64,000 nt of DNA. It comes from Isoptericola jiangsuensis. GTDB taxonomy: Bacteria; Actinomycetota; Actinomycetes; Actinomycetales; Cellulomonadaceae. The notes beneath the pieces were generated by a model. The model was not told where the DNA came from and made no database searches. It worked only from the letters and a program-made list of their open reading frames with translations. Below are positions 1 through 64,000 of the stretch, in pieces. Position 1 is the first letter of the stretch; each line of letters begins with the position of its first letter. Position numbers and translations under genes: made by a program. The stretch spans positions 682,001-746,000 of the forward strand of contig NZ_PDJJ01000001.1 of NCBI RefSeq assembly GCF_002563715.1, given 5' to 3'.

Positions 1-37
1 CGAGGGCGTGGGCGACGTGCGCCGAGACAGTGGGCAT
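1..37 (-). CDS. N-terminus of a possible thiamine-diphosphate enzyme (partial)
   Basis: Only the first 12 codons lie in the window, reading MPTVSAHVAHAL. An upstream GAAAGG ribosome site supports the ATG at 37. The gene follows the aldolase gene on the same strand after about 70 bases, so it is probably the next member of the hpa operon. The peptide resembles the start of acetolactate-synthase-like, thiamine-diphosphate-binding proteins, but 12 residues cannot prove this. Confidence 0.4.
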   Translation of the reverse strand, partial: MPTVSAHVAHAL

Positions 38-109
38 GACAGGTGGCCTTTCAGCCCTCGTCGTCGAGGGCGGGGAAGGGGCGGCGTCGTCGACGCCCCG
101 GTGGTCGGG

Positions 110-892
110 TCAGGAGGGTGACGACCCCGGCGGGTCGTCGGCGCCGAACCGCGTGGCGAGCGCCTCGGTGCCACGGGCGAGGACCGTCACGTCCGCGCCG
201 ACGAGGACGAACGACGCGCCGGCCGCCAGGTAGGCGTCAGCGACGTCCGGGTCGAACGCGTTCACCCCCACCGGCCGGCCCGCCGCGAGGACGGCGTCGA
301 ACGTGCTGCGGACGGCGGCGACGACCTCGGGCCGGGACTGCTCGCCGAGGTACCCCATCGAGGCCGCAAGGTCGCTGGGTCCCACGAAGACGCCGTCGAC
401 GCCGTCGACCGCCGCGATCTCGCCGGCGGCCGCCACGGCCTCGGCGGTCTCGACCTGCACGTAGAGGGAGACGTGCTCGTCCCCGTCGCCGAGGTAGGAC
501 GCGACCCGGTTCCAGCGCGCCGAGCGGCCCAGCGCCGAGCCGACGCCGCGGCGCCCCCGCGGGGGGTACCGCACGGCGGCGACCGCGGCGGCGGCCTCGG
601 CGGCGCTGTTCACCATCGGCACGAGGACGTTCTGCGCGCCGAGCTCGAGGACCTGCTTGATGATCACGGGGTCGTTCGAGGGCACCCGGACCATCGCGTC
701 GACGGGGTAGGCCGCGACCACCTGCAGCTGGGTCAGGACGGACTCCAGGCCCTGGGGGGCGTGCTCCATGTCGACCAGCAGCCAGTCGAGGCCGGAGCCC
801 GCGCAGATCTCGGCGGCGACCGGCGACCCGGAGCACAGCCACATCCCCGCGAGGGGTCGTCCGGCGGCGGCGAGGCGCTCGCGGAACGTCAC
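110..892 (-). CDS. hpaI: HpcH/HpaI-family aldolase (4-hydroxy-2-oxoheptanedioate aldolase)
   Basis: This 260-residue TIM-barrel aldolase of the HpcH/HpaI family would cleave 4-hydroxy-2-oxoheptanedioate to pyruvate and succinic semialdehyde, the last carbon-splitting step of homoprotocatechuate breakdown. Family hallmarks are visible: WLLVDMEHAP near the N-terminus, a metal-site region around VSLYVQVETAEAV, and GVFVGPSDLAASMG. The start is taken as the GTG at 892 because it overlaps the hpaH stop as GTGA, giving [11 protein letters not shown]. An open frame extends further upstream but lies inside hpaH. The family also includes keto-deoxy-sugar aldolases. The neighbours hpaH, hpaD and hpaE favour the hpa role. 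Confidence 0.88.
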   Translation of the reverse strand: MTFRERLAAAGRPLAGMWLCSGSPVAAEICAGSGLDWLLVDMEHAPQGLESVLTQLQVVAAYPVDAMVRVPSNDPVIIKQVLELGAQNVLVPMVNSAAEAAAAVAAVRYPPRGRRGVGSALGRSARWNRVASYLGDGDEHVSLYVQVETAEAVAAAGEIAAVDGVDGVFVGPSDLAASMGYLGEQSRPEVVAAVRSTFDAVLAAGRPVGVNAFDPDVADAYLAAGASFVLVGADVTVLARGTEALATRFGADDPPGSSPS

Positions 893-1674
893 ACGAAGCG
901 GCACCGGACGTCTCCCATCGTTCCGTAGTCGGCTCGTACCTCGTCGCCGCGGGCGACCCACACCGGTCGGGTGAACGAGCCCGCGAGGACGGTCTCGCCG
1001 GCCTCGATCCGTTCCCCGTGCCGGTGCAGCCTGCCCGCGAGCCAGGCGACCCCACGGGCGGGGTGGCCGAGCACGCCCGCCGCGACCCCGGTCTCCTCGA
1101 CCTCGCCGTTGCGGCTCAGCACCCCGGGCACCCAGGCCAGGTCGACCTCGTCCGGCCGGCGGCGCGTCGTCCCGAGGACGATCGCGCCGTAGGCGGCGTT
1201 GTCGCTGATCGTGTCCACGATCGTGCGGCCCTCCATCTCGACGTGGGAGTCGAGCACCTCGAGCGCCGGCACCACGTGGTCCGTCGCGTCCAGGACGTCC
1301 TCGACGGTGCGCCCGGGGCCCTCCAGGGGCGTCCGCAGGACGAAGGCGAGCTCGACCTCGACCCGGACGTTCGAGAACCGGTCGATCTCGATCGCGGCGC
1401 CCGAGCCGTAGACGGTGTCGTCGAACATGACGCCGTAGTCCGGTTCGTCGATGCCGGTCGCCTCCTGCATCGCGCGCGACGTCAGGCCGATCTTGCGGCC
1501 GATCTGACGTCGTCCGGCCGCGACCATGCGGTCGCGCCAGACACCCTGGATCGCGTACGAGTCCTCGACGGTCGCCCCGGGGTACCGGGCCGTGATGCGC
1601 GGGACGACCGTCCGCGTGCGGCGTGCCTCGGCGAGCTCCTGGGCGAGGGCGGTGATCACGTCCTGTCCGAGCAT
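889..1674 (-). CDS. hpaH: 2-oxo-hept-4-ene-1,7-dioate hydratase
   Basis: This 261-residue protein belongs to the MhpD/HpaH hydratase family (FAH fold). It adds water to 2-oxohept-4-ene-1,7-dioate, feeding the aldolase encoded immediately downstream. Visible family features are the [11 protein letters not shown] motif, the DYGVMFDD segment, the metal-ligand stretch [11 protein letters not shown] with paired acidic residues, and [12 protein letters not shown]. The ATG at 1674 has AGGAG a few bases upstream. Its stop overlaps the hpaI start by four bases (GTGA), so the two are probably translationally coupled. Confidence 0.9.
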
Positions 1675-1708
1675 CCTTGCTCCTCTCGATCTCGTCGCGC
1701 CGACCGGC

Positions 1709-2869
1709 TCAGAGCTGGTGCCCGAGCTTGTACTCGCCCTGCTCGTCCTCGGGCAGGGCGCCGGGTCCGTCGTCCGGGCGGGTGTAGGAGAAGCCGTCCG
1801 CGCCGATGGTCACGGCCATCTCGGAGTCGTCGGACCGGGTGACGAGCGGCTGCGGGTTCCCGTCGAGGTCGAGCACGAGCGACGCGTCGGTGTACCAGCT
1901 CGGCACCACGGGGTTGCCCCACCAGTCGCGCCGCTGGTTGTCGTGGACGTCCCACGTGACGACGGGGTTGTCGGGGTCGCCGGTGTAGTAGTCCTGCGTG
2001 TAGATCTCGACGCGGTGCCCGTCCGGGTCGCGCAGGTAGAGGTAGAACGCGTTGGAGACGCCGTGGCGACCCGGACCGCGCTCGATGCAGTCGGAGCGGC
2101 GCAGGGCCCCGAGCTTGTCGCAGATGGCGAGGATGTTGTGCTTCTCGTGGGTCGAGAAGGCGACGTGGTGCATCCGCGGGCCGTCCCCGCCCGTCATCGC
2201 GGTGTCGTGGACGGTGGGCTTGCGGCGCATCCAGGCGGCGTAGACCGTGCCGGCCTCGTCCTGGATGTCCTCGGTGACGCGGAACCCGAGCGACTGCATG
2301 AAGCTCACCGCGCGCGGGACGTCCGGGGTGACCTGGTTGAAGTGGTCCAGGCGCACCAGGACGCCGGGGGAGTGCAGGTCGTAGCGCCACGCGAGCCGCT
2401 CGACGTGCTCGACGTCGTGGAAGAACTCGTAGGGGAACCCGAGCGGGTCGGTGACCCGCACGGAGTCGCCGATCCCCGCCACCCAACCCTCGGCGCGGCG
2501 TTCGACGCGACACCCCAGCTCGGAGTAGAAGGCGACCGCCCGGTCGAGGTCCTCCGGGGCGCGGACGCGGAAGCTGAACGCCGCGACGGCCGCGACCGGC
2601 CCCTGGCGCAGCACCAGGTTGTGGTGGATGAACTCCTCCATCGAGCGGAGGTAGACCGTGGTCTCGTCCTCCGCGGTGACGACGAGGCCGAGGACGTCCA
2701 CGTAGAACCGTCGCGAGGCGGCGAGGTCGGTGACGACCAGCTCCATGGAGGCGCAGCGCAGGATGTCCGGCGGGGCGGCCTGCGGGGTGGGCACCGGGTC
2801 GTCGCTGCGGATCGGGGCCTCCGGGGAGACGAAGAACCCGGAGGAGGTGAGCCTCTTGTCGCTGGTCAT
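1709..2869 (-). CDS. hpaD: 3,4-dihydroxyphenylacetate 2,3-dioxygenase (extradiol)
   Basis: This 386-residue type I (vicinal oxygen chelate) extradiol dioxygenase opens the homoprotocatechuate ring to 5-carboxymethyl-2-hydroxymuconate semialdehyde. The predicted metal ligands are His176 (RLDHFN), His235 (RMHHVAF) and Glu288 (GHRVEIYT), with the second-sphere His221 (TVHDTA). Their spacing (59 and 53 residues) matches the well-studied Brevibacterium fuscum enzyme, shifted by about 21 residues. The N-terminus is therefore slightly longer than usual. The ATG at 2869 has AAGGA seven bases upstream. The conserved ligand spacing makes this one of the surest functional calls in the window. Confidence 0.95.
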   Translation of the reverse strand: MTSDKRLTSSGFFVSPEAPIRSDDPVPTPQAAPPDILRCASMELVVTDLAASRRFYVDVLGLVVTAEDETTVYLRSMEEFIHHNLVLRQGPVAAVAAFSFRVRAPEDLDRAVAFYSELGCRVERRAEGWVAGIGDSVRVTDPLGFPYEFFHDVEHVERLAWRYDLHSPGVLVRLDHFNQVTPDVPRAVSFMQSLGFRVTEDIQDEAGTVYAAWMRRKPTVHDTAMTGGDGPRMHHVAFSTHEKHNILAICDKLGALRRSDCIERGPGRHGVSNAFYLYLRDPDGHRVEIYTQDYYTGDPDNPVVTWDVHDNQRRDWWGNPVVPSWYTDASLVLDLDGNPQPLVTRSDDSEMAVTIGADGFSYTRPDDGPGALPEDEQGEYKLGHQL

Positions 2870-2908
2870 GTGGCGTCCTTGCCTGCGTGATGGGTGACAG
2901 GGGGGCGG

Positions 2909-4444
2909 TCAGCGGCCGGGGGCGTCCGCCTTGCCGAAGGTGGGGTTGTGCACCTCGCCGAGCGTGATGTGCACGGCCTGCTGGTCCGTGTAGAAGTCGA
3001 TCGAGCGGTAGCCGCCCTCGTGCCCGAGTCCCGAGGCCTTGACGCCCCCGAACGGGGTGCGCAGGTCGCGCACGTTGTTCGAGTTCAGCCAGACCATCCC
3101 GGCCTCGACGGCCTGCGCGACGTTGTGCGCCCGCCGGAGGTCGTTCGTCCACACGTAGGCCGCGAGTCCGTACCGGGTGCCGTTGGCCAGGGCCAGGGCC
3201 TCCTCGTCGGTGTCGAACGGCGTGAGGGCGACGACCGGCCCGAAGATCTCCTCGGTGAAGATCCGGGCGTCGGGCCGGACGTCCGCGAAGACGGTCGGGG
3301 CCACGAAGTTGCCGGTCCCGAGTCCCTCGGGGCGTCCGCCGCCGGCGACGAGCCGACCCTCGGACCGACCGATCTCCACGTAGCCCATGACCTTGTCGAA
3401 GTGCTCGGGGTGCACGAGCGCACCGACCTCGGTGGCGGGGTCGTGCGGGTACCCGACCCGGACGCGCCGCGCCTGCGCGGCGAACCGCTCGACGAACTCG
3501 TCGTAGACGGGCCGCTGGACGAGGATGCGCGAACCCGCGGTGCAGCGCTCGCCGTTGAGGGAGAACACGCCGAAGATCGTCGCGTCGATCGCGGCGTCGA
3601 GGTCGGCGTCCGCGAAGACGATCGCGGGCGACTTGCCGCCGAGCTCCATCGACAGGCCCTTGAGGTGCGGGGCGGCGTTGGCGAAGATGACCTGCCCGGT
3701 GCGGCTCTCCCCGGTGAAGGAGACGAGCGGCACGTCGGGGTGCCTGACCAGTGCGTCCCCGGCCTCCTCGCCCAGACCGTTCACGAGGTTGAAGACGCCG
3801 CGGGGCAGCCCGGCCTCCTCGAAGATGCCCGCCCACAGCGACGCGGACAGCGGCGTGAACTCGGCGGGCTTGAGCACCACGGTGTTGCCCGTGGCGAGCG
3901 CGGGGGCGAGCTTCCACGACTCGAGCATGAACGGGGTGTTCCACGGCGTGATGAGGCCGGCGACGCCGATGGGCTTGCGGTTGACGTAGTTGATCTGGCG
4001 GCCCGGGACCTTGTAGGTGTCGTCGGACTGCGCCACGACGAGGTCCGCGAAGAACCGGAAGTTCTCCGCGGCGCGGCGGGCCTGTCCCAGGGCCTGGGTG
4101 ATCGGCAGGCCGGAGTCGAAGCTCTCCAGCTCCGCGAGGCGTGCGTCCCGGGACTCGACGAGGTCGGCGATCCGGTGCAGCACCCGCGACCGCTCCCGCG
4201 GGAGCAGGCGGGGCCACGGGCCGTCGGTGAACGCGCGGCGGGCCGCGGCGACGGCGAGGTCGACGTCGGCCGTCCTGCCGGCCGCCGCCTGGACGTAGGT
4301 CTCGTTGGAGACCGGGTCCAGGACGTCGAAGGTCGCGCCGTCGACCGAGTCGACGAAAGCGCCGTCGACGTAGTGCCGGAGGCGTCCGGGCAGGTCGGCG
4401 GGTCGGTGCCCGGCGGTCGGCACGGCGGAGGTCGTGTCGGTCAT
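2909..4444 (-). CDS. hpaE: 5-carboxymethyl-2-hydroxymuconate semialdehyde dehydrogenase
   Basis: This 511-residue NAD-dependent aldehyde dehydrogenase would oxidise the ring-cleavage product made by HpaD to 5-carboxymethyl-2-hydroxymuconate. It shows the full ALDH signature set: the cofactor segment ITPWNTPFMLESW, the glutamate motif LSMELGGKSP, the catalytic cysteine in NGERCTAGSR, and EEIFGPVV. The ATG at 4444 overlaps the stop of the upstream regulator gene as ATGA and has GAGAGGTG just before it. Position between hpaD and the pathway regulator argues for HpaE rather than a general aldehyde dehydrogenase. Confidence 0.92.
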   Translation of the reverse strand: MTDTTSAVPTAGHRPADLPGRLRHYVDGAFVDSVDGATFDVLDPVSNETYVQAAAGRTADVDLAVAAARRAFTDGPWPRLLPRERSRVLHRIADLVESRDARLAELESFDSGLPITQALGQARRAAENFRFFADLVVAQSDDTYKVPGRQINYVNRKPIGVAGLITPWNTPFMLESWKLAPALATGNTVVLKPAEFTPLSASLWAGIFEEAGLPRGVFNLVNGLGEEAGDALVRHPDVPLVSFTGESRTGQVIFANAAPHLKGLSMELGGKSPAIVFADADLDAAIDATIFGVFSLNGERCTAGSRILVQRPVYDEFVERFAAQARRVRVGYPHDPATEVGALVHPEHFDKVMGYVEIGRSEGRLVAGGGRPEGLGTGNFVAPTVFADVRPDARIFTEEIFGPVVALTPFDTDEEALALANGTRYGLAAYVWTNDLRRAHNVAQAVEAGMVWLNSNNVRDLRTPFGGVKASGLGHEGGYRSIDFYTDQQAVHITLGEVHNPTFGKADAPGR

Positions 4445-5145
4445 CGTCGAGCACCTCTCTCGTGCGTGGGGGTCCGGTGCTCCGCCTGGTAGGCGAGGAC
4501 CGCGTCGAGCGTCGCGGTGCGGTGGCGGCGCGCCGCCAGCTCGACGGTCGCCGGGTCGGTCCGGCCGGCCTGCAGCTCGCCGACGAGGTGGAGGATCTGC
4601 TCGTGCTCGGCGACGGACTCCCGTGCCCGGCCGGGCACGAAGGAGAACGACGAGTCGCGCAGCACCTTCATGCGGTTCCACCCGCGGTGCACGAGGTCCA
4701 GCACGTGCGGGTTGGGGCACGGCTCGAACAGCGCGGAGTGGAAGTCGAGGTTGAGCCGGGTGAACCGGTGCGGGTCGAAGTCGTCGAGGCACCGGCGCAT
4801 CTGCTCGTTGATCCCGCGCGCGACGTCGAGCTGGGCCGCGCCGAGCAGCGGGGCGGAGAGCGCGGTGGCGAAGCCCTCGACGAGGGCCAGCGTCTCCATC
4901 GTGTGCTGGTACTCCGCCTCCTGGATCAGGGCGACCTGCGCGCCGACGTTGCGCTCGAACGTGACCAGCCCCTCGGCCTCGAGCCGCCGGACCGCCTCGC
5001 GCACCGGCACGACGGACATGTCGAGGTCCCCGGCGATCTGGCCGAACACGAGCCGGTAGCCGGGGACGAACGTCCCGTCGTCGATGCGGGCCCGCAGGTG
5101 GTCGTAGGCGCGCTGCGACTTGCTGACCGTCGTGCGCGTGCTCAT
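4441..5145 (-). CDS. GntR-family regulator with FCD domain, probably of the hpa operon
   Basis: This 234-residue protein has an N-terminal winged helix-turn-helix (residues about 8-75, with MSVVPVREAVRRLEAEGLV as the recognition segment). A C-terminal all-helical FCD ligand-binding domain carries the usual histidines (NLDFHSALF, AEHEQI, RRHRTAT). It is cotranscribed inside the operon, sharing ATGA overlaps with genes on both sides. It probably represses the operon and the divergent hydroxylase and is released by an aromatic acid or ring-cleavage intermediate. The ligand is not evident from sequence. Confidence 0.88.
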   Translation of the reverse strand: MSTRTTVSKSQRAYDHLRARIDDGTFVPGYRLVFGQIAGDLDMSVVPVREAVRRLEAEGLVTFERNVGAQVALIQEAEYQHTMETLALVEGFATALSAPLLGAAQLDVARGINEQMRRCLDDFDPHRFTRLNLDFHSALFEPCPNPHVLDLVHRGWNRMKVLRDSSFSFVPGRARESVAEHEQILHLVGELQAGRTDPATVELAARRHRTATLDAVLAYQAEHRTPTHERGARR

Positions 5146-6653
5146 CGGTCGCTCCCGTCGGCGGTGTCGCGGTCGTAGCGGGCACGCCAGTCGGCACCCA
5201 TCGGGAAGAGCCCGTCCAGGGCGGCACCCTCGGCGACCCTGGCCGCGATCCACGCGTCCTCGGCCTCCTGCGCGAGGGCGTCGTCGACGACGTCCTCGAC
5301 GATGTCGCGGGGCACCACGACCACACCGTCGGCGTCCCCGACGACGACGTCGCCCGGCAGGACGGTGGCGCCGCCGCAGGAGACCGCGACGTCGACGTCC
5401 CAGGGGACGTGACGGCGGCCGAGGACGGCGGGGTGGGCGCCGGCGGAGAAGACAGGGAGCCCCACGGCGGCGACGGCGGCGTGGTCGCGGACGCCGCCGT
5501 CCGTGACCACGCCGGCCGCGCCGCGCGCGTGGGCGCGCAGCGCGAGGACGTCGCCGAGCGTGCCCGACCCGGTCTCCCCCCGCGCCTCGATGACGACGAC
5601 CTCGCCGTCGCCGACGCGGTCGAAGGCCTGCTTCTGGGCGTTGTACCCGCCGCCGTGGCGGGCGAAGAGGTCCTCCCGGAGCGGGACGAACCGCAGGGTG
5701 CGGGCGGTGCCCACGAGCTTGAGGTCGGGGTGCATGGCGCGCACCCCGTCGACGGTGACGTTGTTCAGGCCGCGGCGACGCAGCTGCTGCGAGAGCGCCG
5801 CGACGGGCGCCGCCCCGAGCTTCGCCCGGAGCGCGTCCGGGATGCGGCCCGTACCGGTGTCCTCGGGCAGCCCGGCGCGGGCACGCGATCCCCACGCCTC
5901 GGTGCGCTGGGTGTCGTCGACGGCCGGCACCGAGCCCAGGCGGGGGTCGAAGTCGCCCGGCCCGGCCACGACGCGCGTGGTCAGGCGGCCGGTGGTCGGC
6001 GCGCCGGGGGCCCCGGGAGCGTCGACCTCGACCTCCACGACGTCGCCGGGGACGGCGACGGACGCGCCGGCCGGTGTGCCGGTGAGCACCACGTCGCCCA
6101 CCTCGAGGGTGAGGTGCTGAGCGAGGTCGGCGACGATGCGGGCGAGGGGGAAGATCATCCCCGCCGATGTGTCGTCCTGGACCAGGTCCCCGTTCAGCCA
6201 GGTCCGGACGCGCAGGGCCCCGGGGTCGACGGTGCGGGCGTCGACGAGAGCGGGGCCGACGGGGGTGAAGCCGTCCCGGCCCTTGGACCGGACGTTCGAG
6301 CCGCGGTCCGCGGCGCGCAGGTCGTAGACGCCGAGGTCGTCGGCGGCCGTCACCCAGCCGACGTGCGACCACGCCTCGTCCAGGGCGACCCGGTGGGCCC
6401 GCTTGCCGATGACGAGCGCGATCTCGCCCTCGAACCCCAGGAGCTCCGTGCCGTCGGGCCGCTCGACGGTGTCGCCCGACGCCGCCAGCGAGCTGGACGG
6501 CTTGAGGAAGTAGGACGGGTGGGCCGGGGTGCGGCCGCGCTCGGCGGCGCGGGACGCGTAGCTCAGGTGGACGGCGACGACCTTGCCGGGGCGGCAGGGC
6601 AGCGCGGCGAACCGCCGGTCCCCGCGGGTCGTCGGGCGTGGGTCGGTGGTCAT
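5142..6653 (-). CDS. Fused FAH-domain / RraA-domain protein, HpaG-like decarboxylase-isomerase
   Basis: This 503-residue protein joins two enzyme folds. Residues about 20-230 form a fumarylacetoacetate-hydrolase domain with metal-ligand-type Glu75 and Glu77 (GFEGEIALVIG) and an aspartate in TAADDLGVYD. Residues about 270-480 form an RraA/HMG-aldolase-like domain with the catalytic pair Arg389-Asp390 in VTDGGVRDH. The operon otherwise lacks the CHM isomerase and the oxo-tricarboxylate decarboxylase (HpaG does both in E. coli), so this fusion is the natural candidate for both steps. Which domain does which is inference: FAH domains can do either, and RraA-fold enzymes can decarboxylate. The ATG at 6653 follows a GAGGGGG ribosome site. 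Confidence 0.8.
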   Translation of the reverse strand: MTTDPRPTTRGDRRFAALPCRPGKVVAVHLSYASRAAERGRTPAHPSYFLKPSSSLAASGDTVERPDGTELLGFEGEIALVIGKRAHRVALDEAWSHVGWVTAADDLGVYDLRAADRGSNVRSKGRDGFTPVGPALVDARTVDPGALRVRTWLNGDLVQDDTSAGMIFPLARIVADLAQHLTLEVGDVVLTGTPAGASVAVPGDVVEVEVDAPGAPGAPTTGRLTTRVVAGPGDFDPRLGSVPAVDDTQRTEAWGSRARAGLPEDTGTGRIPDALRAKLGAAPVAALSQQLRRRGLNNVTVDGVRAMHPDLKLVGTARTLRFVPLREDLFARHGGGYNAQKQAFDRVGDGEVVVIEARGETGSGTLGDVLALRAHARGAAGVVTDGGVRDHAAVAAVGLPVFSAGAHPAVLGRRHVPWDVDVAVSCGGATVLPGDVVVGDADGVVVVPRDIVEDVVDDALAQEAEDAWIAARVAEGAALDGLFPMGADWRARYDRDTADGSDR

Positions 6654-6761
6654 GAGCCCCCTCGCTCTTGCAACATATCTCGGATCGTATATTCTCGATC
6701 GGGAGGCGACAACCGGTCCCCGACCACCGCTGAGACGACGACGTCCCCGGAGGAAGACCCC
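6654..6761. promoter_or_regulatory. Divergent hpa control region
   Basis: This gap separates the leftward hpa operon from the rightward hydroxylase gene. It contains the most AT-rich patch nearby (about 6671-6700), holding two similar segments, ATATCTCGGATC and ATATTCTCGATC. A TATATT box at 6688-6693 suits a rightward promoter. The duplicated segment is the likeliest binding site for the operon's GntR regulator, but no clean palindrome is present. Confidence 0.55.
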
Positions 6762-8678
6762 ATGCAGTTCCACCATCACGGGTACGTCTCCGGGGACCCG
6801 CGCGTGCAGGAGGCCGCCGGCACCGGTGTCGACCGGCCGCACGAGCTGCCCGAGGCGATGGACGTCCTCGTCGTCGGCTCGGGGCCGGCGGGCATGCTGC
6901 TGGCGGCCCAGATGTCCCAGTTCCCGCAGATCAGCACGCGCGTCATCGAGCGTCGCGAGGGCCGCCTCGAGCGCGGGCAGGCCGACGGCATCCAGCCGCG
7001 CAGCGTGGAGACCTTCCAGGCGTTCGGCTTCGCGGAGCAGATCGTCGCGGAGGCCTTCAACATCGCGTACATGAACTTCTGGGGGCCCGACCCGGCGGAC
7101 CCGGCGAAGATCGTCCGCACCGCCCGCACGCAGGACTACGCGCTGCAGATCAGCGAGTTCCCCCACCTCATCGTCAACCAGGCCCGCGTCCTCGACTACT
7201 TCGCCGACGCGGCGGTGCGGGCGCCGGGCCGCCTCGTCCCCGACTACGGCGTCGAGTTCCTGGGCCTCACGGTCCACGAGTCCGGCGAGCACCCCGTCGA
7301 GGTCCGGGTGCGCCACGTCGCGGGCGCCCGGTCCGGCCAGGAGCGCACGGTCCGCGCGAAGTACGTCGTCGGCTGCGACGGGGCGCGCAGCGGGGTCCGG
7401 GAGGCCATCGGCCGACGGCACGTGGGCAGGTTCGCGGCCCACGCCTGGGGCGTGATGGACGTGCTCGTCGACACGGACTTCCCCGACTGGCGCGTCAAGT
7501 GCGCGATCAACTCCGCGGCCGGCAACATCCTCCACATCCCGCGCGAGGGCGGCTACCTCAGCCGGATGTACATCGACCTCGGCGAGGTCCCCGAGGGAGA
7601 CAACCACGAGGTCCGCCACACGCCGCTCGACGAGGTGATCCGTCGGGCGAACCAGATCATGCACCCGTACTCGATCGACGTCCGCGACGTGGCGTGGCAC
7701 AGCATCTACGAGGTCGGTCACCGCGTGACCGACAAGTTCGACGACGTCCTGCCCGGCTCCGACCGCCCTCCGCGGGTGTTCCTCACCGGGGACGCCTGCC
7801 ACACGCACAGCGCCAAGGCCGGCCAGGGCATGAACGTCTCCATGCAGGACGGGTTCAACCTGGGCTGGAAGCTCGGTCACGTCCTGTCGGGTCTCAGCCC
7901 CGCCTCGCTGCTCGAGACCTACTCGGCCGAGCGGATGCCGGTGGCCCAGCAGCTCATCGACTTCGACCGGGAGTGGTCCGCGCTCATGGCGCGCAAGCCC
8001 GAGGAGATCTCGGACCCGCAGGAGCTGGCCCGCTACTACCTCGGCACGGCGGAGTTCCCGTCCGGCTTCATGACCCGGTACGGGGCGTCCATGATCGTGG
8101 CGGACCGGTCCGGGACCACGGTCTGCGAGGGGTTCCCGGTCGGCAAGCGGTTCAGGTCGGCACCGGTCTCGCGGGTCTGCGACGGCAACGTCGTGCACCT
8201 CGGTCACCACGCCCGGGCGGACGGCCGGTGGCGCGTCTACGTGTTCGCCGACGCGCAGCCGCCGGGCGCCGGCTCGGCCGTCGCCGACTGGGCGGCGTGG
8301 GCGGCCTCGCCCGGCTCGCCGCTGAGCCGGTTCACCCCGCCCGACGCCGACGTGGACGCCGTGTTCGACGTCAAGGTGATCTACCAGCAGCGCCACGAGG
8401 ACGTCGACGTCGCCCTCGTCCCCGACCTCTTCCGGCCGGCCACGGGGCCGCTGGGCCTGACGGACTGGGAGAAGGTCTACGCCGCCGGGCCGAGCGCGTG
8501 GAACGACGTCGACGTCTTCGCGGAACGGGGGGTCGACCGTGACGGCGCCGTCGTCCTCGTGCGGCCGGACCAGTACGTGGCCGCGGTGCTCCCCCTCCCG
8601 GCGACGGACGAGCTCACGCGGTTCCTCGACGGCGTCATGATCGACCGGTCGACCGGGCACGACCCCCGGACGGCATGA
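6762..8678 (+). CDS. FAD-dependent aromatic hydroxylase (3-hydroxybenzoate 4-hydroxylase / phenol hydroxylase type)
   Basis: This 638-residue class A flavoprotein monooxygenase has a GSGPAG dinucleotide-binding motif at residues 39-44, the second FAD motif VVGCDGARSGVRE, and the GD motif in FLTGDACHTHSAKAGQG. A C-terminal thioredoxin-like domain is typical of phenol hydroxylase and MobA-type 3-hydroxybenzoate 4-hydroxylase. Facing the homoprotocatechuate operon, it probably makes 3,4-dihydroxyphenylacetate from a mono-hydroxyphenylacetate, in place of the two-component HpaBC, which is absent here. The substrate is inferred. GGAGGAAG precedes the ATG. Confidence 0.83.
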   Translation: MQFHHHGYVSGDPRVQEAAGTGVDRPHELPEAMDVLVVGSGPAGMLLAAQMSQFPQISTRVIERREGRLERGQADGIQPRSVETFQAFGFAEQIVAEAFNIAYMNFWGPDPADPAKIVRTARTQDYALQISEFPHLIVNQARVLDYFADAAVRAPGRLVPDYGVEFLGLTVHESGEHPVEVRVRHVAGARSGQERTVRAKYVVGCDGARSGVREAIGRRHVGRFAAHAWGVMDVLVDTDFPDWRVKCAINSAAGNILHIPREGGYLSRMYIDLGEVPEGDNHEVRHTPLDEVIRRANQIMHPYSIDVRDVAWHSIYEVGHRVTDKFDDVLPGSDRPPRVFLTGDACHTHSAKAGQGMNVSMQDGFNLGWKLGHVLSGLSPASLLETYSAERMPVAQQLIDFDREWSALMARKPEEISDPQELARYYLGTAEFPSGFMTRYGASMIVADRSGTTVCEGFPVGKRFRSAPVSRVCDGNVVHLGHHARADGRWRVYVFADAQPPGAGSAVADWAAWAASPGSPLSRFTPPDADVDAVFDVKVIYQQRHEDVDVALVPDLFRPATGPLGLTDWEKVYAAGPSAWNDVDVFAERGVDRDGAVVLVRPDQYVAAVLPLPATDELTRFLDGVMIDRSTGHDPRTA

Positions 8679-8793
8679 GCCGCGTCGCCGGACGCCGGCG
8701 GGAGGGGCGGGAGGCCGACGACGGGCCGGGCGCGGCCCGGTCGGGGCGAACAGGGCGCGGCCGGGCTCGCCGGCCCGCGAGAGAGGAGTGGTG

Positions 8794-10266
8794 ATGACCC
8801 GTCAGCGCGAGCTGGACCTGCTGTCCGAGGTCCCGGACGAGCTCTACATCGGCGGGCGGTGGCGTCCGGCGTCGGACGCCGCGACGTTCCCCGTGCACGA
8901 CCCGGCGACGGGCGACGGCCTCAAGGACGTGGCGAGCGCCACCGTCGAGGACGGGCTCGCCGCCCTCGACGCGGCCGACCGGGCCGGCGCCGACTGGGCG
9001 CGCACCCCGGCGCGGCAGCGCGCCGAGATCCTCCGCCGGGCCTTCGACCTCCTGCAGGAACGCGCGGAGGACTTCGCCCTGCTGATGACGCTCGAGATGG
9101 GCAAGTCGCTGGCCGAGGCGCGGGGGGAGGTCACCTACGGCGGCGAGTTCCTCCGGTGGTTCAGCGAGGAGGCCGTCCGGGTCCAGGGCCGGTACGGCGC
9201 GAACCCCGAGGGCACGGGGCGCATGGTCGTGACCCAGCACCCCGTCGGACCGTGCTACCTCATCACCCCGTGGAACTTCCCCCTCGCGATGGCGACCCGC
9301 AAGATCGCGCCGGCCCTGGCGGCCGGGTGCACGGTCGTCGTCAAGCCGGCCGCGCTCACCCCCCTGACGACGCTGCTCCTCGCGCGCGTGCTCGAGGAGG
9401 CGGGCGTCCCGGCCGGGGTGGTCAACGTCGTGACGACGCGAGCCTCGGGAGAGGTCTCGGAGGCGATCATCCGGGACCCGCGCCTGCGCAAGCTCTCCTT
9501 CACGGGGTCGACGCCCGTGGGGCAGCAGCTCCTCGAGCAGGCCGCGCGCGGCGTCCTGCGCACCTCGATGGAGCTCGGCGGCAACGCGCCGTTCGTGGTC
9601 TTCGAGGACGCCGACCTCGACAAGGCCGTCGACGGGGCCCTGACCGCCAAGTTCCGCAACATCGGCCAGGCCTGCACCGCCGCCAACCGGTTCATCGTGC
9701 ACCGGTCCGTGGCCGACGAGTTCAGCCGCCGCGTCACCGCCCGGGTCGAGCAGCTCCCGGTGGGCCGCGGCACCGAGGAGGGCGTGGTCATCGGCCCCCT
9801 GATCGACGACCGTGCGGTGTCCAAGACGCACGCCCTGGTGACCGACGCCCTCGACCGCGGGGCGACGCTGCACATCGGCGGTGCCGCGATCCCCGGACCC
9901 GGGACCTTCTACCAGGCCACGGTCCTCGGCGACGTCCGGCCGGGGAGCGCCATCCTCCGGGAGGAGATCTTCGGCCCCGTGCTCGCCGTGACGACCTTCG
10001 ACGACGAGGACGACGCCGTGCGCCTGGCGAACGACACCGAGTACGGGCTCGTCTCGTACGTCTACACCGAGAACCTCGCCCGGGGGCAGCGCATGATCGA
10101 GCGTCTCGCCACCGGCATGATGGGTCTCAACACGGGCGTGGTGTCGAACGCGGCGGCCCCGTTCGGGGGCTGGCACCTGTCCGGCCTCGGTCGCGAGGGC
10201 GGCCCGGAGGGCATCCACGAGTACCTCGAGACCAAGTACACGCTGACGCCCGACCCGCACGCCTGA
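8794..10266 (+). CDS. gabD: Succinate-semialdehyde dehydrogenase (NAD(P)+)
   Basis: This 490-residue ALDH-superfamily protein has the TPWNFPLAMATRK cofactor motif, the glutamate motif MELGGNAPFVVF typical of GabD-like enzymes, catalytic Cys294 in NIGQACTAANRF, and EEIFGPVLAV. The substrate call is supported by context: the HpaI aldolase releases succinic semialdehyde, and this enzyme would send it to succinate. The ATG at 8794 is preferred over the GTG codons at 8788 and 8791 because GAGAGGAG lies six bases before it. It lies 115 bases behind the hydroxylase gene on the same strand. Confidence 0.88.
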   Translation: MTRQRELDLLSEVPDELYIGGRWRPASDAATFPVHDPATGDGLKDVASATVEDGLAALDAADRAGADWARTPARQRAEILRRAFDLLQERAEDFALLMTLEMGKSLAEARGEVTYGGEFLRWFSEEAVRVQGRYGANPEGTGRMVVTQHPVGPCYLITPWNFPLAMATRKIAPALAAGCTVVVKPAALTPLTTLLLARVLEEAGVPAGVVNVVTTRASGEVSEAIIRDPRLRKLSFTGSTPVGQQLLEQAARGVLRTSMELGGNAPFVVFEDADLDKAVDGALTAKFRNIGQACTAANRFIVHRSVADEFSRRVTARVEQLPVGRGTEEGVVIGPLIDDRAVSKTHALVTDALDRGATLHIGGAAIPGPGTFYQATVLGDVRPGSAILREEIFGPVLAVTTFDDEDDAVRLANDTEYGLVSYVYTENLARGQRMIERLATGMMGLNTGVVSNAAAPFGGWHLSGLGREGGPEGIHEYLETKYTLTPDPHA

Positions 10267-10273
10267 CCGGGAC

Positions 10274-10310
10274 CGCGGGGCCACGTCGGACCGTCCCGAC
10301 GGGCCCCGCG
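10274..10310. terminator. Bidirectional hairpin between gabD and aguA
   Basis: Arms CGCGGGGCC (10274-10282) and GGCCCCGCG (10302-10310) enclose a smaller GTCGG/CCGAC stem. The structure lies between two convergent genes and can end transcription from both sides. No U-run follows, as is usual in such GC-rich genomes. Confidence 0.7.
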
Positions 10311-10320
10311 CCCGCAGGGG

Positions 10321-12459
10321 TCAGTAGATCGTCCGGCCGTGGGCGTCGGGGATCCCGGACTTGCGCAGGAAGTACGTGTTGACCTGGTCGCGCCACTCCA
10401 CGGCCGACCGGAGCTGCTCCGCCAGCCGCTCGCGCACCCGGTCCGCGACGTCGGTGGGTACCTCGGCGGCGACCTCCTCCCAGCGCGCGACCATCGCCTC
10501 GACCTGCTCGACGCCGGCGAAGTGCGTGTCGTAGACGTGCTGGACCACGCTCACGCCGCTGTGCAGCACGTGGGTGTACGGGACGTGGTGGAAGAACAGC
10601 AGCAGCTCGTCGGGGCAGGTGTCGGGGGACTCGTAGACGTCGCGCCACGGTGCCGGGTACTGCCCGGTGTACCCCGTGCCGGTCGCGCGGGTGCGGTCCA
10701 CCCCGATGCCGTCCCGGTCCGCGAAGTGGTACGTGCCCCACGGCGTGTACTCGTAGCCGTCGACGTCCGGCCCGTAGTGGTGGCCCGGGCGGACCATGAA
10801 CCCGACGCCCAGCGGCGCCGTGTACCGCTCGTACGTGCGCCACGAGCCGTCGAGGATCCCGTGCAGGGCGTCCCGCAGCGCCGGGGACGCGCCCGGGAAG
10901 GTCAGCGACACCCACTCGTCGAGCAGGGCCGTGGCGTCCAGCGTCGGGTCCCACGTGAGCCGGCCGAACGCGTACAGGTTGGCCTGCGCGAACGGGTGAC
11001 CCGTCCAGAACCGGTCGTCGCCCACGTTCGACACCGCGGCGATGCCGCCACCCCCGGCCGCGACCACCGCGGGCGCGGCGTCGGGCCCGTGCCCGGTGAC
11101 GACGTCGGCGACCGTCGTGGCGCCCTCGGCCGCGGCCCCGTCCCACGGCCGGAACCCGAGCAGCTCGCCCCACCACGGCCCCAGGTAGCAGGCGTGGCGC
11201 TGCTGGCCCGTGTACTCCTGCGTCACCTGGAGCTCCAGCGCGAGGCGCGTGCGCGGCATCGCGGCGAGCACCGGGGAGACGGCCTCGCGCGTCTGGAAGT
11301 CCAGCGGGCCGTGCTTGACCTGCACCACGACGTTGTCCGCGAACCGGCCGTCCAGCGGCGCGAAGTGGTCGAACGCGGCGCGCGCCCGGTCCGTCGACCG
11401 GTCCCGCCAGTCCTGCGTGTGGTTGTAGACGAACGCCCGCCAGTGCACCAGCCCGCCGTGCGGCGCGACCGCCTCCGCGAGCACGTTCGCGCCGTCCGCG
11501 TGGTCCCGCCCGTACGCGAACGGTCCCGGCTGACCCTCCGAGTCCGCCTTGACGACGAACCCGCCGAAGTCAGGGATCGCCTCCCACACCCGGTCCGCGG
11601 CGTCGCGCCACCAGGCGCGCACGTCCTCGTCCAGGGGGTCCGACGTCGCCAGCCCGCCCAGCGTCATCGGCGCGGCGAAGCTCACCGACAGGTGGATGCG
11701 CACACCGTACGGGCGCAGCGCCGCCGCGATGCGGGCGACCTCCGGCAGGTCGTCCGTGAGCAGCCGGGCCTCCCGCGCGTGCACGTTGACGTTGTTGATC
11801 GACACCCGGTCGATCCCCACGGCGGCGAGCAGCCGCGCGTACGTCGTGACGCGCGACAGGTCCGCGCGCACCACGCCCGCGTCGTAGAAGATCGACCCGC
11901 CCGCGTACCCGCGCTCCACCTGCCCCATGACGGGGTGGACGTCCACGTTGTCCCAGTGGTCGAGCATGCGCAGCGCCGCCGCCGGGGCGCGGTGCGCGAC
12001 GCCGTCGGCGCCGGTGAACGCCGCCTCGCCCTGGCGGACGACCTCGAACCAGCCGTGCAGCAGGCTGGTCGGGGTCGCGGCCGTGACGGTCACGCGGCCG
12101 TCGGCGCGGACCACCGTGAAGCCGTCGTGCGGGCCGGCGGCCGCCCTGTCCGCCTCGCCTGCGGAGTCTCCTCGCACGCTCGTCGCGTCGGCGGGGGTGG
12201 TGCCGGCGAGGCCGGTGAGCCGGAGGGTCAGGTCGGGGGAGTCGGTGGCGGCGACGACGGCACCGCCGTGCGCGGCGACCGCCCGCTCGAGCTCCGTGGC
12301 GAGGGTGCCCAGCACCGCCCGGTCCAGGACGCCGTGGCGGCCCGCGTCCACCGACGTCAGGTCGAGGGCGAGGCGGCGGCCCCCGGCCGCGGCGAGCGCG
12401 GCGTCGGGCAGCCAGGCGGGGTGCGGGGCGGCGTCGGTGGCGTCGAGGTCGAGGGGCAC
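10321..12459 (-). CDS. aguA: Alpha-glucuronidase, glycoside hydrolase family 67
   Basis: This 712-residue protein is a GH67 alpha-glucuronidase, which removes (4-O-methyl)-glucuronic acid from the non-reducing end of xylo-oligosaccharides. The catalytic signatures are all present: the acid glutamate in VVKADSEGQPGP, the aspartate in KHGPLDFQ, and the glutamate in LELQVTQEY, along with RMLDHWDN near the start of the barrel. No signal peptide is visible, so it probably acts on imported oligosaccharides in the cytoplasm, as is usual for GH67. The GTG at 12459 is chosen because AAGGA lies six bases upstream. It is followed on the same strand by nothing; uxuA lies 53 bases upstream, supplying the pathway for the released glucuronate. 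Confidence 0.95.
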   Translation of the reverse strand: MPLDLDATDAAPHPAWLPDAALAAAGGRRLALDLTSVDAGRHGVLDRAVLGTLATELERAVAAHGGAVVAATDSPDLTLRLTGLAGTTPADATSVRGDSAGEADRAAAGPHDGFTVVRADGRVTVTAATPTSLLHGWFEVVRQGEAAFTGADGVAHRAPAAALRMLDHWDNVDVHPVMGQVERGYAGGSIFYDAGVVRADLSRVTTYARLLAAVGIDRVSINNVNVHAREARLLTDDLPEVARIAAALRPYGVRIHLSVSFAAPMTLGGLATSDPLDEDVRAWWRDAADRVWEAIPDFGGFVVKADSEGQPGPFAYGRDHADGANVLAEAVAPHGGLVHWRAFVYNHTQDWRDRSTDRARAAFDHFAPLDGRFADNVVVQVKHGPLDFQTREAVSPVLAAMPRTRLALELQVTQEYTGQQRHACYLGPWWGELLGFRPWDGAAAEGATTVADVVTGHGPDAAPAVVAAGGGGIAAVSNVGDDRFWTGHPFAQANLYAFGRLTWDPTLDATALLDEWVSLTFPGASPALRDALHGILDGSWRTYERYTAPLGVGFMVRPGHHYGPDVDGYEYTPWGTYHFADRDGIGVDRTRATGTGYTGQYPAPWRDVYESPDTCPDELLLFFHHVPYTHVLHSGVSVVQHVYDTHFAGVEQVEAMVARWEEVAAEVPTDVADRVRERLAEQLRSAVEWRDQVNTYFLRKSGIPDAHGRTIY

Positions 12460-12512
12460 GAGTCGTCCTTGTCGTCGTGGTGGTGCGGGGTGCGGTGGGC
12501 GGGCGCGCGCGC

Positions 12513-13637
12513 TCAGCGCCCGGTGTGGTGGACGGCGTCCCAGACGCCGAGGAGGTACTGGATGCCCAGCGCACGGTCGTACAGGCCGTAGCCGGGGCGC
12601 GGCTTGTTCGTGGTGTTCTCGTCCCACAGGTGACGGCCGTGGTCGGGCCTGAGGTAGCCGGTGTACCCGGCCTGGGCGTACGCCTTCATGATGCCGACGG
12701 TGTCGACGTCGCCCTCGCACGCCCGGTGCGCGACCTCGGTGAAGTCGCCGTTCGGGAAGTGCTTGATGTTGCGCACGTGCGAGAAGTGGATGCGGTCCAT
12801 GTACGCCTCGACCGCGGCCACCGCGTCGGCCTGCGGGTTCGCCGAGAAGCTCCCCAGGCACAGCGTCAGGCCGTGGTACGGGCTCGGGTGCAGGTCCAGC
12901 ACGCGCGCCAGGTCGTCGTGGGAGGACACCACCCGCGGCCAGCCGAACACGTCGAAGGGCGGGTCGTCGGGGTGCACACCCAGCTTGACGCCCGACTCCT
13001 CGCACACCGGGATCACCGCGTCCAGGAAGTACCGGTAGCTGGCGTACATGTCCTCGTGCGTGACGCCGGCGTAGGCGGCGTTCAGCTCGGTGAACCCGGC
13101 GAGCCGCTCGGGCTCCCAGCCGGGCAGGGTGAGGCCGTGCGAACCGGCGGCCATGTCCGCGATGAGGCTCTCGGGGGTCATGCGGTCCACGACGGCCTTC
13201 TCGAAGTACAGGGCCGTCGACCCGTCGGGCAGGGGGCGCCACAGGTCGGTGCGCAGCCAGTCGAACACCGGCATGAAGTTGTAGCAGACCACCTTCACCC
13301 CGGCCCGGCCGAGGCGCCGGATCGTGGTGCGGTAGTTCTCGATCGCCTCGTCCCGGCTCATCCCGAGCACCGTGCGGCCGAGCTTGATCGACTCGTGCAC
13401 GTTGACCGACTCCACGACGTCGGCGTCGAAGGTGCGCGTGACCCCACGGGCCCGGGCCTCGTCCGTCAGCCCGGTGATGTGCGCGACCTGCGCGTCGATC
13501 TCGGCCTGCTCCCAGACCTCGCCGGCCTGCTTGTGGTGCAGGCTCCACACGATGGTCTCGACGCCCGGCACCTGCCGGACGTGGTCGAGCGTGACCGTGT
13601 CGTTGCCCTCGCCGTACCAGCGGAAGCCCATCTTCAT
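12513..13637 (-). CDS. uxuA: Mannonate dehydratase
   Basis: This 374-residue UxuA-family TIM-barrel enzyme converts D-mannonate to 2-keto-3-deoxygluconate in glucuronate catabolism. Family motifs include MKMGFRWYGEGNDTV at the start, IVWSLHHKQAGE, LGVHPDDPPFD, LTLCLGSF and HFSHVRNIKHF, which carry the metal-binding Cys and His residues. Upstream at about 13661-13680 is an imperfect LacI-like element, GAATCGTTTTC, which may serve as operator; its match to the uxaC/regulator operators is poor. Confidence 0.95.
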   Translation of the reverse strand: MKMGFRWYGEGNDTVTLDHVRQVPGVETIVWSLHHKQAGEVWEQAEIDAQVAHITGLTDEARARGVTRTFDADVVESVNVHESIKLGRTVLGMSRDEAIENYRTTIRRLGRAGVKVVCYNFMPVFDWLRTDLWRPLPDGSTALYFEKAVVDRMTPESLIADMAAGSHGLTLPGWEPERLAGFTELNAAYAGVTHEDMYASYRYFLDAVIPVCEESGVKLGVHPDDPPFDVFGWPRVVSSHDDLARVLDLHPSPYHGLTLCLGSFSANPQADAVAAVEAYMDRIHFSHVRNIKHFPNGDFTEVAHRACEGDVDTVGIMKAYAQAGYTGYLRPDHGRHLWDENTTNKPRPGYGLYDRALGIQYLLGVWDAVHHTGR

Positions 13638-13691
13638 CGCCGTGCTGCCCCTCGGGTAGGTGTGAATCGTTTTCTATCGGCTGCCGCCGCG

Positions 13692-13717
13692 GTGGCCCCG
13701 GACGGGTCCGGGGCCAC
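13692..13717 (-). terminator. Hairpin downstream of uxaC
   Basis: GTGGCCCCGGA (13692-13702) pairs perfectly with TCCGGGGCCAC (13707-13717) around a four-base loop. It lies just past the uxaC stop and before uxuA, so it probably ends or attenuates the uxaC transcript and makes uxuA-aguA a separately promoted unit. Confidence 0.75.
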
Positions 13718-13725
13718 GCGCGACG

Positions 13726-15144
13726 TCAGGGACGCGGGTAGGACGCCAGCGCCGACCGGTACGCGAGGTCGACGGCGGTGTCCACCGCCTCGTCCAGGTC
13801 CAGCCGGTGCTCGGCCACCAGCCGCGCCAGGTAGCCGGCGTCGACGCGGCGGGCCAGGTCGTGGCGTGCCGGGATCGAGCAGAAGGCACGGGTGTCGTCC
13901 ACGAACCCGCTCATGTTCGAGAACCCGGCCGTCTCCGTCGCCGACTCGCGGAAGCGACGCATCGCCTCCGGGGCGTCGAGGAACCACCAGGGCGCACCGA
14001 GCTTGAGCGCCGGGTACACGCCCGCCAGCGGGCCGAGCTCGCGCGAGTAGACGTCCTCGTCGACCGTGAAGGCGATCACGCGGAAGTTCGGGTGGTGCCC
14101 GAACGCGTCCAGCAGCGGACGCAGGGACCGCGTGAACTCCGTGACGACCGGGATGTCGTAGCCCTTGTCCGGGCCGAACGTCGCCGCCGGGCCCGACGCG
14201 TGGTCGCGCAGCACGCCCGGGTGGAGCTGCATGACCAGACCGTCCTCGGCCGACATCGCCGCCATCTGGAACAGCATGTGCCCGCTGAACGCACGGGCCT
14301 CGTCGGCCGTCACCTCGCCCGCCAGGGCGGCGTCGAAGATCCGGCGCGCCTCCGCGTCGTCGAGCGGGGTGGTGTCCGCCCACAGGTGGCCGTGGTCCGT
14401 GGCCCGCGCCCCGGCCTCGACGAACTTCTGGCGCTGCGCGCGCAGCGCGTCCAGGTAGGCGGCGTACGACGTCACGTCCGTGCCGGCGGCCGCGCCGAGC
14501 AGCGCGACCTCGTCCCGCCACGTCGCCCGGTCCAGGTGCAGCAGCGGGTCCGGGCGGAACGTCGGCAGCACGCGCTCGCCGTAGCCGTCCTTCGCCAGGC
14601 GCGTGTGGTCCTCCAGCGACGACCACGCGGGGTCCGTCGTCGCGATGACCTCGATGCCGAACGTGTCCAGCAGCGCCCGCGGGCGGAAGCCCGGCTCCGC
14701 GATGCGGGCCGCGACCTGGTCGTACAGCGCGTCCGCGGTCTCGGCCGACGGGCGCTGGGTCACGCCGAAGATCTCGACGAGCGCGTGCTCCAGCCAGTAG
14801 CGGGTGGGGGTGCCCCGGAAGTGCTTCCATCCCGCGCAGAAGCGGCGCCACACCTCGCGCGGATCGGTCTCCACGGCCTCGTCCGCCGTGGAGCCGACGC
14901 CGAGCCGCGGCAGGGTCTCGCCCTGGGAGACGAGCATGCGGGTCAGGTAGTGGTCCGGCACGACGAACAGCTGCGCCGGGTCGCCGAACGACGTGTCCTG
15001 CGTGAACCACTCGACCGGCACGTGCCCGTGCATCGACACGATCGGCAGGTCCTTCGTCGCCGCGTAGACCTCCCGCGCGATGCCGCGGGTGGTCGGGTCG
15101 GCGGGCAGGGCCCGGTCAGGGTGCAGGGTCCACGGCTCGCTCAC
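13726..15144 (-). CDS. uxaC: Glucuronate isomerase
   Basis: This 472-residue UxaC-family isomerase (amidohydrolase-like fold) interconverts D-glucuronate and D-fructuronate, and D-galacturonate and D-tagaturonate. The metal-binding HxH is seen in MHGHVPVEW (His39, His41). Other family segments are FCSIPARHD and MQLHPGVLRDH. The GTG at 15144 is preferred because GAGGAGAG lies seven bases upstream; the open frame extends about 27 codons further without a ribosome site. A TAGGAT -10 box (15229-15224) and the first UxuR-type operator sit upstream. Confidence 0.95.
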   Translation of the reverse strand: MSEPWTLHPDRALPADPTTRGIAREVYAATKDLPIVSMHGHVPVEWFTQDTSFGDPAQLFVVPDHYLTRMLVSQGETLPRLGVGSTADEAVETDPREVWRRFCAGWKHFRGTPTRYWLEHALVEIFGVTQRPSAETADALYDQVAARIAEPGFRPRALLDTFGIEVIATTDPAWSSLEDHTRLAKDGYGERVLPTFRPDPLLHLDRATWRDEVALLGAAAGTDVTSYAAYLDALRAQRQKFVEAGARATDHGHLWADTTPLDDAEARRIFDAALAGEVTADEARAFSGHMLFQMAAMSAEDGLVMQLHPGVLRDHASGPAATFGPDKGYDIPVVTEFTRSLRPLLDAFGHHPNFRVIAFTVDEDVYSRELGPLAGVYPALKLGAPWWFLDAPEAMRRFRESATETAGFSNMSGFVDDTRAFCSIPARHDLARRVDAGYLARLVAEHRLDLDEAVDTAVDLAYRSALASYPRP

Positions 15145-15210
15145 GTGCGGCTCTCCTCGTCGAGTGACGTCCGGTGCCGTGCGGGGCGCCGGGTGTGCTG
15201 GCGGTCGGGG

Positions 15211-15224
15211 TGACAACGTTTGCA
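15211..15224. promoter_or_regulatory. LacI-type operator 1, uxaC promoter
   Basis: TGACAACGTTTGCA is a 14-base palindrome with one mismatched pair. On the minus strand it directly follows a TAGGAT -10 box, so a bound repressor would cover the uxaC start site. It matches the second site 80 bp away. Confidence 0.82.
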
Positions 15225-15290
15225 TCCTACGGGCTGGCGGGACGAGAAGCGAGTCCCCGGAAGCGCTACGCTGTCACCACGCAGCGCCGC

Positions 15291-15304
15291 TGCAAACGTT
15301 CGCA
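15291..15304. promoter_or_regulatory. LacI-type operator 2, regulator promoter
   Basis: TGCAAACGTTCGCA is a near-perfect palindrome with an AACGTT centre. It lies just before the LacI gene start and downstream of a TACGCT box (15267-15272). With operator 1 it fits consensus TGCAAACGTTTGCA, implying autoregulation and control of the divergent uxaC. Confidence 0.85.
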
Positions 15305-15321
15305 GGATGAGGGGGCAACCG

Positions 15322-16323
15322 ATGGTCACCGTGCACGACGTCGCACGCGTCGCCGGAGTCTCGATCTCCACCGTGTCCCGGGCCCTGTCCGACCCGGACC
15401 GCGTCGCCCCCGCCACCCGGCAGCGCGTCCGCACCGCCGCCGACCAGCTCGGCTACCGCCCGAACCGCGCCGCCTCCTCCCTGCGCGCCGGCCGCGCCGG
15501 CGCCTACGGCCTCGTCGTCCCGGACCTCGCCAACCCCTACTTCGCGACCGTCGCCAAGGGCGCCCAGGAACGCGCGCGCGAGCACGGCTACGGGCTGTTC
15601 GTCGTCGACACCGAGGAGAACCCCGACCTCGAGGCCGAGGCCATGCACACGCTCGGCCCCCAGACCGACGGCGTCGTGCTCTGCTCGCCCCGCGCCGTCG
15701 ACCGTGCCCTCGCCGCCGCCGACCGCCGGCCCGTCGTCCTCGTCAACCACGCCGTCGACGGCGTCGCCGCCGTCGAGGCCGACCACGCCGCCGGGATGCG
15801 CCGCGCCGTCGACCACCTGCGGGCCCTCGGGCACCGGCGCATCGCCTACGTCGGCGGACCGACGTCCTCCTGGAGCGACCGGGCGCGCCGGGCCGGCCTG
15901 GCCGCCGCCGCCGCGCGGCACGACGACGTCGAGGTCGTCGAGCTCGGCGCGTTCCGGCCCCAGGTCGAGGGCGGGCAGGCCGCCGCCGACCTCGTCGTCG
16001 CCACCGGCGCCACCGCCGTCATCACCTTCAACGACCTCGTCGCCGTCGGTCTCGTCGACCGGCTGCGCGCCCGCCGGCTGCGTGTGCCCGACGACTTCTC
16101 CGTCGTCGGGTGCGACGACTCCTACGTCGCGTCGCTCGTCGACCCGCCCCTGACCACGCTCCGCGTCGACCTGCGCGCCCTCGGGCGCGCCGCCGTCGAC
16201 CAGCTCGTCGCCGCCGCCCCCGGCAGCGCCGCGCCGCACCTGCCGCCGCTCGACGTCGATCTCGTCGTCCGTTCCTCGACGGCCCCGCCCGCTGCACGCC
16301 CCCTTCACCGAGGAGAACCGTGA
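15322..16323 (+). CDS. LacI-family regulator of uronate catabolism
   Basis: This 333-residue LacI/GalR protein has the helix-turn-helix VTVHDVARVAGVSISTVSRAL at the N-terminus, the hinge region RAASSLRAGR, and a periplasmic-binding-protein-like effector domain. The ATG at 15322 is favoured because GAGGGGG lies seven bases upstream; an ATG at 15307 is also in frame. Divergence from uxaC, coupling to uxuB by a GTGA overlap, and two matching operators in the intergenic region make it the likely glucuronate or fructuronate sensor. It is not homologous to the GntR-type UxuR of E. coli. Confidence 0.9.
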   Translation: MVTVHDVARVAGVSISTVSRALSDPDRVAPATRQRVRTAADQLGYRPNRAASSLRAGRAGAYGLVVPDLANPYFATVAKGAQERAREHGYGLFVVDTEENPDLEAEAMHTLGPQTDGVVLCSPRAVDRALAAADRRPVVLVNHAVDGVAAVEADHAAGMRRAVDHLRALGHRRIAYVGGPTSSWSDRARRAGLAAAAARHDDVEVVELGAFRPQVEGGQAAADLVVATGATAVITFNDLVAVGLVDRLRARRLRVPDDFSVVGCDDSYVASLVDPPLTTLRVDLRALGRAAVDQLVAAAPGSAAPHLPPLDVDLVVRSSTAPPAARPLHRGEP

Positions 16324-17831
16324 CCGACCGACTGCACCGCTCCACCCTGCCGGGCACCGTCGAGGCGCCCGTGACGCCGACCTCCGTGGGCATCGTCCAC
16401 CTCGGCATCGGGGCGTTCCACCGTGCGCACCAGGCGGTCTGCACGGAGAAGGCCGCGCGGGCCACCGGCGACCTGCGCTGGGGCATCCTCGGCGTCACGC
16501 AGCGCTCCGCCGCCGTGCGCGACCAGCTCCGTCCCCAGGGCGGCGTCTACTCCGTCCTCACCGCCGGCGCGACCGGGACGTCCCTCGACCTCGTCGGCGC
16601 CGTCCTCGACGTCGCCTGGCCCGCCGAGGAGACCGACCGCGTCCTGGCGACGATCGCCGCGCCCACCACGCACCTCGTCACCCTCACCGTCACGGAGAAG
16701 GGCTACTGCCGCACCGCGTCCGGCAGCCTCGACACGTCGCTCGTCGCCGGGGACCTGGCCGCCCTGCGCGCCGAGCACACGGGCACCACCGCGCCGGCCG
16801 AGGGGCCCTCGGGCGCCGTCGGCCTGCTCGCCCGCGGCCTCGCCGCCCGGCACCGCGCGTCCCTCGCCCAGGGCGACCACCGGCCGATCACCGTCCTCAC
16901 CTGCGACAACATGGTCGACAACGGGCGCGTCCTCGAACGCCTCGTGCGCGAGGCCGTCGACGCCGCCCTGCCCGGCCCCGACGGCGACGCCCTGCGCGCG
17001 TGGCTCACCGAGTCGGTCACGTTCCCCTGCTCCATGGTCGATCGCATCGTCCCCGCCACCACGCCCGAGCAGCGCGACGACGTCGAGGCCGTCCTCGGCG
17101 TGCGCGACGAAGGGCTCGTCGTGGGGGAGCCGTTCAGCCAGTGGGTGATCGAGGACCGGTTCGCCGGGCCGCGACCCGCCTGGGAGGAGGCCGGCGCCAC
17201 CCTCACCGACGACGTGTCCGTGTGGGAGCGCGCCAAGCTGCGTCTCCTCAACGGCACCCACTCGCTCCTCGCGTACGCCGGCCGCCTCGCCGGGCACGAG
17301 ACCATCGCCGAGGCCGTCGCCGACCCCGCGATCCGCGGGCACGCCCGCCGCCTGCTGTTCGACGACGCCCTGCCCACCCTCACGCCCCCCGAGGGCGCCG
17401 ACCTGCGGGCCTACGGCGAGTCCTTGCTCGTGCGGTTCGCCAACCCCGCCACCGGGCACACCACGCGCCAGGTGTCCATGGACGGCACCCAGAAGATCCC
17501 CTACCGCTGGGGCGACACCGTCGTCGCGCGCCTGGCCGCCGGCGAGGTGCCCCTCGGCGCCGCGTACGCGCTCGCCGCGTGGGCCGAGGTCGTGCGGCGC
17601 GAGGCCGTCGCGGGACGCGCCGTCGACGACCCCCGCGGGGCCGAGCTGCAACGCGTCGTCGCGGCCGTCGGCGGCGGGTCGGCCGCCGACGCGCGGCCCG
17701 AGGACGTCGCCCGCGCCCTCACCGCGCTCACCGGTCTCCTGCCCGGCGGCGCGAGCCTCGACCCCCGCCTGCTCGACGCCGTCGCGGCCGAGGCGACGAC
17801 GCTCTCCGGCATCGAGGTCACCGTCCGATAA
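16320..17831 (+). CDS. uxuB: Fructuronate reductase (mannitol dehydrogenase family)
   Basis: This 503-residue long-chain mannitol-dehydrogenase-family protein reduces D-fructuronate to D-mannonate with NADH, linking uxaC to uxuA. The Rossmann start GIVHLGIGAFHRAHQA is present, as is the catalytic K-x5-N-x2-H motif in KLRLLNGTHSLLAY. The GTG at 16320 overlaps the stop of the LacI gene (GTGA) and has GAGGAG upstream. Tagaturonate reductases and mannitol dehydrogenases share the fold. The company of uxaC and uxuA supports fructuronate. Confidence 0.9.
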   Translation: MTDRLHRSTLPGTVEAPVTPTSVGIVHLGIGAFHRAHQAVCTEKAARATGDLRWGILGVTQRSAAVRDQLRPQGGVYSVLTAGATGTSLDLVGAVLDVAWPAEETDRVLATIAAPTTHLVTLTVTEKGYCRTASGSLDTSLVAGDLAALRAEHTGTTAPAEGPSGAVGLLARGLAARHRASLAQGDHRPITVLTCDNMVDNGRVLERLVREAVDAALPGPDGDALRAWLTESVTFPCSMVDRIVPATTPEQRDDVEAVLGVRDEGLVVGEPFSQWVIEDRFAGPRPAWEEAGATLTDDVSVWERAKLRLLNGTHSLLAYAGRLAGHETIAEAVADPAIRGHARRLLFDDALPTLTPPEGADLRAYGESLLVRFANPATGHTTRQVSMDGTQKIPYRWGDTVVARLAAGEVPLGAAYALAAWAEVVRREAVAGRAVDDPRGAELQRVVAAVGGGSAADARPEDVARALTALTGLLPGGASLDPRLLDAVAAEATTLSGIEVTVR

Positions 17832-17839
17832 CGCTCACA

Positions 17840-17857
17840 TGTCCGGACTTCCGGACA
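17840..17857. promoter_or_regulatory. 18-bp perfect palindrome between uxuB and the LPQTG gene
   Basis: TGTCCGGACTTCCGGACA has perfect 8-base arms and a 2-base centre. It could be a regulator operator for the downstream gene, which has a TAGGCT -10 box at 17873-17878, or a short terminator for uxuB. The tiny centre favours a DNA-binding site. Confidence 0.5.
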
Positions 17858-17918
17858 CTCCGTCACGTGCCCTAGGCTTCCGAGGCCACCCCTCCACCTC
17901 GTGAAGCGAGCCCACCCG

Positions 17919-18998
17919 ATGACCGCTGCCCGCCTGCGTGCGCCGATCGCCCTGATCGCCACCCTCTTCCTCCTGCTCCTCGGGGCCGTCTCCGTCGCCC
18001 CCGTCGCCCACGCCGCCGGCGGCGTCACCGCCGGCAAGGGCCACAGCAACGGCAACGCGCAGGAGACCTGCCCGACCGGGGAGGGCTGGCGAAAGTTCGA
18101 ACCTCTCAGCGGCCTCGAGTACACGGCGAAGGCCCCCGACGGATTTCTCGTCGCCGAGGTCTGCGTCAAGTCCGCCAAGGACGTCGACCAGTACCACGTG
18201 GAGCCCCCCGCGGCTTCGGTGACGGTCAAGACGCCCGCTACGAACGCGAATGGCCAGCAGCAGGAGATCAGCCACGTCTCTATCCGGGTGATCCCGGACA
18301 GCGGCGGCTGGTTCTACCCCGCGCCGACCTGCGACGGGCACCTGGTCGTCACCTACCCCGAGGGCCTCTCCGGCAACAACGACGTCAACGTGCGCGTCAT
18401 GGACAACGCCACTCGCGCCACCCAGGACTTCAACTTTCATGCCGACACCGACTACTCCGGCGAGGTCACGTTCGACGTGACGACGCACGCCAAGTGGCCC
18501 GGCTGGACGTCGTACTCCTACGTGTGGGTGCAGGTCGCCGAGACCAACTACCACTGGGAGGGCGTCGTGACGTGCGACGGCACCGAGGTCCCCGAGGAGC
18601 CGCAGCCCGAGCCCTCCACGGAGCCCACGCCGGAGCCCTCGACCGAGCCGTCCACGGAGCCGTCCACCGAGCCCTCCGCGGAGCCCTCGACCGAGCCGTC
18701 CGTCGAGCCGTCGACGGAGCCGTCCACCGAGCCCTCGCCCGAGGTCTCCGAGCCCGTCGCCCCGACCGACGACGAGACCCCCGGCCGCACCGGCCAGAGC
18801 ACCGTCGCGCCGATCGACGACACCGGTGACACCGACGACGTGCGGGCCAACGACGTCCGCGTCGACGCCCAGACCGTCGCCACCGACGAGGACCAGCTCC
18901 CGCAGACCGGTTCCACCGTCCTGCCGCTCGCGCTCGGCGCGCTGCTGCTCGTCGGCCTCGGGGTCGCCGCCGTCGTCGTGGTCCGTCGCCGCGCCTGA
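17919..18998 (+). CDS. LPXTG-anchored cell-wall surface protein, function unknown
   Basis: This 359-residue secreted protein has an N-terminal signal peptide (basic start, hydrophobic stretch [18 protein letters not shown], cleavage near AHAA) and a central domain of about 180 residues that I do not recognise. That domain has paired cysteines ([21 protein letters not shown]). A Glu-Pro-Ser-Thr repeat stalk covers residues about 226-274. The sorting signal LPQTG at 327-331 is followed by a hydrophobic helix and RRRA, so a class E/A-type sortase should attach it to peptidoglycan. No sortase gene is in the window. A GTG at 17901 would add six residues. The central region is less GC-rich than its neighbours. 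Confidence 0.85.
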
Positions 18999-19016
18999 CC
19001 GACCCTGACCCGACCC

Positions 19017-19050
19017 GAGGGCCCCGCCGGAGCATTCCGGCGGGGCCCTC
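19017..19050 (+). terminator. Strong hairpin terminator after the LPQTG gene
   Basis: A perfect 15-bp stem (arms 19017-19031 and 19036-19050, GAGGGCCCCGCCGGA and complement) closes a GCAT loop, 18 bases past the stop codon. Confidence 0.88.
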
Positions 19051-19061
19051 GTCGTCCCTGC

Positions 19062-19338
19062 CGCGAGTCAGCGCACCGGCCGCGAGTCAGCGCAGGATCC
19101 CGCGAGTCAGCGCACCGGCCCGCGACTCAGCGCAAGCTTCCGAGGTCGGCCTCCTCGGTGGGGCCAGCCGGCGTCACGAAGGGATTCCGATGACGGACGT
19201 CCCGTGCGCTGACTCGGCGGATCCTGCGCTGACTCGCGGGATCGTGCGCTGACTTGCGGGCCGGTGCGCTGAGTCGGCGGATCGTGCGCTGACTCGCGGG
19301 CCGGTGCGCTGAGTCGGCGGATCGCGCGCCGAGTCGCG
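19062..19338. repeat. 20-bp-period intergenic repeat array A (two opposed arms)
   Basis: Four units begin at 19062, 19081, 19101 and 19121 with CGCGAGTCAGCGCA. After a 70-base spacer, seven units in the opposite orientation begin at 19205, 19225, 19245, 19265, 19285, 19305 and 19325 with TGCGCTGACTCG or close variants. Spacing is exactly 20 bases within each arm, apart from the first unit (19). The last unit ends at the stop codon of the following convergent LacI gene. The remaining 6-7 bases of each unit vary, alternating GGATC- and CCGG-type fillers. No protein product is credible here. Confidence 0.92.
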
Positions 19339-20355
19339 TCAGGTCAGGCCCGTGGTGGAGGCGCGGACGACGAGCTCCGGCTGGAAGGTCACGTGCTCGG
19401 GGGTGTCGTCGGTGGCGAGCAGGAGGTCCGCGGCGCGGTGGCCGAGGCGGTGGGTGGGCTGCCGCACGGACGTCAGGGGGGTGGCGAGCTCGCCGGCGAA
19501 CGCGACGTCGTCGTAGCCGACGACGGCCATGCCGGAGGGCACGGGGATGCCGGCCGTGCGCAGCGTGCGCAGCGCGCCGAGGGCGGCGAGGTCGTTGACG
19601 CAGAGCAGGGCGGTGGGTCGGTCGGGCAGGGCGAGGGCCTGCTCGGTGCCGGCCTGGCCGCCGTCGGCGTTGAGGGTGTCGAGGGTGATCTCGACGAGGG
19701 CGTCGGCGGGGTCGAGACCGGCGGTGGTGAGGGCCGCGCGGACCCCGGCGGAGCGGTCGGCGCACTGGCGGATGGTGTGCGGGCCGTTGAGGAACGCGAG
19801 GCGTTCGTGGCCGAGGTCGAGCAGGTGGGCGGTGGCGGCGGCGGCGCCGGCGTGGTCGTCGACGGCGACGGACGACAGCGCGGTGGTGGGGGAGGGGCGG
19901 TCGAGCAGGACGACGCGCAGCCCGCGGTCGTGGAGGTCGAGGAGGTGGTCGACGTCGTCGGTGGCGGGGACGACCATGACGCCCTGGACGCCGTGCTCCT
20001 CGAAGAGGCGCAGGTAGCGGGCCTCGCGGTCGGGCTGCTCGTCGGAGCTGGCGAGCATGAGGGTGTACCCGGCCTCGTCGAGGCGGTCCTCGACGCCGCG
20101 GGCGACGTCGGTGAAGAAGGGGTTGGCGACGTCGAGGACGACGAGGCCGGCGGTGGTGATGGTGCCGGCGCGCAGCTGGCGGGCGGAGCCGTTGCGGACG
20201 AACCGGAGCTCGGTGATGGCGGCCTCGACGCGTTCGCGGGTGCTGGGGGTGACGCGGTCGGGGCGGTTGAGGACGTTGGAGACGGTGCCGACGGACACCC
20301 CGGCGTGCCGGGCGACGTCGGAGATGGACGTGCGGCGTCGGGCGGGGCCGGGCAT
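19339..20355 (-). CDS. LacI-family regulator, probable rhamnose repressor
   Basis: This 338-residue LacI/GalR regulator begins MPGPARRRTSISDVARHAGV, with a standard helix-turn-helix (GVSVGTVSNVLNRPDRV) and a sugar-binding effector domain. The ATG at 20355 is preceded by AGAAGAGA. It is divergent from the rhamnose operon, and an 18-bp palindrome lies in the shared promoter region, so it most likely represses that operon until rhamnose or a derivative binds. The stop codon directly abuts repeat array A. Confidence 0.88.
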   Translation of the reverse strand: MPGPARRRTSISDVARHAGVSVGTVSNVLNRPDRVTPSTRERVEAAITELRFVRNGSARQLRAGTITTAGLVVLDVANPFFTDVARGVEDRLDEAGYTLMLASSDEQPDREARYLRLFEEHGVQGVMVVPATDDVDHLLDLHDRGLRVVLLDRPSPTTALSSVAVDDHAGAAAATAHLLDLGHERLAFLNGPHTIRQCADRSAGVRAALTTAGLDPADALVEITLDTLNADGGQAGTEQALALPDRPTALLCVNDLAALGALRTLRTAGIPVPSGMAVVGYDDVAFAGELATPLTSVRQPTHRLGHRAADLLLATDDTPEHVTFQPELVVRASTTGLT

Positions 20356-20437
20356 CGGGTCTCTTCTCGTCGGTGGCACGGGTCGGCGTGCTGGTTCCCG
20401 GATGCTATCCGTCTTGCCCGGTGGGCGGGGGGCGCGG

Positions 20438-20463
20438 TAGCGTGATCTTGAAACGATTCAAGA
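20438..20463 (+). promoter_or_regulatory. Rhamnose operon -10 box and LacI operator
   Basis: TAGCGT (20438-20443) fits an actinobacterial -10 box. Three bases on lies TCTTGAAACGATTCAAGA (20446-20463), an 18-bp palindrome with a CG centre and a single mismatched pair, so a repressor would sit over the transcription start. Confidence 0.85.
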
Positions 20464-20481
20464 CCAGGTCGAGGAGGACCG

Positions 20482-20886
20482 GTGACACCGCAGCACCCCG
20501 TCCGTCGCGTGATGTTCGAGTTCCGGGTCCGCCCGGACCGGCTCGCCGAGTACGGCCGCCGCCACGGCGAGGTCTGGCCCGACATGCTGCGCGCGCTGGC
20601 CGAGACCGGCTGGCGCAACTACTCGATCTTCACCGCACCGGACGGTCGGGTCGTCGGCTACTTCGAGAGCACCGACCCCGACGCCGCCCGGGCCGCGATG
20701 GGGCTGCGCGACGTCGACGCGCGCTGGCAGGCCGAGATGGCCGAGTTCTTCGACGGCGCCGGCCCCGCCGAGTCCATGACCGAGCTCACCGAGGTCTTCC
20801 ACCTGGAGACCCAGCTCGCCGCCGCCGACGCGGCCGGCACCACCACCGACCCGAAGGGCGACGCCGCCCGCACCCGCCAGGACTGA
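20482..20886 (+). CDS. rhaM: L-rhamnose mutarotase
   Basis: This 134-residue protein of the RhaM/RhaU family interconverts the alpha and beta anomers of L-rhamnose. Family features are VMFEFRVRPDRLAEYGRRHGEVWPDML, the WRNYSIF segment and a conserved MAEFFD near the end. The tail after residue about 112 is a low-complexity extension not needed for the fold. The GTG at 20482 has GAGGAGG just upstream. It is the first gene of the rhamnose operon, 11 bases before rhaI. Confidence 0.92.
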   Translation: MTPQHPVRRVMFEFRVRPDRLAEYGRRHGEVWPDMLRALAETGWRNYSIFTAPDGRVVGYFESTDPDAARAAMGLRDVDARWQAEMAEFFDGAGPAESMTELTEVFHLETQLAAADAAGTTTDPKGDAARTRQD

Positions 20887-20897
20887 GGACACCACCC

Positions 20898-22064
20898 ATG
20901 CCGACCTTCGCCGACATCACCCCCGTGCTGGACCGCCTCGCGATCGAGGTGCCGTCCTGGGCGTACGGGAACTCCGGGACCCGCTTCAAGGTGTTCGCCA
21001 CGCCGGGCACCCCGCGCACGCCGCAGGAGAAGATCGCCGACGCCGCGCAGGTGCACCGCCTCACGGGCCTGGCGCCGAGCGTGGCGCTGCACATCCCGTG
21101 GGACGAGGTCGACGACTACGCGTCCCTCGGCCGGTTCGCCGCCGACCACGGCGTCGCGCTCGGCACCATCAACTCGAACACGTTCCAGGACGACGAGTAC
21201 AAGCTGGGCTCGCTGACGCACCACGACCCGGCGGTGCGGCGCCGCGCGATCGACCACCACCTCGCGTGCGTGGACATCATGGACGCGACGGGCTCGCGGG
21301 ACCTGAAGATCTGGCTCGCCGACGGCTCGAACTACCCCGGGCAGGCCGACCTGCGGGCCCGCCAGGACCGGCTGCACGAGTCGCTGAGCGAGATCTACGC
21401 GCGCCTGTCCGACGAGCAGCGCCTGGTGCTGGAGTACAAGTTCTTCGAGCCCGCGTTCTACCACACGGACGTCCCGGACTGGGGCACGTCGTTCGTGCAG
21501 GTCAGCGCCCTCGGCGAGCGGGCGATGGTGTGCCTGGACACCGGGCACCACGCCCCGGGCACGAACATCGAGTTCATCGTGGCGCAGCTGCTGCGGCTCG
21601 GCCGGCTCGGCTCGTTCGACTTCAACTCGCGGTTCTACGCCGACGACGACCTCATCGTGGGCGCCGCGGACCCGTTCCAGCTCTTCCGCATCATGGTGGA
21701 GGTCGTCCGCGGCGGCGGGCTGGACGAGGGCTCGGGCGTCGCGCTCATGCTCGACCAGTGCCACAACATCGAGGACAAGATCCCGGGCCAGATCCGCTCG
21801 GTCCTCAACGTCCAGGAGATGACGGCCCGCGCCCTGCTGCTGGACCGTGACGCGCTGGGCGCGGCGCAGGAGGCGGGCGACGTGCTGGCCGCGAACGCGG
21901 TCTTCATGGACGCCTTCTACGCGGACGTGCGCCCGGCGCTGGCCGAGCACCGCGTCGCCCGCGGCCTGCCCGCCGACCCGATGGCGGCGTACGCGGCGTC
22001 GGGCTACCAGCAGCAGATCGCCGCGGACCGCGTCGGCGGGCAGCAGGCCGGCTGGGGCGCCTGA
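20898..22064 (+). CDS. rhaI: L-rhamnose isomerase
   Basis: This 388-residue isomerase is of the xylose-isomerase-like TIM-barrel type found in Pseudomonas stutzeri and actinobacteria, not the E. coli RhaA type. It converts L-rhamnose to L-rhamnulose. Barrel metal-site motifs include LEYKFFEPAFYHTD, VCLDTGHHAPGTNIE, FDFNSRFYADDDLIVG and MLDQCHNIEDK. The ATG at 20898 has AGGAC upstream. Its TGA overlaps the ATG of the esterase gene by one base (TGATG). Confidence 0.94.
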   Translation: MPTFADITPVLDRLAIEVPSWAYGNSGTRFKVFATPGTPRTPQEKIADAAQVHRLTGLAPSVALHIPWDEVDDYASLGRFAADHGVALGTINSNTFQDDEYKLGSLTHHDPAVRRRAIDHHLACVDIMDATGSRDLKIWLADGSNYPGQADLRARQDRLHESLSEIYARLSDEQRLVLEYKFFEPAFYHTDVPDWGTSFVQVSALGERAMVCLDTGHHAPGTNIEFIVAQLLRLGRLGSFDFNSRFYADDDLIVGAADPFQLFRIMVEVVRGGGLDEGSGVALMLDQCHNIEDKIPGQIRSVLNVQEMTARALLLDRDALGAAQEAGDVLAANAVFMDAFYADVRPALAEHRVARGLPADPMAAYAASGYQQQIAADRVGGQQAGWGA

Positions 22065-23035
22065 TGTCGGCGGGCGGCACCACGACGGCCGCGACCGTGG
22101 CCCCGGCGTCGGCCCCGGCGGCAGCCGTGCGCGTCACGGAGCGGCTCCTGGACGGCCCGCACGGCGACCTGCGGGTGCGCGTCCACGAGCCCGCCGGGAC
22201 CCCGGTGGCGGGGCTGGTGTGGGCGCACGGCGGGGCGTTCTACCGCGGCGACCTGGACATGCACGAGGCGGACGGCGTGGCCCGCCACCTGGCGGCGCAC
22301 GGCGTCGTCGTGGTGACGGTCGACTACTCGTTGGTGCCGTCGTTCGAGGAGCGTGCGGCGCTGCCCGGCGCCGGGTCGGGGCGGACGGACGTGCACTTCC
22401 CGGTGCCGTCCCACGAGCTGGCCTCCGCGTTCGCGTGGGCGGCCGGCGCCGGCCTCGGCGTGGCTCCCGACGCCTGGTCGGTGGGCGGGGCGAGCGCCGG
22501 CGGCAACCTCGCGGCCGGGGCGGCGCTGCGCCTGCGCGACGCGGTCGCGGGCGTCGACGGCGTCGTCCCGCTGCCGCCCGGCACGGTGCCGGTGCTGCCG
22601 CGCAGCGTCGTCCTGGCCTACCCCGTCCTGCACCGCGACCTGCCGCCCGCCCGTGACGAGCTCCTCGCCAAGGTGCGGTCCGTCTCCCCGGGCGAGGGGT
22701 TCCCGCCCGCGCGGTACCGCGCCATGACCGACAACTACGTGGGGCACGACGGCGACGCGGGCTCCCCGTACGCGTTCCCCGGCGGGCAGGACCTGCGCGG
22801 CCTGCCGCCGACGCTCGTCCTCACGTCCGACCGGGACGCGCTGCGCGCGTCCGGCGAGGCGTTCGCGGCCGAGCTGGCCGCGGCCGGGTCGGACGTCGTG
22901 CTGGTCCGGGAGGACGCCACCCGCCACGGGCACCTCAACCAGCCGCAGGACCCGGGGTGCGCCCGGTCGCTGGCGCGCCTGACCACGTTCCTCACCGCAC
23001 CGCTCGTGGGTTCGGCCCACGAGCCCCCCGCCTGA
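22064..23035 (+). CDS. Alpha/beta-hydrolase esterase in the rhamnose operon
   Basis: This 323-residue hormone-sensitive-lipase-type (fold-3) hydrolase has the oxyanion motif WAHGGAFYRGD, the nucleophile motif GGASAGGN, an acid in TSDRDALR, and a histidine in TRHGHLNQ. No signal peptide is visible, so it acts in the cytoplasm. It is translationally coupled to rhaI and followed by the aldolase gene. A reasonable inference is that it de-esterifies acetylated or otherwise acylated rhamnosides brought in from plant pectin or glycolipid. This substrate is not proven. Confidence 0.82.
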   Translation: MSAGGTTTAATVAPASAPAAAVRVTERLLDGPHGDLRVRVHEPAGTPVAGLVWAHGGAFYRGDLDMHEADGVARHLAAHGVVVVTVDYSLVPSFEERAALPGAGSGRTDVHFPVPSHELASAFAWAAGAGLGVAPDAWSVGGASAGGNLAAGAALRLRDAVAGVDGVVPLPPGTVPVLPRSVVLAYPVLHRDLPPARDELLAKVRSVSPGEGFPPARYRAMTDNYVGHDGDAGSPYAFPGGQDLRGLPPTLVLTSDRDALRASGEAFAAELAAAGSDVVLVREDATRHGHLNQPQDPGCARSLARLTTFLTAPLVGSAHEPPA

Positions 23036-23102
23036 CCGGACGGCCCACCGGCCGACCGCCACCCCCGTCGCTGCACACCCGAACCGAGCACCGGAGCACC
23101 TC

Positions 23103-25169
23103 ATGACCAACCCGACCGTCACCGCCCTCGTCGAGCGGTCCCGCCGCCTGGGCGCCGACCCGAGGAACACCAACTACGCCGGGGGCAACACGTCGGCGAA
23201 GGGCACCGAGACCGACCCGGTGACCGGCCAGGACGTCGAGCTGCTGTGGGTCAAGGGCTCCGGGGGCGACCTGGGCACGCTGACCGCGGGGGGCCTGGCG
23301 GTGCTGCGGCTCGACCGCCTGCGGGCCCTGGTCGACGTCTACCCGGGCGTGGAGCGCGAGGACGAGATGGTCGCCGCGTTCGACTACTGCCTGCACGGCA
23401 AGGGCGGCGCCGCGCCGAGCATCGACACGGCCATGCACGGCCTCGTCGACGCCGCGCACGTCGACCACCTGCACCCCGACTCCGGCATCGCGATCGCCAC
23501 CGCCGCCGACGGCCCCGCGCTGACCGAGAAGATCTTCGGCGGCAAGGTCGTGTGGGTGCCGTGGCGCCGCCCCGGCTTCCAGCTCGGCCTCGACATCGCC
23601 GAGATCAAGGCGGCGAACCCGGACGCGATCGGCACCGTGCTCGGCGGGCACGGCATCACCGCGTGGGGAGACACGGCCGAGGAGGCCGAGCGTCACTCGC
23701 TGTGGATCATCGAGACGGCCGCCGAGCACATCGCGACGCACGGGCGGCCCGCACCGTTCGGTCCCGCGCTCGACGGCTACGGCGCCCTGCCCGCTGCGGA
23801 GCGGCGCGCGAAGGCCGCCGCGCTCGCCCCGCACCTGCGCGCCGTCGCCTCGCAGGACCGGCCGCAGGTCGGGCACTTCACCGACACCGACGTCGTCCTC
23901 GACTTCCTCGCGGCGGAGAACCACCCGGCGCTCGCCGCGCTCGGCACGTCGTGCCCGGACCACTTCCTGCGCACCAAGGTCAAGCCGCTCGTCGTCGACC
24001 TGCCCGCCACGGCGAGCGTCGAGGAGATCGTCGACCGCCTGCCCGCCCTGCACGAGGCCTACCGCACCGACTACACGGCGTACTACGAGCGCGGCGCGGC
24101 CGAGGCCCGGTCGCGCGGCGAGGAGCCGCCCGCGATGCGCGGCGCCGACCCGGCGATCGTCCTCGTGCCGGGCGTCGGCATGTTCTCCTACGGCGCCGAC
24201 AAGCAGACCGCCCGCGTGGCCGGCGAGTTCTACGTCAACGCCATCAACGTCATGCGCGGCGCCGAGGCGCTCTCGACCTACCGGCCCATCGACGAGGCGG
24301 AGAAGTTCCGCATCGAGTACTGGGCGCTGGAGGAGGCGAAGCTGCAGCGCAAGCCGCGGCCGAAGCCGCTGGCCACCCGCATCGCGTTCGTCACGGGCGC
24401 GGCGTCGGGCATCGGCAGGGCCATCGCCGAGCGCCTCGCCGCCGAGGGCGCGTGCGTCGTCGTCGCGGACCTCGACCTGGAGAAGTCCCGCGCCGTGGCT
24501 TCTGAGATCAACACGGCGAACGGCAGCACCGACGTCGCGATCGGGGTCGCGGCGGACGTCGCCGACGAGGCCGCCGTCCAGGCCGCGCTCGCCGAGGCCG
24601 TGCTCGCGTTCGGCGGTGTCGACATCGTCGTCAACAACGCGGGGCTGTCCCTGTCCAAGTCGCTGTTCGACACCACCGAGGCCGACTGGGACCTCCAGCA
24701 CGACGTCATGGCCAAGGGGTCGTTCCTCGTGTCGAAGAACGCCGCCCGCGTGCTCGTCGACCAGCGGCTCGGCGGCGACATCATCTACATCTCGTCGAAG
24801 AACTCCGTGTTCGCCGGCCCGAACAACATCGCCTACTCGGCCACGAAGGCCGACCAGGCCCACCAGGTGCGCCTGCTGGCCGCCGAGCTCGGCGAGCACG
24901 GCATCAAGGTCAACGGCATCAACCCCGACGGCGTGGTGCGCGGGTCCGGCATCTTCGCGTCCGGCTGGGGCGCCAACCGCGCGAAGACGTACGGCATCCC
25001 CGAGGAGGACCTCGGCGCGTTCTACGCCCAGCGCACCCTGCTCAAGCGCGAGGTGCTGCCCGAGCACATCGCCAACGCGGCGTTCGCCCTGTGCACCGCC
25101 GACTTCTCGCACACCACCGGCCTGCACGTCCCCGTCGACGCCGGTGTGACCCAGGCGTTCCTGCGGTGA
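23103..25169 (+). CDS. rhaEW: Bifunctional rhamnulose-1-phosphate aldolase / lactaldehyde dehydrogenase-reductase
   Basis: This 688-residue fusion has an N-terminal class II aldolase domain (residues about 1-390; metal histidines in DHLHPDSGIA and GGHGITAWG) and a C-terminal short-chain dehydrogenase (residues about 425-688; TGAASGIG cofactor motif, NNAG, YSATK catalytic pair). The aldolase half splits rhamnulose-1-phosphate to dihydroxyacetone phosphate and L-lactaldehyde, which the dehydrogenase half oxidises to lactate. The lactate could in turn be used by the lutABC products encoded about 17 kb away. Its stop overlaps the kinase start as GTGA. Confidence 0.93.
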   Translation: MTNPTVTALVERSRRLGADPRNTNYAGGNTSAKGTETDPVTGQDVELLWVKGSGGDLGTLTAGGLAVLRLDRLRALVDVYPGVEREDEMVAAFDYCLHGKGGAAPSIDTAMHGLVDAAHVDHLHPDSGIAIATAADGPALTEKIFGGKVVWVPWRRPGFQLGLDIAEIKAANPDAIGTVLGGHGITAWGDTAEEAERHSLWIIETAAEHIATHGRPAPFGPALDGYGALPAAERRAKAAALAPHLRAVASQDRPQVGHFTDTDVVLDFLAAENHPALAALGTSCPDHFLRTKVKPLVVDLPATASVEEIVDRLPALHEAYRTDYTAYYERGAAEARSRGEEPPAMRGADPAIVLVPGVGMFSYGADKQTARVAGEFYVNAINVMRGAEALSTYRPIDEAEKFRIEYWALEEAKLQRKPRPKPLATRIAFVTGAASGIGRAIAERLAAEGACVVVADLDLEKSRAVASEINTANGSTDVAIGVAADVADEAAVQAALAEAVLAFGGVDIVVNNAGLSLSKSLFDTTEADWDLQHDVMAKGSFLVSKNAARVLVDQRLGGDIIYISSKNSVFAGPNNIAYSATKADQAHQVRLLAAELGEHGIKVNGINPDGVVRGSGIFASGWGANRAKTYGIPEEDLGAFYAQRTLLKREVLPEHIANAAFALCTADFSHTTGLHVPVDAGVTQAFLR

Positions 25170-26671
25170 GCGGCGCGCCCGACCCCGCCCGCGGGCACGG
25201 TTTCGTCGCCGTCGACCTCGGCGCGACCAGCGGCCGTGTCGTCCTCGCCGTCCTCACCGGCGGCCCCGGCGACGAACGGATCGACCTCACCGAGGTCGGC
25301 CGGTTCACCAACGGCCCCGTCGAGGTGCCCACCGCCGACGGCACCGCCCTGCACTGGGACCTGCTCCACCTGTGGCGCGGCACCCTCGACGGCCTGCGGG
25401 CCGCCGGGGTGCTCGCCCGGGAGCGGGGCGTGGACGTCGCCGCCGTCGGCATCGACTCCTGGGCGGTGGACTACGGCGCGGTCGCCGCCGACGGCATCCT
25501 GCTCGGCCACCTGCGCCACCACCGCGACCCGCGCCTGACCGGCGTCGCCGACGAGGTGCTCGACCGGCTCGGCGCCGCCGACCACTACGCCGTCAACGGG
25601 CTCCAGACCCTGCCGTTCAACACCGAGTTCCAGATCGTCGCCGGACGCCACGACCCCACCTGGCCGCTCACCGCGTCCGTGCGGCTCGTCCCCGACCTCG
25701 TCGCCTCCTGGCTCACCGGTCAGGTCGTCGCCGAGGTCACCAACGCGTCCACCACGGGCCTCGTCGACGCCACCACCCGCCAGTGGTCCCTCCCCGTCAT
25801 CGAGGCGCTGCAGACCGCCTACCCCGAGCTCGGCGACCTGCGCTCCCGCCTCGCCGACCTCGTCGAGCCCGGCACCGTCGTCGGACCCCTCACCCCGGCC
25901 GTGCAGGCCGCGACCGGGCTCGGCGCCGTCCCCGTCGTCGCCGTCGGGTCCCACGACACGGCGTCGGCCGTCGTCGGGGTGCCCGCCGAGGGCGAACGCT
26001 TCGCCTACGTGTCGTCCGGCACCTGGTCGCTCGTCGGCCTCGAGCTCGACGCGCCCGTGCTCACCGAGGACAGCCGCCGCGCCGACGTCACCAACGAGCT
26101 CGGCGTCGACGGCACCGTCCGCTACCTCAAGAACGTCATGGGGCTGTGGGTGCTGTCCGAGACCCTGCGCACCTGGCGCGAGGCCGGCCGCGAGGTGACG
26201 CTGGACGAGGCGCTCGCGGCCGCCGCGGAGGCCGCGCCGCGGCGGACCGTCGTGGACCTCGACGCCTGGGAGTTCCTGCCGCCCGGGGACATGCCCGCCC
26301 GGATCGCGGCGGCGGCCGCCGCGACGGGCCAGCCCGTGCCGGACGGTGTCGGGCAGGTCGTGCGCTGCATCCTCGATTCCCTGGCGGACGCCTACCGGCG
26401 CGTGCTCGCGGAGGTGACCCGGCTCGCGGGGCGCGAGGTGGACGTGCTGCACGTCGTCGGCGGCGGGTCGCAGAACGTCCTGCTGTGCCGGCTCACCGCC
26501 GAGGCCACGGGCCTGCCCGTGGTCGCGGGACCCGTGGAGGGGGCCGCGCTGGGGAACGTCGTCGTGCAGGCGCGGGCCGTCGGTGCGCTGCACGGCGACC
26601 TCACGGCGCTGCGCCGCGTGGTCCGGCGCTCGGCGCACGTCGAACGGTACCTACCGGCCGCCGTCCGTTGA
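25166..26671 (+). CDS. rhaB: L-rhamnulokinase
   Basis: This 501-residue FGGY-family kinase phosphorylates L-rhamnulose. The ATP-site start AVDLGATSGRV, the substrate segment GIDSWAVDYG, the SSGTWSLVG motif and the adenosine motif VGGGSQNVLLCRLTA are present. The GTG at 25166 overlaps the rhaEW stop. Rhamnulokinases are recognised by the DLGATSGR start and the rhamnose neighbours. The last 21 bases overlap the 3' end of the convergent ATPase gene. Confidence 0.94.
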   Translation: MSGAPDPARGHGFVAVDLGATSGRVVLAVLTGGPGDERIDLTEVGRFTNGPVEVPTADGTALHWDLLHLWRGTLDGLRAAGVLARERGVDVAAVGIDSWAVDYGAVAADGILLGHLRHHRDPRLTGVADEVLDRLGAADHYAVNGLQTLPFNTEFQIVAGRHDPTWPLTASVRLVPDLVASWLTGQVVAEVTNASTTGLVDATTRQWSLPVIEALQTAYPELGDLRSRLADLVEPGTVVGPLTPAVQAATGLGAVPVVAVGSHDTASAVVGVPAEGERFAYVSSGTWSLVGLELDAPVLTEDSRRADVTNELGVDGTVRYLKNVMGLWVLSETLRTWREAGREVTLDEALAAAAEAAPRRTVVDLDAWEFLPPGDMPARIAAAAAATGQPVPDGVGQVVRCILDSLADAYRRVLAEVTRLAGREVDVLHVVGGGSQNVLLCRLTAEATGLPVVAGPVEGAALGNVVVQARAVGALHGDLTALRRVVRRSAHVERYLPAAVR

Positions 26672-27145
26672 CGCCCGGCGCCGTGGTCCGCGTCGAGCCG
26701 GCGCGGGCCGCGGCGCCACCTCGACGGCGGGCACGGCGAACCGCGCCCACACCCGCTTGCCGCCGTCCGTCCGGAACCAGCCGACGTCGTCGGCGACGCG
26801 CATCGCGAGCTGCAGCCCGAACCCGCCCTGCCCCAGGTCGCGGTCCGGGCTGAGCACCGGCGGGACGTCGGGCCGGTGGTCGAGGACGGACACCAGGAGC
26901 GACCCCTCGGCGACCATGAGGTCGAGGCGGGCGGGGCCGTCCGTGTGCCGCAGCGCGTTCGTGACGAGCTCGCTCGCCACGAGCACCACGTGGGACAGCA
27001 TCTCCTGGTGCTGCGGCCGGTCGAGCACGGGCAGCCGCGACCGCACCGTCGACTCCAGCTGCTGGCGGGTGCCCGCCAGCGCGTCCGCGTCCCTGACGTC
27101 CCACGTCGCGACCACGGGCGGGGTCGCGACGGCCCAGCCGGTCAC
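26651..27145 (-). CDS. RsbW-like anti-sigma/ATP-binding protein
   Basis: This 164-residue protein is a stand-alone GHKL ATPase domain of the RsbW/SpoIIAB or BldD-pathway type. It has the N-box SELVTNALRHT, a degenerate G1 region (SVLDHRPDVPPVL) and a G2 region GQGGFGLQLAMRVADDVGW. Such proteins bind sigma factors or anti-anti-sigma proteins as serine kinases. No partner gene is adjacent. The start is a GTG at 27145 with weak GGACGG upstream. The C-terminal tail is basic and overlaps the rhaB end. Confidence 0.78.
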   Translation of the reverse strand: MTGWAVATPPVVATWDVRDADALAGTRQQLESTVRSRLPVLDRPQHQEMLSHVVLVASELVTNALRHTDGPARLDLMVAEGSLLVSVLDHRPDVPPVLSPDRDLGQGGFGLQLAMRVADDVGWFRTDGGKRVWARFAVPAVEVAPRPAPARRGPRRRASTDGGR

Positions 27146-27315
27146 GACAGGACCGTCCGGGGGTCGTCGGACCAGGTCGGCATGGAACTCCTCGGGAGCG
27201 GGGTGGGGGTGGCGAACGCCTGGTCGAGCCTACCCGTCGCCCGGGTCCCGCGCCGTGCGAGCACACGCCGGTGGGGCGGTGCCCGACCTGCGCCGGGGGG
27301 AACCCCGACGGCGGG

Positions 27316-28098
27316 TCAGCGGAAGCGCTGGACGGCCAGCGGGGCGGCCTGCGCGAGGTCCTGCACGGCGGGGTGCTCGGGGTCGGCGAGGACCTGCGAC
27401 AGCGTGCCCGACGCGACGAACGTGCCCTCGGCGAGGACGTGCACGTGCGGGCACAGGTGCTCGACGAGCTCGAGGTCGTGCGAGACCAGCAGCACGGCGG
27501 TGCCGTCCGCCGCCGTCGTCTCCGCGAGCCGGCGCACGACCTCGCCGCGCATGGCGGGGTCGACGGCCGTCAGGGGCTCGTCGAGCAGCAGCGCCGCGGG
27601 GCGGGTGGCGAGCGCCGTGGCCAGGACGAGCCGCTGCTTCTCCCCGCCGGACATCGTGCCGACCACGCGCGAGGAGAACCGCGGCTCCAGGGCCACGTGC
27701 GCGAGCAGCTCCGCGACGGTCGCCCCGTTGGCGGTGCCCGCCCGGCGCGCGTCGGTCAGCGCACCGCCCAGCACCCGGTCCACGGTGGAGCGCGGGTCGA
27801 TGGTGCCGAGGCCCTCCTGCGCGACGCGACGCACCTGCGCCCGGAACCGCTTCTTGTCCCGCAGCCCGACGCGGGACACGGGTCGGCCCGACCAGGTGAC
27901 GTGGCCGCCCGTCGGCTTCACGACGCCGGCCAGTGCCCGCACGATCGTCGACTTGCCGGAGCCCGACGCCCCGACGACGCCCACCGGCGCTCCGCCGGCG
28001 ACCAGCTCCAGGTCGATGCCGTGCACGACGTCGGCGCCGCCGTACCCGGCCGCGAGGCCGTTCGCGCGCAGGACGGGGGAGGGGGTGCTCGTGCTCAT
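27316..28098 (-). CDS. ABC transporter ATPase, DppD/NikD-like, orphan
   Basis: This 260-residue ABC ATPase has Walker A (GASGSGKST), Q-loop region (RRVAQEGLGTIDPRS), signature (MSGGEKQRL) and Walker B (ALLLDEPLTAVDP), followed by the switch histidine SHDLE. The Q-loop region and overall length resemble peptide/nickel-type (DppD-like) subunits. No permease or binding-protein gene is next to it, so it either serves a transporter encoded elsewhere or has a non-transport role. The ATG at 28098 has AAGG five bases before it. Confidence 0.85.
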   Translation of the reverse strand: MSTSTPSPVLRANGLAAGYGGADVVHGIDLELVAGGAPVGVVGASGSGKSTIVRALAGVVKPTGGHVTWSGRPVSRVGLRDKKRFRAQVRRVAQEGLGTIDPRSTVDRVLGGALTDARRAGTANGATVAELLAHVALEPRFSSRVVGTMSGGEKQRLVLATALATRPAALLLDEPLTAVDPAMRGEVVRRLAETTAADGTAVLLVSHDLELVEHLCPHVHVLAEGTFVASGTLSQVLADPEHPAVQDLAQAAPLAVQRFR

Positions 28099-28296
28099 CG
28101 TGACCTTCTGTGGACGGTGGTGGCCCGTCGGCGGGAGGAGGAGCCGACGGGCCACACGGTACGACGAACGGGCGGCGGGCGGAGTTCCCGGCACCTCCCG
28201 CGCCGGTGCGGGCCGCGCACCGATCGCACCGGACCGCGATGATCGGGTCCGGGGGCGGGGTGCTCCCGCAGGATCGTCGGTGAGAGGAGGGACCGC

Positions 28297-29157
28297 ATGA
28301 TCGGCACGCTCAACGACCTCGTCGACCTGGTGGAACGCGAGGACGACCTCGACGTGGCGGCGTTCGCACGGCGGCGCGGCACCACCGAGTACCACCTGCG
28401 GCGGATGTTCTCGTCGCTGGCGGGGATGCCGCTGTCGGAGTACGTGCGACGGCGGCGCATGACGCTCGCCGGCGCCGAACTCGTCGGCGGAGCGCCGAAC
28501 CTGCTCGACGTGGCCGTGCGCCACGGGTACGGCTCGGTGGAGGCCTTCGGGCGTGCGTTCCGGGCCGTGCACGGCACGGGCCCGGCGGACGTGCGTCGTG
28601 ACGGCGGTCCCCTGCACGCACAACCCGTGCTCAGGTTCCGCCTGAGCGTGGAAGGGAGCACCCCCATGCACGTCACCGTCACCGACCGTCCCGAGCTGGT
28701 CCTCGTGGGTCACGCCGCGCAGGTCCCGCTGATCCACGCCGGGGTCAACCCGCACGTCCAGGCGCACGTCGCGTCGATCCCGCCCGCCGAGCACCAGCGG
28801 CTCAAGGCGCTGTCGTCCGCCGAGCCGCCCGGCATCCTCGCCGTCACGGCGGACGTCGACCCGGACGCCCCCGAGGGCACCCTGCTCACCTACCTGCACG
28901 GCGTCGCGACCGATGGTTCCGTGCCGCCGCCGGAGGACCTGGACGTCGTCCGGGTGCCCGCGGGGTCCTGGGCGGTGTTCGCGTCCAGCGGCCCGTTCCC
29001 GGAGACCCTCCAGCGGACCTGGGCGGCGACCGCGACCGAGTGGTTCCCCTCGAACCCGTGGCGGCTGCGCCCGGGGCCGTCGATCCTGCGCTACCTCGAG
29101 CTCACCGCGACCCACGCGAGCTGCGAGCTCTGGCTGCCCGTCGAGCGGGAGGGCTGA
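28297..29157 (+). CDS. AraC-family regulator with GyrI-like effector domain
   Basis: This 286-residue protein has two AraC helix-turn-helix motifs at the N-terminus (residues about 5-105, including YHLRRMFSSLAGMPLSEYVRR and GYGSVEAFGRAFR). A C-terminal GyrI-like/SOUL-type small-molecule-binding domain (residues about 122-286) follows. This resembles the architecture of Rob/BmrR-like drug-responsive regulators and of YdeE-like proteins. It is divergent from the orphan ABC ATPase gene and could regulate it; the effector is unknown. GAGAGGAGGG precedes the ATG. Confidence 0.86.
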   Translation: MIGTLNDLVDLVEREDDLDVAAFARRRGTTEYHLRRMFSSLAGMPLSEYVRRRRMTLAGAELVGGAPNLLDVAVRHGYGSVEAFGRAFRAVHGTGPADVRRDGGPLHAQPVLRFRLSVEGSTPMHVTVTDRPELVLVGHAAQVPLIHAGVNPHVQAHVASIPPAEHQRLKALSSAEPPGILAVTADVDPDAPEGTLLTYLHGVATDGSVPPPEDLDVVRVPAGSWAVFASSGPFPETLQRTWAATATEWFPSNPWRLRPGPSILRYLELTATHASCELWLPVEREG

Positions 29158-29196
29158 CGCCCGCAGCACGGCGGTGCGTCGCCGGGCTGACGGCAC

Positions 29197-29231
29197 GAGG
29201 CCCCGTCCGGTCGACGACCGGACGGGGCCTC
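29197..29231. terminator. Bidirectional terminator hairpin
   Basis: A perfect 16-bp stem (arms 29197-29212 and 29216-29231, GAGGCCCCGTCCGGTC and complement) closes a 3-base loop between two convergent genes. Confidence 0.88.
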
Positions 29232-29249
29232 GGGCGAGGTCGGCGACCC

Positions 29250-30119
29250 TCAGAGGTGCGGCGCGACGTGCTGCGCGTACCGGGCCGCGACGGTCCGGGC
29301 CGTGTCCAGGGGGTCCGCGGCCCAGATCTCCTCGTTGAAGATCTCGGTCTCGACGTCCCCGTCGTACCCGGCCTCGGCGACCCAGCGGCTGATGGTCGCG
29401 AAGTCGACGTACCCGTCGCCGACGTGCCCGCGGGAGTTGAGGGCCGACGGCGCGAACGGCAGGTTCCAGTCGCACACCTGGTAGCCGGCGAGGCGGCCCT
29501 CGCGCCCGGCGCGGGCGATCGACGCCTGCAGGTCGGGGTCCCACCACACGTGGTAGGTGTCCACGACCACGCCGACGGTGCGGGCGTCGAACGGCGCGGC
29601 GAGGTCGAGCGCCTGCCCGAGCGTGGACAGCACGGCCCGGTCGGCGGCGAACATCGGGTGCAGCGCCTCCAGGACGAGGCGCACGTCGTGCTCGGCGGCG
29701 ATCGGGGCGAGGTCGGCGAGACGGTCGGCGACGCGCTGCCGGGCCGCGACGACGTCACGGTCCGTGCCGGGCGCGGGCGGCTGCTCGGGCGACGACCCGG
29801 GCAGCCCGCCCACGACGAGCACCAGCTCGCGCGTGCCGATGCCCGCTGCCTCCTCGATGGCGCGCCGGTTGTCGTCGACGGCGTCGGCGATCCCGGCGGG
29901 CGTGGCCGCTGTGAGGAACCCGCCGCGGCACAGCGAGGAGACGCGCAGGCCGGCGTCCTCGACGATCTTGCGGGCGGTCTCCACGCCGTGCTCGGCGACC
30001 TGGTGCCGCCACAGCCCGACGGCGCCCATCCCGGCGCGGGCGGCGGCGTCGACGGCGTCGGCGAGGGAGGCGTGCTTGACGGTGGCGCTGTTGAGGGAGC
30101 AGCGGCGCAGGTCGGTCAC
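29250..30119 (-). CDS. Xylose-isomerase-like TIM-barrel sugar isomerase/epimerase
   Basis: This 289-residue protein belongs to the AP endonuclease 2 / IolE-like TIM-barrel family. It has metal-site segments LVLEALHPMF, VVVDTYHVWWDPD, YQVCDWNLPF and VETEIFNEE. It is third in a leftward operon behind a Gfo/Idh dehydrogenase and a DUF993 protein, with GTGA coupling. The likely role is isomerisation, epimerisation or dehydration of an oxidised sugar. No specific substrate can be read from the sequence. Confidence 0.83.
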   Translation of the reverse strand: MTDLRRCSLNSATVKHASLADAVDAAARAGMGAVGLWRHQVAEHGVETARKIVEDAGLRVSSLCRGGFLTAATPAGIADAVDDNRRAIEEAAGIGTRELVLVVGGLPGSSPEQPPAPGTDRDVVAARQRVADRLADLAPIAAEHDVRLVLEALHPMFAADRAVLSTLGQALDLAAPFDARTVGVVVDTYHVWWDPDLQASIARAGREGRLAGYQVCDWNLPFAPSALNSRGHVGDGYVDFATISRWVAEAGYDGDVETEIFNEEIWAADPLDTARTVAARYAQHVAPHL

Positions 30120-31399
30120 GAGTCCACCCCGTTCACGGTGAGGAGCGCGCGCAGGCGCTGGGCGGCGAGGTGCGGGTCGAGCAGCATGCCGCAGTCGTCG
30201 GCGAGCCGGGCGAGCTGGACGAGGTGCGCCAGCGAGCGGCCCGAGTGGAGGCCCCCGACGAGCTGGAAGCCGGGCTGGAACCCGTTGAGCCAGGACAGGA
30301 ACGCCACGCCGGTCTTGTAGAAGTAGGTCGGCGTGCGGAAGATGTGCCGGCCGAGCTTCTCGGTGGAGGCGAGGATCGCGTGACCGCGGGCGGCGCCGGT
30401 CGCGTCACCGTCGAGGCCGGCGTCGAACGCCTGGAGCGCGGTGGACGCCGCCGGGTAGATCGCGGCGAAGATGCCGAGCAGGGCGTCGGAGTGGCCCTGC
30501 TCGTCGCCGGCGATGAGCTCCGGGTAGTTGAAGTCGTCGCCGGTGTAGAGCCGCACGGGGGAGCCGTCGAGCGCGGCGAGGGTGCGGCGCAGGCCGATCT
30601 CGTGCCCGGCGTCGAGCAGCGACACCTTGACGCCGTCGACCTTGGCCTGGTGGGCCTTGATGAGGTCGACGAACGTCGCGGTGGCGGTCTCCACGGACTC
30701 CGATCCCCAGTAGCCGGCGAGCGCGGGGTCGAACATGGTGCCGAGCCAGTGCAGGACGACGGGCCGGTCGGCCTCGGCGAGGACGGCGTCGTAGACGCGG
30801 GCGTAGTCCTCGGCGGAGCGGGCGACCTGCGCCAGGGCGCGGGACGCCATGACGATGACCTGCGCGCCGGACTCCTGGACGACGCGGACCTGCTCGCGGT
30901 AGGCGTCGGTGACGGCGGCGAGCGCCGTCGGGTCGCCGGGCTGCCAGGTCGCCACGAGGGCGGGGTCGAGATGGTCGGTCCCCGCGCCGCAGGCGACGGC
31001 CCCGCCGACGGACGCGGCCTCGGCGGCGGAGCGGCGCACGAGCTCCTGGGTGGCGGCCCAGTCGAGGCCCATGCCGCGCTGGGCGGTGTCCATGGCGTCG
31101 GCGACGCCGAGGCCGTACCGCCAGATCTGGTGCCGGTAGGCGAGGGTGGCGTCCCAGTCGACGGCGGCGGGTGCGCCGGGCACGTTCTCGGCGCCGACGT
31201 GCGGCACGACGTGCGCGGCGGCGAAAGCGACGCGGGAGCGGATCGGTGCGGACGGCGCGGTCCAGGGGCCGGGCGCGTTGAGCTCGCGCACCTCGGTCCC
31301 GGCGACGCGTCCGGCGTCGTCGAAGCGGGGCAGGCGCACGGTGGCGCCGCTGCCGGTGAGCACGGGGGCGCCCTCGCGGCCCACGACGGTGGCGCTCAC
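30116..31399 (-). CDS. DUF993-family, dihydrodipicolinate-synthase-like protein
   Basis: This 427-residue protein resembles the DUF993 family, distant relatives of the DapA/NAL Schiff-base aldolases and dehydratases. A candidate Schiff-base lysine is Lys258 in VDGVKVSLLD, with VVLHWLGTM and YTGDDFNYPELI in neighbouring strands. It sits between a sugar dehydrogenase gene and a sugar isomerase gene with GTGA overlaps at both ends, so it probably cleaves or dehydrates the keto acid they produce. The GTG at 31399 is fixed by the overlap. Confidence 0.8.
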   Translation of the reverse strand: MSATVVGREGAPVLTGSGATVRLPRFDDAGRVAGTEVRELNAPGPWTAPSAPIRSRVAFAAAHVVPHVGAENVPGAPAAVDWDATLAYRHQIWRYGLGVADAMDTAQRGMGLDWAATQELVRRSAAEAASVGGAVACGAGTDHLDPALVATWQPGDPTALAAVTDAYREQVRVVQESGAQVIVMASRALAQVARSAEDYARVYDAVLAEADRPVVLHWLGTMFDPALAGYWGSESVETATATFVDLIKAHQAKVDGVKVSLLDAGHEIGLRRTLAALDGSPVRLYTGDDFNYPELIAGDEQGHSDALLGIFAAIYPAASTALQAFDAGLDGDATGAARGHAILASTEKLGRHIFRTPTYFYKTGVAFLSWLNGFQPGFQLVGGLHSGRSLAHLVQLARLADDCGMLLDPHLAAQRLRALLTVNGVDS

Positions 31400-32562
31400 A
31401 GGGTGATCTCCGGGACGTCGAGGCGGCGGCCCTCGGCGGACGACCGGAGGCCGAGCTCGGCGAGCTGGACGCCGCGGGCGGCGGACAGCAGGTCGAACCG
31501 GTGCTCGCGGCCGGCGACGACGTCGCGCAGGAACTCCTCCCACTGCAGCTTGAAGCCGTTGTCGAGGTCGGCGTTGGCGGGGACCTCGGACCACTGGTCG
31601 CGGAACGGCTCGGTGACGGGCAGGTCGGGGTTCCACACGGGCTTGGGGGTGTGGGCGCGCTGCTGGGCGACGCACTTGCGCAGGCCGGCGACGGCGGAGC
31701 CGTGGGTGCCGTCGATCTGGAACTCGACGAGCTCGTCGCGGTAGACGCGCACGGCCCAGGAGGAGTTGATCTGCGCGACGACGGGGTCGCCGTCGGGGGT
31801 CTCGATCTCGAAGATGCCGTAGGCGGCGTCGTCGGCGGTGGCGGTGTACTCCTTGCCCTGCTCGTCCCAGCGGGTGGGGATGTGCGTGACGGTCTGGGCG
31901 TTGACGGTGCGCACCTGGCCGAGGATGCCCTCGAGGACGTAGTTCCAGTGGCAGAACATGTCCGTGGTCATGCCGCCGCCGTCCTCCTTGCGGTAGTTCC
32001 AGGAGGGGCGCTGGGCGGGCTGGTGGTCGCCCTCGAACACCCAGTAGCCGAACTCGCCGCGCAGGGACAGGATGCGGCCGAAGAACCCCTCGTCGACGAG
32101 GCGGCGGAGCTTGACGAGGCCGGGCAGGTAGAGCTTGTCGTGGACGACGCCGGCGGTGACGCCGGTGGCCTCGCGGAGCTGGGCGAGGGCGATCGCCTCG
32201 GGGAGCGTCTCGGCGGTGGGCTTCTCGGTGTAGACGTGCTTGCCGGCCTTCATGGCGGTGGACAGGGTGGCGGCGCGCAGGTTGGTCATGGCGGCGTCGA
32301 ACACGATGTCGGTGTCGGCGGCGTGGATGGCGCCGTCGAGGTCCGTGGTCCACTCGGCGACGTCGTGCTTCTTCGCGAGCTCGGCGAGCTTGGCCTCGTT
32401 GCGGCCGACGAGGATCGGCTCGACCTGCACCCGGGTGCCGTCGGGGAGCTCGACGCCGCCCTGCTCGCGGATGGGCAGGATCGAGCGGACGAGGTGCTGG
32501 CGGTATCCCATGCGGCCGGTGACGCCGTTCATGGCGATGCGCAGGGTGCGGGTAGTGGTCAC
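31396..32562 (-). CDS. Gfo/Idh/MocA-family oxidoreductase
   Basis: This 388-residue NAD(P)-dependent dehydrogenase has an N-terminal Rossmann fold (RIAMNGVTGRMGYRQHL), the characteristic EKP motif (YTEKPTAET) and a C-terminal beta-sheet dimer domain. It is the first gene of the three-enzyme operon, divergent from a LacI regulator. The GTG at 32562 is chosen because AAGGAG lies nine bases upstream; the frame remains open upstream through the promoter region. Oxidation of a sugar or inositol-like polyol is likely. Confidence 0.87.
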   Translation of the reverse strand: MTTTRTLRIAMNGVTGRMGYRQHLVRSILPIREQGGVELPDGTRVQVEPILVGRNEAKLAELAKKHDVAEWTTDLDGAIHAADTDIVFDAAMTNLRAATLSTAMKAGKHVYTEKPTAETLPEAIALAQLREATGVTAGVVHDKLYLPGLVKLRRLVDEGFFGRILSLRGEFGYWVFEGDHQPAQRPSWNYRKEDGGGMTTDMFCHWNYVLEGILGQVRTVNAQTVTHIPTRWDEQGKEYTATADDAAYGIFEIETPDGDPVVAQINSSWAVRVYRDELVEFQIDGTHGSAVAGLRKCVAQQRAHTPKPVWNPDLPVTEPFRDQWSEVPANADLDNGFKLQWEEFLRDVVAGREHRFDLLSAARGVQLAELGLRSSAEGRRLDVPEITL

Positions 32563-32634
32563 TGCGAGGACTCCTTCGTCGGACGCGCGAGTGGTGCGAG
32601 AACTCTTCGGCGCTCCCGCTGCGTGCCGTCGGCA

Positions 32635-32664
32635 ACGGAATGCGCTTTCCGTCTCCCACGGTAG
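32635..32664 (-). promoter_or_regulatory. Operator and -10 box of the dehydrogenase-DUF993-isomerase operon
   Basis: ACGGAATGCGCTTTCCGT (32635-32652) is an 18-bp palindrome with one mismatched pair. On the minus strand a TACCGT -10 box (32664-32659) lies six bases before it, putting the operator over the start site. A rightward TAGGGT (32662-32667) or TAGGAT (32710-32715) box could serve the divergent regulator gene. Confidence 0.82.
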
Positions 32665-32770
32665 GGTCTCGCCCGGTGGCACGTCAAGCGGTCACCGTGG
32701 TCGCGGCCCTAGGATCGCGCCGACAAGGACGCGCGGACGCCCCGACGTCCCACCGACCAGGAGGTGGCAG

Positions 32771-33790
32771 GTGGCCAGAGCTCGGCTGCAGGACGTCGCG
32801 GACCGCGCCGGGGTGTCCCTCGCGACCGCGTCGCGCGTGCTCAACGGGTCGGCGCGCCAGCCGGGCCCCGATCTCGTCGACAGGGTCCGCGCCGCCGCCG
32901 ACGACCTCGGCTACGTCGTCAACGCCCAGGCCCAGGCGCTCGCCCGCTCCCGGACCGGCCTGCTCGGCCTCGTCGTCCAGGACATCTCCGACCCCTACTT
33001 CTCCACCATCGCCGCCGGCGCGCAGGCCGCCGCCCGCGAGCGCGGCCGCATGGTGCTCCTCGCGTCCACCGACCGCGACCCCGCCGCCGAGCGCGACGCC
33101 GTCGCCGCGTTCGCCGGGTACCGCGTCGACGCCGTCGTCGTCGCCGGCACCCGCTGGTCCGCCGCGGAGGACGCCCCCGTCGCCGCCGAGGTCGCCGCGT
33201 TCCAGGCGTCCGGCGGCCGGGTCGTGGTCGTCGGGCAGCCGCTCGGCACCGCCGGCGTCGTCCACCCGCCGAACGTCGACGGCGCCCGCGCGCTCGCCGA
33301 GGCGCTGGTCGGCCAGGGGCACCGCCGGTTCGTCCTGCTCGGCGCCCCCGAGCGGGTCGTCACCGCCCGGGAGCGCACCGACGCGTTCGCCGCTGCGGTC
33401 GCCCGCTCCGGGGCGGAGGTCGTCGCGCTCGTGGCCGAGGAGTTCTCCCGCGACGGCGGGTTCGCCGCCGGCGACCGCGTCGCCGAGCTCGCCCGCGCCG
33501 CCGCGGCGGACGGCCTCGACGCGCCCTGCGTCTTCGCGGCCAGCGACGTCATGGCCATCGGCCTCGTCGCCCGGCTGCGCGAGCTCGGCCTCGCCGTGCC
33601 CGCCGACGTGGCCGTCGCCGGGTTCGACGACATCCCCACCCTGCGCGACCACGCCCCGTCGCTGACCACGGTGCGCATCCCCTTGGAGGACATGGGCCGG
33701 CTCGCCGTGGCGGCCGCCGTGGCCGAGGACGAGGGCGGGTACGTGGAGGTCGCCCACGAGGTCGTGCTGCGGGAGTCCACCGCCCGCTGA
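32771..33790 (+). CDS. LacI-family regulator of the adjacent sugar operon
   Basis: This 339-residue LacI/GalR regulator has the helix-turn-helix RLQDVADRAGVSLATASRVLNG at the N-terminus and a sugar-binding domain with VVQDISDPYFS and the late FDDIPTLRDHAPSLTTVRIP stretch. The GTG at 32771 follows AGGAGGTG. It is divergent from the dehydrogenase operon and shares its operator region, so it is probably the local repressor. Confidence 0.88.
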   Translation: MARARLQDVADRAGVSLATASRVLNGSARQPGPDLVDRVRAAADDLGYVVNAQAQALARSRTGLLGLVVQDISDPYFSTIAAGAQAAARERGRMVLLASTDRDPAAERDAVAAFAGYRVDAVVVAGTRWSAAEDAPVAAEVAAFQASGGRVVVVGQPLGTAGVVHPPNVDGARALAEALVGQGHRRFVLLGAPERVVTARERTDAFAAAVARSGAEVVALVAEEFSRDGGFAAGDRVAELARAAAADGLDAPCVFAASDVMAIGLVARLRELGLAVPADVAVAGFDDIPTLRDHAPSLTTVRIPLEDMGRLAVAAAVAEDEGGYVEVAHEVVLRESTAR

Positions 33791-33888
33791 CCCGGTCGGC
33801 GCCCGCTTCGTGCCGGTTCGCCCGGCCCGCGGGAGCCGGTTCGTCCGTTCGGATCGCACCGGACCCCCGGCTCCGGTTGTCTGGGCGC

Positions 33889-35913
33889 ATGCAGCAGATC
33901 TCCGGCTTCCTCACCGGGCTCGTCGGGCTCGTCGCCACCGCCGTCATGCTGGGGCTGCTCGCGGCCACCTCGCGCCGCGTCATGGGCGCACCGGTCGGCT
34001 GGGTCCGGGCCGGGATCGTGTCCTTCCTGACGCTGAGCGCCGGGTCGGCCGCCCTGACGTACGGGCTCGCGGAGAACGGCTGGGCCGACGCCGACGGCGA
34101 CCTCACCGTCCACCCGCTGGTGGCGCTCGCCGCGATCGGCCTCACCTTCGCCTGGGCGTACGTGCTCGGGCTGTGCGTGCTCCTCGTGCTCGAGCTGCTC
34201 GTCCCCACCGGGGCGGTCCCCGGTCCGTGGCGGGCCTTCCAGGGCCTGCGCCAGGGGCGGCGCGAGTCCCGCCGGTACACGCAGATCCTCGCGATCGGGG
34301 CGCGCCACGGCCTCGGCGGCACCCTGCGCCGCGGCGCCCGGCAGGCGGACGGGACCCGGACGTCCCGCACCGACGAGCGCCGGCTCGCCGAGGGCCTGCG
34401 GGACACCCTCAGCGACGCCGGGGTGACCTTCGTGAAGTTCGGGCAGGTGCTCTCGACCCGGCGTGACCTGCTCTCGCCGACGGTCGCGGACACCCTCGCC
34501 ACGTTGCAGAGCGAGGTGCCGCCCGCACCGTGGGCCGACGTCGAGGCGGCCGTCGTCGCCGCGCTCGGCCGCCCCGTCGACGAGGTGTTCACCGAGTTCT
34601 CGTCGGAGCCGCTGGCGTCCGCGTCGGTCGGGCAGGTGCACGTCGCGCGGCTGCCCGACGGGCGGGAGGTGGTCGTCAAGGTGCAGCGGCCCGGGGCGCG
34701 CGACCAGGTGGAGGTCGACCTGGCGATCCTCGGCCGGTTCGCGCGGCGGCTCGAACGGGACACCGCGTGGGGGCGCAACCTGGGCGTCGTCGCGCTCGCC
34801 GACGGGTTCGCCGACATGCTGCACGAGGAGCTCGACTACCGGCGCGAGGCGGAGAACACCCTCGCGCTGCGTGCCACGATCGAGGACGCGCCCGCCGGGA
34901 CGGTGGGCCGCGTGGTCGTGCCCGACGTCGACCTCGACCTGTCCGGCCGGAGCCTGCTCGTGCTGGAACGCCTCCGCGGCACCCCGGTCGGCCGGGCCGA
35001 GGACGTCCTGGCGCGGTTCGACGCCGACCAGCGGGCCGAGCTGGCGCGCAGCCTGCTGGCCGTCGCGCTCGACCAGGTGCTCGCCGCCGGGACGTTCCAC
35101 GCCGACCTCCACCCCGGCAACGTGCTGATCGCCGACGACGGCACGATCGGGCTGCTCGACATGGGCGCCGTGGGACGGCTCGGCGAGCCGGAACGGCTCG
35201 GGATCGCCGTGCTGCTGCTCGCCATCGACGGCGACGACGCCGTCGCCGCGACCGACTCCCTGCTGGAGCTGCTGGAGCCCCCGGCCGGGCTGGACGCCCG
35301 CCGCCTGGAGCGCGCCGTCGGGCAGCTCCTCCTGCGGTTCCGCTCCGGGGCCGCGGTGGACGCGTCCTTCGCGGCGCTGTTCCGCCTGGTGACGGACGCG
35401 GGGTGCGCCGTCCCGGCGAACGTGGCGTCCGCGTTCCGCACCTTCACGTCCCTGGAGGGGACGCTGCGGCTGCTCAGCCCCGGCTTCGACCTCATCGCCG
35501 GGGCGCGCGAGGCGTCGCGGCCCGTCGTGGACCGGCTCGTCACCGTGGGTGCGCTGCGCCGCAAGGTCACCCAGCAGCTCGTCGGGCTCGCGCCGGAGGT
35601 CGAGCGGTTCCCGCGGCGCGTGACGCGGCTCGTCACGGACCTGGAGCAGGGCCGGTTCACGGTGCAGGTGCGCCCGTTCGCCGACCCCGGCGACCGGGCG
35701 TTCGTCACCGCGCTGGTGCAGCAGGTCGTGTCCACGGTGGTGGCGTCGGCGGCGGTCGTCGCGGCCGTGCTGCTCATGGTGGCCGAGGGCGGCCCGCAGC
35801 TCGGGGACGGCGTGGCCGTGTTCCCGGTGCTCGGGGCCGCCCTCGGGTTCGCGGGGACCGTGCTGGGCGTGCGGGTGCTCGTCTTCGCCTTCCGCGGGCT
35901 CCCCGCACGCTGA
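33889..35913 (+). CDS. ABC1/UbiB-family atypical kinase, membrane-bound
   Basis: This 674-residue protein has three predicted N-terminal membrane segments (residues about 7-27, 40-60, 77-104), the ABC1 domain and two C-terminal membrane helices. Family hallmarks are the KxGQ motif (KFGQ, 183-186), the alanine-rich nucleotide loop ASASVGQVH, the VVVKVQRPG lysine, catalytic FHADLHPGN and LLDMG in place of DFG. UbiB/COQ8 proteins are ATPases that assist quinone or lipid metabolism. No quinone genes are adjacent, so the lipid target is open. The ribosome site is weak and the ATG at 33889 may be leaderless or mis-set. Confidence 0.87.
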   Translation: MQQISGFLTGLVGLVATAVMLGLLAATSRRVMGAPVGWVRAGIVSFLTLSAGSAALTYGLAENGWADADGDLTVHPLVALAAIGLTFAWAYVLGLCVLLVLELLVPTGAVPGPWRAFQGLRQGRRESRRYTQILAIGARHGLGGTLRRGARQADGTRTSRTDERRLAEGLRDTLSDAGVTFVKFGQVLSTRRDLLSPTVADTLATLQSEVPPAPWADVEAAVVAALGRPVDEVFTEFSSEPLASASVGQVHVARLPDGREVVVKVQRPGARDQVEVDLAILGRFARRLERDTAWGRNLGVVALADGFADMLHEELDYRREAENTLALRATIEDAPAGTVGRVVVPDVDLDLSGRSLLVLERLRGTPVGRAEDVLARFDADQRAELARSLLAVALDQVLAAGTFHADLHPGNVLIADDGTIGLLDMGAVGRLGEPERLGIAVLLLAIDGDDAVAATDSLLELLEPPAGLDARRLERAVGQLLLRFRSGAAVDASFAALFRLVTDAGCAVPANVASAFRTFTSLEGTLRLLSPGFDLIAGAREASRPVVDRLVTVGALRRKVTQQLVGLAPEVERFPRRVTRLVTDLEQGRFTVQVRPFADPGDRAFVTALVQQVVSTVVASAAVVAAVLLMVAEGGPQLGDGVAVFPVLGAALGFAGTVLGVRVLVFAFRGLPAR

Positions 35914-35916
35914 CGA

Positions 35917-35936
35917 CGGCGGCCGCCGGGCCGCCG
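35917..35936. terminator. Short hairpin between convergent genes
   Basis: CGGCGGC and GCCGCCG (7-bp stem, 6-base loop) lie four bases past the ABC1 kinase stop and 27 bases before the convergent glycosyltransferase end. Confidence 0.5.
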
Positions 35937-35963
35937 CCGGTCGACGGTCGACGGTCGGGTCGG

Positions 35964-37169
35964 TCAGGCCGCGACGACGCGCAGCCCGGACCCGCGCACG
36001 GCCTGCTCCAGCACCTGCGCGTAGCCGGACAGCATGCGGACGTGGCTGAACCGCTGCCGCGCGTGGGTCAGCGCCCCGCGCAGCTCGCCGCGGCGCGCCG
36101 CCGCCTCGATCCACGTCTCGGCGATCTCGTCCGCGTCGAAGCTCGTGACGAACCCGATGCCGTCGACGATGCGCGCCGAGTCGCCCACCGGCGTCGTCAC
36201 GGGCACCGCGCCGCACATCGCGCCCTCGATGAGGCACAGCGGCGCCGCCTCCCCGAACGCGGAGGTGAGGGCCACGACGTCCGCCATCGAGAACACGGTC
36301 TCCATGTCCCGGCGCACCCCCTGCGGGTGGACGCGGGCGAGCAGGTCGGGGCGGCCGCCGAACGCCTCGGCGAGGTCGGCCACGAGGCCGGGGTTGTCCG
36401 TCGACATCCCCGCACCGCACATCATGACGTGACCGCGCGGGTCCTTGTCGAGGAACGCACGCGCCGCCGCGAGGAACAGGCGCGGGTTCTTCATCTCGTC
36501 GTAGCGGGCCGCGTAGGCGACGAGCGTGGCGTCGGCGGGGACGCCGTGCGTGCCGCGCAGCGCCATCCGGCGGGCCCGGCGCACGGGGTGGAACCGGGTC
36601 AGGTCGATGCCGTTCGGCACGACCCGCAGCAGGTGCTCGGGCACGCCCGCGGCCGCGTAGGCGTCCTTGGTGGACTCCGCGCAGCAGATCGCCGCGGCGA
36701 GGCGTCCCGAGCCGGCGGCGGTGAGGAGGTCGTCGAGCGCGGCACCGGAGTGCTCGGGGTCCGAGCGGTGCAGGCACGCGACGACGGGGCGGTCGGGGAA
36801 GCCGGCCTGGTTGACCAGGCGCAGCGGCTGCTCCTTGAGCGACAGCACGACGTCGACGCCGGTCGCCTCGCGGACCGCGACGTCCATCTCCGCGTCGGTG
36901 AAGGTCCGCGGGTCATGGTCGCCGTCGGTGGAGCGGCCGAGGGACGCCACGCGGACGCCGATCGCGCGCAGCGCGCGGTAGCGGGGGTCGTCCGTCATGT
37001 GCTGCAGCATCGACTCGCGGCGCACCGTGCTGTGGATGCTCAGCGCGGAGTGCTGCTGCTGGCCGTGCGCGTGCAGGCCGGACACGACGGTCGTGTGCAG
37101 GACGCGGGCCCCGCCGGAGAAGAATCCCTCGTACAGGGACAGGACACGAAGAGAGCTGTGCTCGAACAC
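35964..37169 (-). CDS. Glycosyltransferase family 4 protein
   Basis: This 401-residue GT-B glycosyltransferase has an N-terminal acceptor domain (LYEGFFSGGARVLH) and a C-terminal nucleotide-sugar domain with VVPNGIDLTRFHP, AARYDEMKNPRLFL and the GT4 E-x7-E motif in GEAAPLCLIEGAM. I place the start at the GTG at 37169 (MFEHSSLRV) because AGGAGGTG lies six bases upstream; the frame is open to 37202 without a ribosome site. It may act in cell-wall polymer or glycolipid synthesis. Upstream to 37371 there is only a short non-coding gap. Confidence 0.85.
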   Translation of the reverse strand: MFEHSSLRVLSLYEGFFSGGARVLHTTVVSGLHAHGQQQHSALSIHSTVRRESMLQHMTDDPRYRALRAIGVRVASLGRSTDGDHDPRTFTDAEMDVAVREATGVDVVLSLKEQPLRLVNQAGFPDRPVVACLHRSDPEHSGAALDDLLTAAGSGRLAAAICCAESTKDAYAAAGVPEHLLRVVPNGIDLTRFHPVRRARRMALRGTHGVPADATLVAYAARYDEMKNPRLFLAAARAFLDKDPRGHVMMCGAGMSTDNPGLVADLAEAFGGRPDLLARVHPQGVRRDMETVFSMADVVALTSAFGEAAPLCLIEGAMCGAVPVTTPVGDSARIVDGIGFVTSFDADEIAETWIEAAARRGELRGALTHARQRFSHVRMLSGYAQVLEQAVRGSGLRVVAA

Positions 37170-37371
37170 GCTGACCACCTCCTGGAACAACAGTGACGCC
37201 ACGGAATGTGGCAGGGATGACCGTCGTGTTAAGTCTTCATGACGCTTTCCGGGCGCAATGAGGGCAGAACCCAGGAAAGGGGGCGCGCTTGCGGCGCGAG
37301 GTGCGACTGGTGACGACGGTGTTGTTCAGCGATGGCACGAGGTACGTAACGACCACGACGGTGGGCACACA

Positions 37372-37992
37372 CTAAGCCACGCGACGGATCTCCCGCTCGG
37401 CGACCGCCGGCGTCAGCGGACGGCAGCCCTGCTCCGCCCACCGGGCCACCAGCGCGGGCTCGGATCGCATCAGCCCCCACCCCCGGCGCAGCAGCGTCGG
37501 CAGGGGCTTGCGGGACTCCGCGACGTCCCGCAGGAGGCGGAACCAGAACGTCACCATCCGGGGACGCGCGACGCAGATCGCGTCCGCCAGGAGCCCCTCG
37601 GCGCGCAGCCGGGCGACCAGCTCGGCGGCGAACACGCCCTCGGCCACGACCACCCGCGACCCCTGCGTCTCCACCGTCGTCGTGCCCGTGCGCCGCGACG
37701 TCGGGATGTCGTACACCGGCACCTCGGCGTGCCCGGTGGTGACGAGCGTGCGCAGCGCGTCGGTCGCGGCGTCCGCGTCCCAGCTCGCCGGGTCGTCCCA
37801 GTCGACGATGCCGAACCGCTGCGGCATGCCCGGGTGGTCGTGGTCGCGGTAGAAGTCGTCGAGCGCGACCGTCGGCAGGCCGAGGCGGCGGGTGAGCGCC
37901 GACTTGCCGCACCCGGACGGGCCGGTGAGGAGCACCACGCGGGTGCCCGGGCGGCGGGCGGCGGGCGGGACGTCGAAGAGCGCGTCGGTCAC
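37372..37992 (-). CDS. Uridine-kinase-like P-loop NTPase
   Basis: This 206-residue small kinase has Walker A GPSGCGKSALTRR, then LDDFYRDHDHPGMP, which matches the substrate-binding aspartate region of uridine kinase/phosphoribulokinase-like proteins, and VVVAEGVFAAEL. The most likely activity is phosphorylation of a nucleoside or small metabolite. The start is a GTG at 37992 with a weak ribosome site. It is divergent from the TetR gene region. Confidence 0.8.
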   Translation of the reverse strand: MTDALFDVPPAARRPGTRVVLLTGPSGCGKSALTRRLGLPTVALDDFYRDHDHPGMPQRFGIVDWDDPASWDADAATDALRTLVTTGHAEVPVYDIPTSRRTGTTTVETQGSRVVVAEGVFAAELVARLRAEGLLADAICVARPRMVTFWFRLLRDVAESRKPLPTLLRRGWGLMRSEPALVARWAEQGCRPLTPAVAEREIRRVA

Positions 37993-38063
37993 GGAGGTCC
38001 ATTCTCCCCGACGTCGGGCCCCGCGGCGGGGCGTGGGGCCGCAGGGCTCCTAGGCTGGGTCCC

Positions 38064-38150
38064 GTGCCGACCTGTGAGACCCTGACCGCCGCCGCCCCCG
38101 CCGGGCCCGGCCTGCCGAGCGACCGCGCCCTCGTGGCACGGGCCGGCTGA
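38064..38150 (+). CDS. Possible leaderless 28-residue peptide upstream of TetR gene
   Basis: A TAGGCT -10 box (38051-38056) is followed seven bases later by GTG, the arrangement used by leaderless actinobacterial mRNAs. The frame runs 28 codons (starting MPTCETLTAA) to a TGA 12 bases before the TetR ATG. It may be a translated leader of the TetR mRNA or chance. It resembles no family I know. Confidence 0.32.
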   Translation: MPTCETLTAAAPAGPGLPSDRALVARAG

Positions 38151-38162
38151 GCGGGGGCGGGG

Positions 38163-38756
38163 ATGCCGAGGATCACCGAGGCCACGGTCGTCGAGCACCG
38201 GGAGGCCCGCCGCGCGGCGCTGCTGGACGCGGCACGCGAGCTGCTCACCGAGCGGCCGGAGGAGGCGCCCGCGCTGGGGCTCGTCGCGGAACGGGCGGGG
38301 ATGTCGCGCTCGGCCGTCTACCACTACTTCCGGTCGCGCGAGGACCTGCTCGACGCGCTGATCGAGGAGGCGTTCCCGCGGTGGGAGCGGCGTCTCGGCG
38401 CGGCGATGGAGGGCCTGGACAGCCCGCGGGACAAGGTGCTCGCGTTCGTCGGGGTCAACCTCGCGCTGGTGGCCGACGGCGAGCACGCGCTCGCCCAGAC
38501 GCTCGCCACGGTGGTCCAGACGGAGGAGATGGCCCGGCGCGCGCGAGCGTTCCACGAGGGGCTGCTGAGCCCGCTGCGCGAGGCGTTCGACGAGCTGGGT
38601 GTCGCCGACGCCGGCGCCATGATCGACCTGGTCAACGCCCTGGTGCTCGCCGCGGCGCGGCGGCTGGAGTCGACGGGCGACCTGGAGGCCGCGCAGCGGT
38701 CCGTGGTCGACCTGCTGGACCCGTACCTGCGCGCGCAGGAGCTGCCCGGGCACTGA
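38163..38756 (+). CDS. TetR-family transcriptional repressor
   Basis: This 197-residue TetR regulator has the N-terminal helix-turn-helix GLVAERAGMSRSAVYHYFRSREDLL and an all-helical ligand-binding C-terminal domain. It lies directly upstream of an ABC exporter operon whose promoter contains two perfect palindromes of the size and spacing expected for TetR dimers, so it very likely controls that operon. The inducer is unknown. Confidence 0.88.
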   Translation: MPRITEATVVEHREARRAALLDAARELLTERPEEAPALGLVAERAGMSRSAVYHYFRSREDLLDALIEEAFPRWERRLGAAMEGLDSPRDKVLAFVGVNLALVADGEHALAQTLATVVQTEEMARRARAFHEGLLSPLREAFDELGVADAGAMIDLVNALVLAAARRLESTGDLEAAQRSVVDLLDPYLRAQELPGH

Positions 38757-38811
38757 CCCGGCCCCCCGGGTGTGCGACACGTCACCGTCCCGGGCCTGGC
38801 CGCCGTCATCT

Positions 38812-38832
38812 TTGTCGACGTACTGTCGACAA
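38812..38832. promoter_or_regulatory. TetR operator 1
   Basis: A 21-bp site with perfect arms TTGTCGAC and GTCGACAA around GTACT. Together with operator 2 it gives consensus WTGTCGAC-N5-GTCGACAW. A weak -35-like TTGTCG is inside it. Confidence 0.9.
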
Positions 38833-38834
38833 CT

Positions 38835-38855
38835 ATGTCGACGCCGCGTCGACAT
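38835..38855. promoter_or_regulatory. TetR operator 2
   Basis: A second 21-bp site with perfect arms ATGTCGAC and GTCGACAT around GCCGC, starting 23 bp after operator 1 and overlapping the likely -10/start region (TATGTC at 38834-38839) of the ABC operon. Confidence 0.9.
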
Positions 38856-38880
38856 CTCGCCCCCTCGTCGAAGGACTCCG

Positions 38881-40035
38881 ATGTTCCTCGCCCTGCGCGC
38901 CCTGGGTCATCAGCGCGGACGGTTCCTCCTCATGGGAGCCGTCATCGGCCTGCTCGCCCTCCTCACCGTCATGCTCTCCGGCCTGTCGACCGGACTCGTC
39001 AACGACGGCGTCTCCGGCCTCCAGCACCTGCCCGCCTCTGCCGTCGCGTTCGACGAGGGCACCAAGGAGGACAACGGGTTCTCCCGCTCCGTCGTCGACG
39101 CCGACCAGCGCGACGCCTGGGCCGCCCAGGACGGCGTCGCCGACGCCGAGCTGTTCGGCGTCTCCCTCGTCAACGGCACCACCACCGACGGCGAGCAGGT
39201 CGACCTCACCCTGTTCGGCGTCGACCCCGGCTCGTTCCTCGCCCCCGAGGCCGCCGAGGGCGACGGCCTGGCCACGCCCGGCGGCATCGTCGTGTCCGAC
39301 ACCGCCCGCCAGGAGGGGATCGAGATCGGCGACACCGTCGAGCTCGACCGCGTCGGCACCGAGCTCACCGTCGTCGGCTTCACCGGCCGGCAGGACACCT
39401 TCGGCCACGTCGACGTCGCCTACCTGCCCCTGGCCACCTGGCAGTACCTCGCCACCGGGCGCTCGCTGCCGGGCGAGCCCACCGCCGACCTCGTCGCGGC
39501 CGACCACGTCGACACCGCCAGCGTCGTCGCGCTGCGCACCGCCGACGACGCCGACCTGGCCGACGCCGTCGACGTCGCCGCGGGGGACACCGCGGCCGGG
39601 ACCACCACGCGCACCCTGGACGAGGCCTTCCACGCCTCGCCCGGCTACACCGCGGAGACCACGACGATCGAGATGATCCAGGTCTTCCTCTACGCCATCG
39701 CCGCGCTCGTGGTCGGGGCCTTCTTCTCGGTCTGGACGGTGCAGCGCCAGCACGAGCTCGCCGTGCTGCGGGCCGTCGGCGCGCCCACCGCGTTCCTCCT
39801 GCGTGACGGCGTCACCCAGGCCGCCACCGTCCTCGCGGTGTTCTCCGCGCTCGGCGTCGGCGCAGGCGTCGGCCTCGGCGCCCTCATGCCCGCCGGCATG
39901 CCGTTCGCCCTCGAGGCCGCACCCGTCGCCCTGGCGACCGCCCTCATGATCGGCCTCGGCCTCCTCGGGGCGGCGCTCGCCGTGCTCCGCATCGTCCGCA
40001 TCGACCCGCTCACGGCTCTCGGAGGCCAGCGATGA
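38881..40035 (+). CDS. ABC transporter permease, FtsX/MacB-like
   Basis: This 384-residue permease has one N-terminal membrane helix (residues about 13-35), a large extracytoplasmic domain of about 240 residues and three C-terminal helices forming the FtsX domain (FSVWTVQRQHELAVLRAVGA is the typical coupling segment). AAGGACTCCG precedes the ATG. It pairs with the ATPase gene overlapping its stop. Such exporters move lipoproteins, peptides or antimicrobials outward, and the TetR control suggests an inducible efflux or resistance function. Confidence 0.9.
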   Translation: MFLALRALGHQRGRFLLMGAVIGLLALLTVMLSGLSTGLVNDGVSGLQHLPASAVAFDEGTKEDNGFSRSVVDADQRDAWAAQDGVADAELFGVSLVNGTTTDGEQVDLTLFGVDPGSFLAPEAAEGDGLATPGGIVVSDTARQEGIEIGDTVELDRVGTELTVVGFTGRQDTFGHVDVAYLPLATWQYLATGRSLPGEPTADLVAADHVDTASVVALRTADDADLADAVDVAAGDTAAGTTTRTLDEAFHASPGYTAETTTIEMIQVFLYAIAALVVGAFFSVWTVQRQHELAVLRAVGAPTAFLLRDGVTQAATVLAVFSALGVGAGVGLGALMPAGMPFALEAAPVALATALMIGLGLLGAALAVLRIVRIDPLTALGGQR

Positions 40036-40742
40036 ACGTCCAGACCACCACCCCGCCCCGCCCCGCCGGCACCCGCACCGACGCCGGCCTGCGGCTCCAG
40101 GGCGTCACGCTCGACCTCGGCGACGGTGACCGGACCGTCCACGCCCTCGACCACGTCGACCTCACCGTCGACGCCGGCGAGCTCGTCGCCGTCGTCGGCC
40201 CGTCGGGCGCGGGCAAGTCCAGCCTGCTGGCCGTCGCGGGCGCCCTCACCGGCGTCACCTCCGGCACCGTGCGGGTCCACGGCACGGACCTCGCCACGCT
40301 CGGCCCCCGCCGGCGCGCCCGGTTCCGGCTCACCGAGATCGGGTTCGTGTTCCAGAGCGGCAACCTCGTGCCCGCCCTCACCGTCGCCGACCAGCTCCGC
40401 CTGGCGCGCCGCCTCGCCGTCCGCGGCGCCTACGACCCGATGCCGCTGCTCGACGCCGTCGGGATGGCGCACAAGGCCGACCGGCGACCCGCCGAGCTCT
40501 CCGGCGGGGAACGGCAGCGCGTCGGCATCGCCCGCGCCCTGGTCAACGACCCGTCCGTGCTGCTCGTCGACGAGCCCACGTCCGCCCTCGACCGGCGCCG
40601 CAGCCAGGACGTCGTGCGCCTCCTCGCCGAGCGCACGCACGCGTTCGGTGTGGCGACCGTCATGGTCACCCACGACCATGATGTCCTCGGTCACGCCGAC
40701 CGCGTGGTCGAGATGACCGACGGTCGGCTCCAGGCACTCTGA
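40032..40742 (+). CDS. ABC transporter ATPase, LolD/MacB type
   Basis: This 236-residue ATPase carries Walker A GPSGAGKSS, Q-loop FVFQSGNLVPALT, signature LSGGERQRVGIARAL, Walker B VLLVDEPTSALD and the switch VTHDHD. The ATG overlaps the permease stop (ATGA). Length and motifs are those of the MacB/LolD export family, in agreement with its FtsX-like partner. Confidence 0.92.
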   Translation: MNVQTTTPPRPAGTRTDAGLRLQGVTLDLGDGDRTVHALDHVDLTVDAGELVAVVGPSGAGKSSLLAVAGALTGVTSGTVRVHGTDLATLGPRRRARFRLTEIGFVFQSGNLVPALTVADQLRLARRLAVRGAYDPMPLLDAVGMAHKADRRPAELSGGERQRVGIARALVNDPSVLLVDEPTSALDRRRSQDVVRLLAERTHAFGVATVMVTHDHDVLGHADRVVEMTDGRLQAL

Positions 40743-40753
40743 GGACAGGACAG

Positions 40754-41737
40754 GTGGCGGACGTGGTGAGCGAGCGCGAGGAACCGGTGGTCGCGCAGGA
40801 CCGGCCGGGCTGGTGGACGTGGACGGTGCGGGCGGTGGCCGCCGCCGGGCTGGTCGTCGTGGCGTGGGTGCTGCTCACCGGCTGGGGGGCCGTGGTGCAC
40901 GGTCACCCGCTGTACGCGGTGCTGCTGGCGCTGACGGTGGTCGGCTGCGGGGTCGCGCTGTGGCGGGCGGCCCGCCCGCGGACGCCGCGCGCCGGATGGC
41001 GTCGCGTGCTCGGTGTCGTCGGGCTGGTCGCGGCCGTCGCCTGGGTCGCCCTGGTCGCGTGGCTGCGCCCGTTCACCGCGGAGCAGCCCGCCCTCGACGC
41101 GATGACGTCCGACGACGCCGTCACCGTCACCGAGTCGGCGACGCGCATCGAGCTCGAGCCCGCCGGCGGCGGGGACGCCACCGCCCTGCTGTTCCAGCCG
41201 GGCGCGAAGGTCGAGGCGCGCGCCTACGCGGCCGTGCTGCGGCCCGTCGCCGAGGCAGGGCACACCGTCGTCGTCGTCAAGCAGCCGCTCGGCATCGGGT
41301 TCCTGTCCACGGGCGCCCTGGACGCCGCGCGCGCGGCCCGGCCCGACGTCGAGCGGTGGGTCGTCGGCGGGCACTCCCTCGGCGGGGTGGTCGCGGCGAC
41401 GGAGGTTGACGCCGCCGACTCCGACGCCGTCGCCCCCGCCGCCGGGCTGCTGCTGTACGCCTCCTACCCGGCCGGGGACGTCAGCGGGACCCTGACGGCG
41501 CCCGTCGCGTCCGTGTCGGGGTCGCAGGACGGCCTGTCCACGCCCGCGAAGGTCGAGGCCTCGCGTGCCGACCTGCCGCCGGACGCCACGTTCACCGTCG
41601 TCGACGGCGCCGTGCACGCGTTCTTCGGCGACTACGGCCCCCAGCCCGGCGACGGCAGCCCGACGATCCCCCACGACGACGCCCGCGCGCAGATCTCCGC
41701 CGCCACCGTCGCGTTCGTGGACGAGGTCGCGGGCTAG
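40754..41737 (+). CDS. Membrane-anchored alpha/beta hydrolase
   Basis: This 327-residue protein has three N-terminal membrane helices (residues about 25-45, 53-70, 85-105) followed by an alpha/beta-hydrolase domain with the nucleophile motif GGHSLGGVV, an aspartate in VSGSQDGLS and a late histidine in DGAVHAFFG. It starts 11 bases after the ABC ATPase gene, so it is probably in the same TetR-controlled operon. Substrate unknown. The last four bases overlap the convergent lutC gene. Confidence 0.78.
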   Translation: MADVVSEREEPVVAQDRPGWWTWTVRAVAAAGLVVVAWVLLTGWGAVVHGHPLYAVLLALTVVGCGVALWRAARPRTPRAGWRRVLGVVGLVAAVAWVALVAWLRPFTAEQPALDAMTSDDAVTVTESATRIELEPAGGGDATALLFQPGAKVEARAYAAVLRPVAEAGHTVVVVKQPLGIGFLSTGALDAARAARPDVERWVVGGHSLGGVVAATEVDAADSDAVAPAAGLLLYASYPAGDVSGTLTAPVASVSGSQDGLSTPAKVEASRADLPPDATFTVVDGAVHAFFGDYGPQPGDGSPTIPHDDARAQISAATVAFVDEVAG

Positions 41738-42504
41738 GCCCCCGGCACGGCGGCGGCGACCGCGGCGAGCACCAGCACGTGCAGCGTGCGGGGCCCGTGG
41801 ACGCCCTCGACGCGGTCGAGCTCGATGTCGCTGGTGGCGCTGGGGCCGGAGATCCACGTCTGCGGACGCTCGGGGTGCGCGGCCAGCAGCCGGATCATCT
41901 CCGGCACGGTCTGCACGACCTGGTCGGTCCGCACCACGCACAGGTGCACGTCGGTCACCAGGGTGATCGCGCGACGGCCCTGGTCGGGACCGGCGTCGAG
42001 CACGATGGTGCCGGTCTCGGAGCAGGCCACGCGTGCGGCGGTGAGCACGGCGGAGGTCTCGTCCAGCGCGGTCGCGGTGAGCGGCGCGTCGGGGGAGTCG
42101 TGCCGCACGGCGGCGGGGTCGAGGTCGCGCAGCCAGGCGGGGTCGAGGCCGGGCGGCACGACCACGGTCGCCCCGGCGGGCGCTGCGGCCGCCGACCCCT
42201 CGGCACCGGCGGCCCCGTTCCCGTCCTCGTCGCGCGACGTCAGGTCGTCGAGGAGACGCGCGACGACGGCGGGCAGCTCGGCGTCGGTGACGTGGTGCAC
42301 GTGCGCCCGGTAGTCCACCAGCCGGTCCACGAGCTGCTCGACGACGGCCGCCGAGCCGGGGGCGTCGGCCCCGGCCACCCGGTAGGCACGCGGCACGACG
42401 ACCGGGGCGGGCGCCACTCCCACGCGTCCCGCGGGCGTCGTGCCGACGCCGGTCTCGCCGAGCGCCGCCCGGACCCGCTGCAGCACGTCCTCGCGCGCGC
42501 TCAT
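41734..42504 (-). CDS. lutC: Lactate utilization protein C
   Basis: This 256-residue LUD-domain protein (DUF162) is the third component of the LutABC L-lactate oxidase complex. The conserved core includes SETGTIVLDAGPDQGRRA, TDVHLCVV and the terminal SGPSATSDIELDRVEGVHGP. Its ATG overlaps the lutB stop (ATGA). A stretch rich in alanine and glycine at residues about 95-115 is an insertion relative to shorter homologues. Confidence 0.93.
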   Translation of the reverse strand: MSAREDVLQRVRAALGETGVGTTPAGRVGVAPAPVVVPRAYRVAGADAPGSAAVVEQLVDRLVDYRAHVHHVTDAELPAVVARLLDDLTSRDEDGNGAAGAEGSAAAAPAGATVVVPPGLDPAWLRDLDPAAVRHDSPDAPLTATALDETSAVLTAARVACSETGTIVLDAGPDQGRRAITLVTDVHLCVVRTDQVVQTVPEMIRLLAAHPERPQTWISGPSATSDIELDRVEGVHGPRTLHVLVLAAVAAAVPGA

Positions 42505-44090
42505 CGTCCGCCCCCGTCCGTCTCGTGCGTGTCTGTGCCGGTCGTCCCGGCGCTGCTCTCGTGCTCGGCCATCCACTGCCGGAACGTCTGTCGCGGCGGG
42601 GCGGGCAGGTCCCGGTCCCGCGTCCACGCGGACGCGGGCGGCGGGGCCTTCGCGATGACGCCGTCGCGGCCGCCGAGGACGTGCCCCAGCGTGGCGGCAC
42701 GTCCGGCGAGGCCGAACCGGTCGCCGTCGGACATCACCCAGGACGCGGCCTTCATGGCGGCGCGCCACGGGTCGACGGCACGGCCGCGGTCGGCGTCGAC
42801 CTCGCGGGCGCGCAGGTCCACGAGGATCGACGGGATGTCGATCTTCACCGGGCAGACGTCGTAGCAGGCGCCGCAGAGGGTGGAGGCGTACGGCAGGGAC
42901 GCGTTGACGTCGTCGGCGCCGGACAGGCCACCCGTGGACGCCGTGAGCTGCGGGGTGAGGATCGCGCCGATGGGCCCGGGGTAGACCGAGCCGTAGGCGT
43001 GGCCGCCGACCCGCTCGTACACGGGGCACACGTTGAGGCACGCGGAGCAGCGGATGCAGTGCAGGGCGGAGCGCCCGACCTCGTCGGCGAGCACGTCGGT
43101 GCGGCCGTTGTCGAGCAGGATCAGGTGGAACTCCTGCGGCCCGTCGCCGGGCGTCACGCCCGTCCACAGGGACGTGTACGGGTTCATGCGCTCCCCGGTG
43201 GAGGACCGGGGCAGGAGCTGGGCGAACACCTCGAGGTCGGTGTACGTGGGGATCAGCTTCTCGATCCCCATCACGGTCACGAGCGTCTCCGGCAGGGTGA
43301 GGCACATCCGGCCGTTGCCCTCGGACTCGACGACGGCGAGGGTGCCGGTGTCCGCGACGCCGAAGTTCGCGCCGCTGACGGCGACCTTGGCGGTGAGGAA
43401 CTTGCGGCGCAGGTGCGCGCGGGCCGCCATCGCCAGCTCGCGCGGCACGTCGGACAGGTCGGCGGGGGCGTCGGCCATCCGCTGCCGGAAGATGTCGCGG
43501 ATCTCGGTGCGGTTGCGGTGGATGGCGGGCACGAGGATGTGCGACGGCATGTCGTCGGCGAGCTGCACGATGAGCTCCGCGAGGTCCGTCTCGATCGCGG
43601 CGATGCCGTGGTCGGCCAGGTGCTCGTTGAGGCCGATCTCCTGGGTGGCCATCGACTTGACCTTGACGACCTCGTCCGCGCCCTTCGCGCGCGCGATCTC
43701 GGTGACGATCGCGTTCGCCTCGGCGGCGTCCCGCGCCCAGTGCACGGTGCCGCCGCGCGCGGCGACGTTCTCCTCGAGCCGGGCGAGCAGCGCGGGCAGG
43801 TTCGCCATGACCTGCTCCTTGACGGCGGACCCGGCGTCCCGCAGTGCCTCCCAGTCGGGCACCTCGTCGACCACGGCGGCGCGCTTGGCGCGGATCGTGC
43901 GGGTGGCGTGGCCGAGGTTGCGGCGCAGCTGCTCGTCGCGCAGCGTCCGCCGCGCCGCGGCCGGGAACGCGGGCCCCCAGCGCAGCGGCTCGTCCGGGTG
44001 GGGGACGGGGCCGAACGGTGCGGCGGCGTCGTCGCGGGCGTGGTCGTCGTCGCGGCGGCGCAGGCCGGGCAGGCCGAGGAACGTGCTCAT
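42501..44090 (-). CDS. lutB: Lactate utilization protein B, iron-sulfur subunit
   Basis: This 529-residue protein combines an N-terminal LUD domain with a C-terminal ferredoxin-type region that has two 4Fe-4S cysteine clusters (CIRCSACLNVCPVY and CGACYDVCPVKID). LutB carries electrons from lactate oxidation toward the quinone pool. The ATG at 44090 overlaps the lutA stop, giving a fully coupled lutABC operon. Confidence 0.94.
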   Translation of the reverse strand: MSTFLGLPGLRRRDDDHARDDAAAPFGPVPHPDEPLRWGPAFPAAARRTLRDEQLRRNLGHATRTIRAKRAAVVDEVPDWEALRDAGSAVKEQVMANLPALLARLEENVAARGGTVHWARDAAEANAIVTEIARAKGADEVVKVKSMATQEIGLNEHLADHGIAAIETDLAELIVQLADDMPSHILVPAIHRNRTEIRDIFRQRMADAPADLSDVPRELAMAARAHLRRKFLTAKVAVSGANFGVADTGTLAVVESEGNGRMCLTLPETLVTVMGIEKLIPTYTDLEVFAQLLPRSSTGERMNPYTSLWTGVTPGDGPQEFHLILLDNGRTDVLADEVGRSALHCIRCSACLNVCPVYERVGGHAYGSVYPGPIGAILTPQLTASTGGLSGADDVNASLPYASTLCGACYDVCPVKIDIPSILVDLRAREVDADRGRAVDPWRAAMKAASWVMSDGDRFGLAGRAATLGHVLGGRDGVIAKAPPPASAWTRDRDLPAPPRQTFRQWMAEHESSAGTTGTDTHETDGGGR

Positions 44091-44896
44091 CGGGTCACCT
44101 CCACGGTGCCGGCGCCCGCGCCGGACCGGACGCGGGGGAGCGGGGTGGGTTCGTCGCGGGTGGACGCCAGGACCTCCGCCAGGTGCAGGGTGCCGACGCC
44201 GGACCGCTGCCGGGACAGCCCGCCGCCGATGTGCAGGAGGCAGGACATGTCCCCGGCGGTGACGACCTCGGCGCCCGTGGAGCGCACGGCGGCGGTCTTG
44301 TCCGCGAGCATCGCGGCCGACGTGTCGGCGTTCTTCAGCGCGAACGTGCCGCCGAACCCGCAGCACGACTCGGCGCCGGGCAGCTCGACGAGGTCGATGC
44401 CCTCGACGGCGCGCAGCAGCCGTTCGGGTCGGTCCCCGACCCCGAGCATGCGCAGCGAGTGGCAGGTGGGGTGGTAGGTGACCCGGTGCGGGAACCAGGC
44501 GCCGACGTCGGTGACGCCGAGGACGTCGACCAGCAGCTCGGACAGCTCGTACGTCCTCGCCGCGACCGCGTCGGCGGTGGCGGCGAGGTCGTCGAGGCCG
44601 GCGCGGCGGCACACCATGGCCTGCTGGTGGCGGATCGACCCGGTGCACGAGCCGGACGGGACGACGACGGCGTCCCACTCGCCGTCCGCCACCGGCGCGA
44701 ACGTCGTGACGTGGTTGCGGATCACGGGCACGGCCTCGGCGACGTAGCCGGTGTTGACGTGCATCTGGCCGCAGCACGCCTGGGCGCGGGGGAAGACGAC
44801 CTCGTGGCCGAGGCGTTCGAGCAGGCGGACGGTGGCGCGGGGCGCTCCGGGGAACAGGGTGTCGGCGATGCAGGTCGCGGCGAGGGCGATGCGCAC
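44087..44896 (-). CDS. lutA: Lactate utilization protein A (CCG-domain)
   Basis: This 269-residue protein has two CCG-type cysteine-rich domains (CCGQMHVNTGY near residue 40 and SCCGFGGTFALK near 180), as in LutA and GlcF-like subunits that bind unusual iron-sulfur clusters. It is first in the operon. The GTG at 44896 has AAGGAG six bases upstream. Together with LutB and LutC it oxidises L-lactate to pyruvate. Confidence 0.94.
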   Translation of the reverse strand: MRIALAATCIADTLFPGAPRATVRLLERLGHEVVFPRAQACCGQMHVNTGYVAEAVPVIRNHVTTFAPVADGEWDAVVVPSGSCTGSIRHQQAMVCRRAGLDDLAATADAVAARTYELSELLVDVLGVTDVGAWFPHRVTYHPTCHSLRMLGVGDRPERLLRAVEGIDLVELPGAESCCGFGGTFALKNADTSAAMLADKTAAVRSTGAEVVTAGDMSCLLHIGGGLSRQRSGVGTLHLAEVLASTRDEPTPLPRVRSGAGAGTVEVTR

Positions 44897-44950
44897 GTCC
44901 GGCTCCTTCGTCGGGCGGTCGGGGACCGTCCCGGGGCGCCGGGAGGCCGT

Positions 44951-44963
44951 GTGGTCGGACCAC
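44951..44963. promoter_or_regulatory. LldR/LutR operator 1 in the lut promoter
   Basis: GTGGTCGGACCAC is a perfect palindrome around one base. On the minus strand it overlaps a TATCGT -10 box (44967-44962) of lutABC. The TGGTC/GACCA core matches the usual TGGT-N-ACCA pattern of FadR-type GntR regulators of lactate genes. Confidence 0.86.
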
Positions 44964-44982
44964 GATAGCCCATCTCGTCCCC

Positions 44983-44995
44983 GTGGTCAGACCAC
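44983..44995. promoter_or_regulatory. LldR/LutR operator 2
   Basis: GTGGTCAGACCAC, extendable to a 15-bp perfect palindrome, starts 32 bp (three helical turns) after operator 1, so both sites face the same side of the DNA. It lies just upstream of the -10 box of the regulator gene. Confidence 0.86.
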
Positions 44996-45000
44996 GACGA

Positions 45001-45006
45001 TAGGAT
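45001..45006 (+). promoter_or_regulatory. -10 box of a leaderless regulator mRNA
   Basis: TAGGAT is followed six bases later by the GTG start at 45013, so transcription should begin at or next to the first codon. No ribosome site is present, as expected for a leaderless mRNA. Confidence 0.72.
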
Positions 45007-45012
45007 CGGGAC

Positions 45013-45756
45013 GTGCGCACCCACGAACGAGTCCTCGCCCAGATCGAGGCCGACCTCGCCGCCGGACGGTGGGGACTCGGCGAACGCCTCCCCGGCGAAC
45101 GGGCGCTCGCCGAGGAGCTCGGCGTCTCCCGCCCCTCCGTGCGCGAGGCCGTCCGCATCCTCGAGGCCCTCGGCATCATCCGCGCCGGCGTCGGCTCCGG
45201 CCCCGACGCCGGAGCCGTCGTCATCGACCGGCCCGCCGCCGGCCTCGGCGCCGCCGTGCGCTGGCACGTCGCCTCCGGCACGCTCCCCGTCGCCGACGTC
45301 GTCGCCACCCGCGCCGCCCTGGAGACCTGGGCCGTCGGCGACGCCGCGCGCCGCGTCGGCCCCGACGGCCACAGCACCGCCGACGATCACGCGCACGACG
45401 ACGCCGTCCGCGCCGGGCTCTCCACGGCCGCCGACCTCCTGCGCCGCATGACACCCCCCGAGGTGCCGTCGGACGAGTTCATCCGCCTCGACCAGGAGTT
45501 CCACCTCGAGATCGTCCGGCTCGCCGGCAACCAGCTCGTCGAGGCCATCCTCATCGGCCTGCGCAACGCCGTCGCCTCCTACGTCACGCGCGGCGCCGAG
45601 GCCCTGCCGTCCTGGCCCACGACCGCCGCCCGCCTGTGCACCGAGCACGGCGCCATCCTCGACGCCGTCACCGCCGGCGACGCCGACCGCGCCGTGCGCG
45701 CCACCGCCGACCACATCTGGGGCTTCTACCGCGAGACCGGCCTCGCCGGGGCGTAG
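45013..45756 (+). CDS. GntR/FCD-family lactate-responsive regulator
   Basis: This 247-residue FadR-subfamily regulator has the winged helix-turn-helix ERALAEELGVSRPSVREAVRILEALGII and an FCD domain whose metal/ligand residues are visible in RLDQEFHLEIVRL, TEHGAIL and ATADHIWGFY. It is divergent from lutABC with paired operators between, so it likely represses lutABC until L-lactate binds, as LldR/LutR does. The start codon sits at the predicted transcription start. Confidence 0.9.
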   Translation: MRTHERVLAQIEADLAAGRWGLGERLPGERALAEELGVSRPSVREAVRILEALGIIRAGVGSGPDAGAVVIDRPAAGLGAAVRWHVASGTLPVADVVATRAALETWAVGDAARRVGPDGHSTADDHAHDDAVRAGLSTAADLLRRMTPPEVPSDEFIRLDQEFHLEIVRLAGNQLVEAILIGLRNAVASYVTRGAEALPSWPTTAARLCTEHGAILDAVTAGDADRAVRATADHIWGFYRETGLAGA

Positions 45757-45959
45757 CCCGCCCGCGCCCCGACCGGCGCACCGGCGATCCGAACACCCGG
45801 CGAACGGCCGGTGCCCGGAGTTCTCCCCGGCGTCAGCCCGAGTCCGCCCAGCCGTCGCCCGACGTTCCTCCCGAGTCCGCCCCGCCGTCACCCCGCGCCG
45901 AGAGCGTGGTCCGGGCGGCGCCCGCCGCCCGCGACGACGGACGGACGGACGGTACGCGC

Positions 45960-48900
45960 ATGCGTCCCAGCAGCGGACGGAACACGACAGGTCGCCGACG
46001 ACGGGCGGTGCTCGCCGCGACGGCGGCGCTCGCGGTCGGCCTCACGGGGGCGACGCCGGCGCTCGCGGCACCCGGGGCCCCGGCGGGGCGGCACGACCGG
46101 CCGGACCGGTGGTGGGACGACCACGCCCCGGCCGCGACGGCCACCGCGCCGACGCTGGCCCCGCGCGACGGCGCACACCTGGACGGCACGGTGCAGGTCA
46201 CGGCGGACCCGACGACCCCGGACGACCCGGTGACGGTGCTGCGCGTGGACGACGTGGTGCTGGCGGCCGAGCCCGATCCCGGCACGTCGACCCTGGCGTT
46301 CGACGTCGGATCGAACTCGGCCGACGCGGCGTTCGGCAACCACCTGCTCGTCAACGGGCACCGCATCGACCTCGGCACCACGGTCGTCTCCGAGCGTGTC
46401 GAGGTGGACGTGCCGAACGACGTGCTGCGCGCCGGCGCGAACACGGTCGAGGTCGTCGCGGGCGGCGCCGAGTCGTCGTGCGGCGTCAACCTGGACGACT
46501 TCGACGTCTCCGACGTCACCCTGACGACGCTCGACGGCGAGGCCGACGGGTCCACGAACGAGTTCGTGTACTCGATGGGCGACGGGTCGTGCGGCACGAA
46601 CCAGGGGCGGCTCGCGTCCGCGACCCTGACCTTCGACGTCGCCGCGGACCCCGCACGGACCACGGGCCTGCGCGCCGACCTCGACACGACCACCCTGGCG
46701 AACGGCCGGCACACCCTGGTGGCGACGACCGCCGCGGGCGGCCACGCCGAGCACGAGGTGCGGGTCAACAACGCGCCGGTGGACGCCCCGGCGGTCTTCC
46801 CCACCGACGGCACCCTGGCGGTCGGCACCCAGCCGGTCCACGCCGCCACCCCGGCCGGCGCGGACGGCGGGACGGCGTCCCTCACCGTCGACGGTGCGCA
46901 GCCCCCGGCTGCCGCCACGCTCGGCGACGGCGCCGCCGTGCTGTCGTTCGACGTCGGCTCCAACGGCATCGAGGCCCGCTACGGCAACCACCTGCTGGTC
47001 AACGGCACCCGGGTCGACCTCGGCGGCGACCACACGGCGCGCCGCGTCGACGTGCAGGTCCCGAACCGGCTGCTGCACCCCGGCGAGAACGAGATCGTCC
47101 TCGTCGCCGGTGACGTCACCTCCGCCTGCGGCACCAACCTCGACGACTTCACCGTCTCGGACGTCGTGCTGACGCCGGCGGTCGGGTTCGCCACCGCCGA
47201 CCTCGCGCCGTCCTACGCGATGGGGGACGGGAGCTGCGGCTCGTCGAGCACGAGCCTCGCGACGGCGACGTGGACGTTCGACGTCGACGCCCCCGCCGCG
47301 ACCGCCTACCGCACGGCGGGCAGCGGCACCGCCCGCCTGACGTTCGACGTCGGGTCCAACTCGCTCGAGGCCCGGTACCGGTCCTCCGTGCTCGTCAACG
47401 GGCGCACCGCGTACATCGCGGAGGACTTCGTCTCCGAGCGGGCCGTGGTCGAGTTCCCGCACGAGTGGCTCCAGCCCGGCTGGAACGCGATCACGCTCGT
47501 CGCGGGCACGTTCGTCACCTCGTGCGGCGAGAACCGGGACGACTACACCGTCGGTGACGTCCGGCTGGAGGTGGCCGAGGGCACCGCCACCGTCCCGGGC
47601 GGTGGGTCGTCGTGGTCGATGGGCGACGGGTCGTGCGGGTCGAGCGCCACGCCGCTGCGGCAGGTCGACGTCGGCGCGTTCGTCGAGACGGCGGCGCGCG
47701 GCCTGCGGGTGGACGTCGACACGACCGCGCTGGCCGACGGCGAGCACCGGGTGGCGGCCACCTCGACGTCCGGCGCCGAGGCGACGCGCACCCTCGTCAC
47801 CGACAACGCCGGGCCCGTGGTCGCCACCAGCGTCCCGGCGGCCGGCGCCACCCTCACCCGGGCGGTCCCGCTCGCCGTCACCGTCGAGGACCCGGCCGGG
47901 CTCCTGACCGACCCGCGGGTCACGCTCGACGGCGAGCCCGTCGAGCCCGGCACCCCCGTGGGACCCGGCCTGGAGCCCGGCGAGCACACGCTGGCCGTCG
48001 AGGCGACGGACGGCGTCGGGAACACCGCGACCCGTGAGGTGCGCTTCACGTCCGCCGGGATCCCCGACGCCCCCGCCGACCTGGCCCCCGCGTCCGGCGC
48101 GACCGACGTCGGACGTACCGCCGAGCTGTCCGCACAGGTGTCCGTGCCCGGCGGCGGCGACGTCACGGCGTCGTTCTCCGAGACCCGGATCGTCACCCCC
48201 GACCGGGCGTGGCAGGGCACCGCCGACGCCGTGCCCACCGGGTTGTCCCCCCGCGGCGAGCGCCGCGCGAGCACCCGCGCCCTCGCTCCGGCCGACGGCC
48301 GCACCCTCGACTCGCCGTCCTCGCCGGACGTCACCTACCAGCGGTTCGAGGTCGCGGTGGGCCGCCGGTCCGCCGACCCGGTGCTGCGCTGGTCGGGCAC
48401 CGTCGACCCCGACCGGGTGGTCACCCTGCACGCGTGGGACCACGACGCCGCACGGTGGGACGTCGTCGCGACGTCCCGCGGCGCCGTCGAGGGTGACACG
48501 GTGCTCACCGGTGCCGTGGACGGCGACCACGTCGAGCGGGGCACCGTCCAGGTGATGGTCACCGGTGAGGACCCGATGGCGGACGACGTCGAGCACGAGG
48601 TCGCCGACGGGTTCGCCGACCCCGCGGACCACGACTTCTCGCTCGTCCACCTCACGGACACCCAGTACCTGTCCGAGGGCGCCGTCGAGCAGGAGACCGC
48701 CGCCGAGCGGGAGGTGTGGGAGTCCGCCTACCGCGGCGTCGCGCAGTGGGTCGCCGACAACGTCGACGAGCGCAAGATCGCGTACGTCGCGCACACCGGC
48801 GACATCATCGAGAACAACATCCGCAGCACCACGACGCCCGCCGAGGTCCAGCGGGTCCGCGACGAGCTCGCCGTGTCCTCACGGGTGCAGGAGATCATCG

Positions 48901-49934
48901 AGGCGTCCGGCGTGCCGAACGGCGTCGTCGCGGGCAACCACGACAACCAGACCGGCACCCAGGTCGGACCGGACTCCCCGTACAACGAGTTCTACGGGCC
49001 GGCCCGCTACGAGGCGCTGTCCGCGGGGTGGCAGGACGCGTCCTACGGCGGGCCCTGGCGCCCGGGGGACAACGAGAACCACTACGACCTGTTCTCCGCG
49101 GGCGGGCTGGACTTCGTCGTCGTCGGGCTGTCCTACGGGGTGACGCGCGAGGAGACGGCGTGGGCGTCGTCCGTGTTCGAGCGCTACCCCGACCGCAACG
49201 GCATCCTGCTCACCCACGACTACCTGCAGCCCAGCACGGCGGTCGACGGGCGGGACGCCGCGCTGTCCCCGGTGGACGGCGCCACCCTGTTCAACACGGT
49301 GGTGGCCCGGAACCCGAACGTGTTCCTCGTGCTCGGCGGGCACCGGCACGGCGTCGGCACCAACGTCAAGGACGCGGGTCACGGCTCCGGCGACGCCGTG
49401 GTGGAGATGCTGGCCGACTACCAGTTCTACACGGTGTCGGCCGACCGGCTGGGGCTCACCGAGGTCGGCGGGTACGCGCCCGACGACCAGCTCCGGTTCG
49501 GGGCGAGCTTCTTCCGCCTGCTGCAGTTCGACGTCGACCGCGGACTCATGACGGTCGACACGTACTCGCCGCTGCTGGACGAGTTCGGCGCGACCGAGCA
49601 CGACGACGAGCAGCGGTACGACGGCTCCGAGGACGACACCGTCGTGCCGGTGGACCTCAGCTCCCGCACCACGTCGGTGTCGACCGACTCGCTCGCGGTC
49701 CACGTGCCGCACCGGGAGGTGGGCGAGCGGACGGTGGCATCCGGCGACACGGCGCGCGTCGTCTGGAAGGGGCTGCGTCCCGACGCGGCGTACGCGTGGG
49801 TCGTCACCGCCCGGTCGGCCGGTGGCGGGGTGACCACGTCCCTCCCGCAGGTGTTCGTCACCACCGACGACCGGGGGCGCCCCGGCCGCTGGGAGCGTCA
49901 CCAGGACGTGGGGCGGTTCTTCCGCGACCGGTGA
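45960..49934 (+). CDS. Large secreted metallophosphoesterase with three repeated modules
   Basis: This 1324-residue exported protein begins with a twin-arginine-like or Sec signal (TGRRRRAVLAATAAL, cleavage near ALAA). It then has three copies of a module of about 115 residues (about 110-227, 326-442, 457-570). Each copy has FDVGSN, a VLVNG/LLVNG strand, a CGxNxDD pair and YSMGDGSCG. Ig-like linkers (570-700) follow, and from about 895 a calcineurin-like phosphoesterase domain with LTDTQYL, HTGDIIEN, GNHDNQ, THDYL and GGHRHG metal motifs. The repeats look like binding modules; the substrate is unknown. The 203-base gap before it holds nothing obvious. Confidence 0.88.
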   Translation: MRPSSGRNTTGRRRRAVLAATAALAVGLTGATPALAAPGAPAGRHDRPDRWWDDHAPAATATAPTLAPRDGAHLDGTVQVTADPTTPDDPVTVLRVDDVVLAAEPDPGTSTLAFDVGSNSADAAFGNHLLVNGHRIDLGTTVVSERVEVDVPNDVLRAGANTVEVVAGGAESSCGVNLDDFDVSDVTLTTLDGEADGSTNEFVYSMGDGSCGTNQGRLASATLTFDVAADPARTTGLRADLDTTTLANGRHTLVATTAAGGHAEHEVRVNNAPVDAPAVFPTDGTLAVGTQPVHAATPAGADGGTASLTVDGAQPPAAATLGDGAAVLSFDVGSNGIEARYGNHLLVNGTRVDLGGDHTARRVDVQVPNRLLHPGENEIVLVAGDVTSACGTNLDDFTVSDVVLTPAVGFATADLAPSYAMGDGSCGSSSTSLATATWTFDVDAPAATAYRTAGSGTARLTFDVGSNSLEARYRSSVLVNGRTAYIAEDFVSERAVVEFPHEWLQPGWNAITLVAGTFVTSCGENRDDYTVGDVRLEVAEGTATVPGGGSSWSMGDGSCGSSATPLRQVDVGAFVETAARGLRVDVDTTALADGEHRVAATSTSGAEATRTLVTDNAGPVVATSVPAAGATLTRAVPLAVTVEDPAGLLTDPRVTLDGEPVEPGTPVGPGLEPGEHTLAVEATDGVGNTATREVRFTSAGIPDAPADLAPASGATDVGRTAELSAQVSVPGGGDVTASFSETRIVTPDRAWQGTADAVPTGLSPRGERRASTRALAPADGRTLDSPSSPDVTYQRFEVAVGRRSADPVLRWSGTVDPDRVVTLHAWDHDAARWDVVATSRGAVEGDTVLTGAVDGDHVERGTVQVMVTGEDPMADDVEHEVADGFADPADHDFSLVHLTDTQYLSEGAVEQETAAEREVWESAYRGVAQWVADNVDERKIAYVAHTGDIIENNIRSTTTPAEVQRVRDELAVSSRVQEIIEASGVPNGVVAGNHDNQTGTQVGPDSPYNEFYGPARYEALSAGWQDASYGGPWRPGDNENHYDLFSAGGLDFVVVGLSYGVTREETAWASSVFERYPDRNGILLTHDYLQPSTAVDGRDAALSPVDGATLFNTVVARNPNVFLVLGGHRHGVGTNVKDAGHGSGDAVVEMLADYQFYTVSADRLGLTEVGGYAPDDQLRFGASFFRLLQFDVDRGLMTVDTYSPLLDEFGATEHDDEQRYDGSEDDTVVPVDLSSRTTSVSTDSLAVHVPHREVGERTVASGDTARVVWKGLRPDAAYAWVVTARSAGGGVTTSLPQVFVTTDDRGRPGRWERHQDVGRFFRDR

Positions 49935-49947
49935 CGGCCGTGCGGCA

Positions 49948-49977
49948 GGGGCGGGGCGGCGCTCGTCGCCCCGCCCC
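49948..49977. terminator. Hairpin terminator between convergent genes
   Basis: GGGGCGGGGCG (49948-49958) and CGCCCCGCCCC (49967-49977) form an 11-bp stem with an 8-base loop just past the phosphoesterase stop. Confidence 0.8.
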
Positions 49978-49985
49978 CGCCGTCC

Positions 49986-50957
49986 TCACCGGTGCGGCAG
50001 CACCACCGTCTTGCCGCGGGCGTGCCCGGCGCCGAGCTCCCGCACGGCGTCGGGCACCTCGTCGAGGGGGCGCACCCGCTCCACGGCGGGGACGAGCCGG
50101 CCGTCCGCGACGGCGGCGGCGAGCTCGGTGAGGTCGTCCGGCCGGGTGACGGCCACGATCCCGTGCAGGCGCTGACGCAGGAACGGCGACCACAGGGCGC
50201 CGCGCAGGGACCGTTCGGCGCCGCCGAGGAACCCGGTCGTCGCCACGCCCGCCCCGACGAGCACCATCGTGCCGCGCGGGGTCAGGGCCCGGCGCAGCTC
50301 GCGCAGGGGACGGTTCCCCGCGACGTCGACCACGACGTCGTGCGCCCCGGCGGCGGTGACGGGCTCGCGGGTGTGGTCGAGGTGCCGGACCGCGCCCAGC
50401 CGATGCACGAGGTCGGCCTTGTCGGGGCCGGCGACGGCGGTGACCCGGGCGCCCGCCGCGGTGGCCAGCTGGACGACGTACGACCCGACGCCGCCGCCCG
50501 CGCCGGTGACGAGCACCGTCGCGCCGGGGGCGAGGCGGGCCGCGCGGACGGCGGCGAGCGCGGTGGTGCCCGAGACGACGAGGGCGGCGGCGTCCTGCGG
50601 CGTCACCGCGGGCGGCCGTAGGGCGAGCTTGTCGGCGCGCGCGACCGCGACCTCGCCGAACGCCCCCTGGCCGGCACCGAACACCTCGTCCCCGACCGCC
50701 AGGGCGGTGACGCCCTCACCGACGGCCACGACCTCGCCGGCGAGCTCCTGCCCGGTGAGCGGCACGCGGGGGCGGGCGAGGCCGAAGCCGAGCCGTGCGA
50801 CGACGGGGCGGCCCGTCGTGCGGTACCAGACGGACGCGTCGAGGGCGGCGGCCCGCACGCGCACCGTGACCTGCCCGCGGCCCGGCCGTGGCTCGTCGAC
50901 GTCGGCGAGCCGCAGCACGTCGGGGCTGCCGTAGGCGTCCTGCACGATCGCTCTCAT
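49986..50957 (-). CDS. Zinc-independent medium-chain reductase (quinone oxidoreductase-like)
   Basis: This 323-residue medium-chain dehydrogenase/reductase has an N-terminal GroES-like domain (MRAIVQDAYGSPDVLRLADV) and a nucleotide-binding domain with VTGAGGGVGSYVVQLA, without the structural or catalytic zinc cysteines. Such proteins are NADPH:quinone reductases or enoyl reductases of unknown substrate. It is last in a leftward operon with an XRE regulator and a membrane protein; its ATG overlaps the regulator stop (ATGA). Confidence 0.88.
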   Translation of the reverse strand: MRAIVQDAYGSPDVLRLADVDEPRPGRGQVTVRVRAAALDASVWYRTTGRPVVARLGFGLARPRVPLTGQELAGEVVAVGEGVTALAVGDEVFGAGQGAFGEVAVARADKLALRPPAVTPQDAAALVVSGTTALAAVRAARLAPGATVLVTGAGGGVGSYVVQLATAAGARVTAVAGPDKADLVHRLGAVRHLDHTREPVTAAGAHDVVVDVAGNRPLRELRRALTPRGTMVLVGAGVATTGFLGGAERSLRGALWSPFLRQRLHGIVAVTRPDDLTELAAAVADGRLVPAVERVRPLDEVPDAVRELGAGHARGKTVVLPHR

Positions 50958-51178
50958 GACGGGTCCTCCTCGTAGCCGAACACCTGGTCGAGCGGTTCGC
51001 CGAACACGCGGGCGATCTGGAACGCCAGCTCGAGGGTGGGGGAGTAGCGGCCCTGCTCGATGGCGATGACGGTCTGGCGCGAGACCCCGACGCGGGTGCC
51101 GAGCTCGGCCTGGGTGACGCCGTGGGTCTCGCGCAGGTCGCGGATCCGGTTGGTCACGCGGGTGGGTGGCCTCACCAT
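50954..51178 (-). CDS. XRE-family small DNA-binding regulator
   Basis: This 74-residue protein is little more than a lambda-repressor-like helix-turn-helix (GVTQAELGTRVGVSRQTVIAIEQGRYSPTLELAFQIARVFG read in pieces over residues about 23-62). It resembles the small YozG/PlcR-like regulators paired with membrane proteins. The start could be the ATG at 51178 or the GTG at 51175, both overlapping the upstream gene. It probably represses its own operon through the two palindromes at 51601-51664. Confidence 0.85.
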   Translation of the reverse strand: MVRPPTRVTNRIRDLRETHGVTQAELGTRVGVSRQTVIAIEQGRYSPTLELAFQIARVFGEPLDQVFGYEEDPS

Positions 51179-51591
51179 CCCGGGACACCCCCGCGGTAGA
51201 GGCCGATCCGGGCGAGGGCGCCCAGCACGGCGGCGAGGACGAACGCCAGGTAGAGGGTGTTCGCGATCCAGAACGTGGGCACGTCGGCCAGGGCCAGGCC
51301 GAGGGCGGCCAGCGCCCCGATGACGACGAGCGCGTTGCCGATGGCCTCGGCGCGCCCGTCGATCTCCCGGTCGCGGGTGTCGGCGGGGTCCTGGCGCCGG
51401 CGCAACAGCGCGGCGGTCACCAGGGTGGCGGCGCCGGCGCCTCCGAGCGTCCACAGGACGAGGTCGGCGTAGGGGGTGGTGGCGAGGGGCTGGCCGTCGG
51501 CCCTGGCCAGCAGCAGGACGAGGTAGGTGGCCCAGGCGGCGGGGGCGACCCCGAGCTGGACCCAGGCCGACATCTCCCGAGGTTCCATCAT
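51172..51591 (-). CDS. Small four-helix membrane protein
   Basis: This 139-residue protein has four predicted membrane helices (about residues 15-33, 44-62, 84-102 and 107-126) and no recognised catalytic motif. GGAG lies a few bases before two adjacent ATG codons (51591 and 51588); either may be the start. An operon of a multi-pass membrane protein followed by an XRE regulator is a common arrangement in Gram-positive bacteria. Function unknown. Confidence 0.72.
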   Translation of the reverse strand: MMEPREMSAWVQLGVAPAAWATYLVLLLARADGQPLATTPYADLVLWTLGGAGAATLVTAALLRRRQDPADTRDREIDGRAEAIGNALVVIGALAALGLALADVPTFWIANTLYLAFVLAAVLGALARIGLYRGGVPGW

Positions 51592-51600
51592 CAGCTCCGA

Positions 51601-51664
51601 TGTCAAGAATCTTCGACATCTCGACGGTAGGGCCCCACCCCGACCGTGTCAAGGATTCTTGACA
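51601..51664 (-). promoter_or_regulatory. Self-regulated promoter of the membrane protein-XRE-reductase operon
   Basis: On the minus strand, TTGACA (51652-51647), a 17-base spacer and TACCGT (51629-51624) make a good promoter. The -35 box lies inside palindrome TGTCAAGGATTCTTGACA (51647-51664, one mismatch). A related, less symmetric copy, TGTCAAGAATCTTCGACA (51601-51618), lies past the start site. Two sites astride one promoter fit repression by the operon's XRE protein. Confidence 0.83.
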
Positions 51665-51730
51665 ATCGGGAGCCGGTGCCGGGTGGACGACGGTGCCGGG
51701 CCGCCCCCGCGACGTGCCATGATCGGAGAC

Positions 51731-52756
51731 ATGCTCACGCTGCCTGCCGGTGCCGCCGGCTCCCGGATCGTCGGAATCGGGCACCACCAGCCCGACAAGG
51801 TGCTCACCAACGACGACATCGCCCGACTCGTCGAGACCAACGACGAGTGGATCCGCTCCCGCACCGGCATCGTGACGCGCCACGTCGCCGCCGACGACGT
51901 CACCGTCGCCGACATGGCCACCGCCGCCGCCCGGCACGCCCTCGCCGACGCCGGCGTCCCCGCCGACGACGTCGACCTCGTCATCGTCGCCACCACCACC
52001 GCCGCCGACCGGTCGCCGAACACCGCGGGCCGCGTCGCCTACGCGCTGCGCACCGGCGTGCAGCCCGGCGCCAGCACCCCCGAGGGCGAGGAGGAGCCCG
52101 ACCTGCGCGACGTCGTCGGGCCCGGCGTCATCGACGTCAACACCGCCTGCTCCGGCTTCGCCTACTCCCTCGGCCTCGCCGACCAGGCGATCCGGGCCGG
52201 CACCGCCCGCACCGCCGTCGTCATCGGCTCCGAGAAGCTCACCGCCGTGACGGACTGGAGCGACCGCTCCACCTGCATCCTCACCGCCGACGGCGCCGGC
52301 GCCGTCGTGCTCCAGGCCGCCGACACCCCCGCCGTCGGGCCCGTCGTCTGGGGCTCCGAGCCCGAGATCACCCCCGCCGTGCGCATCGAGGCCCCCGCCG
52401 ACCGGTTCGCGCAGGACGGCCGCGCCGTCTTCAAGTGGGCCATCACCCGGGCCGCCGACCGTGCCCGCCGCGTCGTCGAGGCGTCCGGCCTGTCCCTCGA
52501 CGACATCGAGGTGCTCGTCGCCCACCAGGCGAACCTGCGCATCATCGAGCCGCTGGCCAAGGGCCTCGGGCTCGAGGACAAGATCGTCGTCACCGACATC
52601 ACCGAGTCCGGCAACACCTCTGCCGCGTCCATCCCGCTCGGCCTGTCCAAGTGGTGGCACGCCGGGAACGTCCCCGCGGGCGTCCCCGCCCTCCTCTTCG
52701 GTTTCGGCGGCGGCTTCACCTGGGCCGGCCAGGTCGTCATGACCCCCACCCGCTGA
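51731..52756 (+). CDS. fabH: Beta-ketoacyl-ACP synthase III
   Basis: This 341-residue thiolase-fold enzyme condenses an acyl-CoA with malonyl-ACP to start fatty-acid synthesis. The catalytic triad is visible: Cys140 in NTACSGFAY, His in VAHQANLRII and Asn in SGNTSAAS. Compared with E. coli FabH there is an insertion of roughly 25 residues (about 107-131, rich in Pro and Glu) before the active cysteine. An in-frame ATG at 51719 would add four residues. It stands apart from any fab cluster, so a specialised role is possible. Its stop codon lies inside the first unit of repeat array B. Confidence 0.87.
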   Translation: MLTLPAGAAGSRIVGIGHHQPDKVLTNDDIARLVETNDEWIRSRTGIVTRHVAADDVTVADMATAAARHALADAGVPADDVDLVIVATTTAADRSPNTAGRVAYALRTGVQPGASTPEGEEEPDLRDVVGPGVIDVNTACSGFAYSLGLADQAIRAGTARTAVVIGSEKLTAVTDWSDRSTCILTADGAGAVVLQAADTPAVGPVVWGSEPEITPAVRIEAPADRFAQDGRAVFKWAITRAADRARRVVEASGLSLDDIEVLVAHQANLRIIEPLAKGLGLEDKIVVTDITESGNTSAASIPLGLSKWWHAGNVPAGVPALLFGFGGGFTWAGQVVMTPTR

Positions 52757-52866
52757 CTGGCGCACCCGAGCGCTGACTCGCGCCACCGAGCGCTGACTCG
52801 CGGGCCCGGTGCCCGCGAGTCAGCGCTCTTCTGCGCGAGTCAGCGCTGATTCCCGCGAGTCAGCGC
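52751..52866. repeat. 20-bp-period intergenic repeat array B
   Basis: Three units start at 52751, 52771 and 52791 (CGCTGACTSGCG) and three in the opposite orientation at 52814, 52834 and 52854 (CGCGAGTCAGCGC), each exactly 20 bases apart. The first unit contains the fabH stop codon. The core is the same as arrays A and C. Confidence 0.92.
52788..52828 (+). terminator. 18-bp perfect hairpin formed by opposed repeat units
   Basis: GAGCGCTGACTCGCGGGC (52788-52805) pairs perfectly with its complement at 52811-52828 across a 5-base loop. It lies 31 bases after the fabH stop and would fold stably in RNA, so it probably acts as the fabH terminator. Confidence 0.78.
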
Positions 52867-52963
52867 AGTTCTTGCCGGCCCGGCGTGGGCGGCGGCACCT
52901 CGGGCTCGACCGCCGGTGGTCGACGGCGGCAGGCTGGCATCGCATCGATTCGGACTCCTCGGG

Positions 52964-52988
52964 TAGGGTGACGGGAAACCGCTTTCAC
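52964..52988 (+). promoter_or_regulatory. -10 box and LacI-type operator of dehydrogenase 1
   Basis: TAGGGT (52964-52969) is a -10 box; GGAAACCGCTTTC (52974-52986) is a LacI-like palindromic site with GAAA/TTTC arms lying at the expected start site. Confidence 0.7.
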
Positions 52989-53007
52989 CGTTGAGGAGTG
53001 ACCAACG

Positions 53008-54357
53008 ATGCCCTCCGATTCCCCCCGCCTCCGCTACGCCGTCGTCGGAGCCGGCCACCGTGCCGACATGTTCGTGCGCGGCCTGCTCGCGAACCACGCC
53101 GACGAGGGCGAGGTCGTCGCGTGGGTCGAGCCGAACCCGGTCCGCGCGGCCGTCCACGAGGCCCGCGTCGCCGACAAGCTGGGCGGGACGCGCCCGGTCT
53201 ACCACCCGGACGACCTCGAGCAGGCGATCGTCGAGCAGCGGGTCGACCGCGTCGTCGTGACCAGCGTCGACAACACCCACGCCGAGATGGTGTCGCGCGC
53301 GATGCGCGCCGGGGTCGACGTCGTCGTCGAGAAGCCCGTCGCCGCCACCGCCGCCGAGGCCCGGCAGATCGTCGACGCCGTCGCCGAGACCGGCCGCGAC
53401 CTGACGATGACGTTCAACTACCGCTACTCGCCCCGGAACTCGGCGCTGCGCGAGGTCATCGCGTCGGGCGAGATCGGGACCGTGCTGTCCGTCCACTTCG
53501 ACTGGGCCCTCGACACCGTGCACGGCGCCGACTACTTCCGGCGCTGGCACCGCGAGAAGGTCAACAACGGCGGGCTGCTCGTGCACAAGTCGAGCCACCA
53601 CTTCGACCTCGTCAACTGGTGGATCGACGACGTCCCGGTCCGGGTGTTCGCGTCCGGCGGGCGCCGGTTCTACGGCGACGACGCCGCGCACGCGCACGGC
53701 TACGAGCCGACGGGCGGCGAGATGGCGCTCCGCGCGCAGGGCGTGGACCCCTGGGCGCTGGACGTCGACGGCGACGAGTACCTGGGCTCGCTGTACGGGC
53801 CCGAGGCGCGCGCCCACGACGGGTACGTGCGCAACCGGTCGGTGTTCGACGCGGGCATCACGACCGAGGACACCCTCGGCCTGCTGGTGGAGTACGCGGG
53901 CGGCGCCGTGCTCACGTACTCGCTGACGGCGTCGGCGCCGTGCGAGGGCTACCGGGTCGTGGTGAACGGGTCGCGGGGTCGTGCCGAGCTGGAGGTCACC
54001 GAGCGCGGCTCGGTGGTGTTCGGCAACGGCAGGGCCGTGCTGGACCCGAGCTTCACGGAGGCGTTCGGCGAGGACGACGTGCGGCCGTCGGGGGAGCGGC
54101 TGCTGGTGCAGCGGCACTGGGAGCGGGCCGAGGAGCGGCCGATCGTCGCGCTGGGGTCCGGCGGTCACGGCGGCGGTGACGACCTGCTGCTGAGCGACGT
54201 GTTCCACGGTCGTGACGAGGCGGACCCGCTGGGTCGCGCGGCCGGCCTGCTGGACGGGCTGCGGGCGTCGGGCGTGGGGTACGCCGGCAACCTGTCGCTG
54301 GAGACGGGCGAGCCGGTCCGGCTGGCCGACCTGGGGCTGGGCGTCGACCTGGCCTGA
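53008..54357 (+). CDS. Gfo/Idh/MocA-family oxidoreductase 1
   Basis: This 449-residue NAD(P)-dependent dehydrogenase has an N-terminal Rossmann segment (YAVVGAGHRADMFV), the EKP motif (VVVEKPVA), MTFNYRYSPRNSALR and a substrate-site stretch YFRRWHREKVNNGGLLVHKS followed by HHFDLVNWW. GAGGAG precedes the ATG. It is a close paralogue of the next dehydrogenase gene, with the same motifs in order. A single-gene unit under LacI-type control suggests use of one sugar or sugar acid, not identified. Confidence 0.86.
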   Translation: MPSDSPRLRYAVVGAGHRADMFVRGLLANHADEGEVVAWVEPNPVRAAVHEARVADKLGGTRPVYHPDDLEQAIVEQRVDRVVVTSVDNTHAEMVSRAMRAGVDVVVEKPVAATAAEARQIVDAVAETGRDLTMTFNYRYSPRNSALREVIASGEIGTVLSVHFDWALDTVHGADYFRRWHREKVNNGGLLVHKSSHHFDLVNWWIDDVPVRVFASGGRRFYGDDAAHAHGYEPTGGEMALRAQGVDPWALDVDGDEYLGSLYGPEARAHDGYVRNRSVFDAGITTEDTLGLLVEYAGGAVLTYSLTASAPCEGYRVVVNGSRGRAELEVTERGSVVFGNGRAVLDPSFTEAFGEDDVRPSGERLLVQRHWERAEERPIVALGSGGHGGGDDLLLSDVFHGRDEADPLGRAAGLLDGLRASGVGYAGNLSLETGEPVRLADLGLGVDLA

Positions 54358-54367
54358 CCGTGTGCGG

Positions 54368-54415
54368 CGACGGCCGGCGTGGTGCCGCACGAGGTGCGGT
54401 GGGCGCCGGCCGTCG
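54368..54415 (+). terminator. Hairpin after dehydrogenase 1
   Basis: CGACGGCCGGCG (54368-54379) pairs with CGCCGGCCGTCG (54404-54415) over 12 bp; the loop contains a smaller CCGCAC/GTGCGG stem. Confidence 0.75.
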
Positions 54416-54548
54416 TGCGTCCGGGGCCGGTGCGCCGAGCGTCCGTCGGGTCGCGGTCGGGGTCCTGTGTTCCAGGCGGGCTGCCGGGTGGTGGCCGCGC
54501 GCGGTCTCGCGATGTGGCATCCCCGTTGGCAGGTCCGGGGTGGCGCGC

Positions 54549-54572
54549 TAGAGTGATGGAAAGCGCTTGCCA
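54549..54572 (+). promoter_or_regulatory. -10 box and LacI-type operator of dehydrogenase 2
   Basis: TAGAGT (54549-54554) is a -10 box and TGGAAAGCGCTTGCCA (54557-54572) is a 16-bp palindrome with one mismatched pair, covering the start site. It differs in sequence from the dehydrogenase 1 operator. Confidence 0.8.
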
Positions 54573-54593
54573 CCCTCGATCAGGAGCACGACG

Positions 54594-55952
54594 ATGACGT
54601 CCGCCACCCTCGACGCCGGCCCGTCGGCCGCCACCTTCCCGGCTGCCCGGACGGACGCCCCGCCGAGACGCGCCCGACGCCGGTACGCCGTCGTCGGCAC
54701 CGGGCAGCGCGCCCGCACCTACGTGGACGGCATCGGTGAGCACGCCGACGTCGCCGACCTCGTCGCCCTCGTCGACACCAGTCCCACCCGCCTGCGTCAC
54801 CACGCCGACCGCGTCCGGCTGTCCGGGCGTGCCGAGCCCGCACTGTACGCCGCCGAGGACCTCGACCGGATGCTCGTCGACCTGGCGCCCGACGTCGTCG
54901 TCGTCACGTCACCCGACCGCACGCACGCCGCGCACGTCGCCACCGCCCTCGGGCACGGCGCGGACGTCGTCGTCGAGAAGCCGCTGACCATCGACGCGGG
55001 CGGCATGTACACGATCGCGGACGCCGTGCGCCGCTCCGAGGGACGGCTCACCGTCGCGCACAACTACCGCTACTCGCCGCGCAACGCCGCGCTGCGCCAG
55101 GTCGTCGCGGACGGGCGGCTCGGCGACGTCGTGTCGGTGCACTTCGAGTGGCTGCTCGACGCCGCGCACGGCGCCGACTACTTCCGGCGCTGGCACCGGG
55201 ACAAGCAGTCGTCCGGCGGGCTGCTCGTCCACAAGGCCAGCCACCACTTCGACCTCGTCAACTGGTGGGTCGGCGACGCCCCCGAGACCGTGTACGCCCG
55301 CGGTGGACTCAAGTTCTACGGGCGTCCACAGGACGCCGGCGAGCGGTACGCCCCGGACCTCGCCGCCGACGACGACCTGCGCGCCCTCTACCTCGACGCC
55401 GCGCACGAGGACGGCTACCGCCGCGACCAGGACCCGTTCGCGCCCGGCGCCACCATCGAGGACACCCTCAGCGTGCTCGTCGGCTACCGCGACGGCGCGA
55501 ACCTCACCTACTCCCTCACGGCGCACAGCCCCTGGGAGGGCTACCGGGTCGCGATCAACGGCACCCGCGGCCGCGCCGAGCTCGAGGTCGTCGAACGGTG
55601 CCACGCCACCCCCGGGCTTCCCGGCCGCCTGGGGACGGCCCTGGACGACGGCGAGGCATGCTGCCCCACCCGTCCGCGGGGCGCACGCCTCGTCGTCCAG
55701 GAGCAGTGGGGCACCACCGAGGAGGTGCGGCTGCCGGCCGAGCACGGTCACCGCACCGGTGACGCCGCCCTCCTGCGGGACCTGCTCCGTGGGCACCTCG
55801 ACCCGACGTCCGGCGGCCCGGACGCCGACCCGCTCTCCCGCCGCGCCGGCCTCGTCGACGGCCTGCGTGCCGTCGCCGTCGGTGTGGCCGGGAACCGCTC
55901 GCTCGCGACCGGCCAGGTGGTCCCGGTCTCGGCCCTCGGCACCCGGCTCTGA
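54594..55952 (+). CDS. Gfo/Idh/MocA-family oxidoreductase 2
   Basis: This 452-residue dehydrogenase is a paralogue of the preceding gene. It has YAVVGTGQRARTYV, VVVEKPLT, AHNYRYSPRNAALR, YFRRWHRDKQSSGGLLVHKA and HHFDLVNWW in the same order. An N-terminal extension of about 35 residues (Ala/Pro/Arg-rich) precedes the Rossmann fold. CAGGAG precedes the ATG at 54594. Its own operator differs from that of paralogue 1, so the two copies may answer to different signals. Confidence 0.85.
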   Translation: MTSATLDAGPSAATFPAARTDAPPRRARRRYAVVGTGQRARTYVDGIGEHADVADLVALVDTSPTRLRHHADRVRLSGRAEPALYAAEDLDRMLVDLAPDVVVVTSPDRTHAAHVATALGHGADVVVEKPLTIDAGGMYTIADAVRRSEGRLTVAHNYRYSPRNAALRQVVADGRLGDVVSVHFEWLLDAAHGADYFRRWHRDKQSSGGLLVHKASHHFDLVNWWVGDAPETVYARGGLKFYGRPQDAGERYAPDLAADDDLRALYLDAAHEDGYRRDQDPFAPGATIEDTLSVLVGYRDGANLTYSLTAHSPWEGYRVAINGTRGRAELEVVERCHATPGLPGRLGTALDDGEACCPTRPRGARLVVQEQWGTTEEVRLPAEHGHRTGDAALLRDLLRGHLDPTSGGPDADPLSRRAGLVDGLRAVAVGVAGNRSLATGQVVPVSALGTRL

Positions 55953-55972
55953 CCGCGCGCACCAGGGCCGCC

Positions 55973-56018
55973 CGACGACGGCGGCGAGGCGGCGACGAGA
56001 CCCGCCGCACCGTCGTCG
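55973..56018 (+). terminator. Imperfect hairpin after dehydrogenase 2
   Basis: CGACGACGG (55973-55981) pairs with CCGTCGTCG (56010-56018), with further GGCGG/CCGCC pairing inside. It lies 20 bases past the stop. Confidence 0.55.
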
Positions 56019-56040
56019 TGCACCGTCCGCGACGCCCGAG

Positions 56041-56460
56041 CCCGACGTGCGCCCGGCTGTGCTGACTCACGCGAAGCTGTGCTGACTCGCGCCCGGCTCT
56101 GCTGACTGGCGTCGATGTGCGCTGACTGGCGTCGAACTGTGCTGACTCGCGCCCGGCTGTGCTGACTGGCGTCGAACTGTGCTGACTCGCGTCGAACTGT
56201 GCTGACTCGCGTGTCGGAGCGCTGACTGGAGTCGATGTGCGCTGACTCGCGTTGGGCCGCGCTGACTGGCGGAAGGTCTCCGACTCGGGACGTGAGGAGA
56301 ACGGCGAGGTCGGGGGTCGGGGTGTCCGGGCACGGTCGTCAGACCGGAAGTGGAGGGCCCCCTGGGGCCCGTGAACGCGACCGTGCCCGGACACCCCGAC
56401 CCCCGACCGGACCCACCCGCGCTGACTCGCGCGGCCGTGCGCTGAGTCGCGGGTCAGCGG
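56041..56460. repeat. 20-bp-period intergenic repeat array C with inserted inverted repeat
   Basis: Eleven head-to-tail 20-bp units start at 56061, 56081, 56101, 56121, 56141, 56161, 56181, 56201, 56221, 56241 and 56261, each beginning GCTGACTSGCG or a close variant; a degenerate unit precedes them at 56041. After 140 bases, two more units start at 56421 and 56441, still in the same 20-base register. The last unit runs into the stop codon of the convergent dehydrogenase gene. The 500-base gap contains nothing else except the hairpin at 55973 and the inverted repeat at 56308-56408. Confidence 0.93.
56308..56408. repeat. 31-bp perfect inverted repeat within array C
   Basis: Arms at 56308-56338 and 56378-56408 are perfect complements over 31 bases (the left arm starts GGTCGGGGGTCGGGG). 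The 39-base loop carries its own GGGCCC/GGGCCC stem. No transposase or target duplication is visible. It may be a strong bidirectional terminator or a small mobile palindrome that entered the array. Confidence 0.9.
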
Positions 56461-57599
56461 GCCCAGGGGGTGCCGAGCTCCGTGAAGGTCTGCTGGGTGC
56501 GGGCGACCTGCTCGCACCAGTGCTCGACGTCGCGGACGACGGGGCGGCGGTCGTCGCCGTCGCCGAGCCAGGTGACGGCGTCGTCGGGCACGGGGTGCGG
56601 GTCGGCGCCGGTGCGGACGGCCTCCATGACGCGCATGAAGGCGCCGGTGTCGCGGACGTCGCAGAGGAGGCGGCGGTCGGGGTCGGCGGACGCGCGGACG
56701 TCGAGGAGGTCGTCGAGGAGGGGGGTGCGGCCGTACGTCTTGTCCATGGTGACGCGTTCGGTGCGCAGCACGAGACGGTCGGACTCGTAGAAGAGCTCGA
56801 TCTCGCCGGCGGTGCCGACGACGAGGACGCGGGCGGCGGAGCGGTCCTGCGCGCAGAGGGTGAGGCCGAACCCGTAGCGGGTGCCGTCGGTGGAGGTGAC
56901 GCGCACGGCGGAGGTGTCGTCGGCCTCGATGGGGTTGGCGCGGAACAGGTCGGTGTCGACCCAGGCGACGTCGGCGGCCCGGGTGACGCCGCCGACGAGG
57001 AGGGTGGTGGCGACGGCGTGGGCGAGGGGGTTGGTGACGACGCCGTCGACGACGTCGCGGCCGTCGAGGCGGCGGCGTCCGGCCCAGGGGGCGCGGGCCC
57101 AGTAGCCGGCGGTGCGGACCCAGGTGCCGGCGGCGCCGTACCCGAGGACGTCGCCGATCTCGCCGGCGGCGACGAGGGCGGCGGCGGCGGGGACGGCGTG
57201 GGAGCCGAAGGTCTGGAAGCCGACCTGGCAGAGGCGGCCGGTGGTGTCGGCGATGCCGACGAGCTCGGTGTGCTCGGCGAGGGACGCGGTGGTCGGCTTC
57301 TCGAGGAGGACGTCCATGCCGGCTTCCATGGCGGCGCGGGCGAGGGGGAGGTGGGTGGGGATGGGGGTGGAGAGGACGACGACGTCGGGGCGGTCGTCGT
57401 CGGGGGCGGAGAGGAGGTCGCCGAGGGTGGGGTACCAGGGGGTGCCGGTGCCGTGCGCGGCGTGCCCGGGGCCGGGCTCGCGGGGGTCGACGACGGCGGT
57501 GAGGCGGGCGCGGCCGGGGCGGGCGAGGTCGAGGGCGTGCTGGACGTGCTTCTCGCCGTGGCCGTGGATGCCGACGACGGCGATGCGGGCGGGGTTCAT
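56454..57599 (-). CDS. Gfo/Idh/MocA-family oxidoreductase 3
   Basis: This 381-residue dehydrogenase has RIAVVGIHGHGEKHVQHAL at the Rossmann start, LLEKPTTASLAEH as the EKP motif and a C-terminal domain with WVRTAGYW. It is in an operon with the upstream PmoA-like gene, a pairing seen in sugar-derivative loci. GAGAGAG precedes the ATG at 57599. It is clearly different from the two paralogues at 53008 and 54594. Confidence 0.85.
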   Translation of the reverse strand: MNPARIAVVGIHGHGEKHVQHALDLARPGRARLTAVVDPREPGPGHAAHGTGTPWYPTLGDLLSAPDDDRPDVVVLSTPIPTHLPLARAAMEAGMDVLLEKPTTASLAEHTELVGIADTTGRLCQVGFQTFGSHAVPAAAALVAAGEIGDVLGYGAAGTWVRTAGYWARAPWAGRRRLDGRDVVDGVVTNPLAHAVATTLLVGGVTRAADVAWVDTDLFRANPIEADDTSAVRVTSTDGTRYGFGLTLCAQDRSAARVLVVGTAGEIELFYESDRLVLRTERVTMDKTYGRTPLLDDLLDVRASADPDRRLLCDVRDTGAFMRVMEAVRTGADPHPVPDDAVTWLGDGDDRRPVVRDVEHWCEQVARTQQTFTELGTPWAR

Positions 57600-57612
57600 C
57601 TGCTCTCTCTCG

Positions 57613-58572
57613 TCAGCGCAGCCGGGCGGCGAGCGCGGCGGCTTCGTCGGCGTCGAGGGCGTGGTCGAGGAGCGCGGCGACGACGCCGGTCTCGACGGTG
57701 CCTCCGGCGGGGACGTGCAGGGGGGTGTCCCAGGCGAGGGCGGGGCAGGCGCCGGGGTACTCGTGGGCGCGCAGGAACCAGGGCCGGGTGGGGGTGGGCT
57801 GGGTGAGGAGGGTGGTGGTGGTGCGTTCCTCGCCGCGGGCGTCGCGGTGGACCTGGACGAACGCGACCCAGGGGGAGGTGGAGCCGTGGGCGGCGTCCTC
57901 GCCCTCGCCGTCGGCGGAGAGCACGCGGGTGTCGGGGGTGAGGGGGAGGCGCCAGAACACGCCGCCGTACCCGGCGCCGGGGCGGCCGTTGGTGGCGGGG
58001 GAGCGGAACTCGAGGGGGCCGTGCTCGGCGTGCAGGGTGGAGCGCCATTCGAGGACCCAGCCGTCGTCGAGGAGGCGGGCGCCGACGCGGCGGCGTTCGG
58101 CGAGGACGGGGGCGCCGTGCTGGTCGGTCCAGGTGACGGTGTCGTGCAGGACGTGGGGCGCCTTGGGGTCGACGGTGGTGCTGGTGGACGTCTGGCGGCC
58201 GTGGTTGGGCAGGAGGGTGGGGCCGACGTCGGTGACGTAGGTGCGTCCGCCCCAGTAGCTGGTGCCGTTGACGTCGGGCACGGCGATGCTGACGCCGTAG
58301 TGGTGGCGGTGGTCGACGGGGCCGGCTTCGGTGAGGGGCACGCCGTCGAGGGTGTGCACGGGGTGCAGGTAGGGGCGGGGGGAGTGGATGGTGGGCAGCG
58401 CGTCGCCGGGCTCGTAGCGGGACAGGGTGACGCGGTCGCCGGGGCGGCGCAGCACGGGTACGCCGTTCTCGATGCTCCAGGCGGGGGTGTGCGCGGCGGT
58501 GTCGGCGGTGTCGGCGGTGTCGGCGACGACGGGTGCGGCGGCGGGTGCGGGTGCCTGGACGGCGGTCGGGGG
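57613..58572 (-). CDS. PmoA-family (DUF6807-like) protein, no start codon of its own
   Basis: The reading frame encodes about 300 residues of a PmoA-family protein (VDHRHHYGVSIAVPDVNG, YWGGRTYV and the terminal beta-sandwich). Despite the family name, these are thought to act in carbohydrate metabolism, not methane oxidation. No good start codon or ribosome site lies at its 5' end: the first in-frame GTG is inside the domain at 58455. The linker upstream (Ala/Pro/Asp/Thr-rich) runs directly back into the LacI coding region in the -1 frame. It is best read as the C-terminal half of a LacI-PmoA fusion interrupted by a one-base shift at the G5 run 58568-58572. Confidence 0.7.
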   Translation of the reverse strand, partial: PPTAVQAPAPAAAPVVADTADTADTAAHTPAWSIENGVPVLRRPGDRVTLSRYEPGDALPTIHSPRPYLHPVHTLDGVPLTEAGPVDHRHHYGVSIAVPDVNGTSYWGGRTYVTDVGPTLLPNHGRQTSTSTTVDPKAPHVLHDTVTWTDQHGAPVLAERRRVGARLLDDGWVLEWRSTLHAEHGPLEFRSPATNGRPGAGYGGVFWRLPLTPDTRVLSADGEGEDAAHGSTSPWVAFVQVHRDARGEERTTTTLLTQPTPTRPWFLRAHEYPGACPALAWDTPLHVPAGGTVETGVVAALLDHALDADEAAALAARLR

Positions 58573-59576
58573 ACGGGGCCGGTGCTGGCCCGGACCTCGA
58601 GCCGGACCCCGAAGCGGGTGGTCTCGGCGGCGCCGGTGGCGTTCTCGATCACGGTGTGGAGCTCCCTCCAGGCGTGGCGGCCCAGGTCTTCCTGGGGGAC
58701 GGCCACGGTGGTCAGGCCCGGGGTGGCGAACCGGGCGAGTTCGATGTCGTCGAAGCCGCACACGGAGATGTCGGCGGGCACGGCGACGCCGGCCTCGTTG
58801 AGCGCGGCGAGGAGCCCGAAGGACACGAGGTCGTTGAAGGCGACGGCGGCGGTGACGCGGCTGGCGAGGACGGCGGGGGCGGCGGCGTGCCCGGCGGCGA
58901 TGTCGGAGCCGGTGGGGACCTCGACGATCTCGAGGTCGGGGTGGGTGGCGCAGCAGTCGGCGAGGCCGCGGCGGCGGGCGACGTCGGACACGGAGGCGGG
59001 CGGTCCGGCGAGGTAGGCGATGCGCCGGTGGCCGTGCTGCACGAGGTGCTCGACGACCTGCACGGCGGCGTCGGCGTAGTCGACGACGAGGCTGGGTGCG
59101 CCGCGCGCGACCTCGCGGTTGACGACGACGACGGGGGCGACGTCGGGCAGGAGGGCGTCGAGCGCGGCGTCGGGCATGCGCGGGGAGACGAGCACGAGGG
59201 CGTCGCAGCGGGCGCGGGCCTCGCGGGCGAGGGCGGCCTCGGCGCCGGGGTCCTCGGCGGAGTCGGCGACGAGGACGCGGTAGCCGTCCTGGCCGGCGGC
59301 CGACGAGACGCCGCGCAGGATCTGCTGGAACACCGGGTTGCGCAGGTCGGGGACGACGAGCGCGACCGTCGTGGTGCGGCCGAGCGAGAGGCTGCGGGCG
59401 ACGTTGCTGGGCCGGTAGTTGAGCTCGATCGCGGCTTCCTGGACGCGGGCGGAGATCGCCGGGTCCACGGTGCTGCGGCCGTTCATCACCCGGGACACCG
59501 TCGCGCGGGAGACGCCGGCCGCCTGGGCGACGTCGGCGATCGTCACGGCAGGACGGCGTGTGGTGGTGCCGGGCAT
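58569..59576 (-). CDS. LacI-family regulator, continuing out of frame into PmoA-like domain
   Basis: The first 335 or so residues are an intact LacI/GalR regulator: helix-turn-helix VTIADVAQAAGVSRATVSRVMNG, hinge SNVARSLSLGR, and an effector domain ending at VRLEVRASTG. GGAGG lies six bases before the ATG at 59576. No stop codon follows the effector domain: the frame stays open through the next region as low-complexity sequence. The end given here is the point where a -1 shift would enter the PmoA frame. It probably represses the divergent ABC importer through the AACCGGTT sites. Confidence 0.75.
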
Positions 59577-59646
59577 CTTTGCCTCCGTCCTCGGTCACGC
59601 GTGGATCACGCGTGGATCACGTCCTGATCACGACCGGTGCCGAGTT

Positions 59647-59728
59647 GGAAACCGGTCTCACTTGCTGAAGGTACACCATAGGAAACCGGTTCCTGCTGTG
59701 GTACGTTCCTCGACAGCAACCGGTTTCC
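59647..59728. promoter_or_regulatory. Three AACCGGTT-type operators between LacI and ABC importer genes
   Basis: GGAAACCGGT (59647-59656), GGAAACCGGTTCC (59681-59693) and, inverted, GCAACCGGTTTCC (59716-59728) share the same core. A TACGTT -10-like box at 59702-59707 lies between the second and third. The arrangement suits repression of both divergent units by the LacI protein. Confidence 0.82.
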
Positions 59729-59830
59729 CGCCTGGACGGTCAGGACGGGGCTCCGGTCGGACCGTGATCGACGAAGATCTGGAGGGACGACGATGGTGTC
59801 CACCACGCCGCCGCACGGGGAGGTGCGGCC

Positions 59831-60754
59831 ATGTCGGTGATCAACGAGGTCGCCAAGACCCGAGGCGCGAGCCGCGAGGTCCAGAAGGGTGACGGCAAGG
59901 CCGCGGCGATCTTCCTCGCGCCCTGGTTCGTCGGGCTCGTGCTCATCACGGCCTTCCCCCTCGTCGCCTCGCTCTACCTCTCGTTCACCGACTACAGCCT
60001 CCTCGAGGCACCGAGCTGGGTCGGGCTCGAGAACTTCCAGCGCATGTTCGAGGACCCGCGCTGGTGGCAGTCGCTCAAGGTGACGTTCCTGTACGTGGCC
60101 GTGTCCGTGCCGCTCCAGCTCGCCGCCGCCCTCGCGCTCGCGCTGCTGCTGGACCGTGGGCTGCGCGGGCTCGCCATCTACCGGTCGGTGTACTACCTGC
60201 CGTCGCTGCTCGGCAGCTCCGTCGCCATCGCCTTGCTGTGGCGCCAGGTGTTCGGCGCCGACGGGCTCGTCAACCAGGTGCTCGGCGTGTTCGGCATCCA
60301 GGGCTACGGCTGGGTCTCCCACCCCGACTACGCGCTCGGCACCCTGATGATCCTCAACGTGTGGACCTTCGGGGCGCCGATGATCATCTTCCTCGCCGGC
60401 CTGCGCCAGATCCCCGCCATGTACTACGAGGCGGCCTCCATCGACGGCGCCGGCAAGGCGCGGCAGTTCTTCAAGATCACCCTGCCGCTGCTGAGCCCCA
60501 TCATCTTCTTCAACCTGGTGCTCCAGCTCATCGGCGCGTTCCAGTCGTTCACCCAGTCCTACATCGTCTCCAACGGGACGGGCGGACCGGTCGACTCCAC
60601 GCTCTTCTACACGCTGTACCTCTACCAGAACGGCTTCCGCTCGTTCGACATGGGCTACGCGTCCGCGATGGCGTGGGTCCTGCTCCTCATCGTCGCGGGC
60701 ATGACCGTCGTCAACTTCCTCGCCTCCAAGTTCTGGGTCTTCTACGATGACTGA
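59831..60754 (+). CDS. Sugar ABC transporter permease 1 (CUT1, MalF-like)
   Basis: This 307-residue permease has six predicted membrane helices and the EAA loop EAASIDGAGKARQFFKITLP that contacts the ATPase. GGAGGTG precedes the ATG. Genes for permease 2 and the binding protein follow. As usual for actinobacterial CUT1 systems there is no dedicated ATPase gene, so a shared MsmK-like ATPase is expected elsewhere. Confidence 0.92.
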   Translation: MSVINEVAKTRGASREVQKGDGKAAAIFLAPWFVGLVLITAFPLVASLYLSFTDYSLLEAPSWVGLENFQRMFEDPRWWQSLKVTFLYVAVSVPLQLAAALALALLLDRGLRGLAIYRSVYYLPSLLGSSVAIALLWRQVFGADGLVNQVLGVFGIQGYGWVSHPDYALGTLMILNVWTFGAPMIIFLAGLRQIPAMYYEAASIDGAGKARQFFKITLPLLSPIIFFNLVLQLIGAFQSFTQSYIVSNGTGGPVDSTLFYTLYLYQNGFRSFDMGYASAMAWVLLLIVAGMTVVNFLASKFWVFYDD

Positions 60755-61703
60755 CACGCCGGTGCGCCCCGACGCACACACCGAGACCACGACCCCCTGG
60801 CCGCCCGTGCGGGAACGCCGGACGCTCACCGAGGTCGCCGCCGAGATCCCCGACGCGCCGCGCCAGCGGCGGACCGGACCGCAGCTGCGGCGCCTGCTCA
60901 AGCACGCGCTGCTCATCGGGTTCGGCCTGGTGATGCTCTACCCGCTGCTGTGGATGCTGGCCAGCTCGTTCAAGCCGAACGACCTGATCTTCCGCGAGAC
61001 GGGACTCATCCCCACCGAGATCGACCTGACGAACTACTCCGAGGGCTGGAACGCGCTGCTGCACCCGTTCAGCCACTACCTGTTCAACTCGGCCGTCATC
61101 GTGCTCGGCTCCGTGATCGGCAACCTCGTGTCCTGCTCGATGGCGGCCTACGCCTTCGCGCGGCTCAAGTTCCGCGGCCGGCCGATCTGGTTCGCCGTCA
61201 TGCTCATGTCGATCATGCTGCCGATCCACGTCATCATCGTGCCGCAGTACATCCTGTTCTCCGAGCTGCACTGGATCAACACGTACCTGCCGCTCATCGT
61301 GCCGAAGCTGCTCGCCACGGACGCGTTCTTCATCTTCCTCATGGTGCAGTTCTTCCGCGGGCTGCCCAAGGAGCTCGACGAGGCCGCGCGGCTCGACGGC
61401 TGCGGGCACGGGCGCATCTTCCTGCAGATCATGCTGCCGCTGTCCCTGCCGGCCCTCGCCACCACCGCGATCTTCACGTTCATCTGGACCTGGAACGACT
61501 TCTTCAGCCAGCTGATCTTCCTGACCCGGCCCGACATGTACACGGTGCCCATCGCGCTGCGCACGTTCATCGACGCCACGAGCAACAGCTCCTGGGGTCC
61601 CCTGTTCGCGATGTCCATCGTGTCGCTCGTCCCGGTCTTCATCGTCTTCCTCTTCGGCCAGAAGTACCTGGTCAAGGGGATCGCCACCACCGGCATCAAG
61701 TAA
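60747..61703 (+). CDS. Sugar ABC transporter permease 2 (CUT1, MalG-like)
   Basis: This 318-residue permease has six predicted helices after a charged cytoplasmic N-terminus of about 50 residues, and the EAA loop EAARLDGCGHGRIFLQIMLP. Its ATG overlaps the end of the permease 1 gene by eight bases, so the two are coupled. Confidence 0.92.
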   Translation: MTDTPVRPDAHTETTTPWPPVRERRTLTEVAAEIPDAPRQRRTGPQLRRLLKHALLIGFGLVMLYPLLWMLASSFKPNDLIFRETGLIPTEIDLTNYSEGWNALLHPFSHYLFNSAVIVLGSVIGNLVSCSMAAYAFARLKFRGRPIWFAVMLMSIMLPIHVIIVPQYILFSELHWINTYLPLIVPKLLATDAFFIFLMVQFFRGLPKELDEAARLDGCGHGRIFLQIMLPLSLPALATTAIFTFIWTWNDFFSQLIFLTRPDMYTVPIALRTFIDATSNSSWGPLFAMSIVSLVPVFIVFLFGQKYLVKGIATTGIK

Positions 61704-61790
61704 CCGCTCGATACACCTCGACGGTCCCGACGGCGGGACCGCTGCTGGATGACAACGACGACGTTTCGTCACGCACACACAAGGAGAATC

Positions 61791-63122
61791 ATGCGAGCAA
61801 CGACCACCCGGCGGCGTTCCCGCGCCGCGTTCATCGCCCTCACGGCGGCCGGCGCGCTGGCCCTGGGTGCCTGCTCCGGCAGCTCGGGCGGCCCCGGGTC
61901 CGGGAGCACCGAGGAGGCCGGCGACGACGGCGACGGCGTCACCATCCGCTTCGCCTGGTGGGGGTCCGACGACCGCCACCAGACGACCCAGGAGATCATC
62001 GACCTGTTCGAGGAGAAGAACCCCGGCATCACGGTCACCCCGGACTACACCGACTGGGGCGGGTACTGGGACAAGCTCGCCACCTCCGTCGCCGGCGGTG
62101 ACACCCCCGACGTCATCACGCACGAGGAGCGGTACATCTCCGACTACGCCTCCCGCGGCGTGCTCGCCGACCTCGAGACGCTCGACATCGACACCAGCGA
62201 GTTCCAGGACCAGGTCGTCGACTCCGGCCGCGTCGACGGCACGCTGTACGGCCTCGCCACCGGCGTCAACGCCTACGCGATCATGGCCGACCCCCAGATC
62301 TTCGCGGACGCCGGGGTCGACATGCCCGACGACAAGACCTGGACGTGGGAGGACTTCGTCTCGATCTCCGGCGAGGTGTCGAAGGGCGCCGGCGACGGCG
62401 TCTGGGGCACCCAGGACATCGGCTTCAACGAGGCCGGCCTGTCCATCCTCGCCCGCCAGAAGGGTCAGAACCTCTACAACGAGGACGGCTCGCTCGGCGT
62501 CGACAAGGAGACCGTCGCGCAGTTCTTCCAGGTCGGTGCCGACCTCGTCGCCAACGGCGGCGCGCCCGACGGCTCCCGCACCACCGAGATCCAGGCCGCC
62601 GGCCCCGAGGGGTCGCTCCTCGGCACCAGCACCGGCGCCCAGGGCGCCTGGTGGTCCAACCAGCTCGGCGCCCTCAGCTCGGCGTCCGGCCGCGAGCTCG
62701 AGCTCCTGCGGTTCCCCGGCGAGTCCGAGTACGAGCGCACCGGCATGTACTTCAAGCCGGCGATGTTCTACTCCGTCTCCGCCACCACCGAGCACCCCGA
62801 GGAGTCGGCCAAGTTCGTCGACTTCCTGCTCAACGACCCCGAGGTCGCCCAGCTCCAGCTCACCGACCGCGGCCTCCCGTCCAACCTGACGGTCCGCGAG
62901 TCCATCCTCGACCAGCTCGAGGACGCGGACGCCAAGGTCGCCGACTTCATGACCGAGCTCGAGGCCGAGATCGTGGACGGCCCCCCCGTGCCGCCCAACG
63001 GCGCCGGCGACGTCCAGGAGATCATCACCCGCATCAACTCCGAGGTGCTCTTCGGCTCCATGACCCCGGACGAGGCCGCCGACGCGTTCCTCACCGAGGT
63101 CGCGGCAGCCACCTCCCAGTGA
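61791..63122 (+). CDS. Sugar ABC transporter substrate-binding lipoprotein
   Basis: This 443-residue lipoprotein has a signal peptide with basic start TTRRRSR and lipobox LGAC (Cys28), then a Ser/Gly linker and a family 1 solute-binding domain (IRFAWWGSDDRHQTTQEI). AAGGAG lies just before the ATG. It delivers sugar to the two permeases. The substrate is not evident; proximity to dehydrogenase, PmoA-like and altronate-dehydratase-type genes suggests a uronic or aldonic acid or oligosaccharide thereof. Confidence 0.91.
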   Translation: MRATTTRRRSRAAFIALTAAGALALGACSGSSGGPGSGSTEEAGDDGDGVTIRFAWWGSDDRHQTTQEIIDLFEEKNPGITVTPDYTDWGGYWDKLATSVAGGDTPDVITHEERYISDYASRGVLADLETLDIDTSEFQDQVVDSGRVDGTLYGLATGVNAYAIMADPQIFADAGVDMPDDKTWTWEDFVSISGEVSKGAGDGVWGTQDIGFNEAGLSILARQKGQNLYNEDGSLGVDKETVAQFFQVGADLVANGGAPDGSRTTEIQAAGPEGSLLGTSTGAQGAWWSNQLGALSSASGRELELLRFPGESEYERTGMYFKPAMFYSVSATTEHPEESAKFVDFLLNDPEVAQLQLTDRGLPSNLTVRESILDQLEDADAKVADFMTELEAEIVDGPPVPPNGAGDVQEIITRINSEVLFGSMTPDEAADAFLTEVAAATSQ

Positions 63123-63165
63123 GCCACCCCGGTACCGAGCTGATCGCTCAGCTCACCTGACCCGT

Positions 63166-63201
63166 CGGGTGCGGGGACGTCGCACGACGCCCCCGCACCC
63201 G
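63166..63201 (+). terminator. Hairpin after the binding-protein gene
   Basis: CGGGTGCGGGG (63166-63176) pairs with CCCCGCACCCG (63191-63201) over 11 bp. It may cut transcription before the next gene so that binding protein mRNA exceeds downstream message. Confidence 0.72.
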
Positions 63202-63225
63202 GTGGACCGGCCCCGCGCCGGAACC

Positions 63226-63245
63226 GCCCCGCCGCACGGCGGGGC
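63226..63245 (+). terminator. Second hairpin before the altronate-dehydratase-type gene
   Basis: GCCCCGCCG (63226-63234) and CGGCGGGGC (63237-63245) form a 9-bp stem with only two bases between, 30 bases ahead of the next ATG. The tight loop could also mark a regulatory structure. Confidence 0.55.
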
Positions 63246-63275
63246 TCGCTCGTGCCCCCAGGACGGAAAGCCCCG

Positions 63276-64000
63276 ATGACGGACCTGCTCGTGCTCCGGG
63301 ACGGCGACGACGTCGCCGTCGCCACCCGCGACCTCGCCCCCGGCGACCAGGTCGCCACCCCCGACGGCGTCGTCGTCACCGCCCAGGGCCACGTGCCCCG
63401 CGGCCACAAGATCGCCCTCGCCGACGTCGCGGCCGGCGCGCCCGTGCGCAAGTACGGCCAGGTCATCGGGGTCGCGACGACGCACGTCGGCGTCGGGGAG
63501 CACGTCCACGGCCACAACCTCGCGTTCGACCCCGGCGAGCGGGACACGCCCCTCGGCGGCGTCCACACCGAGCTCGCCGTCCCCGACGGCCCACGGCCCA
63601 CCTTCCGCGGCTACCGCCGCGCCGACGGCCGCGTCGGCACCCGCAACTACGTCGCCATCCTCACCAGCGTCAACTGCTCCGCGTCCACCGCCCGGATGAT
63701 CGCCGACCAGTTCACCGGCGCGGCGCTCGACGCCTACCCGAACGTCGACGGCGTCATCGCGCTCACCCACACCTCCGGCTGCGGCCTCGTCCCCGACTCC
63801 GAGGGCGGCCAGATCCTGCTGCGCACCCTGCGCGGGTACGCCGCCCACCCCAACGTCGCCGGGCTCCTCGTGCTCGGCCTCGGCTGCGAGATGGTCCCCG
63901 GCGCCGCGCTGTCCGCCCGCAGCGGCTCCGTCACCGACCTCGGCATGCCCGGCATCGGCGCCCCCGACCCCGACGACTCCTCCGCGCTGCTCGCCGCCAT
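63276..64000 (+). CDS. uxaA: UxaA-family hydrolase, altronate dehydratase-type (partial, runs off window)
   Basis: The first 241 residues of a UxaA/GarD-type enzyme are visible. An N-terminal SAF domain (residues about 1-100, with VTAQGHVPRGHKIAL and VGVGEHVHGHNL) is followed by the catalytic part (GRVGTRNYVAILTSVNCSAS, ALTHTSGCGL, GLGCEM). Single-chain altronate dehydratases make 2-keto-3-deoxygluconate from altronate; family members also act on galactarate and other sugar acids. GGACGGAAAG precedes the ATG. The 3' end lies beyond 64000. Confidence 0.88.
   Translation, partial: MTDLLVLRDGDDVAVATRDLAPGDQVATPDGVVVTAQGHVPRGHKIALADVAAGAPVRKYGQVIGVATTHVGVGEHVHGHNLAFDPGERDTPLGGVHTELAVPDGPRPTFRGYRRADGRVGTRNYVAILTSVNCSASTARMIADQFTGAALDAYPNVDGVIALTHTSGCGLVPDSEGGQILLRTLRGYAAHPNVAGLLVLGLGCEMVPGAALSARSGSVTDLGMPGIGAPDPDDSSALLAA

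Follow-up and report, generated by a model that had tools for sequence, protein, structure and literature searches.

Phased 20-bp arrays and a capped hairpin at gene ends in Isoptericola: a candidate two-part boundary element

REP/BIME elements with RAYT are multi-copy, extragenic and species-specific, include hairpins and lie at the 3′ ends of genes and between convergent genes; passages of PMC3733652 define the REP itself as a short (20–40 bp) palindrome with a GTAG or CGTC tag at one end. The sites of Noc and SlmA (NBS and SBS, respectively) occur at tens of loci per chromosome and are rare opposite the origin, and excerpts of PMC4726725 describe both as unevenly distributed, with arrays placed in the terminus delaying division. 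DUS dialects, found in Neisseriaceae, are short motifs, uniform per genome, respelled in related species and linked to gene ends and terminators; in the portions of PMC3630211 that bear on them they are conserved within species, associate with terminators as inverted pairs and are common inside genes. Intrinsic terminators likewise place a hairpin downstream of the stop codon, with T-enriched first positions after the stem, while TAACTGA repeats of Beggiatoaceae and staphylococcal STAR elements, going by partial accounts, form many intergenic direct-repeat arrays per genome.

The elements described here, from Isoptericola jiangsuensis and its relatives (G000 denotes the source genome, G001–G017 the congeners compared with it, and L numbers the compared loci), have traits in common with REP/BIME, Noc/SlmA sites and DUS and fail a defining feature of each, and for this reason we regard the composite of array and hairpin as a categorically new element; among the papers listed by our literature searches none, as judged by its title, describes it. 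Like REPs they are dispersed, multi-copy, extragenic and located at gene ends, but the unit is a directional core rather than a palindrome, arrays fold like shuffled sequence, units keep a 20-bp step and the hairpin stems vary between copies. Like Noc and SlmA sites they are rare in the terminus region (as inferred from parS, and more weakly for the units of G012 and G017), but by position counts the unit is not a palindromic site, units are arrayed at 20 bp and tied to gene ends, and the binding protein is putative. Like DUS they have one dominant spelling per species, different between species, with ten one-mismatch pairs of the other core in G012; they are, however, arrayed and almost never genic, instead of being single or inverted-pair sites common in genes. 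The hairpin differs from intrinsic terminators in its mostly 28–33 bp stem, conserved asymmetric internal loop, second covarying stem and lack of a U-run, and the TAACTGA repeats and STAR elements, as far as those partial accounts go, are set apart by sequence alone. Our reading, to which we give a probability of about 45%, is that array C of the locus below belongs to a genome- and genus-wide set of two-part gene-end elements that would form a boundary between transcription units.

Array C and its neighbours in the window

The window, a 64-kb stretch of the G000 chromosome, holds three arrays (Table 1). In array C the original prediction saw eleven units at an exact 20-base step, and all eleven are recovered as matches to GCTGACTSGCG with at most one mismatch, at 20-bp intervals starting at 56061 and 56081 and ending at 56261. 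The two distal units were likewise correctly placed in register after a 140-base gap, their cores starting at 56421 and 56441 and the 20-bp register being kept over 160 bp. Spacers are often common to neighbouring units. Exact 20-bp same-strand neighbours number 18 in the window, against 0 in 60 dinucleotide shuffles of it. The location between convergent genes also holds, with the first unit starting 109 bp past the end of the left gene (55952), and the stop codon of the minus-strand gene (56454–56456) starting 2 bases past the last plus-strand core.

Table 1. Features of the array C site and the other arrays of the window (window coordinates)
Feature	Position	Strand	Description	Basis
Array A	19062..19338	both	four - units, then + units; flanked by convergent genes	
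Array B	52752..52864	both	three units on the + strand followed by three on the - strand	
Gfo/Idh/MocA-type oxidoreductase gene, left neighbour	54594..55952	+	Pfam PF01408/PF02894 (ORF 54567-55952)	Pfam, gene prediction
Array C	56061..56271	+	eleven units, core GCTGACTSGCG, exact 20-bp step	pattern search
Capped hairpin	56308..56408	+ (strand of covariance model)	between unit 11 and unit 12	
Two distal units	56421..56451	+	hairpin on one side, - gene on the other; second unit GCTGAGTCGCG	
Degenerate unit	56448..56458	-	1 mismatch; includes stop codon of the right-hand - gene	pattern search
Gfo/Idh/MocA-type gene, right neighbour	56454..57599	-	longer ORF 56454-59576, residues 664-927	Pfam, gene prediction

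The gap itself had been taken for seven replaced or degraded units, a proposal we abandon, as the gap holds a hairpin of a separate family and, of seven hairpins with same-strand units on both sides, a single one keeps the register, the distances being 186, 160 (array C), 190, 157, 277, 147 and 158 bp. The structure is 101 bases long, with a perfect 31-bp inverted repeat (56308–56338 and 56378–56408); the outer stem encloses a conserved internal loop, CGGAAGTGGA ... GTGAACG, and the inner stem is GGGCCCC/GGGGCCC. It corresponds to covariance-model match G000:C1:738313-738399 (E 7.5e-20), with a fold z of -9.4 and -8.8 on its two strands. At the same site in G012 the hairpin is kept, with five units and two degenerate in-register units to its left and none to its right, unit number in the arrays turning over quickly.

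The plus-strand units of array A lie at 19208, 19228, 19248, 19288 and 19328, two of these five having 2 mismatches, and in array B the TGA stop of gene 51719–52756 sits inside the first unit. Just before array A, after an LPXTG-type gene, window positions 19018–19056 carry an ordinary GC hairpin followed by TCGTCGTCC, a tail that resembles the one seen past capped hairpins. The gene for an LPXTG-anchored protein contains coding repeats of 12, 24 and 48 bp at 18597–18743.

Step, core and spelling of the arrays

To describe the arrays genome-wide we used a systematic G000 sample of 41 stretches totalling 864 kb (the 64-kb window together with 40 stretches, each 20 kb long and spaced at 100-kb steps), in which 20 array clusters with 166 units were found; gene context throughout is based on gene calls from our own simple codon-usage script, not an established gene finder. 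Among 230 same-strand next-unit distances of up to 62 bp in all G000 DNA analysed, 188 are exactly 20 bp and 227 are multiples of 10 (27 of 40 bp, 6 of 10 bp, 5 of 60 bp and 1 of 30 bp), the remainder being 19, 37 and 41 bp, once each; such a fixed step fits the phased protein binding that had been proposed. The 20-bp step accounts for 33 of 40 distances in G012. With a different core it makes up 58 of the 66 distances in a 400-kb sample of G001 and 21 of the 24 in a 400-kb sample of G017, and in each of these four species no other step is as frequent. That the step survives a genome-wide change of the repeat sequence implies that something reads it. Within arrays the core stays and the spacer drifts: a core lying between two good units 40 bp apart has 92.9% consensus identity in G000 (153 triples) and 93.1% in G012 (111 triples), and the 7-nt spacers are identical to each other in 51.4% and 50.8%, respectively. 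At L033 (about 13628–13728) the same core recurs at every 10 bp, with overlapping units, within an otherwise 20-bp array.

Arrays sit at gene ends. The expectation that they occur at convergent ends is borne out for 11 of the 20 clusters and not for the other nine, of which eight are in tandem gaps and one is in a divergent gap. Counted by unit, the G000 sample has 88 in convergent gaps (15.3 kb in all), 72 in tandem gaps (64.8 kb) and 5 in divergent gaps (28.9 kb), with 1 of 166 inside a gene, and both unit orientations occur 3′ of genes. Units in G001 and G017 (400-kb samples) are convergent in 47 and 30 cases, tandem in 38 and 2 and divergent in none, with one genic unit in G001; the G012 sample of 17 stretches has 40 convergent, 8 divergent, 2 tandem and 1 genic. 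The excess of divergent (8) over tandem (2) units in G012 counts against our reading.

The array would act at the level of DNA rather than RNA: the fold of its first 140 bases in array C is no stronger than that of shuffled sequence (z -0.71 and +0.43), and units in either orientation stand 3′ of genes. Pairing within the variable spacer was considered and set aside, being weak at best (the highest enrichment, between positions 12 and 17, has a z of 3.2). A stop-codon trap, in which each unit carries TGA or TAG at a step that is not a multiple of 3, was dropped because, by eye, this stop is missing from antisense-oriented units, those of array A among them.

Judged by counts of 20-bp pairs, there are two related cores, GCTGACTSGCG and CGAGGTAG, the latter extended by letters that depend on the species, and the dominant core is not the same in every species. 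Pairs of GCTGACTSGCG (up to 2 mismatches, forward and reverse) number 412 in G000, 384 in G012, 29 in G002 and 2 in G001, with 0 in the remaining 54 of 58 genomes searched, including 14 other congeners; a reversed control gave 47 in G000 and 0–2 elsewhere. The second core, first met as a lag-20 signal beside hairpins of other species, aligns with the complement of the GCTGACTSGCG core (CGAGTCAGCGC against CGAGGTAGYGC). Its pairs (up to 1 mismatch) are abundant, at 25–431, in 11 of the 18 genus genomes (G001 431, G016 279, G008 267, G017 256, G006 212, G007 201, G004 175, G014 161, G015 134, G011 76 and G010 25) and few in the others (G012 10, G013 3, G003 2, G005 2, G000 1, G009 1 and G002 0), the reversed control giving 1 match summed over all 18. 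The letters 3′ of this core are CGAGGTAGCGC in G001 and CGAGGTAGGCAAC in G017, uniform within each species' sample. In G012 the ten one-mismatch CGAGGTAG pairs (CGAGGTAGTAC...) stand alongside the usual GCTGACTSGCG arrays, several of them as close inverted pairs.

Four 10-kb stretches of G013 and G009 contained no clustered 20-bp repeats. At G003 locus L112 (2210–2279), a pair of TCCGTTCGGCA units and an inverted pair, both with the 20-bp step, lie shortly past an apparent stop codon; TCCGTTCGGCA gives only a hint of a possible third core, because a 7-base version of the pair is in no other of the 291 loci compared. Searched against a named genome collection, from which G000 and its very near relatives may be absent, the exact pair pattern was found only in Isoptericola sediminis and in one Natronomonas contig, the latter an archaeal sequence (L032, 2353–2383) with a lone exact two-unit match. 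The I. sediminis matches are two in number and coincide in contig coordinates with two of the G002 matches.

Taken together, the rigid step, conserved core, drifting spacer, lack of an RNA fold in the array and species-differing core indicate a DNA-binding reader. The units are most likely helically phased sites, each of about 13 bp and set at the 20-bp step, for a putative DNA-binding protein whose specificity would change together with the core, and the arrays as a whole look like an undescribed set of putative protein docking sites.

The capped hairpin family

The second part of the element, present at some arrays, is the capped hairpin, which would fold as RNA or single-stranded DNA. A loop-pattern search (18 of 58 related genomes positive for the exact pattern), then a 40-copy alignment, led to a covariance model with which genomes were searched. 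In the 40 aligned copies 98.1% of 1154 cells are paired, and both sides have changed in 289 cells compared with 75.1 in shuffles; the stems thus vary between copies yet stay complementary around the conserved internal loop. At sites shared by G000 and G012 (16 comparisons, in which two G000 hairpins share one G012 partner and 3522951 is maybe not strictly orthologous) both partners have changed in 55 base pairs, one partner in 19 and neither in 374, and without 3496054 and 3522951 the changes are 33 both-sided and 17 one-sided, so that these stems evolve largely through paired change.

The model finds 58 copies in G000 (57 with E <= 1.5e-8), 57 in G012, 28 in G017, 14 in G013 and 4 in G001, and the hairpin is present in 18 of 18 genus genomes examined. 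A wide distribution was rejected: under stricter filters the hairpin occurs in 38 of 200 family genomes (6 of 25 genera), 9 of 297 order genomes, two of the nine being weak, and 1 of 396 phylum genomes, G000 alone. Membership of a known Rfam family was likewise discarded, with no match to the hairpin at gathering score. At five loci, four of which have hairpin copies, the only gathering-score matches were tRNA, msiK and SAM, elsewhere in those loci, and window positions 55953–56453 gave 16 matches, all below gathering score, the best being microRNA precursors via the long stem. A phage or plasmid origin found no support in 0 phage matches and a single 57-bp plasmid match inside a coding gene, and four viral contigs in which the loop pattern occurs exactly lack complementary outer arms (by eye).

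Our own hairpin detection in the loci compared gave 120 rows, of which 12 with a short stem or absent loop motif were removed; of the 108 left, 42 belong to G000, against 57 by the covariance model in that genome. Arrays and hairpins are only loosely coupled, 14 of these 42 having no array within 600 bp, and 8 of the 20 array clusters of the G000 sample having a hairpin within 600 bp and 12 none. A neighbouring gene is in common with a hairpin of another species for 25 of the 42. In G008, near-identical hairpins with common flanking units at different places (L099, L116, L161 and L166) suggest recent copying of the composite.

The hairpin also sits at gene ends. Among 103 copies with both neighbours, 70 are convergent, 17 and 15 are in the two tandem contexts and 1 is divergent; five further copies are inside predicted ORFs. 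Convergent hairpins lie a median of 46.5 bp from the stop of the right gene and 190 bp from that of the left gene, 58 of 70 being within 100 bp of the nearest stop, and the 17 tandem copies lie a median of 37 bp from the stop of the nearest gene, a pattern that the 15 in the other tandem context do not fit. As in intrinsic terminators, then, a stable hairpin stands shortly 3′ of the stop codon. Read along the near gene, T follows the hairpin in 70% of copies at +1 and 49% at +2 (105 copies), without a real U-run, compared with 28% and 11% after the stem of ordinary gene-end hairpins (n=85), and in its T-enriched tail and closeness to the stop the hairpin resembles the near gene's terminator. 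The evidence on which strand is folded conflicts. Stem mismatches favour the model strand (73 events of types tolerated on that strand against 23 on the complement), which also has the stabler fold in 65 of 108 copies, whereas the T tail and proximity to the stop favour the complement.

The gene-end position together with the hairpin suggests a boundary or terminator. The hairpin, mostly less than 100 bp from a stop codon, most likely serves as transcription terminator or boundary at that gene end, and arrays and hairpins together would form the boundary where transcription units meet.

Chromosomal position and competing explanations

Composition skew in sampled G000 stretches gave no clear origin or terminus, so the terminus is here only the point inferred to lie opposite parS, with quarters running from parS outward. 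Sites that we take to be parS-like, from a motif we assumed to represent parS, are found in G000 at 48–53 kb, in G012 at 2.67 Mb, in G017 at 3.57 Mb, in G001 at 3.30 Mb and in G013 at 0.32 Mb. Hairpin loci by quarter are 19/17/10/1 in G000, 17/20/11/2 in G012, 5/11/8/2 in G017 and 1/1/2/0 in G001, with last-quarter deficits of p = 2e-5, 9e-5, 0.026 and 0.32, respectively (the weakest matches, G000 397013 and G012 2284153, as well as G017 118764 being omitted and the G017 length rounded), and in the fragmented G013 assembly approximately 3/2/7/1. Units by quarter are 64/56/17/0 in 220/244/200/200 kb of G000, 43/31/12/0 in 100 kb each of G001, 7/23/0/2 in G017 and, in the small and uneven sample of 17 G012 stretches, 16, 0, 31 and 4 in 80, 40, 100 and 120 kb. 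Arrays with exact pairs occupy at least 44 loci in G000, 12/20/10/2 by quarter among the matches listed, which run to near 3.83 Mb. Arrays are thus sparse or absent in the quarter opposite parS, clearly in two species and more weakly in two.

The last quarter of G000 is not short of convergent gaps (41/35/29/28 by quarter in 220/244/200/200 kb; 16/10/6/7 when only gaps of 90 bp or more are counted), ordinary gene-end hairpins (14/116, 32/118, 18/83 and 21/89, or 0.12/0.27/0.22/0.24) or genes shared with the relatives compared (31/168, 35/194, 27/156 and 50/166, or 0.18/0.18/0.17/0.30); convergent gaps in G001 number 21/12/16/19. A boundary role alone leaves the sparsity opposite parS unexplained, because ordinary gene-end hairpins are not sparse there, and the rarity suggests a role at the scale of the chromosome. 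Lone hairpins are mainly oriented opposite to the replication fork, 32 against 7 in G000 (p 7e-5) and 33 against 13 in G012 (p 0.005), two counts that are not independent because sites are common to both; this polarity is not seen in G017 (14 against 11 leaving out hairpin 1291956, 14 against 12 with it) or G001 (1 against 3). Hairpins less than 1 kb apart are always ordered minus then plus (9 pairs in G000, 5 in G012 and 1 in G017), and units to the right of a hairpin share its orientation in 94 of 94 cases (G000 and G012), while the left side has both.

A selfish or drifting repeat would offer a different account, in which non-autonomous composites spread by copying of hairpin and units, the species core stems from recent spread and gene conversion, and the position bias reflects tolerance. 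The four alike G008 loci, the unit turnover at the array C site and the spacers common to neighbouring units all fit it, yet the core constraint and rigid step are unexpected for drifting tandem copies, the gene neighbours that 25 of 42 G000 hairpins have in common with those of other species count against it, and a search with a motif that we assumed to mark the Y1 (RAYT/IS200-type) transposase (PF01797) found none in the 18 genomes searched, of which 12 (G000 among them, but not G012–G017) belong to the genus, compared with 5 positives among 14 known genomes used as control; on balance we find it doubtful. Membership of the REP/RAYT group fails because the 12 genus genomes searched have no Y1 transposase, although passages of PMC3733652 state that CGTC-type REPs are likewise not associated with RAYT. 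It is very unlikely that the units are transcribed and act with the hairpin in mRNA 3′ ends: they do follow stop codons, the hairpin covaries as a structured RNA would and the units to its right have a single orientation, but the array strands fold like shuffles and both unit orientations occur 3′ of genes. Most improbable of all are species marks of the uptake-signal kind, read by a competence receptor as DUS are, for while the dominant core differs by species and the letters after it are uniform within a species' sample, the rarity of genic units contrasts with the abundance of DUS in genes described in portions of PMC3630211, the units form phased arrays, and rarity opposite parS would not be expected.

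The distribution along the chromosome would instead be accounted for if the sites gave a chromosomal address, a bound protein marking the origin side while the terminus side stays nearly free of it, as with Noc or SlmA sites, so as to time division or organise the nucleoid, with gene ends merely the places where sites are tolerated. The last-quarter rarity of hairpins and units, the G000 controls and the G001 convergent gaps argue for it, as does the NBS and SBS precedent of uneven distribution and delayed division given in excerpts of PMC4726725. Known NBS and SBS are palindromic, however, whereas the units here are directional and arrayed; the unit counts of G012 and G017 are uneven, the hairpin distributions of G017 and G001 are weak alone, the reader protein is putative and the terminus is the point opposite parS. 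We consider this reading unlikely as it stands, and the same holds for its fullest form, a hitherto undescribed actinobacterial chromosome-address system of hundreds of helically phased sites, rewritten between species along with a fast-changing protein, that would label three quarters of the chromosome on the origin side, with hardly any sites on the terminus side, and be anchored at gene ends, in part beside capped terminator hairpins.

Whichever role the two-part gene-end elements have, the capped hairpin, strongly covarying and with no Rfam match at gathering score, would constitute a new structured family even if the arrays prove selfish. The species-specific cores provide a natural experiment through which to identify the reader, which would be a protein with contact residues that vary along with the core. 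To our knowledge, no nucleoid-occlusion protein has been established for this bacterial group, and for that reason, were the address role true, sites that are seldom found opposite the origin would open a direct route to the timing of division or the organisation of the chromosome.
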